Assembly: GCA_943328975.2 (NCBI GenBank)
Contig: CALQCC020000035.1
Coordinates: 1-51,846, forward strand
Direction: 5' to 3'
Source of the DNA: Bordetella parapertussis
GTDB lineage: Bacteria > Acidobacteriota > Terriglobia > Bryobacterales > Bryobacteraceae
Length of the DNA stretch: 51,846 nt
The notes beneath the pieces were generated by a model, which saw nothing but the letters and a program-made list of their open reading frames with translations, was not told the DNA's origin and made no database searches. Below are positions 1-51,846 of the stretch, piece after piece; positions within the stretch are counted from its first letter, which is position 1, and every line of letters begins with the position of its first letter. Made by a program: the position numbers and the translations under genes.

Positions 1-2
1 GC

Positions 3-95
3 AAGCTCGATGGTCATCGTGACCTCTGGGCCTTGGCCAATATCCTTGGCCGTTCGCCTGTTTCCAACGCCACTCCGCAACCCAAAGTGGCGTAA
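3..95 (+). CDS. Possible 3' end of an unidentified gene (partial)
   Basis: Reading frame 3 is open from the window edge to a TAA at 93-95. It would encode about 30 residues containing the run LDGHRDLWALANILGRSP. I do not recognise the family. The frame is short enough to be open by chance. It is kept because it stops just before an insertion-sequence-like end at 163-222, so it could be the tail of a transposition gene or of a host gene interrupted there. The start lies outside the window. Confidence 0.25.
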   Translation, partial: KLDGHRDLWALANILGRSPVSNATPQPKVA

Positions 96-162
96 GATGA
101 ATCTGCCCGCCGTGTTGACCTTCAACTAAACGCGGGACACCATCCGAAATATTTTACTCATA

Positions 163-208
163 TTCAAACTGAGCCACTACCGCCACGGAGGTAGTGGCTC
201 AGTTTGAA
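163..208. repeat. Perfect 18-bp inverted repeat, insertion-sequence-like end (copy 1)
   Basis: The arms are 163-180 and 191-208, separated by a 10-base loop. Each arm contains CAAACTGAGCCACTAC or its complement. The left arm plus loop is repeated with a few changes at about 1109-1137. In both places the repeat is followed by CCCCT(A/G)TTGAC, at about 213-220 here and 1139-1149 there. Conserved tips ending in a TTGAC/GTCAA motif are typical of insertion-sequence ends, and this one resembles IS21-type ends from memory. The assignment is an inference. Confidence 0.6.
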
Positions 209-256
209 ATCAGCCCCTATTGACAGTGGTTTGAGCATCCCCCACGCTGGATCAAG

Positions 257-1048
257 CTACCGGTTAGAGATTGGCCTAACAGTAAACGACGCGATGGCTG
301 GACGGTCCCCACCAAAAAAGACCTTAAGCCTCATCCTGATTTGGTGCTCAATTGGACCACCATTGTTAAAAAACTCAGGGATGTTGAAGGTCTCCTGAGG
401 GCTAATCGAAGCCTGGGTCGCCCAGTAGAGAGCGAAAGGATACATCTCCTCATCGCTTGTGGTTTGTCGCCATATCGAAGGAGTAGCATTCCCGGCGCTC
501 TCTGAAAAGTACAATCTAGCTTGAATCAGTGGCGTAGATGTAGCTTCGTTACCGGTATTCCTGGCTTGGAACTCTCCGACGCCGAATAGCTGTCCGTCAG
601 CAACGTCGATGACTCGCCCTTCTAGTGGCTTCCCTTCGTAGAGCAACACGACCTGAGTACTATCTGCAATTGGCGTTAGCGCCTTGGCCTTCCATACGTC
701 ACGCTCCGCCTCAATTGCCTTCTTTCCCTCGCGTAGCGAGCGGATTGAAGCTGCGAGGTCGTTATGGTCCAGGTAGACGGTTTTCGTAAGAAACCAGCCA
801 AATACTACCATCCAGAAGAGGCACGTGACCCCTGCAGTAACTAGACCGGGGCGCACGGATTCCCCCAGTCCATCCCCGATTGCTCTCCAAGACCACTGGC
901 GATACTTCTTCTTGCCGTGGAGGAAAGTGGAAATCGCGACCACACCCACGACAACGAAGATCGAACCGATGATTCCTGGGGTGGTAGTCCCCATCGAAGC
1001 TACACCGGATTCCCAGGCTCTATCCAGCAAACGAAGAAGCTGCGGCAT
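257..1048 (-). CDS. Hypothetical two-helix membrane protein with coiled coil
   Basis: A 263-residue protein of unknown function. Two hydrophobic segments are visible, about residues 25-43 and 68-88. Between them is a short basic loop, and after them a charged helical stretch (about 92-118) that could form a coiled coil. The rest is a soluble C-terminal domain of about 140 residues without a motif I know. The gene is visibly less GC-rich than the rest of the window and lies between two copies of an insertion-sequence-like end (163-222 and 1109-1149), which suggests acquired DNA. The ATG at 1048 has only a weak ribosome-binding site. Nothing next to it gives a functional context. Confidence 0.7.
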   Translation of the reverse strand: MPQLLRLLDRAWESGVASMGTTTPGIIGSIFVVVGVVAISTFLHGKKKYRQWSWRAIGDGLGESVRPGLVTAGVTCLFWMVVFGWFLTKTVYLDHNDLAASIRSLREGKKAIEAERDVWKAKALTPIADSTQVVLLYEGKPLEGRVIDVADGQLFGVGEFQARNTGNEATSTPLIQARLYFSESAGNATPSIWRQTTSDEEMYPFALYWATQASISPQETFNIPEFFNNGGPIEHQIRMRLKVFFGGDRPAIASFTVRPISNR

Positions 1049-1108
1049 AGCGTCTGGTATCCAGAAAATCTACCACGCCACAGGGATCCGCGCGAATTAT
1101 TTTCGCCA

Positions 1109-1149
1109 AACTCAAACTGGGCCACCACCGCCACGGACCCCCTGTTGAC
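1109..1149. repeat. Insertion-sequence-like end (copy 2)
   Basis: This stretch contains CAAACTGGGCCACCACCGCC, followed by ACGGACCCCCTGTTGAC. It matches 164-188 plus 213-220 in the same orientation but lacks the second arm of the palindrome present in copy 1. The two copies therefore form direct repeats about 945 bp apart around the gene at 257-1048. No transposase gene lies between them, so this is a remnant or a solo end. Confidence 0.5.
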
Positions 1150-1172
1150 TTGCCCCCCCAGTCGAGTACAAT
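1145..1172 (+). promoter_or_regulatory. Likely sigma-70 promoter of the MerR gene
   Basis: TTGACT at 1145-1150 and TACAAT at 1167-1172 are separated by 16 bases, and the merR-type start codon follows at 1217. The -35 box lies inside the insertion-sequence-like end, so the repeat tip appears to supply half of the promoter. Confidence 0.55.
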
Positions 1173-1216
1173 CGAAAGGTTCGCAGCTATTCCCCCGGAG
1201 CAACGAAAGAGACGTT

Positions 1217-1720
1217 ATGTTGAAAGCCCGCAAGCCACGCCTGGAAGCGCAGTCAGAAGAAAAAACCTACTCGTCGGCAGACGTGGCGGATATCGCGGGC
1301 GTAAGCCTGCGCCAACTGCAGTGGTGGGATGAACGTAAGGTCGTGTCGCCCCGGCACGAAGGGCACCGCCGCGTTTACTTCCGCGCGGAAGTGGTGGAGA
1401 TCACAGTCATCGCCGAATTGCGCCGCAAGGGTTTCTCGCTGCAAAAGATCCGCCGCGTGTTGCGTTTCCTGCAAAAGGAAATGGGCCGCCGTCTGGCGGA
1501 AGTTTTGCAGGCCGAATCGGATCTGCACTTAGTCACCGACGGCAAAACAATCTACCTCGAAGACCAGCAGGACCGGATTATCAACATCCTCAAAAACGCC
1601 AAGCAGGCCATGTTCCTGGTTTGCGTCAGCGATCAAGCTCGCCGCTTGGGCACCCCTGGCCGCAAGCCCCCCGCCCGCGTGGAAGCAAGCACCGCCGCGC
1701 GCCGCACCCGCATCGGCTAA
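1217..1720 (+). CDS. MerR-family transcriptional regulator
   Basis: A 167-residue DNA-binding protein. An N-terminal winged helix-turn-helix of the MerR type spans about residues 17-85, seen in YSSADVADIAGVSLRQLQWW, the wing motif GHRRVYF, and a second helical pair ending RRKGFSLQKIRRVLRFL. The rest has no cysteine-rich metal site, so the inducer is unknown. The open frame extends upstream to 917, but that stretch crosses the antisense gene and the repeat. ATG 1217 follows a weak GAAAGAG and gives a protein of family length. The next gene is an S41 protease about 60 bases downstream with its own promoter, so co-regulation is possible but not shown. Confidence 0.85.
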   Translation: MLKARKPRLEAQSEEKTYSSADVADIAGVSLRQLQWWDERKVVSPRHEGHRRVYFRAEVVEITVIAELRRKGFSLQKIRRVLRFLQKEMGRRLAEVLQAESDLHLVTDGKTIYLEDQQDRIINILKNAKQAMFLVCVSDQARRLGTPGRKPPARVEASTAARRTRIG

Positions 1721-1747
1721 ACGGCTTCAGACGCAAAGGCCGGTAGC

Positions 1748-1771
1748 TGGTATACTGTAGACGCCTGGAGG
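1748..1771 (+). promoter_or_regulatory. Extended -10 promoter and strong RBS of the S41 protease gene
   Basis: TGG-TATACT at 1748-1756 forms an extended -10 element, with no clear -35. GGAGG follows at 1767-1771, seven bases before ATG 1779. This decides the start over the TTG at 1776. Confidence 0.55.
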
Positions 1772-1778
1772 CTCTTTG

Positions 1779-3395
1779 ATGCCCACTCGTCGTCACTATT
1801 TGCTGGTCCCCATCGTCATCGCGGTTGGTTCGATCGCCGCTGGCCTTTTCTCCGGGGGCGGCGTATCCGCTGCTACACCCTCAGAAGACGCCGCGACCCA
1901 AAGCTTGCGAACGTTCTCCACGATTTACGACGCGGTGGAGAAGAACTTCGCCGACGAAGTCAAAGCCGAGAAATCAGTCTACAAGGGCGCGATCCCGGGC
2001 ATGCTGCACACTCTGGATCCGCACTCGAACTTCTTCGACCCGCGCGATTTCCAGGAAATGCGTGAAGGCCAACGCGGCGAATACTTCGGCGTCGGCATGA
2101 CCGTGGCAACGCGGAACAACCAGACCATTGTCATCGCTCCCTTCCCTGGATCGCCCGCTGCGAAAGTCGGCTTGCGTCCTGGAGACATGATCCAACTGGT
2201 CAACGACAAGAAGACCGAGGGCATGTCAACCACTGAAGTCGCAGACCTGCTGCGCGGCCCTCGCGGCACCAAAGTTCAAGTACAGGTAATCCGCGAAGGT
2301 GTGGATCAACCCGTGGTATTCAACATCACCCGCGACTCCATCCCCCGTTTCAGTGTCAGCGGCGGCTTCATGGTGAAGCCCGGCATCGCCTTCATGCGTG
2401 TCGAATCCTTCAACGAAAACACCAGCCAGGAAATGGAAGATAAGTTCAAGAAGTTGGGCGAGAAGAACGTCCAGGGCTTAGTCCTCGATCTCCGTGGCAA
2501 TCCCGGCGGCCTACTGAACGAAGGCGTGGACGTGGCCGGACATTTCTTGAAGAAGGGCGACCTGATTGTGTTCCATCAAGGCCGCAGTTCACCGAACAAG
2601 AACTACACTGCCCGCACCGACGGAACGGGCAAGGACTATCCCGTCGTGGTGCTGGTGGATCGCTACACCGCCTCTGCCGCGGAAATCGTAAGCGGCGCGC
2701 TGCAAGATCATGATCGTGCTTGGATCCTGGGTGAGAACACCTTCGGTAAGGGCCTGGTTCAGACCGTGTTCCCGATGGGCGACAACACCGGCTTGGCGTT
2801 GACGACAGCGCACTACTACACCCCCAGCGGCCGTTTGATCCAGCGCGACTATTCAAACATCAGCTTCCTCGATTACTACTCGCACTCGAATCTGGAAGAG
2901 AAGAACCTGCAGGACGTAAAGACCACGGACTCCGGTCGCACCGTTTACGGCGGCGGGGGCATTACGCCGGATGAAAAGTACGAACCGGCCAAGGCGAATC
3001 CGTTCCAGATCGCCGTGGGCCGCAAGGATTCGTTCTTCAACTTCTCCGCCAAGTACTTCGGTGCTCGCGACACCAAGCTCCCGCAGGGCTGGGAACCGGA
3101 CCAGGCCATCCTGGACCAGTTCCGCGCCTATCTGAAAGAGAAGGAAGTCACCTTCACCGACGCCGAGTTCACGGAAAATCGCGATTGGATGCGTCGTCAA
3201 CTGAAGCGCGAAATGTATATCGCTGCGTTCAGCACCGACGAAAGCCAACGGGTCCAGTTTGAACAAGACCCGATGGTACTCAAGGCGCTGGAGTCGATGC
3301 CGAAAGCAAAGGAATTGCTGGGCACCGCCAAGAACATGCTGGTCCGTCGCATGAAAGCGCAAGAGACCGCGCCGATCGCTGCGAACGTACGCTAA
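1779..3395 (+). CDS. ctpA: S41 family C-terminal processing peptidase (CtpA-like), active
   Basis: A 538-residue serine protease predicted to work in the periplasm, where the family trims the C-termini of envelope proteins. An N-terminal hydrophobic segment (residues 6-30) serves as signal or anchor. A PDZ domain follows at about 95-175 (GSPAAKVGLRPGDMI), then the tail-specific protease core. The catalytic Ser-Lys dyad is intact: Ser299 in YTASAAEI and Lys324 in FGKGLVQT, 25 residues apart. The oxyanion-side motif LRGNPGG is present. A C-terminal extension of about 150 residues follows the core. It is tightly followed by guaA (9 bases). It serves here as the reference for the degenerate S41 copy at 39663-40898. 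Confidence 0.93.
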   Translation: MPTRRHYLLVPIVIAVGSIAAGLFSGGGVSAATPSEDAATQSLRTFSTIYDAVEKNFADEVKAEKSVYKGAIPGMLHTLDPHSNFFDPRDFQEMREGQRGEYFGVGMTVATRNNQTIVIAPFPGSPAAKVGLRPGDMIQLVNDKKTEGMSTTEVADLLRGPRGTKVQVQVIREGVDQPVVFNITRDSIPRFSVSGGFMVKPGIAFMRVESFNENTSQEMEDKFKKLGEKNVQGLVLDLRGNPGGLLNEGVDVAGHFLKKGDLIVFHQGRSSPNKNYTARTDGTGKDYPVVVLVDRYTASAAEIVSGALQDHDRAWILGENTFGKGLVQTVFPMGDNTGLALTTAHYYTPSGRLIQRDYSNISFLDYYSHSNLEEKNLQDVKTTDSGRTVYGGGGITPDEKYEPAKANPFQIAVGRKDSFFNFSAKYFGARDTKLPQGWEPDQAILDQFRAYLKEKEVTFTDAEFTENRDWMRRQLKREMYIAAFSTDESQRVQFEQDPMVLKALESMPKAKELLGTAKNMLVRRMKAQETAPIAANVR

Positions 3396-3404
3396 ACTCA
3401 AAAG

Positions 3405-5156
3405 TTGAATCCTCAAATTACCGTTCTTGACGCGGGCGGCCAGTACTGTCACTTGATCGCGCGCAAAGTGCGCGACTTGGGCATCTACGCCGAAGTCGCC
3501 GCCAGTGATACACCTGCAACTCAGCTCGCGGGCCGTAAAGGCATCATCATCTCTGGCGGACCCGCCAGCGTGTACGATCCAGCGAGCCCGACCATCGACC
3601 CTGCCCTATTGCAGAGCGGTGTACCCGTGCTCGGGATTTGTTACGGGCAGCAGCTCATGGCGCACCTGCTCGGTGGCCGGGTGGAAAAAGGCGAGCGCGG
3701 CGAGTACGGTTTCGCGCAGCTTGAACCCCTGAAGACCGATTCCCTACTGCGCGGCATCAGCGGCAAACAACAGGTCTGGATGTCGCATCGCGACTTGGTC
3801 GCCGCGCCGCCAGAAGGCTTTGACGTCCTGGGAAGCACGGCCACCTGCGCGGTCGCAGCGATCGCTTCACCCGCGCGCGGATTGTACGCAGTGCAGTTTC
3901 ATCCCGAAGTGGTCCACACCGAATGCGGGCCGCAGATTCTCTCCAACTTCGTGCTCGACATCTGCGGATGCCAGCCCGATTGGGACCCCGCCGGCCAGAT
4001 CCAAACCGTAGAGGATCAGATCCGCCATGCAGCCGCCGGACGGAACGTCTTCTTCTTCGTGAGCGGCGGTGTGGATTCCACGGTAGCCTACACGCTGTGC
4101 CTGAAAGCGCTAGGCGCGGATCGCGTGCATGGCACCTACGTCGACACCGGACTCATGCGCGAAGGCGAGACCGATTTCGTCCGTGCCAACTTCTCCACGC
4201 TGGGTGCCCGCTCCTTCGCCATCGAAGATGCCCGCGAACAATTCCTGGGAGCTCTAGCCGGCCTCGCGGGCCCCGAAGCCAAGCGCCACGCCATCGGCGA
4301 AGAATTCGTGCGCGTACAGCAACGCATCCTCGAATCCGAGCATTACCTCGACGGCCAGTGGGTTCTGGGTCAAGGCACCATCTATCCCGACACCATCGAA
4401 TCCGGCGGCACCGCGAAAGCCGACTTAATCAAGACCCATCACAACCGCGTGGCCGGGATACAGAAGTTGATCGACGAAGGCAAGATCGTAGAGCCCCTGG
4501 CGTCCTTCTACAAAGATGAAGTCCGAGCCGTAGGCCGCCAACTCGGGCTGCCCGAAGCTCTGCTCGAACGCCATCCGTTCCCCGGACCCGGCCTCGCCAT
4601 CCGCTGCCTGTGTTCTGAAGAATCCGGCGTGGCCGAAAAATTACCCGAGGGCTGGAAGCTCCCCGTGCGCTCGGTCGGCGTGCAGGGCGATTCCCGCACC
4701 TATCGGGCAGCGCTCGCGGTAGCCGACTTCCCCGCCTCGGACGAAGAAACCGCCAGCCTGATCAACCGCATGGACAACATCAACCGCATCGTGGTCACGG
4801 TTTGGAGCGCCTCGGATCTCGGGGTGATGCAATCGGTGCCGAGCTTCCTCACCAGTGAGCGCCTCGATCGGCTGCGCCTCGCCGACGCCATCGTGCGTAA
4901 GCTGACGCTGGAATCCGGCTTCGACAACGACGTGTGGCAGTTCCCCGTGGTGTTGATCCCCTTCGGAACCCCCGGACGCCCCGACTCTGTCGTCCTGCGC
5001 CCCATCTATTCGGTGGACGGCATGACCGCCAGCGCCGTACGCATGCCAGCGGAACTGCTGGCTAAGCTCGTACACGAACTGCGCGAACAAACCGACGTCG
5101 CCGGAATATTCTACGACATCACCAACAAACCACCCGGCACCATCGAGTGGGAATAA
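3405..5156 (+). CDS. guaA: GMP synthase (glutamine-hydrolysing)
   Basis: Converts XMP to GMP using ATP and glutamine, in the cytoplasm (purine biosynthesis). The N-terminal class I glutamine amidotransferase domain has the nucleophile Cys79 (GICYGQQ) and the His166/Glu168 pair (FHPEVV). The ATP-pyrophosphatase domain has the P-loop SGGVDST near residue 220, and the C-terminal dimerisation domain contains PFPGPGLAIR. At 583 residues it is longer than the about 525 usual in enterobacteria. The start is TTG 3405, giving MNPQITVLDAGGQ, which fits the family N-terminus. No good Shine-Dalgarno precedes it, so translational coupling to ctpA is possible. A strong hairpin terminator follows. Confidence 0.95.
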   Translation: MNPQITVLDAGGQYCHLIARKVRDLGIYAEVAASDTPATQLAGRKGIIISGGPASVYDPASPTIDPALLQSGVPVLGICYGQQLMAHLLGGRVEKGERGEYGFAQLEPLKTDSLLRGISGKQQVWMSHRDLVAAPPEGFDVLGSTATCAVAAIASPARGLYAVQFHPEVVHTECGPQILSNFVLDICGCQPDWDPAGQIQTVEDQIRHAAAGRNVFFFVSGGVDSTVAYTLCLKALGADRVHGTYVDTGLMREGETDFVRANFSTLGARSFAIEDAREQFLGALAGLAGPEAKRHAIGEEFVRVQQRILESEHYLDGQWVLGQGTIYPDTIESGGTAKADLIKTHHNRVAGIQKLIDEGKIVEPLASFYKDEVRAVGRQLGLPEALLERHPFPGPGLAIRCLCSEESGVAEKLPEGWKLPVRSVGVQGDSRTYRAALAVADFPASDEETASLINRMDNINRIVVTVWSASDLGVMQSVPSFLTSERLDRLRLADAIVRKLTLESGFDNDVWQFPVVLIPFGTPGRPDSVVLRPIYSVDGMTASAVRMPAELLAKLVHELREQTDVAGIFYDITNKPPGTIEWE

Positions 5157-5164
5157 CGAAAACA

Positions 5165-5198
5165 AAAAGGGCACCGGCGTTTCCACCGGTACCCTTTT
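5165..5198. terminator. Rho-independent terminator (bidirectional), after guaA
   Basis: The stem runs 5165-5177 against 5186-5198 with one mismatch and an 8-base loop. It is flanked by A-rich sequence on the left and TTTTGCTTTTC on the right. It can end guaA on the plus strand and the minus-strand gene whose stop is at 5222. Confidence 0.85.
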
Positions 5199-5221
5199 GC
5201 TTTTCTTAGCGTGAAGCTAAG

Positions 5222-5794
5222 TTATTGCTGTTTGCCCTTGCCGCCGCCCGGACCGCCCTTACCTTTACCAGCGCCACCACCACGGCCCTGGCTGGAAGGA
5301 GGAACCAACTTCGCGACGCGCAGATAGACTCCCATGGTTCCGTACATCTCTTCGCTATGGGCGATGTTGCCCCATAGTATGGCGTTAAACGGTTGCGGAC
5401 CACCAAACGCAGCCGCTTTGGCGTCGTCGTGATTCGTTGTATTGATGCTGGCGTAGGCTGCATCGCACAGCTCGAAGGACTTCTTCAAGGCCGCCACCAG
5501 ATCGGTCTTGAGGGTCATGCCACGTTCAGCATTCAAGGTGGTCGGCGTACCGGCGATGGTGCCGCAGGTTCCGGCTTGCGCGTCGGCAATGTGCCCGACC
5601 ACAGCGGCGAAGGTCCGCGAACCTTCACCCGGGACCAACGTGTATTGGGCTTCCGGCATTTCTTCGGCTCCAGCCAGAATCTTCGTCTTCTGTCCCGCAT
5701 ACTGGCGCTGGATTGCTGCCACTGACGCCGAAGTATCCTGCGCGTACAACGACGCCGAACAGGCCGCTACAACAATTAACAAGGAATTTCGCAT
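5222..5794 (-). CDS. Secreted DinB-like four-helix protein with Gly/Lys-rich tail
   Basis: A 190-residue protein with a signal peptide (LLIVVAACSASLYAQ) and a DinB/DUF664-like helical core. AAVVGHIADAQ and NIAHSEEMYG carry the histidines expected at the metal site of that superfamily. Most DinB proteins are cytoplasmic thiol transferases or unknowns, while secreted ones are common in acidobacteria. The last about 25 residues are almost only Gly, Lys, Pro and Gln (for example GKGKGGPGGGKGKQQ). The neighbouring secreted gene at 5835-6392 ends in a similar tail. A TACAAT -10 box lies on the minus strand at 5831-5826. The function is unknown. Confidence 0.8.
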   Translation of the reverse strand: MRNSLLIVVAACSASLYAQDTSASVAAIQRQYAGQKTKILAGAEEMPEAQYTLVPGEGSRTFAAVVGHIADAQAGTCGTIAGTPTTLNAERGMTLKTDLVAALKKSFELCDAAYASINTTNHDDAKAAAFGGPQPFNAILWGNIAHSEEMYGTMGVYLRVAKLVPPSSQGRGGGAGKGKGGPGGGKGKQQ

Positions 5795-5834
5795 AGTTTC
5801 GTTTTCTAGACCTTTCTCTTACAGTATTGTAGCC

Positions 5835-6383
5835 CTATTGCTTCGGGGCGCCCGGGGCCGGACCGCCCTTGCCTTGGCCTGGAGCCGCAGGAGCGTTGAT
5901 CGCGCCTTCATCCCAATGTTCGTCCGCCTTGCCGTCTACAAAACGCCACATGTCGTAGTGGGTCGTCGTGTAGGTCTGACCAGGATTGCGCGGGTCGGGA
6001 CGCTCCACACGATTCATGACTGCCACCAGATCGCCTTGCGCGAGCACTGCGACAATCTTTGGATTCCAGTCCTTCGTGCTGGCCGGGATCTGTTTCGGAG
6101 CAGCTTTACCAAACGCAGCCATAATCGGCGCACGGCCGGACCCGAAACCCGGGTTGTGCTGAATATAGCGCTCGGTCAACCACTTGTCGGCTTCGCTCCA
6201 ATGTCCGTAGGCGAGCAGGTCGAAGACGATATGCATCGCAGCTTGTTTGTTGCGATTCAGCACGGGATCTTTGTCGGTGAAGAGCGGCGCGGGGTCGTCC
6301 GCTCCGGTGACAGGGACGGCTTGACCGTAAAGCGCGAAGAACGCGGCGGCGGTCAGAGTGACTAGGGCAAGGATACGTTTCAT
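5835..6383 (-). CDS. Secreted SnoaL/NTF2-like protein with Gly/Lys/Pro tail
   Basis: About 182 residues if started at ATG 6383 (MKRILALV), or 185 from ATG 6392. Neither start has a clear ribosome-binding site. A signal peptide is followed by an NTF2/SnoaL-like alpha+beta fold: NKQAAMHIVFDLLAYGHW, then YIQHNPGFGSG, then HYDMWRFVDGKADEHWDE. The HNP and EHWD motifs are typical of SnoaL-like proteins, which include hydrolases, isomerases and many without known activity. The C-terminus ends in PGQGKGGPAPGAPKQ, resembling the tail of the adjacent DinB-like protein. The two genes have the same orientation with 40 bases between them, and the downstream one has its own -10 box. The substrate is unknown. 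Confidence 0.75.
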   Translation of the reverse strand: MKRILALVTLTAAAFFALYGQAVPVTGADDPAPLFTDKDPVLNRNKQAAMHIVFDLLAYGHWSEADKWLTERYIQHNPGFGSGRAPIMAAFGKAAPKQIPASTKDWNPKIVAVLAQGDLVAVMNRVERPDPRNPGQTYTTTHYDMWRFVDGKADEHWDEGAINAPAAPGQGKGGPAPGAPKQ

Positions 6384-6446
6384 GGGTACCATCGTTAGCC
6401 AAGCCCTGCACTGGTGTCAAGCCCGTCCCGTACAATGAAGATAACG

Positions 6447-9416
6447 ATGCGTAAACGGGGACTGGCCGCCGGACTCTCTATCCTTTTCCTTTCTGGCGCG
6501 CTGGCGGCAAAAGGTCCCATCCTCGAATGCGGCTCCTACATCGTCAAGGCGCAGGAAGAAGCTTTCCTGCACCTGCGTCACTCCGTTCGCCGCGTAACCG
6601 CCCGTCTGGCCGCCGCGGACGTCGCTACATCCAGGGCCGCCCGGGCCAACCAGGATGTGGGCGAAATTGCAGTCATCGGCGCTGGCAACGGCGTGGTCGG
6701 CCTGCGCAACCCGTTCGACTTGGTTTCCAAGACCGTTTCCTTCACTCCCGACGGCGCGGGGTACAAAGTCTCCTCCGGTTCCGATACCTTCGATACCGCC
6801 GCATCGTTGAGCGGAACCAAACTCCCCTTGGAGGACGACGACACCGAACGCATCGCCCTGCCCTTCCCGTTCCGTTTCTACGGGGCCACCTACTACGAAG
6901 CGTTCGTGAACTCCAACGGCTCACTCAGTTTCACCGCCGGCGACCTCGATTACAGCGGCGCCTTCGGACACTTCGCGGCCGGCCCACCCGCGATCGCCGC
7001 ACTGTTTACGGACTTGAATCCGCCTTCGTCGACCAACGGCGTCCGTCTGCTGAAGGAACCCGGCCGCCTGGTCCTCACCTGGGACAACGTGCTGCTAGCC
7101 ACCGACAACTTCTTCAACGCCGGTCAAACGTTTCAAATGCGCCTGTATCCCACCGGCCGCATCGAACTGACCTACACCTCCGTCAGCGCAACGCTGGCAA
7201 AGGCAGTAGCAGGATTGAACCCCGGCGGCTTGCAGGCCGTAACGCTGGCAGATCTTTCCACCACCACGGATACCTTCACCACCGGCATTGCCGAATCCTT
7301 CACCTCTACCTCGGCGCCGGACATCGACATGATGGCCGCTGCACAACGCTTCTATCAAACCCACGACGATTCCTACGACTACCTTGTGGTCTACAACGCC
7401 ATGGGTATCGCAGCCGACGCAGGCATAGTCGCCTACGAAGTCACAACGCGCAGCAAGGGAGACGGCTACGGCGACACACCCACCGACACCGGCCTCGAAT
7501 ACGGCTCCAAGCGCCAGTTGCAGGCGGTGCTGAATCTAGGACCCACGATTCAATACCCAACCGACCCCTTCGGCACCGTGGCGAGCCGTGGCTCCATCGG
7601 CGATACGCCCGTGTCCATCCTGGCGCACGAAACAGGACACTTGTTTCTGGCGCTAGTGAGCGTCCCATCCCCCACCAGTTCCACGTTCCCGCCCATGCTA
7701 GGAGCAGGCCTCGCCCACTGGGCGTTCCCTTTCAACAGCGACGCCTCGGTTCTGGAGGGCAACCGTATTGAGGACCTCGGCCCCAGCGCAAATCCGCGCT
7801 ACCGCACCACCGCAACAGTGCAACACTATTCTGCTCTGGATCAATACTTGATGGGCCTGCGCGCTCCCCAGGATGTGCCGCCCACGTTCGCAGTGCTCAA
7901 CTCCGGGCTGGCAAACTCCAGAGGCCCGCAAACCGGCATCGTCTTCAACGGCACACGACTCGATATCCCAGTGAACGACGTAGTCAAAGCCGCTGGACGG
8001 CGCACTCCGGACGCCACAGTGGCCCAGCGCAATTTCCGCTTCGCCTTCATCATGGTTGTGGATGAGACCGCGGATCTCTCCGCAGGCACTCCCGCCGCGG
8101 CCGCCATCGCACAAGTGGACGGCTACCGGACCGCCTTCGAATCCTTTTATACGAAGTCCACCGATTTCCGCGCGACTCTTTCGACCACTCTGCGACGTAG
8201 CGCAACGCTGTCTCTTTCTCCGGCGGCAGGAGTCGCCCTCAATGGAACCGGCCTCGCCTCTATCGAACTGGCTTCGGCTGCGACGGCACCCGTCAGCTTC
8301 ACCATCGAAACGCCCCAGGGCATTGTGGGTGCGCCCGCCTCCGTGACCATCCCCGCCGGAGGCAAGAAGGTGGATTTCAACGTCACCGGCACCCGCGTCG
8401 GCGTAGAGGAACTCCGCGCTGTCCCAAACAACACCAGCTTCCATTCAGCCCTCGCCCGAGTGCAGGTCAGCCCCGTGACGGATCTGCGCGTCTCGGTGGT
8501 CGGGGGCGACAAACAACAAGTGGCCGCAGGCGCTCTGCAACCAATCGTCGCGCGCGTCGTCGACCAGAACAAGCTGCCCTACTCGAATCAGCCTCTAAAC
8601 GTAGCCGTATCGGGAGGCGGGACCATCAGCGCAACCACTGCCATCACCAACGCCTTCGGCGAAGCTTCCTTCACGTGGACCCCAGCCGCCGGAAGCTTCA
8701 ACACCCTCACGTTTACGATTCCCGGTGTCCCGTCCTCAGCAGGCACCGCAACCGCCCTCGGCATCCCCGCTGTTTCGACCGGTGGCGTAGTGAACGGAGC
8801 CTCCTTCCAGGCTCCGATCGCGCCCGGAGGCTTCGGCAGTATCTTTGGAGGCAGTCTCGCGGGAGGAGCGCGTGCCTCTGCTACAGGAACCAGCTTCCCC
8901 ACAGCGCTAAGCGGCGTCCGCGTAACGCTCAACGGAACCGGTGTGCCCCTGACCTACGTATCCGACACGCAAATCAATTTTGTCGTTCCCGTCAGTATTT
9001 TGCCAGGCACCGCGCAGTTGCTCGTCGAATCCCCTCTGGGAACTTCGGAAGCCATGCCGGTCCAAATCGCAGCCACCGCACCAGGAGTGTTCTTCAATAC
9101 CTCTACCGGCGCTGGTGCGGTCCTAGTGGCCGGAACCGGAACCCTCACACAGGTCCGGCCTGCCAAGCCCGGCGAATTCCTCGAGATCTACTGCACCGGA
9201 CTGGGCCTTTCACCAACGGCCACGGTGACGATCGGCGGCATCAATGCCCCGGTGAGTTACGCGGGTTCCACGGTGGTTCAGGGATTGCAGCAGGTAAACG
9301 TGCAAGTACCCGCAGGGCTATCCCCTGGCTCCCAAGCACTAGTCCTCAGCATAGGCGGGCGCCTAGGCGGGACTCAGGCAAATACCGTACAAGTCCAAGT
9401 CACTTCTGGCCCCTGA
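6447..9416 (+). CDS. Large secreted protein: HExxH metalloprotease-like region, Ig-like domains, Solibacter C-terminal domain
   Basis: About 989 residues from ATG 6447. ATG 6435 and GTG 6414 are also in frame, but a TACAAT -10 box at 6431-6436 argues for the later start. Order seen: signal peptide (GLAAGLSILFLSGALAA); a beta-rich region with NSNGSLSFTAGDLDYSG, recalling extracellular nidogen-like domains; a zincin-type motif HETGH encoded at 7626-7640; a Big-1-like Ig domain (VSVVGGDKQQVAAGALQPIV onwards); and a final about 220 residues matching the Ig-like domain known from Solibacter proteins (GVVNGASF start, TYVSDTQINFVVP, PGEFLEIYCTGLG). It is probably exported and may be a protease. The third zinc ligand was not identified. 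It stands alone between a minus-strand pair and the flagellar operon. Confidence 0.8.
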   Translation: MRKRGLAAGLSILFLSGALAAKGPILECGSYIVKAQEEAFLHLRHSVRRVTARLAAADVATSRAARANQDVGEIAVIGAGNGVVGLRNPFDLVSKTVSFTPDGAGYKVSSGSDTFDTAASLSGTKLPLEDDDTERIALPFPFRFYGATYYEAFVNSNGSLSFTAGDLDYSGAFGHFAAGPPAIAALFTDLNPPSSTNGVRLLKEPGRLVLTWDNVLLATDNFFNAGQTFQMRLYPTGRIELTYTSVSATLAKAVAGLNPGGLQAVTLADLSTTTDTFTTGIAESFTSTSAPDIDMMAAAQRFYQTHDDSYDYLVVYNAMGIAADAGIVAYEVTTRSKGDGYGDTPTDTGLEYGSKRQLQAVLNLGPTIQYPTDPFGTVASRGSIGDTPVSILAHETGHLFLALVSVPSPTSSTFPPMLGAGLAHWAFPFNSDASVLEGNRIEDLGPSANPRYRTTATVQHYSALDQYLMGLRAPQDVPPTFAVLNSGLANSRGPQTGIVFNGTRLDIPVNDVVKAAGRRTPDATVAQRNFRFAFIMVVDETADLSAGTPAAAAIAQVDGYRTAFESFYTKSTDFRATLSTTLRRSATLSLSPAAGVALNGTGLASIELASAATAPVSFTIETPQGIVGAPASVTIPAGGKKVDFNVTGTRVGVEELRAVPNNTSFHSALARVQVSPVTDLRVSVVGGDKQQVAAGALQPIVARVVDQNKLPYSNQPLNVAVSGGGTISATTAITNAFGEASFTWTPAAGSFNTLTFTIPGVPSSAGTATALGIPAVSTGGVVNGASFQAPIAPGGFGSIFGGSLAGGARASATGTSFPTALSGVRVTLNGTGVPLTYVSDTQINFVVPVSILPGTAQLLVESPLGTSEAMPVQIAATAPGVFFNTSTGAGAVLVAGTGTLTQVRPAKPGEFLEIYCTGLGLSPTATVTIGGINAPVSYAGSTVVQGLQQVNVQVPAGLSPGSQALVLSIGGRLGGTQANTVQVQVTSGP

Positions 9417-9436
9417 CGTGCATCCTTCATGCCGTC

Positions 9437-9796
9437 ATGTCCAACGGCATCGCAACCAACGCCCTCACCTCCGGCACCGACAACTTGGTCCGGTACCTCG
9501 ATCTACTGAGTACCCGTCAAAAGCTGGTCGCATCCAATCTGGCCAATGCGGATACGCCGGGATACCACACAAAAGATATCGACTTTCAGTTCGAGTTTAT
9601 GAGCCTGGTGAAAGGACAATCTCCCGAAACCATCGAACCCCAAGGTCTCTATGAGAAGCCCGACGGCAACAACGTGAGCGTGGACCGCGAAGCGCGCCTG
9701 CTCTCGGAGGACGCCATCCGTTTCAACATGGCAACCACTTTGGTACGTGGCAGTCTCGAATCGATCCGTAAAGCGATCCATGAAGGCCGGCAGTAA
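9437..9796 (+). CDS. flgB: Flagellar basal-body rod protein FlgB
   Basis: A 119-residue proximal rod subunit that lacks a cleaved signal and is exported by the flagellar type III system. The N-terminal rod motif is visible in LSTRQKLVASNLANADTPGY, and the C-terminal helix is MATTLVRGSLESIRKAI. The frame is open far upstream, but that stretch overlaps the 3' end of the previous gene. ATG 9437 gives the family N-terminus. It is the first gene of an eight-gene flagellar run and lies 20 bases after the preceding stop. Confidence 0.92.
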   Translation: MSNGIATNALTSGTDNLVRYLDLLSTRQKLVASNLANADTPGYHTKDIDFQFEFMSLVKGQSPETIEPQGLYEKPDGNNVSVDREARLLSEDAIRFNMATTLVRGSLESIRKAIHEGRQ

Positions 9797-9813
9797 GCAC
9801 AGGAAACACACCC

Positions 9814-10242
9814 ATGAGCCTCTTCTCCGCACTCCAAGTCAGCGCCTCCGGAATGTCCGCGCAGCGCACCCGCGCCGAAATGCTGGTCGAGAACATGGCC
9901 AATGCCGAAACCACCCGGACGCCGGAAGGCGGCCCGTATCGTCGCAAGGATGTGGTCTTCTCCACCGACACACAAGCCTCCCCGTTTTCCGCTGTGTTCC
10001 AAAAGGAGCTTGGCCAAGGCGTACGAGTCGCTGACATTGTGGTCGACGACCGTCCTCCGGAGATGCGCTACATGCCCGGCCATCCCGACGCCGACGCCAA
10101 TGGCTACGTGGCCTTTCCACACATGAACCCAGCGGAAGAAATGGTGGACCTGTTAAACGCTTCCCGATCCTATCAAAGCAACGTCGCCGCAATGTCAGCA
10201 GTAAAGGACATGCTCAACCGGTCCATCGACCTCATGCGCTAA
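9814..10242 (+). CDS. flgC: Flagellar basal-body rod protein FlgC
   Basis: A 142-residue rod subunit. The N-terminal FlgB/C/F/G motif is ALQVSASGMSAQRTRAEMLV with ENMANAETTRTPEGGPY. The C-terminus has MVDLLNASRSYQSNVAAM, a signature of rod and hook proteins. ATG 9814 is preceded by CACAGGAAACACACC, a good ribosome-binding site. It lies 17 bases after flgB. It forms the rod together with FlgB, FlgF and FlgG; the last two are not in this window. Confidence 0.95.
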   Translation: MSLFSALQVSASGMSAQRTRAEMLVENMANAETTRTPEGGPYRRKDVVFSTDTQASPFSAVFQKELGQGVRVADIVVDDRPPEMRYMPGHPDADANGYVAFPHMNPAEEMVDLLNASRSYQSNVAAMSAVKDMLNRSIDLMR

Positions 10243-10258
10243 CAGCTCGCGAACACCC

Positions 10259-10564
10259 ATGACCATCTCTGGCATTTCCGGCATCACTCCCATCACACCC
10301 CTGGCACCCAGCGGCATCGACGCGGCAGAATCCAACCCCGGCGGCGAAGCGTTCCACGCCGCGTTCACCGATGCCCTAGCCAAGGTGGAAGGCTTCCAGC
10401 AGAATGCCGAAGCCAGCATCAATCGCTTCCTGTCGGGCGAAGGCGAAGAACTCCACCAAGTCGCCCTCGCCACCAAACAAGCCGAGCTGTCCTTCGATCT
10501 CTTCCTGCAGGTCCGTAACAAAGTAGTCAATGCCTATGAAGAAGTGATGAGGATGCAGGTTTGA
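10259..10564 (+). CDS. fliE: Flagellar hook-basal body complex protein FliE
   Basis: A 101-residue protein that joins the MS ring (FliF) to the rod. The C-terminal half is conserved: ALATKQAELSFDLFLQVRNK followed by VVNAYEEVMRMQV. The N-terminus is Pro/Ser/Thr-rich and variable, as usual in the family. ATG 10259 lies 16 bases after flgC. Its stop codon overlaps the fliF start by four bases (TTGA). Confidence 0.94.
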   Translation: MTISGISGITPITPLAPSGIDAAESNPGGEAFHAAFTDALAKVEGFQQNAEASINRFLSGEGEELHQVALATKQAELSFDLFLQVRNKVVNAYEEVMRMQV

Positions 10565-12264
10565 TCCAACTCGGCCAGCTGTGGGCGAACCTCGTCCCCA
10601 AACAACGCATCCTGTTGATCACCGCTGTCCTGGCGGTGATCGGCGGACTGTTTGCGGTGCAGCGCTGGAATAACGAGCGCGGCTATGAACCTCTATTTTC
10701 CGGCATGTCTCCTGAAGACGCTGGCGCCGTCACTGCTAAACTGCGCGAGCAGCTCACCGAATACCGCCTCTCCGATGGAGGCGCGACCATCCTGGTCAAG
10801 TCCGACCGTGTCGCGGAGATGCGATTGCAGTTAGCCGCCGCCGGACTGCCGCAAACTGGACGCCTAGGTTTCGAGCTCTTCGACCAAACCAACTTCGGAG
10901 CCAGCGAGTTTACCGAACAAGTCAACTATCACCGGGCCATCGAAGGCGAACTGGAGCGTTCGGTAATGAGCCTGCGCGAGGTCGAACGGGCGCGCGTACA
11001 TGTGACGATGCCCAAGGAGTCGCTATACCTCGAAGCCCGGCAACCAGCCAAAGCCAGCGTCCTAGTGAAGCTCCGCCGTGGAGCGCAATTGAGCCCGCAG
11101 AACATCGCCGCGATCACCCAGCTCGCCGCCAGTGCCGTACCCGGCTTGCAGGCGACGCAAGTTACCGTGCTCGACACGGCCGGCAATCTCTTGAACCGTC
11201 CACGCCCAGCAGGATTGGAAGACACCTCGCAGGCCAGTGAAGCCGTCCTCGAATACCGCAAAACGTTGGAGCGCGACGTGCAACTCAAGATTGCGCAGAC
11301 ACTGGAACCTCTGCTCGGCCCCGAGCATTTCCGCATAGGCGTCTCGGCCGACGTCGATTTGACCAGCGGAGAACAAAGCGAAGAGATCTTCGACCCGAAC
11401 AAATCCGTGATGGTCAGTTCGCAGACCACGCAGGACATGCCCGCCCCCGGCTCTGGAGCCAACGAAGCTGCAGTCCCTGGAACGTCCTCAAACCTGCCGC
11501 GCGCAACGGCGGCCCAAGCCAGCGCCGCAGCCTCGGTCACCAGCTACGGACGCAAGACTGAGAACACCAGCTTCCAGACCAGCCGCATCGTGCGCCACAC
11601 CAAGCTTGGTCAAGGCGGGGTGAAGAAACTCTCTCTATCGGTTCTCGTCGATCATTCGCTCCGCTACGACCAGGGCAAGCCCGTCGTCGAAGCACCCACG
11701 GCAGAGAAACTACAAGTCATCAAAGACCTGGTCACGGCCGCAGTGGGAATTGACACCAATCGTGGCGACATCCTGGTCGTCGAGGCCTTCCCATTCGAGT
11801 CCACTTTAGCCGCACAACCGCTAAACACCGACCCACCCGCATCCGGCAAACCCGCCTCACCCACCGCACTCCCGTTACCGGAGTGGCTGCAAAAACTGAT
11901 CGGCCAGTACAACCCCATGGTCATCGCTGGGGTCGGCGCCGGCCTGCTCCTTGCCCTATTAGGAGGGGGCTTCTTCCTGTGGAAACGAGGCAGGAAGAAG
12001 AAGGGTTCAGCAACGGTGGAAGGCGACAAACAACTGAACTCGCCCGCCGCCGACGCTGAGAAAGAAATGGAAGCGCGCCTAGCCGAGCAGGTCGCGGCAC
12101 AACAGAGGCAGGAGGCCGAGGCGATTCTCTCGCTCAAGATTCCTGCGGTATCCACGAAGAAGACCGACGTGCTGTCCAAGCACATCGCTACAGAAGTAAA
12201 GAAAGACCCCGTCGCGATGGCGCACGTGGTGAGGAACTGGCTCAATGGTGAGTATCAGCGGTAA
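10561..12264 (+). CDS. fliF: Flagellar MS-ring protein FliF
   Basis: A 567-residue inner-membrane protein that forms the MS ring, the base on which rod, export gate and C ring assemble. Transmembrane segment 1 is at about residues 17-36 (ILLITAVLAVIGGLFAV) and segment 2 at about 455-477 (MVIAGVGAGLLLALLGGGFF). Between them are the ring-building YscJ/FliF domains with GYEPLFSGMSPEDAGAV. A cytoplasmic C-terminal tail after the second segment would bind FliG. The start is TTG 10561, overlapping fliE, which points to translational coupling. The end overlaps fliG by 20 bases. Confidence 0.95.
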   Translation: MIQLGQLWANLVPKQRILLITAVLAVIGGLFAVQRWNNERGYEPLFSGMSPEDAGAVTAKLREQLTEYRLSDGGATILVKSDRVAEMRLQLAAAGLPQTGRLGFELFDQTNFGASEFTEQVNYHRAIEGELERSVMSLREVERARVHVTMPKESLYLEARQPAKASVLVKLRRGAQLSPQNIAAITQLAASAVPGLQATQVTVLDTAGNLLNRPRPAGLEDTSQASEAVLEYRKTLERDVQLKIAQTLEPLLGPEHFRIGVSADVDLTSGEQSEEIFDPNKSVMVSSQTTQDMPAPGSGANEAAVPGTSSNLPRATAAQASAAASVTSYGRKTENTSFQTSRIVRHTKLGQGGVKKLSLSVLVDHSLRYDQGKPVVEAPTAEKLQVIKDLVTAAVGIDTNRGDILVVEAFPFESTLAAQPLNTDPPASGKPASPTALPLPEWLQKLIGQYNPMVIAGVGAGLLLALLGGGFFLWKRGRKKKGSATVEGDKQLNSPAADAEKEMEARLAEQVAAQQRQEAEAILSLKIPAVSTKKTDVLSKHIATEVKKDPVAMAHVVRNWLNGEYQR

Positions 12265-13270
12265 CGAGCAGATTCCGGGTCTGCGTAAAACCGCCATCCT
12301 GCTGCTGATGATCGGCGACGAGGCCTCTAGTGCCATCTTGCGCGAGCTCGATGCCGGAGAGGTCGACGAGATCAGCCGCGAAATCGCGCGCGTACAATCC
12401 TTGACGCCGGAAGAAGCCGAAGGCGTGCTCGAAGAGTTCCATAAGATGGTGACCGCTCGCGACTACGTCATCAAGGGCGGCGTGGACTACGCCAAGAAGC
12501 TGCTGATCAGCGCGTTCGGCGAAGAACAAGCTCAGCGCATGCTCGACCGGTTGATGAAGTCGCTCGGGACCGAGTCGCTCAGCTTTGACGCGCTCCAGAA
12601 GACCGACCCCCAGCAACTCTCCAAGTTCATCCACAGCGAGCACCCGCAAACCATAGCCCTCATAATTTCCCATCTCAATCCCTCGCAAGCCGCCGCGCTC
12701 TTGGCGCAGCTGCCGAAAGAAATGCGCGGGGACGTGGCCACCCGCATGGCCAGCCTGGATCAAATTTCACCCGACATCATTTCCAAGATCGCCAACGTGA
12801 TCGGCCTGAAGCTCCGAGCCCTCGGCGAGATGAGCCGCGAATCCTATGGAGGCGTGGATGCCGTCGCGGAAATGCTGAATCGTTTAGACTCGAACGCGAC
12901 CAAAGACATCCTCGAAGTCATGGAGACCGCCAACCCTCCACTAGCCGAACAGATCCGCCATTTGATGTTCGTCTTCGAGGACCTAATGCTGCTGGACGCC
13001 AATGCGATCAAAGAAGTTCTGGCCAAAGTGGACCGCAAGATTCTCACCGTCGCGCTCAAGGGCACTTCGGAGAAAATGAAGACCCACATCCTGCAAGCCA
13101 TGAGCCAGCGCGGCGCCGACATGATGCGCGAGGACATGGACGCCATGGGTCCCATCAAGATCAAAGAAGTGGAATCGGCCCAGCAACAGATTATCTCCGT
13201 GGTGCGGCAACTCGAAACCGAGGGCGTGGTCAGCCTGAAGGGAGCCACAGGAGAACAGTATGTCGTCTAG
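12245..13270 (+). CDS. fliG: Flagellar motor switch protein FliG
   Basis: A 341-residue C-ring protein that binds FliF at its N-terminus and meets the stator at its C-terminus. Seen: LRKTAILLLMIGDEASSAIL at the N-terminus, the middle-domain motif EHPQTIALIISHL at about 138-150, and MFVFEDLMLLD introducing the torque domain with its charged residues (VDRKILTVALKG, SEKMKTHIL). The length matches the family. ATG 12245 lies within the fliF end, and the end overlaps fliH by 11 bases. Confidence 0.96.
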   Translation: MVSISGNEQIPGLRKTAILLLMIGDEASSAILRELDAGEVDEISREIARVQSLTPEEAEGVLEEFHKMVTARDYVIKGGVDYAKKLLISAFGEEQAQRMLDRLMKSLGTESLSFDALQKTDPQQLSKFIHSEHPQTIALIISHLNPSQAAALLAQLPKEMRGDVATRMASLDQISPDIISKIANVIGLKLRALGEMSRESYGGVDAVAEMLNRLDSNATKDILEVMETANPPLAEQIRHLMFVFEDLMLLDANAIKEVLAKVDRKILTVALKGTSEKMKTHILQAMSQRGADMMREDMDAMGPIKIKEVESAQQQIISVVRQLETEGVVSLKGATGEQYVV

Positions 13271-13943
13271 GCTCTTCCCTGGCGGAATCGAGGGTGGCGG
13301 GAGCGACAGCGGCGAGATACGCCCCATCGTCTGGCGACAAGCCGGCGGTGGAGCGGGAGGGCCCTCGGCGCAGACCGGACCCACAGCAACGGCGAGCGTC
13401 CCGCGCTACGGAGCCCCACCCATTTCCGAGGCCGCGATCGAAGCGCGCGTGCAAGCCGCCTACAACCGGGGCGTCGCGGACGGCGAGGCCACCGCGCAAC
13501 AACGCGCAGGAAGCTTGGCTGCGCCGGTTCTCTCTAGCTTCGGCTCCATCGTGAAGGAACTCTCCGCAGCCCGAAAACATGCGCGCCAGGAAGCCGAGGA
13601 GTCGATGGTCAAGCTGGCTCTGGCCATCGCACGCCGCGTTCTGCACCGCGAAATGGCCACCGATCCAGACGCGATCTTGGGGTTGATCCGTTCCGGTTTT
13701 GATCGCTTGAACGCCCGCGAGATTCACAAGCTGCGCCTCTCCCCTGGCGACGCTCAGATCGTGATCGACAACAGAACCGACCTGGCCATTCCCGATGCAG
13801 TCGCGATCGTTCCCGACGGGGGACTTCCCCCAGGGAGCGCGATCTTCGATACCTCCCGAGGCGAACTCGACCTCTCGATACAAACCCAGCTCGAAGAAAT
13901 CGAGCGAGGCTTCACCGACCTAGTTGTTCAGAGGAAAAAATGA
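13260..13943 (+). CDS. fliH: Flagellar assembly protein FliH
   Basis: A 227-residue negative regulator and stator of the export ATPase FliI. The N-terminal about 60 residues are Gly/Pro-rich and not conserved. Then comes a long helical stretch (AAIEARVQAAYNRGVADGEA) and the C-terminal FliH/YscL domain with ALAIARRVLHREMATDPDAI and VPDGGLPPGSAIFDT. Identification rests on these motifs and on the position between fliG and fliI. It overlaps fliG by 11 bases and fliI by 4 (ATGA). Confidence 0.88.
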   Translation: MSSRLFPGGIEGGGSDSGEIRPIVWRQAGGGAGGPSAQTGPTATASVPRYGAPPISEAAIEARVQAAYNRGVADGEATAQQRAGSLAAPVLSSFGSIVKELSAARKHARQEAEESMVKLALAIARRVLHREMATDPDAILGLIRSGFDRLNAREIHKLRLSPGDAQIVIDNRTDLAIPDAVAIVPDGGLPPGSAIFDTSRGELDLSIQTQLEEIERGFTDLVVQRKK

Positions 13944-15259
13944 GCGCTCCCTCACCGCGGCTTAGCGAGTATTTCGCAGCCCTGCAAAAAATGGACACCG
14001 CCCGGTACTCAGGCCGCGTGCGAGAACTCACTGGCCTCCTGGTCACCGCCGACGGTCCCGCCGCGGCCGTAGGCGACCTGTGTGAAATTCGCGCCTCGCA
14101 GGATCGCAAGATCCGCGCACAAGTCGTAGGCTTCCGCGATGGACGCGTCTTGCTGATGCCTCTGGAAGACACTGGTGGCCTGCAAGCCGGCGACACGGTC
14201 GTCGCCCGTCCCGAAGCCGCCCGCGTCAACACCGGTCCCGGACTTCTCGGTCGCGTCCTCGACGGCTTCGGCCAACCCATGGACGGTGGACCACCCATCG
14301 AATCCAACGAATCCTACGACCTCTATGCTGCCCCGCCCGGCCCCCTTGAACGCGAGCCCATCACCGAGCGCTTAGTCACCGGCGTCCGAGCCATTGACAG
14401 CCTACTGCCGTTCGGGAAAGGCCAACGCATCGGCATCTTCGGCGGCTCCGGCGTCGGCAAAAGCACCCTCCTGGGCGCCATGGCCAGCCATCACTCCGCC
14501 GACGTCAGCGTGATCGCCCTCATCGGCGAGCGCAACCGCGAAGTCCGGGAATTCATCGAACATGATCTAGGACCCGCAGGCCTAGCCCGTGGCGTGCTGG
14601 TCATTGCCACCTCTGACATGCCCGCCCCGCTGCGCATCCGCGCCGGTTTTGTCGCGCTCGCAGTCTCCGAATACTTTCGCGACCAAGGCAAGAGCGTGCT
14701 GCTCGTCATGGACTCGGTCACTCGCCTCGCCATGGCCCAACGAGAAATCGGCCTGGCGGCCGGCGAACCGCCCAGTCAGAAAGGCTACACACCCAGCGTC
14801 TTCAACCTGCTCCCTAAAATGTTTGAACGAGCGGGCAACTTTCAGAAAGGCTCGATCACCGGCTTCTTCACCGTCCTGGTCGAAGGCGACGATTTCAACG
14901 AACCGATCTGCGATGCAGCGCGCGCCATCCTGGACGGTCACGTCATCCTCTCGCGCGAACTGGGAGCCATGAACCACTACCCGGCCATCGACATCCTCAA
15001 TTCAGTTAGTCGCCTGGCTAGCAAAGTCGCCCCGCCCGAACAGCGCAGTGCGGCCGCCAAGATGCGGGAGGCGTTAGCAACTTTCCGCCAATCCGAGGAC
15101 CTCATCAATCTGGGAGCCTACGCGGCTGGCTCCAATCCGGGTCTCGATTCTGCCATCCAGTTGCGGCCTCGCTTGCTCGAATTCCTCAAACAACCCCCCG
15201 AGGTGAGTGAGCCCATCGAGAAAACACTCAGTAGCCTCTACGCCCTCACCCGCTCATGA
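13940..15259 (+). CDS. fliI: Flagellar export ATPase FliI
   Basis: A 439-residue cytoplasmic ATPase of the type III flagellar export apparatus, related to the F1 beta subunit. The Walker A motif is GGSGVGKST near residue 170, with IALIGERNREVREF and the Walker B strand SVLLVMDSVTRLAMAQREIG. The type III-specific SQKGYTPSVFNLLPK and FYTVL-like GFFTVLVEGDDFNEP are also present. The length is normal. The ATG overlaps the fliH stop (ATGA), and the stop overlaps the fliJ start (ATGA). Confidence 0.96.
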   Translation: MSAPSPRLSEYFAALQKMDTARYSGRVRELTGLLVTADGPAAAVGDLCEIRASQDRKIRAQVVGFRDGRVLLMPLEDTGGLQAGDTVVARPEAARVNTGPGLLGRVLDGFGQPMDGGPPIESNESYDLYAAPPGPLEREPITERLVTGVRAIDSLLPFGKGQRIGIFGGSGVGKSTLLGAMASHHSADVSVIALIGERNREVREFIEHDLGPAGLARGVLVIATSDMPAPLRIRAGFVALAVSEYFRDQGKSVLLVMDSVTRLAMAQREIGLAAGEPPSQKGYTPSVFNLLPKMFERAGNFQKGSITGFFTVLVEGDDFNEPICDAARAILDGHVILSRELGAMNHYPAIDILNSVSRLASKVAPPEQRSAAAKMREALATFRQSEDLINLGAYAAGSNPGLDSAIQLRPRLLEFLKQPPEVSEPIEKTLSSLYALTRS

Positions 15260-15702
15260 AGAAATTTTCATTCCCCTTAGACCGGGTCCTTTCCTGGCGG
15301 CAAACGCAGACTCGGCTGGAGGAAGCGAACCTCGAACGCCTCACTGCGGAATTTCGCTCACTTGAACTCCGCGACGCGGCGCTGCAACGCTCCGTGCGGG
15401 AAGCCGGCGTGAAGCTGACCTCCGCCGGCTTCGCATTTCCCTCTGAAATCGGAGCATTAGAGCACTTTCGCGTCTCCGCCAACGCCCAATGCCGTCACTT
15501 CGCGATATCCCGCGTGGCCCTGGAAAAGAAGATCGCCCTGCAGACCCAGGTCGTCATCCAACGCCGCCGCGACGCCCACTTACTGGAGCGATTACGCGAC
15601 AGCCGCCTCACGCAGTGGCGCTCCGCCGCCGCCCGCGAAGTCGAACAACAGGCCGAAGAATCCTACATGGCCCGATTAGCCCGCGCCACGCCATTCCAAT
15701 AA
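15256..15702 (+). CDS. fliJ: Flagellar export chaperone FliJ
   Basis: A 148-residue coiled-coil protein. It starts KKFSFPLDRVLSWRQTQT, the typical FliJ opening (PLxxVL..R), and continues as charged heptad-like helix to the end. The family links the FliI ATPase to the export gate. It overlaps fliI by 4 bases. This is the last flagellar gene of the run; fliK, flgD, flgE and the gate genes are not in the window. Confidence 0.88.
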   Translation: MKKFSFPLDRVLSWRQTQTRLEEANLERLTAEFRSLELRDAALQRSVREAGVKLTSAGFAFPSEIGALEHFRVSANAQCRHFAISRVALEKKIALQTQVVIQRRRDAHLLERLRDSRLTQWRSAAAREVEQQAEESYMARLARATPFQ

Positions 15703-15863
15703 GGGAGCGCAATGCGGTAGAATGACCTATCGGGATTTGGTCTTACCGCCTCGCTGGATTCAGAACCACTGATCTGGAATATTGTTTGTTCTCAATATTG
15801 GAAACGTCCCGGCGGCGACCTACGTCTTAAGTAATGCGCAGAGTGGAAAGGAACCCGGACTAG
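15703..15863. promoter_or_regulatory. Intergenic region before bamA with a 7-bp inverted repeat
   Basis: A gap of 161 bases between fliJ and bamA. It contains the inverted repeat AATATTG (15778-15784) / CAATATT (15793-15799) with an 8-base spacer, the only AT-rich patch here. It may be an operator or part of the bamA promoter. I could not assign a confident -35/-10 pair. Confidence 0.35.
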
Positions 15864-18725
15864 ATGCCGCACTCCAGGCACCATTGCCTGCGCACGCTCG
15901 TATTGTCTCTTCTCGGATCGTGTTCGTTGATGGCACAGCAGGCCCCCGCGCCTCCCAAGCCAGGGAACCCGTTTGAAACCGTAACCGAGGCCCCCGTTGC
16001 TCCCCGCGTCGCCGCCGAGGCAACCGACGTCATCGACAGTATCGAATTTCGAGGATCGCGCCGTGTCCCCCAAGACACCCTGCGCGCCATGATCTTCACC
16101 AAACGGGGCGACGTTTATAATGACCAGTCCCTGCACCGCGATCTCATCACGCTGTGGAACCAAGGCCGTTTCGACGATATCCGTCTGGAACGCGAGCGCG
16201 CCGATACCGGTGGCTGGATCGTTCGCTTCATCGTCGTCGAACGCCCCGTGGTCCGCACCTTAGAATTTGAGGGGGCCAAGACCGTCACCACCTCCGACAT
16301 TCTGGAACGCTTCCGCGACCGCCGCGTCGGCCTCAGCGTCGAATCGCAATTCGATCCCAACCGCCTTCAACGCGCCGTGGTTGTTCTACAAGAACTGCTA
16401 GCAGAGCGGGGTCGCCAGTTCGCCAAAGTCACCCCTGACATCCAACAGCTACCCCCCGCCTCGCTGGCCATCACTTTGCGCGTCGACGAAGGCCCCAAGG
16501 TCAAGGTTGGCAAAATCAATATCGAGGGCAACACGGTCTATAGCGATCGCCTCGTGAAGCGCGCCATGCGCGTTCTGAAGCCCACTGGCATCCCGTACTC
16601 GATCTTCGCGGAAAGCCTCTTCGCCAAAACGTTCGATTCCACCAAACTTGAGGTCGACGGCCAGTTGATCTCGCAGTTCTATCAAAAGAACGGCTACTTC
16701 ATGGCCCGCGTTGTGGATCAGAAGGTAGAATTGGGCGACGGCGGCAACGGCCAGTTCCGTCTGCCCGTGATTCACCCCAACAAGCCCGGCAAGAAAGCCG
16801 ACGTCACTTTGACGATTGAAGAAGGCCGCCGCTACAAACTCAACAACGTGAACTTCGTCGGCGTCAAACTCTTCAGTGCTCCCGAAGCTCTGATGCGCCC
16901 CGTTTTCCAAATGGACCAGGGCCAATACTTCTCCACCGAGAAGCTGCAGAAGGGCCTGGACGAACTCCGCAAACTCTATGGCAACTACGGCTACATCAAC
17001 TTCCTAGCCGACCCCATCCCGGAAATCGTCCCCAACACCGACTTGGTCAACCTGACCCTCAACTTCGACGAAGGCAGTCAGTTCTTTGTCCGCCGCATCG
17101 ATTTCTCCGGCAACACGACCACCCGCGACAAAGTCATCCGCCGCGAACTCATGATCGACGAAGGCAACTTCTACAGCGAGAACCTGTGGGAACTCAGCCT
17201 GCTGCGCCTCAACCAGCTCGGATACTTCCAGACGCTGAAAAAAGAAGATGCCGTGGACATGAAGACCGACACGCGCACCAACACGGTCGACCTGACCCTG
17301 AAGGTTCGCGAACAAGGTAAGAACTCGGTGCAGATGAGCGGTGGCGTTTCGGGTATCCAAGGCAGCTTCCTGGGCTTCCAATACTCCACCAACAACTTCC
17401 TGGGCTTGGGCGAAACACTAAGCCTGTCCTCCAGCGCCGGCACGCGTTACAAGGACGTCCAGGTCAGCTTCACCGAACCCTATTTCCTCGACCGCCCCAT
17501 TCAGTTCGGCGTGTCGGTGACCATGAGCCGCTTCAGTTACAACCAAGGCCGCGAAGCCTCGGTGCTGGCTGGCGCCAACCTGATTCCCTTGTATAACTCC
17601 GTGGGCGCGCAGAACCTGCTCAACTACAACACCAACACGAAGGGTTTCTCGGTCTTCTCCAGCTACCAGTTGAAGCGCAGCTTTGCCCGCGTGGGTATCA
17701 GTTACGGCTTCAACATCCAAAACGTAGAGACGCTCACGGAATCGGCCAAGCAGTATTACAACTACTTGAACTTCCAGCAGATCAACGGACCGAACCAGTT
17801 GGATGGCATCACGACCTCCTATATCCAGCCGACGTATTCCTATAACTCCACCGACAGCCCGATGATCCCGACACGCGGCACCCGCGCCTCGGCCAGCCTG
17901 CAGTTTGCGGGCGGATTCCTCGGCGGCAGTGTGAACCAGATTCAGCCCCAGATCGACGTCGCGCACTTCCGTCCGGGCCTCAAACCCAAGCACGTGATCG
18001 GAATGCATTTCCTGGGCAGCTACGTAACCGGCTTTGGCGGCAAGACCGCCCCGCCCTTCAACCGCTTCTTCATGGGTGGCGAAAACGACGTTCGCGGCTT
18101 CCAGCTCTACACCGTCAGTCCGATCGCCTTCATCCCCATCGCGGCCACCGTCAACCAACTTAATAACGACGGCACTCCGCGGCAGCAAAAAGGGATCGTG
18201 GACACTGCGACAGGCGCAGTCGGCCTAGTCAACGCGACGCAACAAATGCCGGCTTATCAAATGGTGTTCCCGGGCGGCGACACCAAAATGGTGGCCAACT
18301 TCGAATACCGCGTCCCCATCTTTGGACCGGTCACGCTGGCGGCCTTCTTCGACGCGGGTATGAACCGGCTGTCCAACCAAAGCCAGCTAACGCTGAACCC
18401 CAGCCGGATCTTGGACTTGAACAATCAATTCCCGGAAGCGGCATTTAAAAACCGCGCCGTGGTGGCCTACAACACACAACTTATCCGCAGTTCCACTGGC
18501 TTGGAGCTCCAGGTTCTGATGCCGGTCTTTAACCAGCCGTTCCGCATCTACTGGGCCTACAATCCAACCCGGGTCCGGGACTACATTCAGCCGCCCATCG
18601 TGGCCGACCGTAGCTACTTCCCGAACTATCCGTCATTCATCAATTCCGTGGCCACCTTCGGCCAGCCTATTCCGATGTTTGAGCGCAAATCTATCTTCCG
18701 TTTCACAATCGGACGCACGTTCTAG
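15864..18725 (+). CDS. bamA: Outer-membrane protein assembly factor BamA
   Basis: A 953-residue Omp85 protein that inserts beta-barrel proteins into the outer membrane. A signal peptide (LVLSLLGSCSLMAQ) is followed by a Pro-rich linker and five POTRA domains (about residues 55-480, for example VDSIEF-type starts and VKVGKINIEGNTVYSD). A 16-strand barrel follows, with the lid-lock motif region MGGENDVRGFQLY. The chain ends in Phe (FRFTIGRTF), the signature of barrel proteins. At 953 residues it is longer than the about 800 of E. coli, partly from a long loop with VNQLNNDGTPRQQ. A Skp-type chaperone gene follows after 50 bases, the usual pairing. Confidence 0.95.
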   Translation: MPHSRHHCLRTLVLSLLGSCSLMAQQAPAPPKPGNPFETVTEAPVAPRVAAEATDVIDSIEFRGSRRVPQDTLRAMIFTKRGDVYNDQSLHRDLITLWNQGRFDDIRLERERADTGGWIVRFIVVERPVVRTLEFEGAKTVTTSDILERFRDRRVGLSVESQFDPNRLQRAVVVLQELLAERGRQFAKVTPDIQQLPPASLAITLRVDEGPKVKVGKINIEGNTVYSDRLVKRAMRVLKPTGIPYSIFAESLFAKTFDSTKLEVDGQLISQFYQKNGYFMARVVDQKVELGDGGNGQFRLPVIHPNKPGKKADVTLTIEEGRRYKLNNVNFVGVKLFSAPEALMRPVFQMDQGQYFSTEKLQKGLDELRKLYGNYGYINFLADPIPEIVPNTDLVNLTLNFDEGSQFFVRRIDFSGNTTTRDKVIRRELMIDEGNFYSENLWELSLLRLNQLGYFQTLKKEDAVDMKTDTRTNTVDLTLKVREQGKNSVQMSGGVSGIQGSFLGFQYSTNNFLGLGETLSLSSSAGTRYKDVQVSFTEPYFLDRPIQFGVSVTMSRFSYNQGREASVLAGANLIPLYNSVGAQNLLNYNTNTKGFSVFSSYQLKRSFARVGISYGFNIQNVETLTESAKQYYNYLNFQQINGPNQLDGITTSYIQPTYSYNSTDSPMIPTRGTRASASLQFAGGFLGGSVNQIQPQIDVAHFRPGLKPKHVIGMHFLGSYVTGFGGKTAPPFNRFFMGGENDVRGFQLYTVSPIAFIPIAATVNQLNNDGTPRQQKGIVDTATGAVGLVNATQQMPAYQMVFPGGDTKMVANFEYRVPIFGPVTLAAFFDAGMNRLSNQSQLTLNPSRILDLNNQFPEAAFKNRAVVAYNTQLIRSSTGLELQVLMPVFNQPFRIYWAYNPTRVRDYIQPPIVADRSYFPNYPSFINSVATFGQPIPMFERKSIFRFTIGRTF

Positions 18726-18775
18726 GCATCCCCGACCGCATGTTAGGATGGTACAAACCAATGAGGAGTTTCGCT

Positions 18776-19408
18776 GTGACTAAATTATTGACCGCACTCA
18801 CCGTGTGTCTCGGACTTGCCAGTGGCGTTCTGGTGGCCCAGACACCGACCAAGATCGGGACCATCAACCTGCAGGCGGCCGTTCCCAACACCCAGGAAGC
18901 CAAGGCCTCCACGGCCAGGTTGCAACGGGAATTCGTCGAGCCCCGCACCAAGGCCCTCGAAGCAAAGCAAGCGGAAATCCGCGACTTGCAGGACAAGCTG
19001 CAACGCGGAGGCAACACCCTTTCGCAGACAGCCAAGGATGACCAAACCGCGGTCATCAACCGCAAGACCAAAGACTTCAACCGTGAAGTGGAAGACTACC
19101 AGGCCGATAGCGACGACCGCCAGCGCGAACTCCTGGCCGATTTCAGCAGCAAGATGCAGGCCGTGATCGCTGATTACACCCAAGCCAACGGTTACGCCGT
19201 AATCTTCGATACCGGCAACCGAGACACTTCAGGCTTGGTCTGGGCGTCCACCGCCATCGACATCACGCAAGCCGTCATCGACGCCTACGACAAGGCCCAC
19301 CCGGCAACCGGCGGGACAGCCCCGGCTCCGGCAGCCTCCAAACCGGCCGCGACCCCTGCTCCGGTAAAGCCGGCAGCTCCCGCGAAGCCTGCCGCTGGCA
19401 AGCAATAA
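18776..19408 (+). CDS. skp: OmpH/Skp-family periplasmic chaperone
   Basis: A 210-residue periplasmic chaperone that would hold unfolded outer-membrane proteins for BamA. The start chosen is GTG 18776, because GAGGAG at 18763-18768 sits seven bases before it and the product begins with a clean signal peptide (TKLLTALTVCLGLASGVLVAQ). ATG 18740 and 18761 are in frame but poorly placed. The core is the typical KIGTINLQAA opening followed by a long coiled-coil hairpin (about 45-115) and the ANGYAVIFDTGN segment. The tail is a low-complexity Ala/Pro/Lys stretch with repeated KPA units. It follows bamA, and a strong terminator comes after it. Confidence 0.88.
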   Translation: MTKLLTALTVCLGLASGVLVAQTPTKIGTINLQAAVPNTQEAKASTARLQREFVEPRTKALEAKQAEIRDLQDKLQRGGNTLSQTAKDDQTAVINRKTKDFNREVEDYQADSDDRQRELLADFSSKMQAVIADYTQANGYAVIFDTGNRDTSGLVWASTAIDITQAVIDAYDKAHPATGGTAPAPAASKPAATPAPVKPAAPAKPAAGKQ

Positions 19409-19425
19409 GATCTAACCAGTAGTTC

Positions 19426-19456
19426 AAAGGGGCGGGCCTTGTGCCCGCCCCTTTTT
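19426..19456 (+). terminator. Rho-independent terminator after the Skp gene
   Basis: AAAGGGGCGGGC (19426-19437) pairs perfectly with 19443-19454 across a 5-base loop, and the T-run reaches 19456. It also stands before the minus-strand stop at 19477, so it can act in both directions. Confidence 0.9.
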
Positions 19457-19476
19457 CTATTGGTGTCGGCGCGCCG

Positions 19477-19977
19477 TTACTCGAAGATATCTTCGGATCG
19501 AACTTCCAGCGACAGTTCCGGCACGCGCAACGTGGGCACTTCCGCGAGCCCATTCTCGCACTGATACATTCTCTTGGAGTTCGGGTCCACCAACCACACG
19601 TGGGGCACTTCCCAAGCGCGATACTCCTCCAACTTAGCCCGGACTTTCGACATCCGGTCATCCGTCGAAAGTATCTCGATGACGATGAACGGCGGGGAGG
19701 ACCGCACAGCCTCAGTGGGGGCATCCGGATGAATGATGGACACATCGGCAATGAAGTAGAGCCTGTCCCGCACTCGAAGGCGCAGTTCCGGCCGCGGATA
19801 GACCTTCAGCGTTTTGCGGAGCGCCATGAAGAAGGAGATTAACAGAGCCTGTGTCGTTGAGTGGAGATTATCGGGCAAGCCACGCTCCACAATCTCGCCA
19901 TCCAGGTACTCTTTATCGAGATCAGGAAATGCGGTGTGCAGATACTCGTCGACCGAAATAGCGGCTCTCTTGCCCAT
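19477..19977 (-). CDS. Uma2-family (DUF820) PD-(D/E)xK nuclease-like protein
   Basis: A 166-residue protein of the Uma2 family, predicted restriction-endonuclease-fold proteins abundant in cyanobacteria and some acidobacteria. Seen: ISVDEYL start, EYLDGEIVERG, the catalytic-core residues in FIADVSIIHP (Asp) and FIVIEILSTDDRMSKVRAKL (Glu and Lys), and EVPHVWLVDP near the end. All core residues look intact. The biological role is not established. It is a single gene flanked by terminators on both sides, typical of such solitary genes. Confidence 0.85.
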   Translation of the reverse strand: MGKRAAISVDEYLHTAFPDLDKEYLDGEIVERGLPDNLHSTTQALLISFFMALRKTLKVYPRPELRLRVRDRLYFIADVSIIHPDAPTEAVRSSPPFIVIEILSTDDRMSKVRAKLEEYRAWEVPHVWLVDPNSKRMYQCENGLAEVPTLRVPELSLEVRSEDIFE

Positions 19978-20016
19978 GTCCTAAGAATAGCGCCGTCGCG
20001 ATCTTCCCCCCCAATA

Positions 20017-20044
20017 GAAAAAGGGCGAGCACGAAGCCCGCCCT
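20017..20044 (-). terminator. Rho-independent terminator after the E2 gene
   Basis: Read on the minus strand, AGGGCGGGC (20044-20036), loop 20035-20031, GCTCGCCCT (20030-20022) forms a nine-pair stem with one G-U, followed by a run of T. It lies 22 bases past the stop at 20067. Confidence 0.85.
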
Positions 20045-20066
20045 CTCTCAACCTACTTGTAAACAA

Positions 20067-21431
20067 TTACGCGACTTCTTCGGTCCAGTTCTCGAGCACC
20101 GACTTGACCTTCTGCGTAAATTGATCGCCCAGCGCGCCGTCGATCAAGCGATGATCGAACGTCAGACCGAGGTACGCCACGCTGCGGATCGCGATGGCGT
20201 CGTCGATGACCACAGGTTCCTTCACCACGGCGCCGACGCCCAGGATCGCTACCTGCGGTTGATTTATTACCGGGGTTGCGAACAAGCTGCCGAAGCTGCC
20301 GAAGTTCGTGATGGTGAACGTACCCGCCTGGATTTCATCGGGACGCAGCTGCCGCGACCGGGCGCGTGCCGCCAGATCTACAATCGAGCGCTGCAGGCCG
20401 ACGATGTTCTTTTCGTCCGCGTTACGGATGACCGGAACAATCAAACCGCCTTCGAGCGCCACTGCGATGCCCAGATTGATGTCGCGATGATACACGACGT
20501 TGGTGCCATCGATGGAGGCGTTCACAATCGGGAACTCACGCAAAGCCGAGCACACCGCGCGAGCGATGAACGGCAGGAAGGTAAGACCAAAGCCGTACTG
20601 CGCCTGGAACTGACCCTTCATCTTGTTGCGGATCTTCACGATGGTCGTCATGTCCGCCTTGTGGACGGTAGTGACGTGCGCTGACGTGCGCTTGGAGAAC
20701 ACCATGTGCTCGGCGATCTTCTGCCGCATCATGCTCATCGGTTCGACCTTGTGCGACGCTGCTGCGCCCGGCATCTGCATCGGTTCGCGAGCAGGAGCCG
20801 GAGGAGGCGGAGGCGGCACATTCACAGGCTGCGTCGTCACGGCCATCTGGACCGGAGGAGGCGGCGGGGGCGGCGCGGCCTGCACCGGAGGAGGTGCATA
20901 CGCAGCCACCGGAGTAGGAGCAGCGGCCGGAGCAGCGCCACCAGCGATGAACGCTTCCAGATCCTGCTTGGTGATGCGGCCACCCGCACCCGTTCCGCGG
21001 ACCTGATTCAAATCAACATTGTTTTCGCGCGCCATCTTGCGCACCAGCGGTGACAGCGGACCCGCGTCTTCCACAAGGGCCGCGGCTGCAGGTGCAGCCA
21101 CCGGAACAGGAGCAGCAACCGGAGCGGGAGCAGGAGCAGCAACTTGTGCCACCGGAGCAGCCTCGATAACGGGCGCGGCAGGAGCAGCCACAGCCGCTCC
21201 GTCATTGATACGAGCCACAACGGTGTTGATCCCAACGGTCTGGCCTTCGGCCACAAGCACGTCGGCCAAAGTACCGGCAGCGGGCGACGGGATTTCAGTG
21301 TCGACCTTGTCGGTGGAGATCTCGAAGAGCGGTTCGTCCCGCTCCACTCGCTCACCCGGCTTCTTCAGCCACTTCGTCAGAGTACCTTCTACAATGCTCT
21401 CGCCCATCTGGGGCATTACGACATCAATCAT
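20067..21431 (-). CDS. Dihydrolipoamide acyltransferase (E2 of a 2-oxoacid dehydrogenase complex)
   Basis: A 454-residue E2. One N-terminal lipoyl domain carries the lipoylation site Lys42 in EISTDKVDTE. A long flexible Ala/Pro/Val linker leads to the peripheral subunit-binding domain (about 127-160, SPLVRKMARENNVDLNQVRG). A second Pro-rich linker with runs of seven prolines leads to the catalytic domain, with the active-site FDHRLIDGA near the end. It transfers the acyl group to CoA. Whether the substrate is 2-oxoglutarate, pyruvate or a branched-chain acid cannot be decided here, because no E1 gene is in the window. The adjacent lipB and lpdA supply lipoylation and E3. It overlaps lipB by 4 bases. 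Confidence 0.9.
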   Translation of the reverse strand: MIDVVMPQMGESIVEGTLTKWLKKPGERVERDEPLFEISTDKVDTEIPSPAAGTLADVLVAEGQTVGINTVVARINDGAAVAAPAAPVIEAAPVAQVAAPAPAPVAAPVPVAAPAAAALVEDAGPLSPLVRKMARENNVDLNQVRGTGAGGRITKQDLEAFIAGGAAPAAAPTPVAAYAPPPVQAAPPPPPPPVQMAVTTQPVNVPPPPPPAPAREPMQMPGAAASHKVEPMSMMRQKIAEHMVFSKRTSAHVTTVHKADMTTIVKIRNKMKGQFQAQYGFGLTFLPFIARAVCSALREFPIVNASIDGTNVVYHRDINLGIAVALEGGLIVPVIRNADEKNIVGLQRSIVDLAARARSRQLRPDEIQAGTFTITNFGSFGSLFATPVINQPQVAILGVGAVVKEPVVIDDAIAIRSVAYLGLTFDHRLIDGALGDQFTQKVKSVLENWTEEVA

Positions 21432-22141
21432 GATCTCTCCAATAATTTCAGACTGCGTCCAAATATTTTCCCAAAGTGATGGGTCAGCGCGCCCACCACA
21501 TCCGCGCGACCGGCGTCACAGCCCAAGGCCCGCATGGAAGTTACCGGCTTCGTCAATCCACAGGGGACGATGTACCGGAAATAGTCGAGGTCCGTATCCA
21601 CGTTCAGAGCAAACCCGTGCGACGTGACCCAGCGGCTGATATGAACTCCGATCGCCGCCACTTTTGCATCACCCACCCACACACCGCTAGCGCCCGCCAC
21701 ACGGCCGCCCTCGATGCCAAACTCCGCCAGCGTGCCGATCAAAACAGCCTCGATGGCCCGTACATACGCCACCACGTCCCGTTGCCATTCGCGAAGATCC
21801 ATAATCGGATACCCCACGATCTGCCCCGGCCCGTGGTAGGTGACATCCCCGCCCCGGTCCGTCGGATGAAACTCAATTCCCGAACGCTCCAGCACTTCCG
21901 GAGACGCCAGCAAATTCTCACCATGCCCGTTGCGGCCCATCGTTACCACGTGGGGATGCTCGACGAACAACAACTGGTCGGAAATTTCGCCCAGCTTCCG
22001 CTGACTCACCAACTGCTGCTGTAACGCAAACGCGGCAGCGTACCCCAATCGACCTAGATCGCGGACCTCACACAATCCAGACGCGACTGCGCCGGGAAGG
22101 GTGACTTCCGCACTCGGATCGATAGCGGGGCAACTAAGCAT
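21428..22141 (-). CDS. lipB: Lipoyl(octanoyl) transferase LipB
   Basis: A 237-residue enzyme that moves octanoate from acyl carrier protein to the lysine of lipoyl domains, the first step of lipoate assembly. Motifs: RGGDVTYHGPGQIVGYPI, the lysine in GDAKVAAIGV, WVTSHGFALNV, and the catalytic cysteine in YIVPCGLTKPVTS. The length is in the family range, with about 20 extra N-terminal residues. ATG 22141 lies inside the 3' end of lpdA (8-base overlap), and the stop overlaps the E2 start. The protein that is lipoylated is encoded directly downstream. No lipA is in the window. Confidence 0.95.
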   Translation of the reverse strand: MLSCPAIDPSAEVTLPGAVASGLCEVRDLGRLGYAAAFALQQQLVSQRKLGEISDQLLFVEHPHVVTMGRNGHGENLLASPEVLERSGIEFHPTDRGGDVTYHGPGQIVGYPIMDLREWQRDVVAYVRAIEAVLIGTLAEFGIEGGRVAGASGVWVGDAKVAAIGVHISRWVTSHGFALNVDTDLDYFRYIVPCGLTKPVTSMRALGCDAGRADVVGALTHHFGKIFGRSLKLLERS

Positions 22142-23528
22142 TAATCGCCTGACCGTAAACCGCGTTGAACGCTTCGCCTACAGCTTCGTAAATCGTCGGA
22201 TGCGCGTGGATGGTGTGGATCAACGTATCGACCGTCGCTTCCGCTTCCATCGCCAGCACACCTTCCCCGATCAATTCGTATGCCTGCGGGCCGATAATGT
22301 GGACGCCCAAGACCTCGCCATGCTTCTCGTCGGAGACGATCTTGACGAAGCCGTCATGGCTGCCCAGAATCGTGGCCTTGCTGTTGCCCGCAAACGGGAA
22401 CTTGCCGATGCGGACCTGGTAACCCTTTGCACGAGCCTGCGCTTCGGTCATGCCGACGCTGCCAATGCCCGGATCGGTGTAGGTCGCGCCGGGAATGCGA
22501 TCCTTGCGGATCGGCGTGGCTTCTACGCCCGCGATGTGCGCGATGGCGACCATGCCTTCGGCCGTCGCAACGTGCGCCAACTGCGGCGTTCCCGCCACGA
22601 TGTCGCCGATCGCATAAACGCCCGGCTCACCCGTGCGTTGGTACGGATCCACCTTGATGAAGCCGCGGTCGGTTTCGATCTTCGTGCCCTCGATGCCGAT
22701 GTTCTCGGTATTCGGCTTGCGACCCACGGCGACCAACAACGCGTCGGCTTCGACCGTCTCGGTCTGACCGTTGGCCAGCACCGCTTGGAACTTCACACCC
22801 GTGGCAGTCCGCTCGACGTTCTCCACGCGAGCACCCGTCTCCACGCGAATGCCTTGCTTCTTGAAGACGCGTCCCAATTCCTTGGAGACTTCTTCGTCTT
22901 CGACCGGCACCAACCGCGGCAGCATCTCAAACACCGAGACCTTCGTGCCGAACCGGTTGAAGCAGGATGCAAATTCCACACCCACCGCGCCCGCGCCCAA
23001 TACCGCCAGGGTCTTCGGAACTTCGGTGAGATTCAGGATCTCAATATTGGTCAGGATCTTCTGCGGATCGGGCGTCAACCCCGGCAGCATGCGCGCAACC
23101 GAACCGGTGGCGAGCACAATGTTCTTGGCTTCCAGAATCTGCCGGCCGCCTTCGCCCTGCACTTCGACCTTGCCCGGACCAGCCAAGCGGCCATAGCCCT
23201 TGATCCAATCGACCTTGTTCTTCTTGAGCAGGAACTCGATGCCCTTGGCGTGTTTGCCAACGATCCCGTTCTTGCGCTCGATCACCTTGGGGTAATTCAA
23301 GCGTGCGTTTTCGCAGTGAATCCCTTCGGCTTCCGCGTGCACCACGCGTTCCCAAACCTCCGCTGTATGCAACAGCGACTTGGTCGGAATGCAGCCTACG
23401 TGCAGGCACGTTCCACCCAACTTGGGGTCTTTCTCAATCAGCGCGGTTTTGAGGCCGTATTGGCCCGCACGAATAGCGGCAGAATATCCACCGGGCCCGC
23501 TCCCGATGATGATTACGTCGTATGTCAT
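22134..23528 (-). CDS. lpdA: Dihydrolipoyl dehydrogenase (E3)
   Basis: A 464-residue flavoprotein that reoxidises dihydrolipoamide with NAD+. The FAD-binding motif is IIIGSGPGGYSAAI at residues 6-19, with the redox-active disulfide Cys41/Cys46 in GGTCLHVGCIPTK. The NAD-binding motif is LAVLGAGAVGVEFAS near 183-197, followed by the second FAD motif VYAIGDIV. The C-terminal His-Glu couple is in HAHPTIYEAV. All catalytic residues are present. It is first in the minus-strand lpdA-lipB-E2 unit. Confidence 0.96.
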   Translation of the reverse strand: MTYDVIIIGSGPGGYSAAIRAGQYGLKTALIEKDPKLGGTCLHVGCIPTKSLLHTAEVWERVVHAEAEGIHCENARLNYPKVIERKNGIVGKHAKGIEFLLKKNKVDWIKGYGRLAGPGKVEVQGEGGRQILEAKNIVLATGSVARMLPGLTPDPQKILTNIEILNLTEVPKTLAVLGAGAVGVEFASCFNRFGTKVSVFEMLPRLVPVEDEEVSKELGRVFKKQGIRVETGARVENVERTATGVKFQAVLANGQTETVEADALLVAVGRKPNTENIGIEGTKIETDRGFIKVDPYQRTGEPGVYAIGDIVAGTPQLAHVATAEGMVAIAHIAGVEATPIRKDRIPGATYTDPGIGSVGMTEAQARAKGYQVRIGKFPFAGNSKATILGSHDGFVKIVSDEKHGEVLGVHIIGPQAYELIGEGVLAMEAEATVDTLIHTIHAHPTIYEAVGEAFNAVYGQAINA

Positions 23529-23611
23529 GAGTGAACTTTTAGTTTAGCAGGGGAGCGCAGCGCCGCGGAATGCCGTTTGGCAAGGATGCGGGCCAGCAAC
23601 CGCCTTCCCGT

Positions 23612-23626
23612 TGGCACTGAACTTGC
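23612..23626 (+). promoter_or_regulatory. Candidate sigma-54 (RpoN) promoter
   Basis: TGGCAC-N5-TTGC at 23612-23626 matches the sigma-54 consensus, with the GG and GC pairs separated by the required 10 bases. Transcription would begin near 23638, leaving a leader of about 57 bases before ATG 23695. No enhancer-binding regulator gene is adjacent. Confidence 0.5.
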
Positions 23627-23694
23627 TAGTTGAGGAATGAGCTTCTGGGGCATTTGTTCCGCTGCCCCGCTTGGGCTCCAGGAGGAAACACGAA

Positions 23695-24804
23695 ATGAAT
23701 TCACTGAAAGTCGCCGCGAGCTTGCAGTTGCTCTGTTCCGCCGGATTCGCCCAGAACGTGGGCCTCACCTTTACCGGAAATGCCGCTCGAACCTCAGGCA
23801 CGGGCTTTTCCATGTCCGGAAGCGCCTCGATCACGGGTTTGGGGAGCGCTGTCCTATCCGGAGCCGGCGTTCTGACGCAGGCCCTGATCGACGGACAGAA
23901 TACGGAGCCGATTCCTGGCAGCTTCTCGCTGATCTTCCCCGACGGCGCTATTTTGTTCGGCTCCTTCTTCATTCCCTCGGTCATCCTGATCCCGCAAATT
24001 GGGGGCGCCATCTCAGCCACGGGCGTCATCACGATCACCGGCGGAACGGATCGCTTTGAAGGTGCGCGTGGCAGGATTGACCCCATCACGGGAACCGGCA
24101 CCGTCACCAGTTCCACCACTTCGTCATTCTCCATCGCAGGCAACGGCACGCTGAATTACGGTCAAAAGCTACTCCCGCAGTTCGTGTCTGGTGGCGGGTG
24201 GTACACCGCCCTCTACTTCGCGAACTCCGGCACGGCGCCCGTCTCGTTTCCCGTGAATTTCATCGCCGACAACGGAACGCCGCTCAACATCCCGGCGCTG
24301 GGCGGATCATCCACCACTGTGTCCATCCCCGCAGGAGGCTCCGCACGCATCGAGGCTCCGAATACGGGCACCTTGAACCAAGGCTACGTCTCCGCAACGC
24401 TGCCACCCAACGTGACCGGCTACGGCATTTTTCGGCAAAGCGTCCCGGGGATCGCCGATCAAGAGGCCGTTGTGCCGCTATCTAACGCAGGCACCACCGC
24501 CAATTCCCTCACTTTTGACGACACCAACTCCATCACCGCCGCAGCCATCGTAAATGCGAGCGATGTAGCCACCTCTGTAACCATCACAGCGAAGAGTGCC
24601 AACGGAGGCTTGCTGGGGACAGCCAGCGTGCCACTCGCCGCCAAGAGCAAGACCGCCGTCTCGTTGCGCAGCGTCGCCGGCCTGGGTGCGATCGCGAACA
24701 GTCGCGGCTCGGCCACCTTCACGGTCACCTCAGGAAGCGTCGCAGTGCTGGGCCTCCGCTTCTACGGCTCGGCGTTCACCTCCATCCCCGCAACCGAAAA
24801 ATAG
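23695..24804 (+). CDS. Secreted protein of unknown function (paralogue A)
   Basis: A 369-residue protein. GGAGG at 23681-23685, nine bases before ATG 23695, sets the start and excludes the in-frame TTG 23671. The signal peptide is LKVAASLQLLCSAGFAQ. The first about 130 mature residues are Gly/Thr/Ser-rich beta sequence (GFSMSGSASITGLGSAVLSG; TGGTDRFEGARG). A second beta domain begins at GGGWYTALYFANSG and runs to the end (LGLRFYGSAFTSIPATEK). I do not recognise an enzyme motif. The next gene is a full-length paralogue, so this is a tandem duplication. A sigma-54-like promoter precedes it. Confidence 0.82.
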   Translation: MNSLKVAASLQLLCSAGFAQNVGLTFTGNAARTSGTGFSMSGSASITGLGSAVLSGAGVLTQALIDGQNTEPIPGSFSLIFPDGAILFGSFFIPSVILIPQIGGAISATGVITITGGTDRFEGARGRIDPITGTGTVTSSTTSSFSIAGNGTLNYGQKLLPQFVSGGGWYTALYFANSGTAPVSFPVNFIADNGTPLNIPALGGSSTTVSIPAGGSARIEAPNTGTLNQGYVSATLPPNVTGYGIFRQSVPGIADQEAVVPLSNAGTTANSLTFDDTNSITAAAIVNASDVATSVTITAKSANGGLLGTASVPLAAKSKTAVSLRSVAGLGAIANSRGSATFTVTSGSVAVLGLRFYGSAFTSIPATEK

Positions 24805-24848
24805 CGAACTCGCGCCCACGCTACAATCAGAATCTACGGAGGCTGATG

Positions 24849-25957
24849 ATGCGTACTTTGAGAGTTCTTGGATGTGTGGCAGCACTAACGGTGGGGGCCT
24901 TCGCGCAAACCCCGTCAACGATCTCGATCTCTGGAAATGCCTTTTTGACAGGTGGTACAGGCTATGGCCTGAATGGAACTACCACTATTACTGGATTGGG
25001 CACCGCAATTCTGTCCGGCTCCGGACAAATCGATAACAGCCTGCTGACCGGGCAAAGCTCCGGCTCCATTCCGGGGAACTTTACGTTGATATTCTCCGAC
25101 GGTGCCATTCTCTATGGCGCGCTGTTCCCTCGGGCATCCTGATCCCTCAGGTCGGCGGATCCGCGTCCTCCACTGGTTCGGTGACCATCACCGGCGGAAC
25201 AGGCAGATTTGAGGGAGCTCGCGGCGTGTTCGGATCGCTGACCGGGTCCGGTACCGCCACCGGCTTTACAACGGCGACGATATCGATCTCAGGGACCGGC
25301 ACCTTGAGCTTTGGCCAAAGGGTACTTCCGCAATTCGTCTTCGGCGGAGGCTGGTACACAGCGCTGTACTTCAGTAACTCGCTCGCCAGCCCGGTGACCT
25401 TTCAGGTTAATTTTCTCTCTGACAACGGAACCCCTCTGAACGTCCCCGCCCTGGGCGGCTCGTCCTCGACCGTGACCATTCCCGCGGGAGGCTCAGTGAG
25501 ACTGGAAGCGCCCAATACAGGCACGCTGGTGCAAGGCTACGCATCTTTGTCGCTTCCGGAGGGCGTCACGGGCTATGGCGTCTTCCGTCAGAGCGTGACC
25601 GGCACGCCGGATCAAGAAGCCGTGGTCCCCTTGGCCAACGGCGCTTCCACCTCCGCCTCCATCACGTTCGATGACACGGACTTCACCACCGCCGCGGCCA
25701 TCGTCAATCCCAGCAGCGTGGCCACTACCGTCACCGTAACGGTCAAGAGCGCCAACGGTGGATTACTTGGAACCGCAACCATCCCGCTCGCGGCCAAGAG
25801 TAAGACCGCTGTCGCACTCCGCGGCCTCACCGGCCTGAGCGGCGTAGCCAACACCCGTGGCGTTGCCACCTTCACGGTCCCCACGGGAAACGTCGCCGTC
25901 CTGGGACTTCGCTTCTTCGGCTCGGCGTTCACCTCTATCCCGGCTACCGACAAGTAG
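24849..25957 (+). pseudogene. Secreted protein paralogue B, broken by a frameshift
   Basis: Similar to paralogue A along its whole length but in two frames. 24849-25142 encodes the signal peptide and N-terminal region and stops at TGA 25140-25142. The rest continues in another frame, open from about 25130 to TAG 25955-25957. Alignment to paralogue A places the change at 25124-25130. There A reads TTCATTCCCTCG and B reads TTCCCTCG, a four-base loss between short TTC repeats. Both halves remain otherwise intact, so the mutation is recent, or a sequencing error. GGAGG at 24838-24842 favours ATG 24849 over ATG 24846. A TACAAT box lies just upstream of the RBS. Confidence 0.8.
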
Positions 25958-25984
25958 TCTTCCGAAGTTACTTTCGGGAACTAT

Positions 25985-26599
25985 ATGGCCGCGCGAGTGG
26001 AATCATTAACGAGCGTTCTTACCGACGCCGATTCCATGAGCGCAGATCTCAACCCGAGCGATCCTGAACTGCTCCTCCAGGCCCTCAACGGCCGCGAGGA
26101 GCAGTTCACGTTGCTCTACCAGCGGCGCCAAGGTGGCGTGTATCGCTTCGCACTCCAAATGAGCGGCAGCGCGACGCTCGCCGAAGACATCACCCAGGAA
26201 ACCTTTATCGCGCTACTGCAAAGCGGTCACCGCTATGACAGCGCCCGGGGCTCGGTTGCGGCGTTCCTCTACGGCATCGCGCGCAACTTGGTCATGCGCC
26301 GCTTGGAGCGCGACCGGCGCTATCAACCTGAACAAGAAGACTGCACCGCCGACGGTGACCTACTGGAAGATTTAACCCGCACCGAATCCATCGAACTCGT
26401 GCGCCAAGCAGTGCTCAACTTGCCTCCCGTCTATCGCGAGGTGGTGGTCCTGTGCGACCTGCAAGAGACCACGTACGAGGATGCCGCCTCCGCGCTCGAT
26501 TGTCCCATCGGGACCGTGCGATCACGATTGAGCCGCGCGCGGGGAATGCTCGCCCGCAAACTATGCGGTGCCGCCAATATAGTTAGGAGCAACGGATGA
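25985..26599 (+). CDS. ECF-family RNA polymerase sigma factor
   Basis: A 204-residue group 4 sigma factor. Region 2 is at about 40-105 (LLYQRRQGGVYRFALQMSG, AEDITQETFIALLQ, followed by YDSARGSVAAFLYGIARN). Region 4 is at about 140-195 (LPPVYREVVVLCDLQETTYE, IGTVRSRLSRARGML). There is no region 1.1 or 3, as expected for ECF factors. ATG 25985 is used; ATG 26036 is an alternative that would remove a non-conserved leader. The next gene overlaps it by 4 bases and encodes a one-helix membrane protein, the usual place for the cognate anti-sigma factor. Confidence 0.92.
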   Translation: MAARVESLTSVLTDADSMSADLNPSDPELLLQALNGREEQFTLLYQRRQGGVYRFALQMSGSATLAEDITQETFIALLQSGHRYDSARGSVAAFLYGIARNLVMRRLERDRRYQPEQEDCTADGDLLEDLTRTESIELVRQAVLNLPPVYREVVVLCDLQETTYEDAASALDCPIGTVRSRLSRARGMLARKLCGAANIVRSNG

Positions 26600-27129
26600 A
26601 CCCCGAAGTTCAAATCCAGAAAGCACTCAAAGCTCTCGCCGATCACGATCGCGGGCAGGAGTCGCACACGCCGGCTCACGCGATCTTCCAGCACCATCGC
26701 CCCGTCCAACGATGGAAATTGGGCGCTGCGGTGTCGGCTGTAACCCTGGCAGCCGCCGCGGCGCTCATGCTCTTCCTGCAGCCTCCGCCTGCGCCGATTC
26801 GAGCGCCGCAACCAGTCGTCGTCAGCGAGGCTCAGCCCGCAGTTCCCGACGTAGTCGCCACAGCGCCCGCTCCGAAACCGGTCCGACGCGCAAAGCGCAG
26901 CGCCGCGCCCGCCCCGCACGAAGTGGTCACCGACTTTTTCCCGCTGATGGACGCTCCCCCGCCCTTCGAGCGCGGTCAACTCCTACGCGTCATGGTCCCC
27001 GCTTCCACGATGCGTTCCGTTGGCCTCCCCATCAGCCCGGAGCGCTGGTCCGAACACGTCCAAGCCGACGTCCTGGTCGGCGAAGAAGGCATGGCCCGCG
27101 CCATTCGATTTGTGAGTTACGAAAGGTAG
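26596..27129 (+). CDS. Single-pass membrane protein, probable anti-sigma factor
   Basis: A 177-residue protein with a short cytoplasmic N-terminal part (about 40 residues, QIQKALKALADHD), one transmembrane helix (about 43-62, LGAAVSAVTLAAAAALMLFL), a Pro/Ala/Val linker, and a periplasmic domain ending in VQADVLVGEEGMARAIRFVS. No zinc-binding anti-sigma (HxxxCxxC) motif is visible. The role is inferred from topology and from the ATGA overlap with the sigma gene. Such sigma/anti-sigma pairs sense envelope conditions. A secreted protein gene follows after 6 bases. Confidence 0.65.
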   Translation: MNPEVQIQKALKALADHDRGQESHTPAHAIFQHHRPVQRWKLGAAVSAVTLAAAAALMLFLQPPPAPIRAPQPVVVSEAQPAVPDVVATAPAPKPVRRAKRSAAPAPHEVVTDFFPLMDAPPPFERGQLLRVMVPASTMRSVGLPISPERWSEHVQADVLVGEEGMARAIRFVSYER

Positions 27130-27135
27130 ACAATC

Positions 27136-28020
27136 ATGAAAATCATCCTCATCGCAGTGGCCTTGTCGACGACCCTGCTAGCCCAAGACCCTAAGCCCAC
27201 TAGGCGCATCATTGTGAACGAAACGGTTCAGGCCGGCGGAATCAGTGCCGTCGCGCCCGGTACCACCGTGGAACGGCAAAGTTTTTTCTACGTCAATGGC
27301 CCGCAGTCGATGGAACTCATCTCCGGCATGGGCGTCGGCCCTACGGTGACCAAATCGCCGTACTCAGCGGAGGTCGTCTCCGAGTCCATCCAGACCCTGT
27401 ACGACGGCAATCGAATCGTCCAGAAGACCTCCGCCAAGAAATACCGAGATAGCGAAGGCCGCGAACGTCGCGAAGAGGGCTCTCCAATGAACGCCGTCTT
27501 CATCACCGATCCCGTCGCCAAGGTCAGCTACACCTTGCATCCCGATTCCAAGACTGCGGAAAAGATGACGTTGGGAGGCCCGAATGTCACGTCCTTCTCA
27601 GGAGCCGCGAGATTCAACCTTGCAACGGTCCCGCAGCCCAACGTCACCATCGCCGCCCCAGGCAACGTTGCCTTCGCCCTCGCCACCAGAGTCGCGACAA
27701 CCTCGACAAACGCGAAAGAAGAAGACCTCGGCACCCGCATGATCGAGGGCGTCGAAGCCAAAGGCACTCGCAGCACCGTGACGATTCCAGCCGGCGAGAT
27801 CGGCAATGACCGAGCCATCGACATCACCGATGAGCGTTGGTATTCGCCCGACCTGCAACTCACCATCCTCACCCGCCACGCCGACCCGCGCACCGGCGAG
27901 ACGACCTTCAAGCTCACCGGCATTCAGCGCATCGAGCAAGTCCGGTCGCTGTTTGAAGTACCGCCTGGCTACACCATCCATGAAGCCGCCGTGTTCACCC
28001 GCCCCTTGAAAGAAGAGTAA
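27136..28020 (+). CDS. Secreted protein of unknown function in the sigma-factor operon
   Basis: A 294-residue protein with a signal peptide (IILIAVALSTTLLAQ). The mature part contains IQTLYDGNRIVQKTSAKKYR, then SEGRERREEG and a C-terminal part with ERWYSPDLQLTILTRH and a final VPPGYTIHEA. These motifs recur, to my knowledge, in unannotated acidobacterial secreted proteins next to ECF sigma genes. No catalytic motif is recognised. Lying 6 bases after the probable anti-sigma gene, it may be the sensor partner or a target of the system. Confidence 0.75.
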   Translation: MKIILIAVALSTTLLAQDPKPTRRIIVNETVQAGGISAVAPGTTVERQSFFYVNGPQSMELISGMGVGPTVTKSPYSAEVVSESIQTLYDGNRIVQKTSAKKYRDSEGRERREEGSPMNAVFITDPVAKVSYTLHPDSKTAEKMTLGGPNVTSFSGAARFNLATVPQPNVTIAAPGNVAFALATRVATTSTNAKEEDLGTRMIEGVEAKGTRSTVTIPAGEIGNDRAIDITDERWYSPDLQLTILTRHADPRTGETTFKLTGIQRIEQVRSLFEVPPGYTIHEAAVFTRPLKEE

Positions 28021-28053
28021 CCGCCCGCCGCGCCGCCGCATCATAATGGAAGC

Positions 28054-29355
28054 GTGCGCACCCGGCTTCTAAACCTCATCGGCGCGGTCCTCCTGGCCGC
28101 GCCTCTGTCGTTCTCGCAAGAGAAAGCGAACTTCCCCCTCGAATCCGTACGCATCCTCGGCAACGACGCCATCCCCGCCGAACGCATCATCGCCGCCACA
28201 GGACTCAAGATCGGAGCCCCCATCACCCGCCCCGAATTCAACGAAGCCCGCGACCGATTGCTAGCCACCGGAGCCTTTGAAAGCGTCGGCTTCACATACA
28301 AAGCCAGCGCCGCCAATACCGGCTTCGATGCCACCTTCCAAGTCACCGAGACCACGCCGCTCTATCACTACCGCTTCGAAGAACTCCCGTCCACCGAAGC
28401 CGCCCTGCGCGAAGCCCTCCGCAAACAGGAGCCCATATTCACTGACGCGATACCGCCCACGCCGCAGGTGATGAATCGCTACTCCAGCGCCCTCGCACGC
28501 TTCCTGAACAACGGCACGCAGGTGATCGGTGAAGTGAACTCCGACACCCCCGGTGAACTCATGATCGTCTTCCGCCCGCTGGGCACGCGCCTCAACATAT
28601 CGGAGGTCAACTTCATTGGTAACGTGGTCCTGCCCAACACCGAACTGTGGCGCATCATCAACGTGGTCGCCATCGGCGCGCCCTATAGCGAGCCCCTCTT
28701 CCGCCAGATGCTCGATTCCAGCGTCCGCCTGGCCTACGAAGAGCGCGGCCGCATCCGCGTGGCATTCCCCAAAATCGAAACCGTAAAGTCCACTGACAAC
28801 GACGGGCTGGTGGTCACCGTCACGGTCGATGAAAGTGAGCCTTACAAACTGGGCGAAGTGAACTACAAAGGCGTCCCCTCCCGCGAAGAGGCGGAACTGA
28901 ACAAGCTGGGTAACTGGAGCAAAGGCCAAATCGTGAATTTCGCCGACGTGGACGCGGGCACGTCCCGCATCCGCAAGAACTACCGAGCAGACGGATACCT
29001 GCGCGTTGAAACGCCCGTCACCCGCGAGATCCACGACGTTCCCAATCGAACAGTCGACCTAACCATCGCCATCAACCCCGGCCCGCGCTTCTCGATGGGC
29101 AAGCTGACCATCAAAGGCCTGGACATCCTCAGCGAGCCCACCATCCGTAAGCTCTGGCGCATGAACCCGGGCGATCCGTACAAGGAAGACTACCCCGATG
29201 AATTCCTCCGCATGATCCAAGCGGAAGGCTACTTCGACAACCTCGCCCGCACCGGAGCCGAGGCCGACCTCCACGAAGACACCCACGCAGTCGACGTAAC
29301 CCTAACATTCCTAGGCGCCAAAGCCGCCGCCGAAGTAGATCGCAAACGCCGCTAG
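28054..29355 (+). CDS. Periplasmic protein of tandem POTRA domains without a barrel
   Basis: A 433-residue protein from GTG 28054 (GGAAG upstream) with a signal peptide (LIGAVLLAAPLSFSQ). The rest reads as about five consecutive POTRA-like units starting near residues 28, 103, 178, 262 and 344 (VRILGNDAIPAERIIAAT; ISEVNFIGNVVLPNTELW; LGEVNYKGVPSREEA; GKLTIKGLDILSEPTIRKL). It stops at KAAAEVDRKRR with a charged C-terminus and no beta-barrel. It therefore looks like the periplasmic half of a BamA/TamA protein on its own. No barrel gene follows; the next gene is convergent. It may be a soluble chaperone or docking factor for the Bam machinery, which is an inference. Confidence 0.78.
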   Translation: MRTRLLNLIGAVLLAAPLSFSQEKANFPLESVRILGNDAIPAERIIAATGLKIGAPITRPEFNEARDRLLATGAFESVGFTYKASAANTGFDATFQVTETTPLYHYRFEELPSTEAALREALRKQEPIFTDAIPPTPQVMNRYSSALARFLNNGTQVIGEVNSDTPGELMIVFRPLGTRLNISEVNFIGNVVLPNTELWRIINVVAIGAPYSEPLFRQMLDSSVRLAYEERGRIRVAFPKIETVKSTDNDGLVVTVTVDESEPYKLGEVNYKGVPSREEAELNKLGNWSKGQIVNFADVDAGTSRIRKNYRADGYLRVETPVTREIHDVPNRTVDLTIAINPGPRFSMGKLTIKGLDILSEPTIRKLWRMNPGDPYKEDYPDEFLRMIQAEGYFDNLARTGAEADLHEDTHAVDVTLTFLGAKAAAEVDRKRR

Positions 29356-29370
29356 CCACGCTGAAAGCGA

Positions 29371-29808
29371 CTATTGATCTGGAGGGTGGTCGATGACCGC
29401 CGCACCTATGACAATCGTCGCAACGTTCGGCGGAGTGAATAGAAACTGCGATGGGCAAGGTGCCTGACACAGGCCACGAATCGTGAACTGGTAGACGAGG
29501 ATCGCGTTTTTCTCGGAGGTCGTCTGAAAACGCCACCTTTTTGCGTTTTCCACCGCTGCCGCCATCAGCTTCTCAGGCCCAGAAAGAGCCACTGACTTAG
29601 TTACCTTCCCGGCGCTATCAATCGTTACCCGAATCACAACTACCCCCTGAGTTTGTTGTAACCGAGCTACCTGGGGGTAGTCTAATGGCACGAAGCTATA
29701 AATCTTAACCCGCTCATCGAGAACAGTCGTATCCTGCGCAATTGCAGTATGTCCGACCGGTTGCAGTAGGAGTCCGGTGAATAGTGCCACGACACGGGTC
29801 TGTTTCAT
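29371..29808 (-). CDS. Small secreted TonB C-terminal-domain protein
   Basis: A 145-residue protein with a signal peptide (VVALFTGLLLQPVGHTAIAQ) and a TonB C-terminal fold. It contains YPQVARLQQTQGVVVIRVTI, then DSAGKVTKSVALSGPEKLMA, then AAAVENAKRWRFQ. There is no N-terminal transmembrane anchor beyond the signal and no Pro-rich spacer, so it is unlikely to work as a classical TonB energy transducer. A tail with CQAPCPSQ could form a disulfide. It is a single gene, convergent with the POTRA gene. Confidence 0.75.
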   Translation of the reverse strand: MKQTRVVALFTGLLLQPVGHTAIAQDTTVLDERVKIYSFVPLDYPQVARLQQTQGVVVIRVTIDSAGKVTKSVALSGPEKLMAAAVENAKRWRFQTTSEKNAILVYQFTIRGLCQAPCPSQFLFTPPNVATIVIGAAVIDHPPDQ

Positions 29809-29899
29809 CTGGAGTCCCCGATCAATGCCTATGTGCCACGTACTTCCGGATGAATTGCCCGGGATGCGGCGGATGCATCATGCTCATGCCTCTCCCCAT

Positions 29900-30244
29900 T
29901 TAGTCCGCGTTCTCGACTTCATCAAGTGTATCTCGAACCATCTGCTCCAACTTCGGAAGGTCACGCTCAATCACACTCCAGACAAACTCGAAATCAACCC
30001 CAAAGTAGTCATGAACCAATACATTTCGCATGCCCGCGACGCCCTTCCAATCGATACCAGGATGCAGCCTCTTCGTTTCATCACTCAGACGCTGCGTGGA
30101 TTCGCACAGAATTTGGAGATTCCGGAGAATCGCATCCTGCAACGTGGAGGAGGCGAAGACAGCGTCGCGCCCGCCTGCACAGTCTTCTTGAATGCGAGCC
30201 ATACAGTAGAGAATGTGTACCAGATACGCAGGCTCAGACTTCAC
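29900..30244 (-). CDS. hepT: HepT-like HEPN ribonuclease toxin
   Basis: A 114-residue HEPN-domain protein (formerly DUF86). The catalytic motif Rx4HxY is intact: Arg73, His78 and Tyr80 in RNVLVHDY. The preceding helices (DAILRNLQILCESTQRLSDE) are typical. The open frame extends upstream, but GTG 30244 overlaps the stop of the MntA gene (GTGA), giving the family length and coupled translation. HepT toxins are RNases that are silenced when the cognate MntA adenylylates the Tyr of this motif. Confidence 0.88.
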   Translation of the reverse strand: MKSEPAYLVHILYCMARIQEDCAGGRDAVFASSTLQDAILRNLQILCESTQRLSDETKRLHPGIDWKGVAGMRNVLVHDYFGVDFEFVWSVIERDLPKLEQMVRDTLDEVENAD

Positions 30245-30531
30245 AACGGTCGAGCATCCTTCAGCACAGACTCGCGGATGAGCGGACTCATGGACCGCCG
30301 CAGCACGATCTGAACTCTCCGGCCTAACAACTCTTCCAGTTCCGCGACCAAACTGCCTGGAAACCAAGGTGTGGTCTCCCCCACGATGTCGATCAGAAAG
30401 TCGATGTCGCTCTCTGGAGTCGCATCCCCACGAGCCACGGAGCCAAATACGGCAACATTCCCAGCCCCATGCTTCGCCGCCACGCGAAGGACCTCTTCAC
30501 GATTCGTAACAATCTCTTCGACAGTCTGCAT
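30241..30531 (-). CDS. mntA: MntA-like minimal nucleotidyltransferase antitoxin
   Basis: A 96-residue minimal nucleotidyltransferase. The GSx10DxD active-site signature is complete: Gly30-Ser31, then Asp42 and Asp44 (GSVARGDATPESDID). The partner hepT starts in its stop codon. The pair matches type VII toxin-antitoxin modules in which MntA adds AMP to HepT. It sits alone between the TonB-domain gene and the divergent scpA. Confidence 0.9.
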   Translation of the reverse strand: MQTVEEIVTNREEVLRVAAKHGAGNVAVFGSVARGDATPESDIDFLIDIVGETTPWFPGSLVAELEELLGRRVQIVLRRSMSPLIRESVLKDARPL

Positions 30532-30592
30532 GACGCCTCCATTCTACCGCCGAATCGCGGTGGACTTGCGCCACTTGCTATCCTAAAGGACT

Positions 30593-31375
30593 GTGTCGTC
30601 CCCTCTGAATTTTCACCTGGAACAGTACGATGGCCCGCTCGACCTGCTGCTGGATCTGATCCGCAAGCAGGAGATCAACATCTACGACATTCCAATCGCG
30701 CGCATCACCGCCCAGTACCTGGAGTACATGCAGAAGGCTGCCGAAACCAGCATGGAACTCTCGGCCGAATTCGTCTACATGGCAGCCACGCTGATCCACA
30801 TCAAGTCCAAGCTGTTGCTGCCCAAGGACCCCGAACTCGCCAAGCTCTCGCCCGAAGATGACGATCCACGCAAAGAACTTGTCGACCGCTTGCTGGAACA
30901 CGAACGTTTCAAGTCCGCTGCGGAGATGCTGCAGCAGAAGCGCGTTATCGAGGAAGCCGTCTGGTCTAACCCGCAGATCGCGCAATTCCGCGCCGAAGGC
31001 GACGACCCCGGCCTGGCCGTCACGCTGTTCGATCTGGTCAAGACGCTGCAATCGGTCATCGAGCGCGCCAAGAAGCGCCCCACCTACGAAATCACCGGGG
31101 AAGAAGTGTCCGTGCCGGACATGATCAAATACCTGCGCAAGGTCTTCGACCGCGAACGCGGTACCGTCTCCGCCCGCGAACTCTTTGAAGGACAGAAAAG
31201 CCGCCGAGGAATGATCTGTATGTTCCTCGCCATGCTGGAACTGGTTAAGCTACAAGCTCTGGGTCTCACCCAATCCGAAATCTTCGGCGAAATTGCGCTG
31301 AAGAAACTCAAGGGGTTTGAGACCGCCTTCGCCGGTACCGATGTCGTATCTGCGATCGAAGAAGGATACAAGTGA
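30593..31375 (+). CDS. scpA: Segregation and condensation protein A
   Basis: A 260-residue kleisin subunit that bridges SMC heads in the bacterial condensin. The N-terminal kleisin signature is FHLEQYDGPLDLLLDLIRKQ (residues 6-25), with the following ITAQYLEYM and AATLIHIKSKLLLP. The C-terminal winged-helix has FLAMLELVKLQAL. The start is GTG 30593, two bases after AAAGGA. scpB follows with the start overlapping the stop. Confidence 0.94.
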   Translation: MSSPLNFHLEQYDGPLDLLLDLIRKQEINIYDIPIARITAQYLEYMQKAAETSMELSAEFVYMAATLIHIKSKLLLPKDPELAKLSPEDDDPRKELVDRLLEHERFKSAAEMLQQKRVIEEAVWSNPQIAQFRAEGDDPGLAVTLFDLVKTLQSVIERAKKRPTYEITGEEVSVPDMIKYLRKVFDRERGTVSARELFEGQKSRRGMICMFLAMLELVKLQALGLTQSEIFGEIALKKLKGFETAFAGTDVVSAIEEGYK

Positions 31376-32481
31376 TGGAAGAAATCGAAGTTACGCAGAC
31401 CCCGGAGATTGAGACTCCGGAAGCACCACCCCAAGTGGCTCAGGAAGCAGAGCAGGCTCCTCAGGAAGCCGACCAGCTTTCTGAACTTGCGATTGAAGAA
31501 ATTCTGGGCGATCCCGATCAACCCGAGCCATCCCCGGAGCTAGCAGAAGACACCGCGCACCTGCGCGCCATGCTGGAAGCCGTCATCTACATCACCGATG
31601 AGCCGCTCACGCTGCAGCAAATCTGCGCCGCCCTTGCGGAGCCCATCGACAAGATCAAACGCCTGCTCGATGACTTAGTTGCCGAATACGACAAACCGGG
31701 AAAAGGCCTGAGCATCCGCGAAGTCGCGGGTGGCTACAAGATGGCCACCAAAGCCGAGCATCACGAAGCCGTCCGCGCCTTCGTCAAGAAGCTCACACCG
31801 CCGCTGAAGCTGTCGCTAGCCGCGCTGGAGACGCTGGCCGTAATCGCCTACAAACAACCCGTGACCGCGCCGGAGATCATGGATATCCGCGGCGTGCAAG
31901 GCGCGGGCGTTTTAAAAACCTTGCTGGATCGCAAACTGATCCATGAGGGTGGCCGTAAGAAAGTCATCGGCCAGCCCATTCTCTACAAGACCACGAAGGA
32001 CTTCCTGGTCCAGTTCGGATTGAAAGATCTCACCGAATTGCCCACTCTGAAGGAATTCGAAGAACTCGGTCGTATGGAACTGGTGGAAGAAGTCGCCGAA
32101 GCAGCAGAAGCCGCGACCGAACCCCAGGCCATGGAAGCCGCAGCCGAAGCAGCAACAGCATCCGCTGCGACGGAAGATGCAACCGAACCCAGTGCGGCGG
32201 AAGCCACGCCGGAATCGGACACCTCGGAAGCCACGACAGAACCCACTACTGTAGAAGTAGTAACAGAATCCCCGGCATCCGAAGATGCAACCAAACCCAG
32301 TGCAGCAGAAGCTGCACCGGAATCGGACACCTCGGAAGCAGTAACAGAACCGGAGGCCGCCGAGGCCACAACCGTGTCTGCCGAGGAACCCACTATAGAG
32401 CCCGCTGCGGATGAAGCCGCAACCGAGCTCGCAACGGAAAGTGTTCCGCCTAGCGCGGAAGAAATGAAGGAAAATGGCTGA
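31375..32481 (+). CDS. scpB: Segregation and condensation protein B with long acidic tail
   Basis: A 368-residue partner of ScpA in the SMC complex. ATG 31375 overlaps the scpA stop; the GTG at 31372 is in frame but less likely. The ScpB core, two winged helices, spans about 58-235: LRAMLEAVIYITDEPLTLQQ, then YKMATKAEHHEAV, LAVIAYKQPVTAPEI and IRGVQGAGVLKTLLDRKLI. An acidic N-terminal leader of about 55 residues and a C-terminal extension of about 125 residues flank it. The extension is almost only Ala, Glu, Thr, Ser, Pro and Asp, with a repeated unit around PSAAEATPESDTSEA. ScpB is usually 180-250 residues. It overlaps rluB by 8 bases. Confidence 0.92.
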   Translation: MEEIEVTQTPEIETPEAPPQVAQEAEQAPQEADQLSELAIEEILGDPDQPEPSPELAEDTAHLRAMLEAVIYITDEPLTLQQICAALAEPIDKIKRLLDDLVAEYDKPGKGLSIREVAGGYKMATKAEHHEAVRAFVKKLTPPLKLSLAALETLAVIAYKQPVTAPEIMDIRGVQGAGVLKTLLDRKLIHEGGRKKVIGQPILYKTTKDFLVQFGLKDLTELPTLKEFEELGRMELVEEVAEAAEAATEPQAMEAAAEAATASAATEDATEPSAAEATPESDTSEATTEPTTVEVVTESPASEDATKPSAAEAAPESDTSEAVTEPEAAEATTVSAEEPTIEPAADEAATELATESVPPSAEEMKENG

Positions 32482-34087
32482 AGAACGGCTCCAAAAGATT
32501 TTATCCCAGACCGGCGTAACCAGCCGTCGCAAGGCCGAAGACATGATTCTTCAAGGCCGCGTGACGGTGAACGGCGAAGTCATCACTGAACTCGGCTCCA
32601 AAGCCGATCTCGAAACCGACCACATCAAAGTGGACGGCACGTTATTAAAAGCCCCGCGCACCCACGTCTACATCGCGCTTCACAAACCGCGCGAATGCGT
32701 CACCACCGTCTCCGATCCCGAAGGACGCCAGACCGTTATGCACCTGCTGCGCGGCGTGAAGGAACGCGTGTTCCCCGTCGGCCGGCTCGATTATTCCAGC
32801 GAAGGCCTGCTCCTACTCACCAATGACGGCGAGTTCGCGCACCGTATCACCGCGCCCGCCAGCCACGTTGTCAAAACGTATGTCGTAAAAGTGAACGGCA
32901 ATCTGACCGACGAACAAGTTACGGCGTTCGCCAACGGCATCCCGCTCCACGGCCGCCGCACCGCCCCCGCGCACATCAAACTCATCAAGACCGGCGAGAA
33001 TCCCTGGTATGAGGTCCGCCTCTCCGAAGGCCGCCAGAACCAGATCCGCATGATGTTCAAGCATTTCGGCAAGCTGGTGGAAAAGCTCCGCCGCGTGAAG
33101 ATCGGCTTCCTCGAACTCGACCTTGCCCCCGGCCGCTATCGGACTCTAACCGCTTCTGAGATCCAGAAGTTCCGCCATATCCTCAAACTCGACCAACCCG
33201 CGGAGAAGGCAGAGAAGAAGGACGCAGCTGAGCCCGATGCTGAGACCGAAGCAGTAGTGGCCAAGGTTCGCCCCGCTCGCTCTGCGAAACCGGCCCTCCT
33301 CATTCGGCGCCCCCGGCGCCTTGCCCCGCCTCCCGCCTCGGAGTCCAACGAAGCCCCCGAAGAATCCGCGCCCAGCCGTCCAACCCGTTCCGACCGGCCC
33401 AGCCGTCCCACGGGCCCCAGTCGCTTTGGCAGCCCGAGCCGCGGTGACCGTCCGAGCCGTCCCTCAGGCCCGCCACGCTTCGACAGAGGCGACCGTCCGT
33501 CCGGTCCGCCCCGTGGCGACAGACCCGACCGCGCTTCCGGACCACCCCGCGGTGACCGTCCGAGCCGTCCCTCAGGCCCACCTCGTTTCGACAGAGGCGA
33601 CCGTCCATCCGGCCCGCCCCGTGGCGACAGACCCGACCGCGCTTCCGGACCACCCCGCGGTGACCGTCCGAGCCGTCCTTCAGGCCCACCTCGTTTTGAC
33701 AGAGGCGACCGCCCGTCTGGTCCGCCCCGTGGCGACAGACCCGACCGCGCTTCCGGACCACCCCGCTCTGACCGTCCGAGCCGTCCCTCAGGCCCGCCAC
33801 GCTTCGACAGAGGCGACCGTCCGTCTGGTCCGCCCCGTGGCGACAGGCCCGACCGTGCTTCCGGACCACCCCGCGGTGACCGTCCGAGCCGTCCTTCAGG
33901 ACCGCCGCGCTTCGACAGAGGCGACCGCCCGTCTGGTCCGCCCCGCGGCGACAGACCTAGTCGCCCTTCGGGCCCGCCCCGTGGCGACAGACCCGAGCGT
34001 TCATCTGGTCCCAGCCGCTCCGGCGGACCGAAGCGTCCGTCCGGCCCCAGCCGTGGCGGCCCGCCCAGGGGCAAACCACGTGCTTGA
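32474..34087 (+). CDS. rluB: Pseudouridine synthase (RsuA/RluB family) with Arg/Pro/Gly repeat tail
   Basis: A 537-residue rRNA pseudouridine synthase. The N-terminal S4 RNA-binding domain (1-60) has RLQKILSQTGVTSRRKAEDM. The catalytic domain has GRLDYSSEGLLLLTNDG with the active Asp, then YEVRLSEGRQNQIRMMF and LRRVKIGFLEL. The core ends near residue 240. The remaining almost 300 residues are disordered: first Lys/Ala/Pro-rich, then at least four exact-length 36-residue repeats of the type GPPRFDRGDRPSGPPRGDRP, net positive. Similar RGD/Pro tails occur on some RluB and DEAD-box proteins and probably bind RNA. RluB rather than RsuA is a best guess from sequence alone. Confidence 0.88.
   Translation: MAEERLQKILSQTGVTSRRKAEDMILQGRVTVNGEVITELGSKADLETDHIKVDGTLLKAPRTHVYIALHKPRECVTTVSDPEGRQTVMHLLRGVKERVFPVGRLDYSSEGLLLLTNDGEFAHRITAPASHVVKTYVVKVNGNLTDEQVTAFANGIPLHGRRTAPAHIKLIKTGENPWYEVRLSEGRQNQIRMMFKHFGKLVEKLRRVKIGFLELDLAPGRYRTLTASEIQKFRHILKLDQPAEKAEKKDAAEPDAETEAVVAKVRPARSAKPALLIRRPRRLAPPPASESNEAPEESAPSRPTRSDRPSRPTGPSRFGSPSRGDRPSRPSGPPRFDRGDRPSGPPRGDRPDRASGPPRGDRPSRPSGPPRFDRGDRPSGPPRGDRPDRASGPPRGDRPSRPSGPPRFDRGDRPSGPPRGDRPDRASGPPRSDRPSRPSGPPRFDRGDRPSGPPRGDRPDRASGPPRGDRPSRPSGPPRFDRGDRPSGPPRGDRPSRPSGPPRGDRPERSSGPSRSGGPKRPSGPSRGGPPRGKPRA
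33467..33960 (+). repeat. 108-bp tandem minisatellite inside rluB
   Basis: Unit starts are at 33467, 33575, 33683, 33791 and 33899, exactly 108 bp apart, giving four full copies and a partial fifth. Copies differ mainly by silent third-position changes, plus one Gly-to-Ser change in the fourth junction. Because 108 is a multiple of three, other frames also stay open across it. Confidence 0.93.
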
Positions 34088-34526
34088 TTGGTTGCTAGGC
34101 GCACCCCTTGCCGTCGGAACTCCGGCGCCGGAATTTTCGGCGACGGACCAGGACGGCAAGCGCGTGACGCTAACTTCCCTGCGGGGTCGTAACGTAATTC
34201 TTGTGTTCTACCCAGCCGACGACACCGCCGTCTGCACCAAGCAGCTATGCGAGTTTCGCGATAGCTGGGCCGCGGTCGGTTCCAAGAACGCAGTCGTCTT
34301 CGGAGTCAACCCCGCGCAGCCTGCTCGACACGACAAGTTCCGCAAGAAGTACAATCTACCCTTCCCGCTGTTGTTCGACGAGAGCCAGAAGATCGCCCGC
34401 GCCTACAACAGCGCCTTCAGCTTCGCCCCTCGCCGCACCGTCTACTTGATTGGACCCGACGGCATCATTCGCTACGCCAGCCGTGGCAAGCCGCTGCCGA
34501 CCGAAGTCCTCGCCTCTGCCGCATGA
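34080..34526 (+). CDS. Thioredoxin-dependent peroxiredoxin, Bcp/PrxQ type
   Basis: A 148-residue peroxidase that reduces hydroperoxides. The AhpC/TSA fold has FYPADDTAVCTKQLCEFRD, with peroxidatic Cys52 and resolving Cys57 in the Cx4C spacing of the Bcp/PrxQ class. RTVYLIGPDGIIRY is the late strand. The start chosen is GTG 34080, which has AGGGG upstream and overlaps the rluB end by 8 bases. The frame itself is open much further upstream only because it runs through the rluB repeats. It overlaps thiE by 4 bases (ATGA). Confidence 0.88.
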   Translation: MLDWLLGAPLAVGTPAPEFSATDQDGKRVTLTSLRGRNVILVFYPADDTAVCTKQLCEFRDSWAAVGSKNAVVFGVNPAQPARHDKFRKKYNLPFPLLFDESQKIARAYNSAFSFAPRRTVYLIGPDGIIRYASRGKPLPTEVLASAA

Positions 34527-35146
34527 TCGTACCCGTTTTCTATCCGATTCTCGATACCGCTGCCGTGCTCGCGCGCGACCTGGATCCAGTCCACGCCGCG
34601 CAAGACATCATCGATGGCGGCGCACGCATCCTGCAATTCCGGCATAAAGGATTTCTTTCACGCCAGGCCTTCACCTGGCTCGAAGCCATCGCAGGCTTCA
34701 CGCGCCAAGCCGGAACCACCCTAGTCGTGAATGATCGAGCCGACCTCGCGCGCCTCTTCGGTGCCGCGCTCCACTTGGGTCAAGACGATCTACCCCCCGC
34801 AGCAGCCCGCATCGTCACTGGACCGCAGGCCATCCTCGGATTCTCCACGCACAACGAAGCGCAACTCCGCGCCTCTGCGAGCGAGCCAGTGGATTACGTT
34901 GCCATAGGCCCCATCTTCGGTACGTCCACGAAAGAGAATCCCGACGCGACCGTGGGATTAGAGGAACTCCGCCGTCTGCGCCCGCTCACGCAACGGCCGT
35001 TGGTAGCCATCGGTGGCATCACCCGAGCCACCGCCCTCAGCGTCCGTGAAGCTGGTGCCGATTCGCTAGCCATCGTAGCCGACCTCTTCCCCGAAGACGG
35101 CAACCTCCGCCGCCGCACCGAAGAGTGGATCCGATTACTCGCCTAA
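34523..35146 (+). CDS. thiE: Thiamine phosphate synthase
   Basis: A 207-residue TIM-barrel enzyme that joins the pyrimidine and thiazole phosphates to give thiamine phosphate. Motifs: ILQFRHKG, TTLVVNDRADLA, LHLGQDDLPPAAARI, VAIGPIFGTSTK with the phosphate-binding Thr-Lys, and VAIGGITRATAL. ATG 34523 overlaps the peroxiredoxin stop. Its stop overlaps the end of the convergent receptor gene by a few bases, with no terminator between. Confidence 0.93.
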   Translation: MIVPVFYPILDTAAVLARDLDPVHAAQDIIDGGARILQFRHKGFLSRQAFTWLEAIAGFTRQAGTTLVVNDRADLARLFGAALHLGQDDLPPAAARIVTGPQAILGFSTHNEAQLRASASEPVDYVAIGPIFGTSTKENPDATVGLEELRRLRPLTQRPLVAIGGITRATALSVREAGADSLAIVADLFPEDGNLRRRTEEWIRLLA

Positions 35147-37770
35147 AACTGCAACTGAAGTCGGAAGTGAAACACCCGTCCGCCGTTCAGCGTGTTCGTG
35201 ATCTTCCCAAACGTCGGACTCGATAACAAGAACACCGGCTGATCGAACTGCGGCGTATTGAAAAGGTTGACCGCCTCCGCGCGCAACTGCAGCGCCCAAT
35301 CCCGAGGCAACGCCCAGTTGCGTTCCACCGAAGAATTTACGTTCGTGATCTTGCCCCGCCGGAACGTGTTCCGTCCTAAGTTGCCCGTAGATTCCGCAGG
35401 CGTCAGGAAACCAAACGCCGAAGCCGGCAGCAACGCAGTAGCAGTATCCGGATTCCCAATCGTCCGCCCCAACACACGCGGATCGAGAACATTCGGACGA
35501 TCACTATTCTGCCCATCCACATTGCCGAACCCCGGACCATCCGAGCCCGTCTCCAACGTGAACGGTGTCCCGCTCTTCAGCAGCCACACTCCGTTCATGC
35601 TCCACCGCCCCACCACCGCCCGAGCCCAACGCTCTCCCAACTGCGGCGTCTGGTAGCTCGCGCGCAGCAGGAATGCATGCGGCTGATCGAAGCTCGCTAG
35701 GCCCTTCATGGAATCGTGCACGAAGAACTCGGCCGGAGCCCGCCCCTGCCGCGTATTCGGACCCGCCACCGTGCTGGTGTAATCCGTCCCGTAGTCGATA
35801 CCCTTGCTGAACCAATACGACACCTCGCCGCTGAACCCGTGCGCCGATGGCACCGTCACCGTGACGCGCGCCGCATCGAAGTAACTCTTCGATCCGTTAT
35901 GAATGCGGAACACGTCGAACTTCGTCTGATCCGCCCGCCGAGCGTTCACCGTTGCCGGCGTGATCTGGCTAATGTCCGCCACCTTGCCGCCACGATTGTT
36001 GTACAGCGTTTCAAATAGACGATGCGCGCGGCTGCCGACGTAGCCCACCTGCAACTGCATCCCTCGCGTGCTGCGCCATTCCCAGCTTGCGTTGTACGTG
36101 TGTTCGTACGGCAGCCCCAAGTTGTCCGCCAGTTGATAGTAAGCAGAACGGAACCCCGGAGCCAGATCCTTAATCGTCAACCCATTCAGAGGATTCAAGA
36201 GATTCGGAGTGTTCACCGTCACGCGCGCCGCGTTCGGCAAGTTCATGCGAATCTGCCCAAACGTCGCCACGAACATCTGCCCGTAGTCCATCGCATAGGC
36301 ACTACGCAGCACGCCCCATTTACCCGGCAAGCGATACGACAACGCGAACCGTGGAGCCAGCGCGCCGCAGCTGCAACCGAACGGCATTGTCTCCCGGTTG
36401 TTCACTTCCGTCGGCTTCAGCAGCGGCTCATAGCGCAGCCCGATCTGCATGTTCAGCCGGCTCGTGATACGCCAGGAATCATCGACATATCCGATGAGCT
36501 TCCAGGTCCGGTACCCGCGATACGTATCCCCCAAAAGTTGATTGAAGCTACTGGCCAACCCTTTGCGTAGATTGGTCACCGCATCATTGCCGAACGCATT
36601 CTGGAACGTAAAGACGGGGCGTAACGCATCTTGCTCCAGGCTGTTCATCTGCGTACGCATGACTTCCCCGCCCGCGTGCCAACGATGGTTCCCGTACGAT
36701 CCTTCCAGCGCCGCGGCCTCGCGGAATAGATTCTGCGTCCGCAGCACAGGCACGTCCGTATCATTCCCCAGCGTCTGAATCACGTTCGTCACATTCACGC
36801 GCGTTGAGGGCGAAGTTGCATCCGGACGAATGGACGTCGTCGTACGATCGAACGAAGTCGAGAACGTCGCCAGCAACGTCGGACTAAACACGTGCCGCCA
36901 AGTCGCGGTCGCGCGATGGTTGTGAAGATCCGAATCCGGATTCTGCCCCGCCACCAACTGAAATGCCTTCACATGTTGCGCCGTAACTTGATACCGCAAC
37001 GCCAACGAATCATTCTTCCCCACAGGCGCATCCACTCGACCGCCCAGAGCATTGGTATCGATTCGCTGCGGAGCGTTCGTATTCAGCGCTCGCGCATCCA
37101 ACTCGGGCAAGTTTGGCGCCAGCGTCGGATACCCGGCCAGCCAACTCGCCACCAGACTATACGTGCGAGGATCCGTCGTCAGCGGCGTGCGCTCATCCGC
37201 GCGCGGCACCAGCACGTTGCCGTTCACCATCCCGCGCGATTTCTGCTGATTGCCATCCAGCGACAAGTTAATGTTGCGCCACAACGGACTGCTCAGGCGG
37301 AACCCGTATTCGTTCTCACGCGCAGGCAACACTCCGCCCACTTGAAAAAACGACCGCGCACTGGTCACGCTGTTCTGGTGGTTCTCCCAGAACGTCCCAT
37401 GTACGCGCCGTCCGCCATTCGCGCCCCCAGGCAAATGCAGCGGAGCATCCGGACTCCGCCCATATTCGCTCGCGAAATAATTTCGATCCGCCTGGAACTC
37501 GCGGACAAGTGTGGCCGTCGCTCCAATCCGGCGCGACAACTCGCGCTCTGTGTTGGTATCGATCGGATTAATGCGAACGTTTTCGTTACGCTGACTTTCG
37601 CCGGTTGCGGTGTTGGTTTGGCCTGCAAGGTTTAACTGCGTGCGCTGTTCGCCAGCCGCCGGAGTGGAAGCTTCCGCCTTCGTGGGAGCAGCCGGAGGGG
37701 GAGTTTGACCCCACGCATTGAAGGACACCAAAACCAGCAGCCCAGCGAGACGGGCTTGCTGTTGAGACAC
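35143..37770 (-). CDS. TonB-dependent receptor-like outer-membrane protein (Oar-like barrel)
   Basis: An 875-residue outer-membrane protein. A signal peptide (RLAGLLVLVSFNAWGQ) is followed by a Pro/Ala linker and a barrel with the late Oar-type pattern (LQLRAEAVNLFNTPQFDQP), ending in Phe (FHFRLQLQF). Unlike the receptor at 45389-48625, it lacks the carboxypeptidase-regulatory-like N-terminal domain, and I see no clear TonB box or complete plug. It may therefore be a reduced receptor or a plug variant. GTG 37770 overlaps the stop of the preceding gene by one base. The unusual motif GCSCGALAP near the middle could form a disulfide. It is last in a five-gene minus-strand run; its ligand is unknown. 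Confidence 0.82.
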   Translation of the reverse strand: MSQQQARLAGLLVLVSFNAWGQTPPPAAPTKAEASTPAAGEQRTQLNLAGQTNTATGESQRNENVRINPIDTNTERELSRRIGATATLVREFQADRNYFASEYGRSPDAPLHLPGGANGGRRVHGTFWENHQNSVTSARSFFQVGGVLPARENEYGFRLSSPLWRNINLSLDGNQQKSRGMVNGNVLVPRADERTPLTTDPRTYSLVASWLAGYPTLAPNLPELDARALNTNAPQRIDTNALGGRVDAPVGKNDSLALRYQVTAQHVKAFQLVAGQNPDSDLHNHRATATWRHVFSPTLLATFSTSFDRTTTSIRPDATSPSTRVNVTNVIQTLGNDTDVPVLRTQNLFREAAALEGSYGNHRWHAGGEVMRTQMNSLEQDALRPVFTFQNAFGNDAVTNLRKGLASSFNQLLGDTYRGYRTWKLIGYVDDSWRITSRLNMQIGLRYEPLLKPTEVNNRETMPFGCSCGALAPRFALSYRLPGKWGVLRSAYAMDYGQMFVATFGQIRMNLPNAARVTVNTPNLLNPLNGLTIKDLAPGFRSAYYQLADNLGLPYEHTYNASWEWRSTRGMQLQVGYVGSRAHRLFETLYNNRGGKVADISQITPATVNARRADQTKFDVFRIHNGSKSYFDAARVTVTVPSAHGFSGEVSYWFSKGIDYGTDYTSTVAGPNTRQGRAPAEFFVHDSMKGLASFDQPHAFLLRASYQTPQLGERWARAVVGRWSMNGVWLLKSGTPFTLETGSDGPGFGNVDGQNSDRPNVLDPRVLGRTIGNPDTATALLPASAFGFLTPAESTGNLGRNTFRRGKITNVNSSVERNWALPRDWALQLRAEAVNLFNTPQFDQPVFLLSSPTFGKITNTLNGGRVFHFRLQLQF

Positions 37771-38627
37771 TAATTCAGTCTAGCATTTGCAGGCGCAAAC
37801 ACGACCAAACTGCTCCCCACCGAACGTCCCTGCGCACCCTCCGGAGGCGCGTTCAACAGCCGAGCAATATGCGTCTCCGGGTCTTCCATCGCCAAACTGG
37901 TCGACCCGCCACCGTCCAGATTCAACGCATCCCACACCGCGTAGTTCGCAATCAAGAACTCCGCCGCTTCACCCACCGTCGCGCGATCCACCACGAGGAG
38001 GATCAACCTCCGCGCATCGCGCGTGAGCCCGATCACCGTGCGCGCATTCACGCGCTCATACCAGGAATCCGCGTTCGAGTAGTTATTGGGGCCGCCCGGC
38101 GTGAGCCCAGCGTCGCCATAAACCGGAATCGTCTTCACGCCCGCCGTAACAATCTGCGCCGATCCCGAGACCGCATTGAACAACTCCCCTACGTCGCCCT
38201 GCTTCACGATCCGCGCACGATTCGCAGCGTCGATATTGAGCCCAGCAGCATTCGCCAGCAGAGCATAAGATTGCGCAGGCGTCTCGAAATCGGAAAAGAC
38301 ATTTCCATCGGAAGCCGCCAGACCGACCAGGAACACGTCCCTCTCTTCAGAAGGATAAGGCACAAAGAAATGAGCATTGATCGCCACCTGCGCATGCTCT
38401 TCACGCAGAAACTCCAGCGTTGTCTGCCGTATCGTCTCGCGCGTCCCACCCGGAGGACTCACATGAAAGCGAAGTCCCGGCTGCGCCAAATCGATCACCA
38501 CCACATGCGCATCCGCGTTACGCGAGCCCACTTCCATATGATGAACATGAGTGACCCCGGCAAACGGAGCCTCCGTGACCGTCTCCGCCCGAGCCGCCAG
38601 CGCGAGCACCAAGAGCAGCCGCGTCAC
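37770..38627 (-). CDS. Phosphodiester glycosidase (NAGPA-domain) family secreted protein
   Basis: A 285-residue protein with a short signal peptide (LLLVLALAARAETV) and a NAGPA-like domain. Seen: DAHVVVIDLAQPGLRFHVSP, then EHAQVAINAHFF, then RTVIGLTRDARRLILLVVD and the conserved WDALNLDGGGSTSLAM. The family cleaves N-acetylglucosamine-1-phosphodiester or related envelope glycan bonds. The frame is open back to 38813 across mtgA; GTG 38627 overlaps the mtgA stop (GTGA) and gives a normal signal peptide. GTG 38630 is an equal alternative. Together with mtgA it suggests cell-wall glycan work. Confidence 0.86.
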   Translation of the reverse strand: MTRLLLVLALAARAETVTEAPFAGVTHVHHMEVGSRNADAHVVVIDLAQPGLRFHVSPPGGTRETIRQTTLEFLREEHAQVAINAHFFVPYPSEERDVFLVGLAASDGNVFSDFETPAQSYALLANAAGLNIDAANRARIVKQGDVGELFNAVSGSAQIVTAGVKTIPVYGDAGLTPGGPNNYSNADSWYERVNARTVIGLTRDARRLILLVVDRATVGEAAEFLIANYAVWDALNLDGGGSTSLAMEDPETHIARLLNAPPEGAQGRSVGSSLVVFAPANARLN

Positions 38628-39316
38628 CACCCCAGTTGGTCCATCCGACCCTCGATGATCCCGCTGTACCGGTTCATCGCCGCTGGACGCCGACGCCGAG
38701 GACTCGGCAGACACGCCGCCAACCTGGACGATTGATCGCGTGTCAACCGCGCCGCATGCGACCCGTAGTGATACGCCGCCGCAGCCTCCGCGCCCCACAC
38801 CCCCGGCCCCCACTCGACGATGTTCAAGTACAACTCCAACACACGCCGCCGACCGAGGATCAGACTCGCCATCGGAGCCAGCGTGTATTCGAACACCTTC
38901 CGCGCCGGATTCCGATGCGTCGTGAAGAACAAATTCTTCACCAACTGCTGCGTAATTGTCGAAGCCCCACGAGGAATCTCACCCTCTTCCAGACTCTCCT
39001 GCATCACCAACTCGACCTGCTGCCAGTCGATGCCGTAGGTCTGATAGAAACGACCGTCCTCAGCCGCAATCACTGCATGTTGTAGGTGTGGCGAGATCTT
39101 TTCCAAGGGCACAAAGGCGGACCGCTTGTGATACTCAGTCCACGAAATCCACGACTCCACGCGCCGTTGGATTTGAACACCCGTAGTGATGGGATTGATA
39201 AACCGCAGGCCCACCAGCGCCACCGCCCACAGCGCATGCAGCCCGACCAATAGCAGAATCGGAACCCGAATCCACCAGGGGATTCGACGCCCCGATTTGC
39301 GACCGCGTTTAGTCAC
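38624..39316 (-). CDS. mtgA: Monofunctional biosynthetic peptidoglycan transglycosylase
   Basis: A 230-residue GT51 enzyme that polymerises lipid II into glycan strands without a transpeptidase domain. The N-terminal membrane anchor is at about 15-38 (VPILLLVGLHALWAVALVG). GT51 motifs: AVIAAEDGRFYQTYGID with the catalytic Glu, RGASTITQQLVKNLFF, RKVFEYTLAPMASLILGRRR and LELYLNIVEWGPGVWG. The length is typical. It overlaps the FmdB gene by 8 bases and the glycosidase gene by 4. Confidence 0.94.
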   Translation of the reverse strand: MTKRGRKSGRRIPWWIRVPILLLVGLHALWAVALVGLRFINPITTGVQIQRRVESWISWTEYHKRSAFVPLEKISPHLQHAVIAAEDGRFYQTYGIDWQQVELVMQESLEEGEIPRGASTITQQLVKNLFFTTHRNPARKVFEYTLAPMASLILGRRRVLELYLNIVEWGPGVWGAEAAAAYHYGSHAARLTRDQSSRLAACLPSPRRRRPAAMNRYSGIIEGRMDQLGW

Positions 39317-39644
39317 TCTTGGTGGTGGTCGCGGCCGGTGCCGCAGGTGCCGCTGGTTTGGATTCGGTCTTGGTTTCAGCTGGTTTGGAATCCGATTTCG
39401 ATTCCGTGGGCTTCGCGTCTGAGCTCGAGCTCGATTCGCTCTTGATCGCCCCGCCGTGGGACCCGCCCTTGCCGTAGTCGGTCACGTACCAGCCGCTCCC
39501 CTTGAAGGAAAACGCCGGCGCGGACATCAATTTTACCACCGCACCACCACAGTCTTCGTGCACCGTCACCGGCTCATCGGAGAACTTCTGGCGTACTTCA
39601 AAAACCTTCTCACACTTGGAACACTGATATTCGTACAGAGGCAT
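39309..39644 (-). CDS. FmdB-family zinc-ribbon protein
   Basis: A 111-residue protein with the FmdB/CxxC putative regulatory domain: MPLYEYQCSKCEKVFEVRQ, then LMSAPAFSFKGSGWYVTDYG. The first zinc knuckle is CSKC; the second is HEDCGG, with His where most members have Cys, still a possible ligand. The tail is low-complexity Ser/Lys/Glu/Thr/Pro/Ala. The function of the family is not established. It lies 18 bases after the S41-like gene and overlaps mtgA. Confidence 0.87.
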   Translation of the reverse strand: MPLYEYQCSKCEKVFEVRQKFSDEPVTVHEDCGGAVVKLMSAPAFSFKGSGWYVTDYGKGGSHGGAIKSESSSSSDAKPTESKSDSKPAETKTESKPAAPAAPAATTTKSD

Positions 39645-39662
39645 GAATGATATTTTCGAAAC

Positions 39663-40898
39663 CTATTTCACAACCGTTGGCGGCGACGTAACTAACGGCG
39701 GCAGTGCCTTCGGATCAAGTCCGCGATTGTAGATCAAATCCGTAGTCGACTTCACCGGAGCAGCAGCCGGAGCTTCGCCCTCCACTGGAGCCGGGGGGTC
39801 GTACTGCGCCTGCAACACGCTCGGTGTCACACGGGTCTCCTGAATCGCCTTGCCGCTCGGAGCATAATACTTCGCCACCGCCAGGATCACAGCGCCGCCA
39901 TCCGGCAAAGCTACCGCCCGACGAATCGCCGCATCGCCGAACGTGGGCTCGCCCACCAAGGTCGCGCGCTTCGATTCCTGCAACGCCGCAGCAGCCACTT
40001 CGGCCGCGCCCACCGTGCCACGATTCGTCAACACAACCAACGGCAACTTAGTAACTGCCTTGGACGCCACAGCCGTGCTATCCGTCCGGCGAACCTTCTG
40101 TCCCTGCGAGTACGTGATCAGCCCGCTATCCATGAAGAGGTTCGCCACAGCAATGCCTTCTTCCACCGGACCCAGCGCACACCACCGCAAATCGAGCATC
40201 AGCTTCTTCGCGCCCTGCTTCTGCAAATCTTGAATCTTCTGGGCGATCTCTTTCGAACGCCCTTCGAGCAACGCGCCCACCGTAATCACGCCCACCGCGT
40301 CCGGACCCTTGTCGGTAACCAACTTCGCCGTCACCGCCGGATACGCCAGCGGAGCCCGCGTCAAGTTCAGCGTCTGCGGATCGGCTTGCCGTGCGGTCAA
40401 CACGCTCAACTCGACCTTAGTTCCTGGATCGCCCTGCAACAGCAGTTCCGCCGAAGCCACCGGCATGTCCCGCGTAGAAATCTTGTTGATCGATTCGATC
40501 ACGTCACCCGTGGTCAATCCCGCGCCATCCGCAGCCGACCCCGGCAGCGCATCCACAATCCGGATGTACCCAGGCCCGCGCGATATCGTCAACCCCAGGT
40601 CCGCTTTACCCTTGCCGTGCTCCGCCTGATACTGCTTGTACTGCGCGGCGTTCAAGTAACTCGCAAACGGGTCCAACGACTCCAGGAGCCCATTCACAGC
40701 GCCCATCGTCACTGCCTTCAGATCCGGCTCTTCGACATACTCGAGCTTGATCTTCGTCAGGACGTCGCTAAATACTCCCAGTTGCGTGTACGGAGAATCG
40801 TCAGGCGTCGCGCTCCGCACAGCCATGGTCCCGAACAACAGGATGCCGACAATGCAGGTCGATCCAGCCACTACAGCGTAATGGAAACGGCGGTTCAT
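39663..40898 (-). CDS. S41 peptidase homologue lacking catalytic residues (pseudoprotease)
   Basis: A 411-residue protein with an N-terminal hydrophobic segment (VVAGSTCIVGILLFGTMAV), a PDZ domain (about 100-180, GSAADGAGLTTGDVIESI) and an S41 fold. Compared with the intact copy at 1779-3395, the catalytic Ser is Gly297 (TVGAAEV against TASAAEI) and the Lys is Asp322 (FGDAAIR against FGKGLVQ). The 25-residue spacing is preserved. The LRGNPGG motif has become LRWCALGPVEEG. The frame is intact and a good RBS (GAGG) precedes ATG 40898, so it is maintained rather than decaying. It is probably a periplasmic binding or scaffold protein heading the fmdB-mtgA-glycosidase-receptor run. Confidence 0.88.
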   Translation of the reverse strand: MNRRFHYAVVAGSTCIVGILLFGTMAVRSATPDDSPYTQLGVFSDVLTKIKLEYVEEPDLKAVTMGAVNGLLESLDPFASYLNAAQYKQYQAEHGKGKADLGLTISRGPGYIRIVDALPGSAADGAGLTTGDVIESINKISTRDMPVASAELLLQGDPGTKVELSVLTARQADPQTLNLTRAPLAYPAVTAKLVTDKGPDAVGVITVGALLEGRSKEIAQKIQDLQKQGAKKLMLDLRWCALGPVEEGIAVANLFMDSGLITYSQGQKVRRTDSTAVASKAVTKLPLVVLTNRGTVGAAEVAAAALQESKRATLVGEPTFGDAAIRRAVALPDGGAVILAVAKYYAPSGKAIQETRVTPSVLQAQYDPPAPVEGEAPAAAPVKSTTDLIYNRGLDPKALPPLVTSPPTVVK

Positions 40899-41044
40899 AG
40901 AGCCTCTAGCTTGAGGATAACAGGCTTCGGCAAGGGTGGGGGAGCGATGTGGTTGAACGCTTCAGAAATCCGCATCCCTTGAATCCCCCCTCCCTTCCGC
41001 GAGACAATGTAACTCAATCCCTACCAGCCCCGTCAGAGGAGAAT

Positions 41045-41644
41045 ATGAAGAAACTCGCACTGTTTTGCCTGCTCGCTTGCACCACCCCCGCCGCCTGGGC
41101 CCAGTATGGCGAAATTTGGTTCAGCGCCGGCCAGAACTTCCTCACCAACAAAGGCCTCGGCACCCTCGCCACCATCGGCGGCAGCCAGGACGACGTGACC
41201 CTCACCAATGGATTCCGCTTCGGCTTCCGTATCGCCTTCAACGGCGACTCTCTTTTCGGACACGAAATCCAATACGCGTACAATCGCACCCATCTCCAAA
41301 TCGGAACCGGCAGCACCGCCAGCAGTCAAGGTATGGCCGTCCACATGGGAGGCTATAACTACCTGGTCTACGCCAACCACGAAGGCACCCGCGTGCGCCC
41401 CTTCGCCACCGGCGGCATCGGCTTCAACAACTTCACGCCCCCCGGCAGCAGCGCATCCCAGGGCGGCGGCAGCAACAAGTTCGGCTTCAACTACGGTGGC
41501 GGCGTGAAAGTCCGCGTCGCCGGACCCTACGCCATGCGCTTCGACGTCCGCCAATACAGCGCTCCCAAGCCCTTCAATCTGCCGCTAGCCAGCGGCTGGG
41601 TCCACTTCAACGAAGTCTCCGCCGGCATCGGCATCGTGTTCTAA
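41045..41644 (+). CDS. Small outer-membrane beta-barrel protein
   Basis: A 199-residue protein. AGAGGAGA just before ATG 41045 sets the start; the frame is open upstream to 40949 without reason. A signal peptide (LALFCLLACTTPAAWAQ) is followed by alternating beta strands (FRFGFRIAFNGDSLFGHEIQ, GGYNYLVYANHEGTRVRPFA, FGFNYGGGVKVRVAGPYAMR) and a terminal Phe (VSAGIGIVF). This fits an eight-stranded OmpA/OMP_b-brl-type barrel. No periplasmic domain is present. It is a single gene; its role is unknown. Confidence 0.85.
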   Translation: MKKLALFCLLACTTPAAWAQYGEIWFSAGQNFLTNKGLGTLATIGGSQDDVTLTNGFRFGFRIAFNGDSLFGHEIQYAYNRTHLQIGTGSTASSQGMAVHMGGYNYLVYANHEGTRVRPFATGGIGFNNFTPPGSSASQGGGSNKFGFNYGGGVKVRVAGPYAMRFDVRQYSAPKPFNLPLASGWVHFNEVSAGIGIVF

Positions 41645-41743
41645 CAACGCACGCGCAAAAGCCGTGAAGAATCCTTCGCGGCCTTTGCGCCTTCGCGTGA
41701 AATCTTTCCACCACGTCCGCCTTCGGTGCGATCATATTAGGCG

Positions 41744-44692
41744 ATGCCACGCCTGCTACGCGTCCTATCCATCGCGGCATTCCTCTGCGCCCTCCCCGCC
41801 CTCGCCCTCACGCCCGACCGCGAACTCACCCAATACGTCCACCGCATCTGGCAAACCCAACAAGGCCTCCCCGATGGAGCCATCGTCCGCATCATCCAGG
41901 ACCCCTCCGGCTACCTCTGGCTTGCCACCGAGGCCGGCCTTTATCGCTTCGACGGAGTTCGCTTCACGCCCTCCGAACGCCTCCTGCCCGGCGCTCCCCC
42001 CAACCTGTATATCCGCGCCGCCGCCCAGGATGCTTCGGGAACCGTGTGGCTCGGCGGCAACGATAGCAACATCTACGCGCTCCGTCCCTCGGGTACCACC
42101 AAATACTCCACGGAACAGGGCCTGCCCACCGGGCTGATCCAGTGCATGCTCCCCGATCGTTCCGGCGTCGTGTGGTCCTGCCTGGAACGTGGCCTAGCCC
42201 GCCTCGACCCCAAGAACACGCTTCACCCGATCCAGATCTTCCGCTCCACCGATGGCTTGGCCAGCGATAACACTCGCGCCGCCTGCGAAGCTCCCAATGG
42301 GACGTTGTGGATCGGAGGCGACACCACCAACGTAACCGAGCACACCGAGTCCGGTTTCAAAATTCACCCTCTCAACGGATTGCCCCCGTCTGCCTCCGTC
42401 CGTGCCCTCTTCTGCGACGGTGACACCCTTTGGATCGGCACCACCTTCGGATTGATTCGCATGCAAGGTGACCAGCAGCGCCTCTTCACCACGAAAGATG
42501 GCCTGGTCGACGACTTCATCTTTTCGATTGTCCGCGGCGCGGGCGACACCTTGTGGGTGGGCACGCGCAGTGGCTTCAGCCGCCTGCGCAACCAGATTTG
42601 GGATAGCTTCCGTCCTGAAGACGGACTTTCTCAAAGCACCGTCCACACCGTCCTCGAGGACCGCGAAGGCAGCTTGTGGGTCGGCACCAAACGCGGTCTG
42701 AATCAATTTGTCGACGGCCGCAGCGTTCCCTTCACCGCCACCGAAGGCTTGCCCAGCAATGAGACGGGTCCGGTGCTGCAAGATTCCACCGGCACCATTT
42801 GGGCCGGTACGCTCGACGCGGGATTGGCCCGCTTCGACGGACGGCGCTTCACCAAAGTCGGGGTCAACGGATTGCAGTCCAAGGTCGTGCGGGCTTTGGC
42901 CGAGGATCCGGACAAGTCGCTATGGGTCGGCACTGAGAACGGACTCGCCCACATCGTAGCCGGCAGCGTCACGTCCACCTACACCAAGGCAAACGGACTG
43001 CCCTCCAGTGACATCCGCAGTCTGTTCCGCGACCGTGATGGCGTTCTCTGGATCGGTACAACGCAAGGCCTCGCGTCCCTGAACCATGGACGGCTAACCT
43101 CGATACTCCAGGCGCCTCAACGCGAAATCCGCAGCATCGGCCAGGATCGCGACGGTCACATCGTGCTGGGCACCGATGCAGGCCTCTACATCGCAGAAGG
43201 CGACCTCTTCCGTCCGCTCACCCAAGGCGGCGTCTACATGCGCAACGCCAATGCCTTTTTCCTCGATCGCGACGGCCTGCTTTGGGTCGGCCTGAACGGC
43301 GCAGGGTTGCGCCTGATCGACGGGGGCAAGGTCACGGCCTTCTATACCCGCGACGGACTCTATGACGCCGAACTCTACGGCATCAGCGTCGACGATCAGG
43401 ATCGTATGTGGATCGCCTGCAGCCGCGGCATCTTCTGGGTTTCGCGCGCCGATCTTCGCCGCTTCGCCGCCGGCGAGATCGACCACGTCACCAGCATCTC
43501 CTATAGCCCCACCGACGCGCAGCGCGTAATCGAAAGCCGCCCCGGCGTACAGCCCGCCTTGTGGCGCATGCAAGACGGCCGCATGTGGTTCTCCACCGTG
43601 CGCGGCTTAATCGCACTAGACCCCGCTCAGCCCTCGCGCGAAGGCGCTCCGCCCATCGTCATCGAATCCCCCGTAGTCAATGGTGAACCCACCTCGCCAG
43701 CTCTAGTCTCACAGCTCCCCGCCGGCCAGAAGAACATCGAATTCAACTACGCCGGCCTTAGCTACCTGCTCCCCGAACTCATCCGTTTCCGCTACCGCCT
43801 GCAAGGCTACGACAAAGATTGGATCGACGCCGGCACCCGGCGTGAAGCGTTCTACACCAACCTGCCCCCTGGCGACTATACGTTCCAAGTCACCGGCTGT
43901 AACTTCGACGGACCCTGCAATGAAACCGGTGCCTCCATCGCCTTCACCTTGAGCCCGTTTGTCTATCAACGCCTCTGGTTTTGGCCGCTAATCCTGCTGC
44001 TGCTAGGAGGAATCGCCTGGCTCTCCTACCAGCTCCACATTCGCCGCCTCCGCGAACGCTACGATTTGATCGTGTCCGAACGCAGCCGCATCGCCCGCGA
44101 ACTGCATGACACGCTGATCCAGGGCTTCTCCGGCATCACCATGGCGCTGCAAGCGCTCACTACCCGCGTTCAAACTCCAGCCGAACGCGACACGCTCAAA
44201 GACATCATTGCCGACGCCGCCACTTGCTTGCGCGAAACTCGCCAGTCGGTTTCCGGACTCCGCTCCATGCCCGGTGCCAGCCGCGGACCCGAGACCGGGC
44301 TGGCAGCCGCCGTGGGCCGCGCCGTACGCGACATCACCGAAACCAAATCCGTCCGCACCAAGTTCAACCTCGACGACGTTTCGCGGCAGTTGCCCCCAGA
44401 GGTCGAATACAACCTGTTACGCATTGTCCGCGAAGCCGTGAACAACTCCGTCAAACACGCCAACGCGAATCTCATTGAGGTAACCCTCCGCTCCACTCCC
44501 GAAGCCATCAGCATCGCCGTCAAAGACGACGGATCCGGCTTCTCCAGCGACGACGCCGCTGCCCCCGGACCCGGCCACTATGGCATCATCGGTATGAAAG
44601 AGCGCGCCTCGCAGATCGGCGCAACGCTCGATCTTGTAACCAAACCGGGGTCCGGAACCACCATTACACTGAGACTGCCCACAACCGTATGA
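41744..44692 (+). CDS. Hybrid-sensing histidine kinase with Reg_prop beta-propeller
   Basis: A 982-residue inner-membrane sensor kinase. Signal peptide; then about 14 periplasmic propeller repeats (residues 30-640) with the recurring LWIGT or LWVGT strand (for example DGDTLWIGTTFGLIRM); a Y_Y_Y domain near 660-735 (NIEFNYAGLSYLLPELIRF); a transmembrane helix near 745-765 (WFWPLILLLLGGIAWLSY); a HisKA_3 dimerisation domain with His788 in ARELHDTLIQGFSG; and a HATPase domain with REAVNNSVKHA, DDGSGF and GIIGMKERA. This architecture is common for polysaccharide or nutrient sensing. Its response regulator follows with a 4-base overlap. It is one-polypeptide sensing plus kinase, without a receiver. 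Confidence 0.94.
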   Translation: MPRLLRVLSIAAFLCALPALALTPDRELTQYVHRIWQTQQGLPDGAIVRIIQDPSGYLWLATEAGLYRFDGVRFTPSERLLPGAPPNLYIRAAAQDASGTVWLGGNDSNIYALRPSGTTKYSTEQGLPTGLIQCMLPDRSGVVWSCLERGLARLDPKNTLHPIQIFRSTDGLASDNTRAACEAPNGTLWIGGDTTNVTEHTESGFKIHPLNGLPPSASVRALFCDGDTLWIGTTFGLIRMQGDQQRLFTTKDGLVDDFIFSIVRGAGDTLWVGTRSGFSRLRNQIWDSFRPEDGLSQSTVHTVLEDREGSLWVGTKRGLNQFVDGRSVPFTATEGLPSNETGPVLQDSTGTIWAGTLDAGLARFDGRRFTKVGVNGLQSKVVRALAEDPDKSLWVGTENGLAHIVAGSVTSTYTKANGLPSSDIRSLFRDRDGVLWIGTTQGLASLNHGRLTSILQAPQREIRSIGQDRDGHIVLGTDAGLYIAEGDLFRPLTQGGVYMRNANAFFLDRDGLLWVGLNGAGLRLIDGGKVTAFYTRDGLYDAELYGISVDDQDRMWIACSRGIFWVSRADLRRFAAGEIDHVTSISYSPTDAQRVIESRPGVQPALWRMQDGRMWFSTVRGLIALDPAQPSREGAPPIVIESPVVNGEPTSPALVSQLPAGQKNIEFNYAGLSYLLPELIRFRYRLQGYDKDWIDAGTRREAFYTNLPPGDYTFQVTGCNFDGPCNETGASIAFTLSPFVYQRLWFWPLILLLLGGIAWLSYQLHIRRLRERYDLIVSERSRIARELHDTLIQGFSGITMALQALTTRVQTPAERDTLKDIIADAATCLRETRQSVSGLRSMPGASRGPETGLAAAVGRAVRDITETKSVRTKFNLDDVSRQLPPEVEYNLLRIVREAVNNSVKHANANLIEVTLRSTPEAISIAVKDDGSGFSSDDAAAPGPGHYGIIGMKERASQIGATLDLVTKPGSGTTITLRLPTTV

Positions 44693-45321
44693 GCGAACCC
44701 ATCATCACCATCCTTTGCGTAGACGACCATCCGCTGGTCCGCAAAGGCATAGCCTCCATCCTGGCCAACGAACCCACACTGAAGCTCGTGGGCGAGGCCG
44801 GCAACGGACACGAAGCCGTAGAAATGTTCCGCGACCTCCACCCCGACGTCGTATTGATGGACCTGCGCATGCCCGACATGGACGGCATCGAAGCCACCAA
44901 ACAAATCCGCAAGATCAATCCGGAAGCCAAAATCATCGCCCTCACCAGCTACGACGGCGACCAGGATATCTACAAGGCCATCGAAGCCGGCGTCCGCGGC
45001 TACATCTTGAAGGAGATGGTCCACACCAAGGTCATCGACGCCATCCACACCGTCCACTCCGGCAAGCGCCTCATGCCCACCGAAGTGGCCGAGCGCCTCA
45101 GCGAATACTTCCCGCAAGTGGCCCTCACCCCGCGCGAGATCGAAGTACTGAAATACGTGGCCAAAGGCATGGCCAACAAAGAAATCGCCCACCACCTGGG
45201 CACCGCCAGCGGCACGGTCAAGATGCACGTCCAGAACATCCTGGCCAAACTGGGTGCCTCTGACCGCACCCACGCCGTAACCATAGCCCTGGAACGCGGC
45301 ATCCTCCACCTGGATTTCTAG
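44689..45321 (+). CDS. NarL/FixJ-type response regulator
   Basis: A 210-residue regulator. The receiver domain has ILCVDDHPLVRKGI, the phosphorylation site Asp58 in VLMDLRMPDMDG, and Thr and Lys in IIALTSYDGD and GYILKEM. The LuxR-type helix-turn-helix (about 143-200) has LTPREIEVLKYVAKGMANKE and GTVKMHVQNILAKLGASDR. ATG 44689 overlaps the kinase stop, so the two form a cognate pair. Targets are unknown; the convergent TonB-dependent receptor is the nearest candidate but is not shown to be one. Confidence 0.95.
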   Translation: MSEPIITILCVDDHPLVRKGIASILANEPTLKLVGEAGNGHEAVEMFRDLHPDVVLMDLRMPDMDGIEATKQIRKINPEAKIIALTSYDGDQDIYKAIEAGVRGYILKEMVHTKVIDAIHTVHSGKRLMPTEVAERLSEYFPQVALTPREIEVLKYVAKGMANKEIAHHLGTASGTVKMHVQNILAKLGASDRTHAVTIALERGILHLDF

Positions 45322-45327
45322 GCGAAT

Positions 45328-45383
45328 CGCGGTTCGTGTCCGACACAGAACCGCGACCGTAAGGAAGCGGACAGACGCTTCCT
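45328..45383. repeat. REP-like palindrome (copy 1) plus second hairpin, between convergent genes
   Basis: CGCGGTTC (45328-45335) pairs with GAACCGCG (45348-45355), and the inner GTGTC/GACAC arms extend the stem with a small bulge. A second perfect hairpin, AGGAAGCG (45362-45369) / CGCTTCCT (45376-45383), follows. They separate the ends of the response regulator and the minus-strand receptor and probably terminate both. The first palindrome recurs at 51656-51689. Confidence 0.7.
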
Positions 45384-45388
45384 CGCCC

Positions 45389-48300
45389 CTAAAAACTGAG
45401 CCTCCCAGACAACTGCGCGGTCCTTCCCGGTCGCGCGCTCGTAACCACCCCAAATTCCGGCGCCCCCAGCACATGCCCCGGAGCATTGAAATTAGCATGA
45501 TTCAACACGTTGTAGAACTCGCCCCGCAAGTCAAACTTCCACCGTTCGTGCACCCGCAATGACTTCTCCAGCGTGACATCCGTAGTGAGCACTGGCGCGC
45601 CTCGTAAACCGGAGCGCGGCGAATTGCCGAACGTGAAAAAGTCCGGCGCGACAAACGCAGCAGTGTCGAACCAGCGGTTGACCGAACGCTGATCGGCACT
45701 GAGCGACGCATCCCTCAGGATGTTCGGTCGCAAGGATCCAGCCGGGAAGGCATTGGTTGTGTTCGACAGATTCGTCACCGTGAAAACCGATCCCGACTGC
45801 GCCGTCTCCAGCACCCCGACCTTCCATCCGCCGATCGCTCCGCTCACGAAGCGATGTCCCCGAACCTGCGGAGTTTCATACAGCACCGTTAGCAGGAACC
45901 GGTGCGGCACGTCGCTCCCGCTGCGAGCCTTGTCCAACCGCCGGTTGTAGGCATCTTGATAGCTGCCCGGATCGCCGTATTCGTCCGAAGACGCCACATC
46001 GTCCAGGAACTTCGAGAACGTATAGTGCGCCAGAAACGACAAGCCCGTGCGGAAGCGACGCTCCGTGCGCAGGAAGCCGCCGTGATAACTGGAGTTACCT
46101 ATCGAGGGATTGATCCACGTAACGTTGCTGAACTGCGGGAAGGGGCGGCGCGTTTGGGCGTTGCCTGCTCCCATGAGTTCCGGCCGGACTTGGTTCAGGC
46201 TGAAATCATTGGCGGTCAGATTGTGCGAAACATTGCCAATGTAGCCGGCCTCCACAAGCAACCCCTGAGAAGCCTCCTGCTGCACGCTCAAGTTGTATTG
46301 ATAGGAGATCGGCGAGACCTGCCCCGGATTAAAGAAGGACACAGCAGTAGTGGGGCGCGCGCCGAACGGAACCGCTGCGAAACCCGGTGTCAGTGCCAAT
46401 CGCGTCACTGCGGGAAATCCATCGCGCAACCGCATGGCACTTTGGAGATCCGCTTGCGGTACCACCAGACTCGCCTGCGTAGAGAATCCCAGCGCCGCCG
46501 AATCCCCAATGCTATTGCTCACAGTCGACGCATAGAAAATTCCCGCACCACCGCGAATCACGGTCTCGCGTTTGCCCCGCAGCCGGTAGGCGAAACCTGC
46601 CCGCGGTCCCACGTTATTTTTGTCGGTCCGGAAGGCTCGCACGGGAGTACTGTTCAAGCCCGCAAACGTCACCACCCCAAGTGTTCCCGAAACCGGATTG
46701 ATCGCCAACGGATCGAAGGAGTTCATCTTGTTGTCGGCCTCGCGGCGCGGCAGTTCCGTCTCCCAGCGCAACCCAATGTTGAGCGTGAGCCGGCTGGTGA
46801 CGCGGAAGTCGTCTTGCGCATAGACTCCAATGTAAGAAGACCGTGAACGGATCTTGTCCGACACCTGAATGCTGGCCGCATTCACCTCGCCCAGCAGCAA
46901 ACTGGCAACCGCGTTTCCGGTTCCCGCCACACCCGGCAAACTCGTGATCAGGGGCGAGATGGTGAAGTTGCCAGCCGAGCCGCGATCGCGAACTTCATCG
47001 TTAGCTCCCGCGCGGAACTCAGCACCAAATTTGAAGGAATGCTTGCCCCGGAACCAAGCGATAGAATCGAGGACCTGGCGGTCTAGAATCGGAGTCTGAA
47101 TCCGGTAAGCACCAGCCGGATTGCCCAGCGTCGCGTACCCCGGCACCGTGAAGGCCGGGAACGCCGCATCGGTCACGCCCTGCAGACCGAGTTGCTTCGC
47201 CAGATTGTCTAGATAGCCCGGGCGCGTGTTGATGAACTTGCGCTGCAGGTGCGTGAACTTCAAGTCGTTGATCAGCGTCGGACCAAAGATGTGCGTGTAC
47301 GAACCTAGGAAGCTTTGCACCCGGACGTCTGTAATGTTCGAAGTGGGGTCGGCAACAGGGATGCCGTAAGTGCCACCGTCATGGGTGGCGCTGTCATTGA
47401 TGTAATACCGGGCAGTCAACACGTTGTTGGCATCCAACTGATGATCCAGCCGGCCCATCACGATGTCTCGGTTGAGCCGGTTGGCGCTGTTGCCCGAATA
47501 GTTCCGGGCTCCCGCGGCGGTCCCGACCCGGTTCGGCAGAGGATAGTAGTCAAGCACCCGCAAAGCCACTGGATCGAAGCGAGTGATCGGAATCACGTTG
47601 CCGGGGAACAGTTGTCGTGAAGTTCCCACTGTCGTGGCCGGATCATAGATCGCCACACTACCGAAGTTGCCCGCGCGGTTCGCGAGGGTCGGCACAGTGG
47701 AGGCGACCGTCTCGCTGGTCAACTGCTCCGTACGTTCCCACGTAGCGAAAAAGTGCGTCTTGTCTTTTTGCACCGGGCCACCAAACGAGCCCCCAAACTG
47801 ATTCAACCGGATAGGCGGCTTCGCGGCGGCGAAATAGTTGCGTGCATCGAAGGCATTGTTCTTCAGAGATTCAAAAACGCTGCCGTGATACTGATTAGTC
47901 CCCGAACGCGTGGACATCGAAACCACGCCGCCAGTAGAGTGTCCATATTCGGCGGAATAGTTGTTGCTGATGACCGTGAACTCCTGCATCGCATCCACCG
48001 GCAGGCTGACCAACTGCTGCGGTCGTGTGAGGCCCGTTGCGTTGGTAACGTTGCCACCATCCAGAACAAAGCTCTGATTGCGAACGCGACCGCCCGCAAT
48101 GCTGAAAATCGGATAGTTCTCCGCCGTGCCCACGCCGCTATCCACCATCACCACCCCGGGTGAGAGCAGTGCGAGAGAGGACGCTGCTCGATTGGGTAGT
48201 GGCAGCCCCGCCAACATCTGACGGCTGACTGTCTGCGTAACGTTTGACGTCTGCGTCTCCACCACCGGAGCTTCTTCGGTCACCGTGATCGTGTCCGATT

Positions 48301-48625
48301 GCCGGCCCAGGCTCAGTTCCAGATCAAGACCGAGCGCCTGACCCACTTGCAGCGTCAACGGCCCGCGTACCAGCCGCTCAAAGCCATCTTTGCGCGCATC
48401 TATCCGGTAAGCACCGGGGGCCAAAGGGATCGTCCGATAAGCTCCCTCGTCATTGGTAGTCAATTCGAAGGCAACCCCGGTGTCCTGGTTTGTCACCTGA
48501 AGCTGTACGGCGGGGATAGGTGCACCGGCGGGGTCACGCACGATGCCTGAAATGGAGCTGCCGCCCTGTCCAAAAGCGGCGATAGAAACGACAAGAAATA
48601 CAGCCAAAGCATTGATTCGATTCAT
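45389..48625 (-). CDS. TonB-dependent receptor with carboxypeptidase-regulatory-like N-terminal domain (Oar type)
   Basis: A 1078-residue outer-membrane receptor. A signal peptide (ALAVFLVVSIAAFGQ) is followed by a CarboxypepD_reg-like beta domain at about 20-105 (GSSISGIVRDPAGAPIPAVQ, LTTNDEGAYRTIPLAPGAYR). The plug region starts near SDTITVTEEAPVVETQ and runs through FVLDGGNVTNATG. A long barrel of Oar type contains HGSVFESLKNNAFDARNYF and ends in Phe (TAQLSGRLSF). AGGAGAAG precedes ATG 48625. This type is greatly expanded in Solibacteres; ligands are mostly unknown and plant polysaccharides are often proposed. It is a single gene with its own strong promoter at 48752-48724. Confidence 0.93.
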   Translation of the reverse strand: MNRINALAVFLVVSIAAFGQGGSSISGIVRDPAGAPIPAVQLQVTNQDTGVAFELTTNDEGAYRTIPLAPGAYRIDARKDGFERLVRGPLTLQVGQALGLDLELSLGRQSDTITVTEEAPVVETQTSNVTQTVSRQMLAGLPLPNRAASSLALLSPGVVMVDSGVGTAENYPIFSIAGGRVRNQSFVLDGGNVTNATGLTRPQQLVSLPVDAMQEFTVISNNYSAEYGHSTGGVVSMSTRSGTNQYHGSVFESLKNNAFDARNYFAAAKPPIRLNQFGGSFGGPVQKDKTHFFATWERTEQLTSETVASTVPTLANRAGNFGSVAIYDPATTVGTSRQLFPGNVIPITRFDPVALRVLDYYPLPNRVGTAAGARNYSGNSANRLNRDIVMGRLDHQLDANNVLTARYYINDSATHDGGTYGIPVADPTSNITDVRVQSFLGSYTHIFGPTLINDLKFTHLQRKFINTRPGYLDNLAKQLGLQGVTDAAFPAFTVPGYATLGNPAGAYRIQTPILDRQVLDSIAWFRGKHSFKFGAEFRAGANDEVRDRGSAGNFTISPLITSLPGVAGTGNAVASLLLGEVNAASIQVSDKIRSRSSYIGVYAQDDFRVTSRLTLNIGLRWETELPRREADNKMNSFDPLAINPVSGTLGVVTFAGLNSTPVRAFRTDKNNVGPRAGFAYRLRGKRETVIRGGAGIFYASTVSNSIGDSAALGFSTQASLVVPQADLQSAMRLRDGFPAVTRLALTPGFAAVPFGARPTTAVSFFNPGQVSPISYQYNLSVQQEASQGLLVEAGYIGNVSHNLTANDFSLNQVRPELMGAGNAQTRRPFPQFSNVTWINPSIGNSSYHGGFLRTERRFRTGLSFLAHYTFSKFLDDVASSDEYGDPGSYQDAYNRRLDKARSGSDVPHRFLLTVLYETPQVRGHRFVSGAIGGWKVGVLETAQSGSVFTVTNLSNTTNAFPAGSLRPNILRDASLSADQRSVNRWFDTAAFVAPDFFTFGNSPRSGLRGAPVLTTDVTLEKSLRVHERWKFDLRGEFYNVLNHANFNAPGHVLGAPEFGVVTSARPGRTAQLSGRLSF

Positions 48626-48972
48626 AGTCTTCTCCTAGAAGGTTGCGGTGAACGGGAGGTTTAGCGCGACGAGGAGAGACGACAACCACAAAGCCCGCGA
48701 ATCAAACTATACATTCTATATCGAGAATAGGATGTATTCACCCGGCTGTCAAGTCATAATGCTGATCTGTAGCGCCGCGATGGCACGCTTGTATGCAACG
48801 TCCCACATCATCGACGACGAAGTCGCGCAGCCGCCCACCACTCCCGTTCATTTGCCAAGAGGCTCATTCCGGGTGTGACCTTTTGCCGCCAGCCTTCGTC
48901 ATCTATGGAGAGAACTCTTACCAGGAGCAAAAGTCACCCGTTCTCAGGATCACAACAAACGGAAACAAGCGA
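48626..48972. other. Gene-free interval of about 350 bases
   Basis: It holds the promoter and palindrome described at 48710-48752 and the 5' leader of the receptor gene. Towards 48972 lies the upstream region of the STAS-like gene. Short open frames here (for example 48648-48878) have no ribosome-binding site and no recognisable product. The stretch around 48700-48740 is clearly AT-rich. Confidence 0.6.
48710..48752 (-). promoter_or_regulatory. Sigma-70 promoter overlapped by a palindrome, upstream of the receptor gene
   Basis: On the minus strand TTGACA (48752-48747), a 17-base spacer and TATTCT (48729-48724) form a near-consensus promoter. Its start site would be near 48717, about 90 bases before ATG 48625. 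An inverted repeat, TACATTCTAT (48710-48719) against ATAGGATGTA (48727-48736), matches at nine of ten positions. It covers the -10 box, so a repressor bound there would block initiation. Confidence 0.65.
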
Positions 48973-49254
48973 ATGGAATCGCTCTCTATCACAAGCCGCA
49001 CCGAAACGACCGAAGGCATCCGGCTGACCCTGGCAGGCCGCATGACCGCCAACGGAATCGGCGAATTGCGCCGCGAGATTGACGACGCCCACCGTCGTCG
49101 AAAACCCGTCCACATGGACCTGGCAGAGGTCACCCTGCTGGACCGTGTCAGTGCCGACTTCCTGAACTCCGTCGCGGGCCCCTTGATCCGCTTTGAGAAC
49201 TGCCCCGCATACCTGCAACGTTGGATCACAAACGCGAGAACGACTGCCGGATAA
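48973..49254 (+). CDS. Small STAS-like (anti-anti-sigma) protein
   Basis: A 93-residue protein from ATG 48973; the frame is open further upstream but without support. The pattern IRLTLAGRMTANGIGELRRE, then RRKPVHMDLAEVTLLDRVSA, then DFLNSVAGP follows the beta-alpha order of STAS domains. The usual phosphorylated Ser or Thr of SpoIIAA is not clear: the DLAEVTLLDRVSA loop offers Ser instead of the typical D-S-S/T motif. The partner is unknown. Its 3' end overlaps the 3' end of the convergent oxyR by about 29 bases. Confidence 0.65.
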   Translation: MESLSITSRTETTEGIRLTLAGRMTANGIGELRREIDDAHRRRKPVHMDLAEVTLLDRVSADFLNSVAGPLIRFENCPAYLQRWITNARTTAG

Positions 49255-50104
49255 CCTTTTCCAATGCTCGCAGCGCCTGTGGCCGTGGAAAACTTGCCCG
49301 GCTCGCCAAGCGAATGGTCCGCGACGCCCCACCCGCTAACGGTCGCAACACCACACCTCGCCCCGCCAACGTATCCTTCGCCAGTTTCGGGATCAGCGTG
49401 GTCCCGTAACCGGCGGCGACCAGGTTCACCAAAGTATCCAGACTCACCGCCCGAAGCGCTCCCTGCCCTGCGGAATGCTTACATGCCATCAGAGCCTGCA
49501 TCGCCAAACAGTGCCCCTCCGCCAGAACCAGCAAGTCCGAAGCCAGGTCGGATTCCTTCACCGTAGTTTCCCTTGCCAACCGATGCCCCTTCGGCAATGC
49601 CGCCAGGAACGGATCTTCAAACAACGCGACCGACGTCAAATCCCCCTCCACCTCTGTGGCAATCAGCGCAGCATCCAACTTCGAGGTCCGCAACATCTCC
49701 ACCAGCGAGCCCGTCATGTCCTCCCACGGCTCCACCACCATCTGCGGATACGTCTTCTGTAGTGGGCCCAAAATCCGCGGCAGTAAATAAGGTGCCAGCG
49801 TCGGAATCACGCCGACCTTGAGCGGCCCTTGCAACGGATCGCTCGACGCCCTGGCGATCGATTCCACCAGCCGCGCCTCTTCGATCGCTCGCTTGGCATG
49901 TCCCAGCAGCGCAGCCCCCGCCGGAGTCAGAGCCACCCGCTTGTTGGTCCGCTCAAACAGCGCAACGCCCAACCGCAGTTCCAACTTCTTTAACTGACCA
50001 CTGAGCGTCGGTTGGCTGACATGGCACGACTCCGCCGCCCGCCCGAAGTGCAGGAACTCCGCCACCGCGACGAAGTACCCAAGCTCCTGAAGGTTGATCT
50101 CCAT
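49226..50104 (-). CDS. oxyR: Hydrogen-peroxide-sensing LysR-family regulator OxyR
   Basis: A 292-residue LysR-type activator. The N-terminal helix-turn-helix (FGRAAESCHVSQPTLSGQLK) closely resembles E. coli OxyR. The redox cysteines are at Cys199 and Cys208 in EGHCLAMQALMAC when counted from ATG 50104, the same numbers as in E. coli. GTG 50122 is in frame but would place the start inside the operator; ATG 50104 gives the OxyR N-terminus. Oxidation of the pair by H2O2 would switch on the divergent catalase gene, whose operator lies between them. Confidence 0.94.
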   Translation of the reverse strand: MEINLQELGYFVAVAEFLHFGRAAESCHVSQPTLSGQLKKLELRLGVALFERTNKRVALTPAGAALLGHAKRAIEEARLVESIARASSDPLQGPLKVGVIPTLAPYLLPRILGPLQKTYPQMVVEPWEDMTGSLVEMLRTSKLDAALIATEVEGDLTSVALFEDPFLAALPKGHRLARETTVKESDLASDLLVLAEGHCLAMQALMACKHSAGQGALRAVSLDTLVNLVAAGYGTTLIPKLAKDTLAGRGVVLRPLAGGASRTIRLASRASFPRPQALRALEKVIRQSFSRL

Positions 50105-50113
50105 GAACTTATT

Positions 50114-50150
50114 ATCGTTCACGCCTATCGTTCACATCGATACAATCGCT
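50114..50150. promoter_or_regulatory. Probable OxyR operator between oxyR and katA
   Basis: Four tetrads follow the OxyR spacing of ATAG-N7-CTAT-N7-ATAG-N7-CTAT: ATCG 50114-50117, CTAT 50125-50128, ATCG 50136-50139, CGCT 50147-50150. They match the consensus at 3, 4, 3 and 2 of four bases with exact 11-bp periodicity. It ends 9 bases from the oxyR start and 61 bases before katA. Confidence 0.7.
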
Positions 50151-50178
50151 TTTACACATGTGGCCATCCACGCGTACT

Positions 50179-50195
50179 CTGAACTTGCAGTTCAG
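50179..50195 (+). promoter_or_regulatory. Seven-base-pair hairpin in the katA leader
   Basis: CTGAACT (50179-50185) and AGTTCAG (50189-50195) form a perfect stem with a 3-base loop. It ends one base before the katA ribosome-binding site AAAGGAA (50197 onwards). It could modulate translation or be a second protein-binding site. Confidence 0.4.
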
Positions 50196-50211
50196 AAAGG
50201 AACTTTCACCC

Positions 50212-51645
50212 ATGAGCCAACGCCTCACCACCACAGCCGGCGCGCCCATCGCCGACAATCAAAATAGCCTGACCGCAGGACCCCGCGGTCCGGTGCTGTT
50301 GCAGGACTACCAGTTGCTCGAAAAACTGGCCCACCAAAACCGTGAGCGCATCCCCGAGCGCGTCGTCCACGCCAAAGGCTGGGGAGCGTTCGGAACCCTC
50401 ACCATCACCGGCGACATCACCAAGTACACCCGCGCCAAGGTCTTCACCCCCGGCAAGAAGACCGACATGTTGATCCGGTTTTCCACAGTCGCCGGTGAGG
50501 CAGGAGCCGCCGATGCCGAGCGCGATGTGCGCGGTTTCGCGATGAAGTTCTACACCGAAGAAGGCAACTGGGACTTGGTGGGCAACAACACGCCCGTCTT
50601 CTTCGTGCGCGACCCGCTCAAGTTCCCCGATTTCATCCACACCCAGAAGCGGCATCCGAAGACCAACCTGCGTTCGACCACCGCCATGTGGGACTTCTGG
50701 AGCCTCAGCCCCGAAAGCCTGCATCAGATCACGATCCTGATGTCCGATCGTGGCATCCCGCCCAGCCCGCGCTTCATGAACGGTTACGGCACCCACACCT
50801 TCAGCCTGTGGAACCACAACGGCGAGCGTTTCTGGGTGAAGTTCCACTTCAAAACGCAGCAAGGCCACAAGCACCTCACCAACGCCGAATCGGCGCAGGT
50901 CATCGGCCAGACGCGCGAGAGCTATCAGGAGGACCTGTACGGCTCCATCGAGCGCGGCGACTTCCCAAAGTGGACCATGCAGGTCCAGATCATGCCCGAA
51001 CTCAACGCCGAGAAGACCCCGTACAATCCGTTCGATCTCACCAAGGTTTGGCCGCACAAAGACTATCCGTTGATCGAGGTGGGCACCTTCGAGTTGAATC
51101 GCAACCCGGACAATTATTTCGCCGAGATCGAGAACGCGGCCTTCAGTCCGTCCAACGTAGTGCCCGGCATCGGTTTCAGCCCCGACAAGATGCTGCAAGC
51201 TAGAATCTTCTCTTACGCCGACGCGCATCGGCATCGCTTAGGGACGCACTATGAAGCCTTACCGGTGAACACGCCCAAGTGCCCCGTCCATCACTATCAC
51301 AAGGACGGCCAGATGCGCTTCACGCGCAATGACAGCGGTAACCCGGATGCTTACTACGAGCCGAACAGCTTCGACGGCCCCAAGCAGGACCCGTCAGTAG
51401 CGGAACCCCCATTGCGGATTTCAGGCGACGCCGCTCGCTACGACCATCGCGAAGGCAATGACGATTTCAGCCAGCCTCGGGCACTGTTCAAATTGTTCAA
51501 CGCAGCGCAGCGCCAGCGTTTGTTCAGCAACATCGCCGCGGCGATGCAGGGTGTACCGCAGTCGATTGTCGATCGCCAGACAGCGCTCTTCGATAAGATC
51601 GACCCAGCCTACGGTGCGGGTGTTCGAACGGCGTTAGCCCGATAG
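50212..51645 (+). CDS. katA: Monofunctional haem catalase (clade 3 size), KatA
   Basis: A 477-residue small-subunit catalase that splits H2O2 to water and oxygen. The distal His53 is in [12 protein letters not shown], the distal Asn in [14 protein letters not shown], and the proximal haem-ligand Tyr in [14 protein letters not shown]; all are intact. There is no signal peptide, so it is cytoplasmic. AAAGGAA before ATG 50212 sets the start; the in-frame ATG at 50158 would add 18 non-conserved residues. It is divergent from oxyR with an OxyR-type operator between, so peroxide induction is expected. A REP-like palindrome and an IS5-type element follow. Confidence 0.96.
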
Positions 51646-51655
51646 CCGTTGTAAC

Positions 51656-51689
51656 GCGGTTCCGTGCCAGCATCCCGACACGGAACCGC
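51656..51689. repeat. REP-like palindrome (copy 2) after katA
   Basis: GCGGTTCCGTG (51656-51666) and CACGGAACCGC (51679-51689) form a perfect 11-bp stem with a 12-base loop. It is the same family as 45328-45355. It lies 11 bases after the katA stop and may help terminate it. An insertion sequence begins within about 20 bases. Confidence 0.7.
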
Positions 51690-51758
51690 CATGCGTAACA
51701 GGGTGCGGAAAAAGTAAGCGGCTGGTAATTTTGATGGCGTGAGAATCGCCTTGACAAC

Positions 51759-51846
51759 ATGCGTGGAGACGACACTCAGCAAGCTGCGATGTTCAGTTAC
51801 TTGATGCCGGAACAGCGGGTGCCGTCGGACCATCCGCTGCGGCCGA
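51759..51846 (+). mobile_element. IS5-type transposase, N-terminal part (cut by the window end)
   Basis: ATG 51759 opens a frame that runs off the window. The first residues read MRGDDTQQAAMFSYL, then MPEQRVPSDHPLRP. The combination of MFSYL, PEQRVP and DHPLR is the usual N-terminus of one large group of IS5-family DDE transposases. The left end of the element probably lies near 51695-51715 (CAGGGTGCGGAAAAAGT), directly after the REP-like palindrome. Only 29 codons are visible, so intactness cannot be judged. TTGAC at 51751-51755 overlaps the leader and might be a start signal for an outward or inward promoter. Confidence 0.8.

Follow-up and report, generated by a model that had tools for sequence, protein, structure and literature searches.

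The window analysed here is a 51,846-nt stretch of DNA from a member of the Acidobacteriota, a large phylum of mostly soil and water bacteria. It encodes a CtpA-type protein whose ORF starts with ATG, contains no internal stop codon and is preceded by a purine-rich candidate ribosome-binding site (AGAGG, four bases ahead of the ATG, as judged by eye). Pfam profiles recognised a Peptidase_S41 core (PF03572, 118.2 bits, residues 202-360) and, ahead of it, a PDZ domain (PDZ_6, PF17820, 34.7 bits, residues 114-166; PF00595 also matches), which confirms the intact frame, domain and fold signature given in the first-pass annotation of this DNA. Both domains are expected of a carboxyl-terminal protease (CTP) of the S41A type; however, the Ser-Lys dyad with its Gln is missing, and the score with TIGR00225 (prc, NCBIfam) is 203.5 bits, below the curated cut-off of 218.6. 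The best matches in the PDB are 9ku0 (the top match, 162.7 bits over residues 41-362) and 7rpq, both with chains named carboxyl-terminal protease, which we take to be the CtpA proteins of H. pylori and Pseudomonas aeruginosa (PaCtpA), respectively. A profile built from 28 clade members aligned with chain 7rpq over positions 36-399 of 407, including the C-terminal region.

Table 1 Features of the pseudoprotease gene, its surroundings in the window and the catalytic-type members of its clade
Feature	Position	Strand	Basis or remark
CtpA-type pseudoprotease gene	39663..40898	(-)	411 aa; ORF, Pfam/NCBIfam, clade searches
N-terminal hydrophobic segment, residues 8-27	40818..40877	(-)	membrane anchor or signal peptide
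Ser13 codon	40860..40862	(-)	within N-terminal hydrophobic segment
N-terminal dimerisation region, residues 36-92	40623..40793	(-)	pairwise identity; aligned to chain 7rpq
Phe78 at the position of PaCtpA His84	40665..40667	(-)	alignment
PDZ domain, residues 93-181	40356..40622	(-)	Pfam PDZ_6, PDZ
S41 cap/core domain, residues 182-362	39813..40355	(-)	Pfam PF03572
LDLRWCALGP in place of LDLRGNPGG	40167..40196	(-)	alignment
Gly297 codon at the catalytic Ser position	40008..40010	(-)	alignment
Asp322 codon at the catalytic Lys position	39933..39935	(-)	alignment
Arg326 codon at the catalytic Gln position	39921..39923	(-)	alignment
FmdB-type zinc-ribbon gene	39309..39644	(-)	TIGR02605; between pseudoprotease and mtgA
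mtgA-type transglycosylase	38624..39316	(-)	PF00912; TIGR02070 just under cut-off
NAGPA-domain (phosphodiester glycosidase) ORF, as listed	37770..38813	(-)	PF09992
Active-type long CTP paralogue, comparison protein	1776..3395	(+)	Ser/Lys/Gln present
Family f9 clade members with full Ser/Lys/Gln	L105, L146-L153		pseudoprotease background

The starting observation was that both catalytic residues of this S41 homologue are replaced at exact register and that the LRGNPGG motif is lost. In a gap-free alignment to the active paralogue, Gly297 and Asp322, 25 residues apart, indeed stand at the positions of the catalytic Ser and Lys, which are Ser299 and Lys324 when the paralogue is numbered from the ATG at 1779, and the register is identical against the solved CTPs 9ku0 and 7rpq. 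The protein reads LDLRWCALGP where LDLRGNPGG is expected. Two further losses had been missed, namely that of the catalytic Gln, replaced by Arg326, and that of the active-site His corresponding to PaCtpA His84, replaced by Phe78. Judged by these alignments, the original active-site observation is right and understated.

The pseudoprotease gene is followed on the same strand by the FmdB-type gene, mtgA and the NAGPA-domain ORF, whose real start is probably further in than the listed one. The first-pass annotation had placed the pseudoprotease at the head of an operon with mtgA and a glycosidase, overlooking the FmdB-type gene between them. In the best 80 of 353 relatives, referred to below as the named loci, FmdB lies directly downstream in 62 of the 76 with enough room, a conserved family neighbour that gives no clue to a role in the cell wall. 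MtgA, on the other hand, is found within 2.5 kb in only 1 of the 72 named relatives with room and is absent near the gene in the nearest relative (83% identity); it was therefore rejected as a conserved partner, and the supposed operon is merely local. The NAGPA-domain ORF gave no tblastn match in the 80 named loci.

Elsewhere in the window, a 433-aa ORF with POTRA domains (28054-29355, +) matches the 741-position BamA profile over positions 3-390 only and has no barrel part, while a longer ORF at 15864-18725 looks by eye like a full BamA. An RsuA/RluB-type pseudouridine synthase (32474-34087, +) ends in a long, repetitive Arg/Pro/Gly-rich tail of RPSGPPRFDRGDRPSGPPRGD units, and two adjoining similar ORFs of 377 and 258 aa (23671-25957, +) look by eye like a tandem duplication.

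The loss of the catalytic residues is common to relatives across the phylum. All genome searches for the pseudoprotease were made within Acidobacteriota, and 152 distinct clade proteins were compiled from the best matches of family, class and phylum searches together with hand-picked family representatives. The catalytic Lys is missing in 143 of these 152 proteins, and these 143 span 43 family groups; the Ser is missing in 133 of the 143 and present in 10. Only nine clade proteins keep the full Ser/Lys/Gln set, all of them from a single family (f9), whereas the set is complete in 30/30 rows of the active paralogue. Likewise, the His84 column holds His in 30/30 active rows but in only 2/143 pseudoproteases. 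Asp322 and Arg326 occur together in 48/56 members of the window's family. The named loci, which come from one scan of genome contigs, include many Bryobacterales and overlap with the 152-protein set, contain the catalytic Lys in none and the Ser in 9 of 80. Phylum and family names for the genomes were inferred from the titles of these best 80 of 353 relatives, all of which presumably name acidobacterial groups.

The gene is also widespread. In the window's own family, 191/200 genomes have a match below 1e-60, and the long paralogues inspected in that search reach at best 3.8e-43. In the class, a match at 1e-50 was found in 235/250 genomes (f9 included), and in the phylum sample in at least 129/297, a minimum, given that distant members come close to the 1e-50 limit. 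One protein from another family (L049, genome G342, family f7) shares 52% identity with the window protein and carries the same Gly/Asp/Arg set as the window's family; its genome has a second match, pointing to contamination or transfer.

Family f9 deserves separate consideration. A tree built without the catalytic columns unites the pseudoproteases and f9 in a single clade that excludes the active long paralogue (support 100/100), and f9 is placed in the class clade (96/88) together with family f10, which keeps the Ser but carries Ile for the Lys. When the catalytic columns were left in, f9 again fell inside the clade, its exact place being weak (83/56). The family was oversampled on purpose, with eight loci added after L105. 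Its members carry marks of the clade, namely Tyr at the His84 position (as in 65/143 pseudoproteases), Cys240 and Ser13. They also lack the GNPGG loop, though in a different manner, as Gly243 is kept in 137/143 pseudoproteases versus 0/9 f9 proteins, all nine of which have Glu, Asp or His there. Because the clade marks are kept and the loop is absent, a dead protease may have been revived in this family. The careful tree (59 rows) needs at least two catalytic changes, consistent with a single loss followed by a single regain; if regain is disallowed, the printed tree requires four or five separate losses, depending on how the class node is resolved. A tree with f9 outside all other pseudoproteases was not rejected with 86 rows (p-AU 0.469) and weakly rejected with 59 rows (p-AU 0.031), the latter value being optimistic because the tested group was chosen with f9 already known. 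Consequently, with the AU tests in disagreement, the dyad may have been regained in f9 or lost independently in four or five lineages, and a loss in the ancestor of the clade is not proven since nine f9 members keep Ser/Lys/Gln. The long Ser/Lys/Gln paralogue is present in 12/12 f9 genomes searched, so that the f9 protein is not their sole CTP. A residue check of the long-paralogue loci found Ser/Lys/Gln in 22, while two (L283 and L284) turned out to be the pseudoprotease.

To assess how the gene evolves, we determined dN/dS ratios (Nei-Gojobori). Comparison of the window gene with four congeners gave 0.115, 0.177, 0.132 and 0.051 (dS being saturated in the last pair), other clade pairs ranged from 0.065 to 0.232, and the active paralogue showed 0.122 and 0.140 in two of the same congener genomes. 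Values for L276 and L278 were discarded, as they rested on a wrongly chosen frame. By these ratios the pseudoprotease gene is clearly maintained, and as expected of an S41 pseudoenzyme, purifying selection (0.051-0.177) coincides with catalytic residues that are missing in the orthologues too, the exceptions belonging to one family. The maintained pseudoenzyme suggested initially is therefore well founded, given low dN/dS and losses common across the phylum. Within the gene, two parts show higher ratios than the remainder: residues 1-35 (0.16-0.52, from few sites), which exceed the whole-gene value in all four window pairs, and the tail (0.20-0.60).

The distribution of constraint was compared between the two proteins by mean pairwise identity, using one sequence per family from the same 11 families. 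Identity in the core is 0.333 for the pseudoprotease versus 0.549 for the active paralogue, in the PDZ domain 0.333 versus 0.427, in the N-terminal dimerisation region 0.377 versus 0.383, and in residues 1-35 0.288 versus 0.255. By this measure constraint was relaxed most in the core and less in the PDZ domain, while the dimerisation region kept it. The columns freed in the pseudoproteases include 78, 240, 242, 322 and 325. Newly fixed columns include 37, 42, 46, 54, 55, 58, 63 and 66 in the dimerisation region, and 107, 110 and 111 in the PDZ domain. Tyr54 and Val55 are present in 143/143 pseudoproteases, as against Tyr in 17 and Val in 7 of the 30 active rows. The first-pass annotation had proposed that the protein binds C-termini or scaffolds partners. 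Binding of C-termini found weak support, as the PDZ domain is less constrained too and the basic residue at position 155, presumably equivalent to the ligand-site Arg known from other CTPs, is mostly gone (Lys/Arg in 29/30 active rows and in only a minority of pseudoproteases).

A further constrained position lies in the N-terminal hydrophobic segment, which is present in 143/143 pseudoproteases (19-residue hydropathy of at least 1.66). Residue 13 is Ser in 141/143 pseudoproteases and Thr in the other two, and Ser in 9/9 f9 proteins; in the 30 active rows this column is variable. A fixed polar residue in a hydrophobic segment may indicate an anchor in contact with a partner. However, a motif count found AxA-like motifs within residues 19-36 in 88/143 pseudoproteases, so that a cleaved signal peptide is possible, and these motifs together with the raised dN/dS of residues 1-35 weaken the case for an anchor.

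While the link to the wall through mtgA did not hold, other neighbours of the gene elsewhere in the phylum point in the same direction. Sixty loci (L086-L145) were sampled, with 1.2 kb of upstream sequence available in 56. Ten of the 60 (L114, L118, L123, L124, L128, L133 and L136-L139) have an M23 gene as immediate upstream neighbour in the same orientation. EnvC-type activators typically lack the HxH motif of M23 enzymes, and since this motif is missing, by eye, from all ten, we read them as degenerate EnvC-type genes. Eight other loci with EnvC matches (L104, L107, L111, L115, L121, L125, L127 and L130) were discarded, because the same-strand ORF directly upstream was missing or, by eye, had no M23 end. 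A PF04748 (SddA/YibQ-type) deacetylase gene lies directly downstream in five of the same 60 loci (L099, L100, L101, L104 and L138) and in L154 (Pfam run on L100, L104 and L154). In L138 the order is EnvC-type gene, pseudoprotease and deacetylase. A class A PBP gene follows the pseudoprotease in four loci of family f11 (L140-L142 and L164; Pfam run on L141 only) and lies about 1.1 kb away in two more (L163 and L165), and RuvX and MltG genes diverge upstream in 13/60 loci (Pfam run on one of each). No PF04748 gene occurs in the genome that the window comes from, and the two M23 matches to the EnvC query in that genome are not of the degenerate type, one keeping HLHFE and the other having HLD; beside the gene in the window-family loci examined, neither link was seen. 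EnvC or SddA is therefore not the sole partner. These arrangements resemble a known one, as PMC12569750 describes ctpA of P. aeruginosa in one operon between envC and PA5135, the orthologue of sddA/yibQ, and SddA is a peptidoglycan deacetylase according to PMC12440217.

Taken together, we tentatively propose, with somewhat less than even confidence, that the gene is the acidobacterial counterpart of CtpA, which would have lost proteolysis long ago and would serve as an envelope assembly factor in the control of wall hydrolases. As the relatives keep the same residue-less state, the protein probably holds partner proteins rather than cuts them. It would be an envelope protein, possibly anchored by its N-terminal segment, that works by assembly, pairing through the dimerisation region with itself or with an envelope partner. 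Such pairing would position or protect proteins that cut or synthesise peptidoglycan instead of degrading them. In the window's family the old catalytic positions are usually taken by the Asp322/Arg326 pair. The N-terminal region of PaCtpA forms a dimer and takes up the adaptor LbcA (PMC8764530 and PMC11021448), the dimer is asymmetric with only one active subunit (PMC11021448, which also discusses His84), and other CTPs form oligomers (PMC12749690). From these features, a non-cutting CtpA could be a scaffold, an adaptor decoy or a silent subunit. Against the proposal speaks the PDZ identity, which falls to the level of the released core. A more far-reaching and doubtful version of the proposal holds that the CtpA slot of Acidobacteriota is taken by a pseudoprotease which lost proteolysis early in the history of the phylum and acts via its dimerisation region, in some lineages beside a degenerate EnvC type, and that f9 then rebuilt the Ser/Lys/Gln site.

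One alternative, which we regard as rather unlikely, is that the protein regulates the active long CTP as a subunit of it, where mixed dimers formed via the N-terminal region would hold the partner on or off. The long paralogue is indeed common, with a match at 1e-70 or better in 76/80 phylum genomes (catalytic residues being read in fetched loci only), asymmetric CtpA dimers are known (PMC11021448), and the dimerisation region has kept its constraint. The two proteins are, however, unlike each other in conserved N-terminal residues, as shown by the Tyr54/Val55 pair, and their genes are separated by about 36 kb of the window. We favour the general scaffold or decoy reading over this partnership. 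Unlikelier still is a ligand carrier on the S41 fold, in which the old substrate tunnel would hold a lipid, sugar or peptide. Vertebrate RBP3/IRBP, as described in PMC11750400, shows that this fold can drop catalysis and become a binding protein, and the clade profile also matches RBP3 chains; but the core, the site of any tunnel ligand, has lost the most constraint, and positions near the old active site vary between families.

Continued enzyme activity based on rebuilt or displaced catalytic residues seems very improbable. The joint presence of Asp322 and Arg326 would be compatible with it, as would Thr295 (95% conserved) and, at the 70% level in the core, the Ser column 340 (72%), Lys343 (82%) and Lys350 (77%). 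Yet the Asp/Arg pair characterises the window's family, the Thr295 column is Ser/Thr in active enzymes as well, and at columns 340 and 350 the active enzymes have the similar residues Thr and Arg, the window protein itself having Ala at 340. At the 90% level the core offers no Ser, Cys, His or Lys that might take over the catalytic role; a displaced dyad was judged unlikely on this basis. Recent decay of a protease gene in the window lineage has nothing in its favour beyond the losses themselves, and we reject it as having a negligible chance, because the Lys is lost across so many family groups and dN/dS is well under 1. The wall link envisaged at the outset stands in part: it fails for mtgA and is supported by the EnvC-like, SddA/YibQ-like, class A PBP and MltG neighbours elsewhere in the phylum.

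CTPs have been described as wall-hydrolase-degrading proteases. Retention of a non-cutting CtpA by a whole phylum would mean that CtpA has a partly structural role, and would offer a natural way of separating binding from cutting, while family f9 allows the comparison of catalytic-type with non-catalytic orthologues of one protein. Among the literature matches listed (titles and abstracts of CC-licensed PMC articles), a bacterial CtpA pseudoprotease, acidobacterial ones included, is not described.

The closest known system is CtpA of P. aeruginosa, with which the pseudoprotease shares the domain order of N-terminal region, PDZ, cap/core and C-terminal region and, in L138, the placement between an EnvC-type gene and an SddA-type gene. 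The window gene itself adjoins neither envC nor sddA, these adjacencies occurring elsewhere (10/60, and 5/60 plus L154). Unlike PaCtpA, with Ser302, Lys327, Gln331 and His84, the window protein has Gly, Asp, Arg and Phe, and the pseudoproteases lack the GNPGG loop and carry a near-invariant Ser in the N-terminal segment; the chain of 9ku0 also differs from the window protein in keeping its Ser/Lys active site. With the C-terminal processing peptidases of TIGR00225/S41A the protein shares S41 and PDZ domains, and it differs from them in its sub-cut-off score and missing dyad. Like RBP3/IRBP, as portrayed in PMC11750400, it would combine an S41-related fold and lost catalytic residues with another job; RBP3, however, is a multi-module carrier of vertebrates, whereas this is a bacterial protein with a PDZ domain that occupies the CtpA slot in some lineages. 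Finally, the pseudoprotease resembles EnvC and other degenerate LytM amidase activators, the EnvC type being its direct upstream neighbour in some loci, in that a degenerate enzyme would take part in the control of wall hydrolases, but its domain is S41, in contrast to the M23 domain of EnvC.
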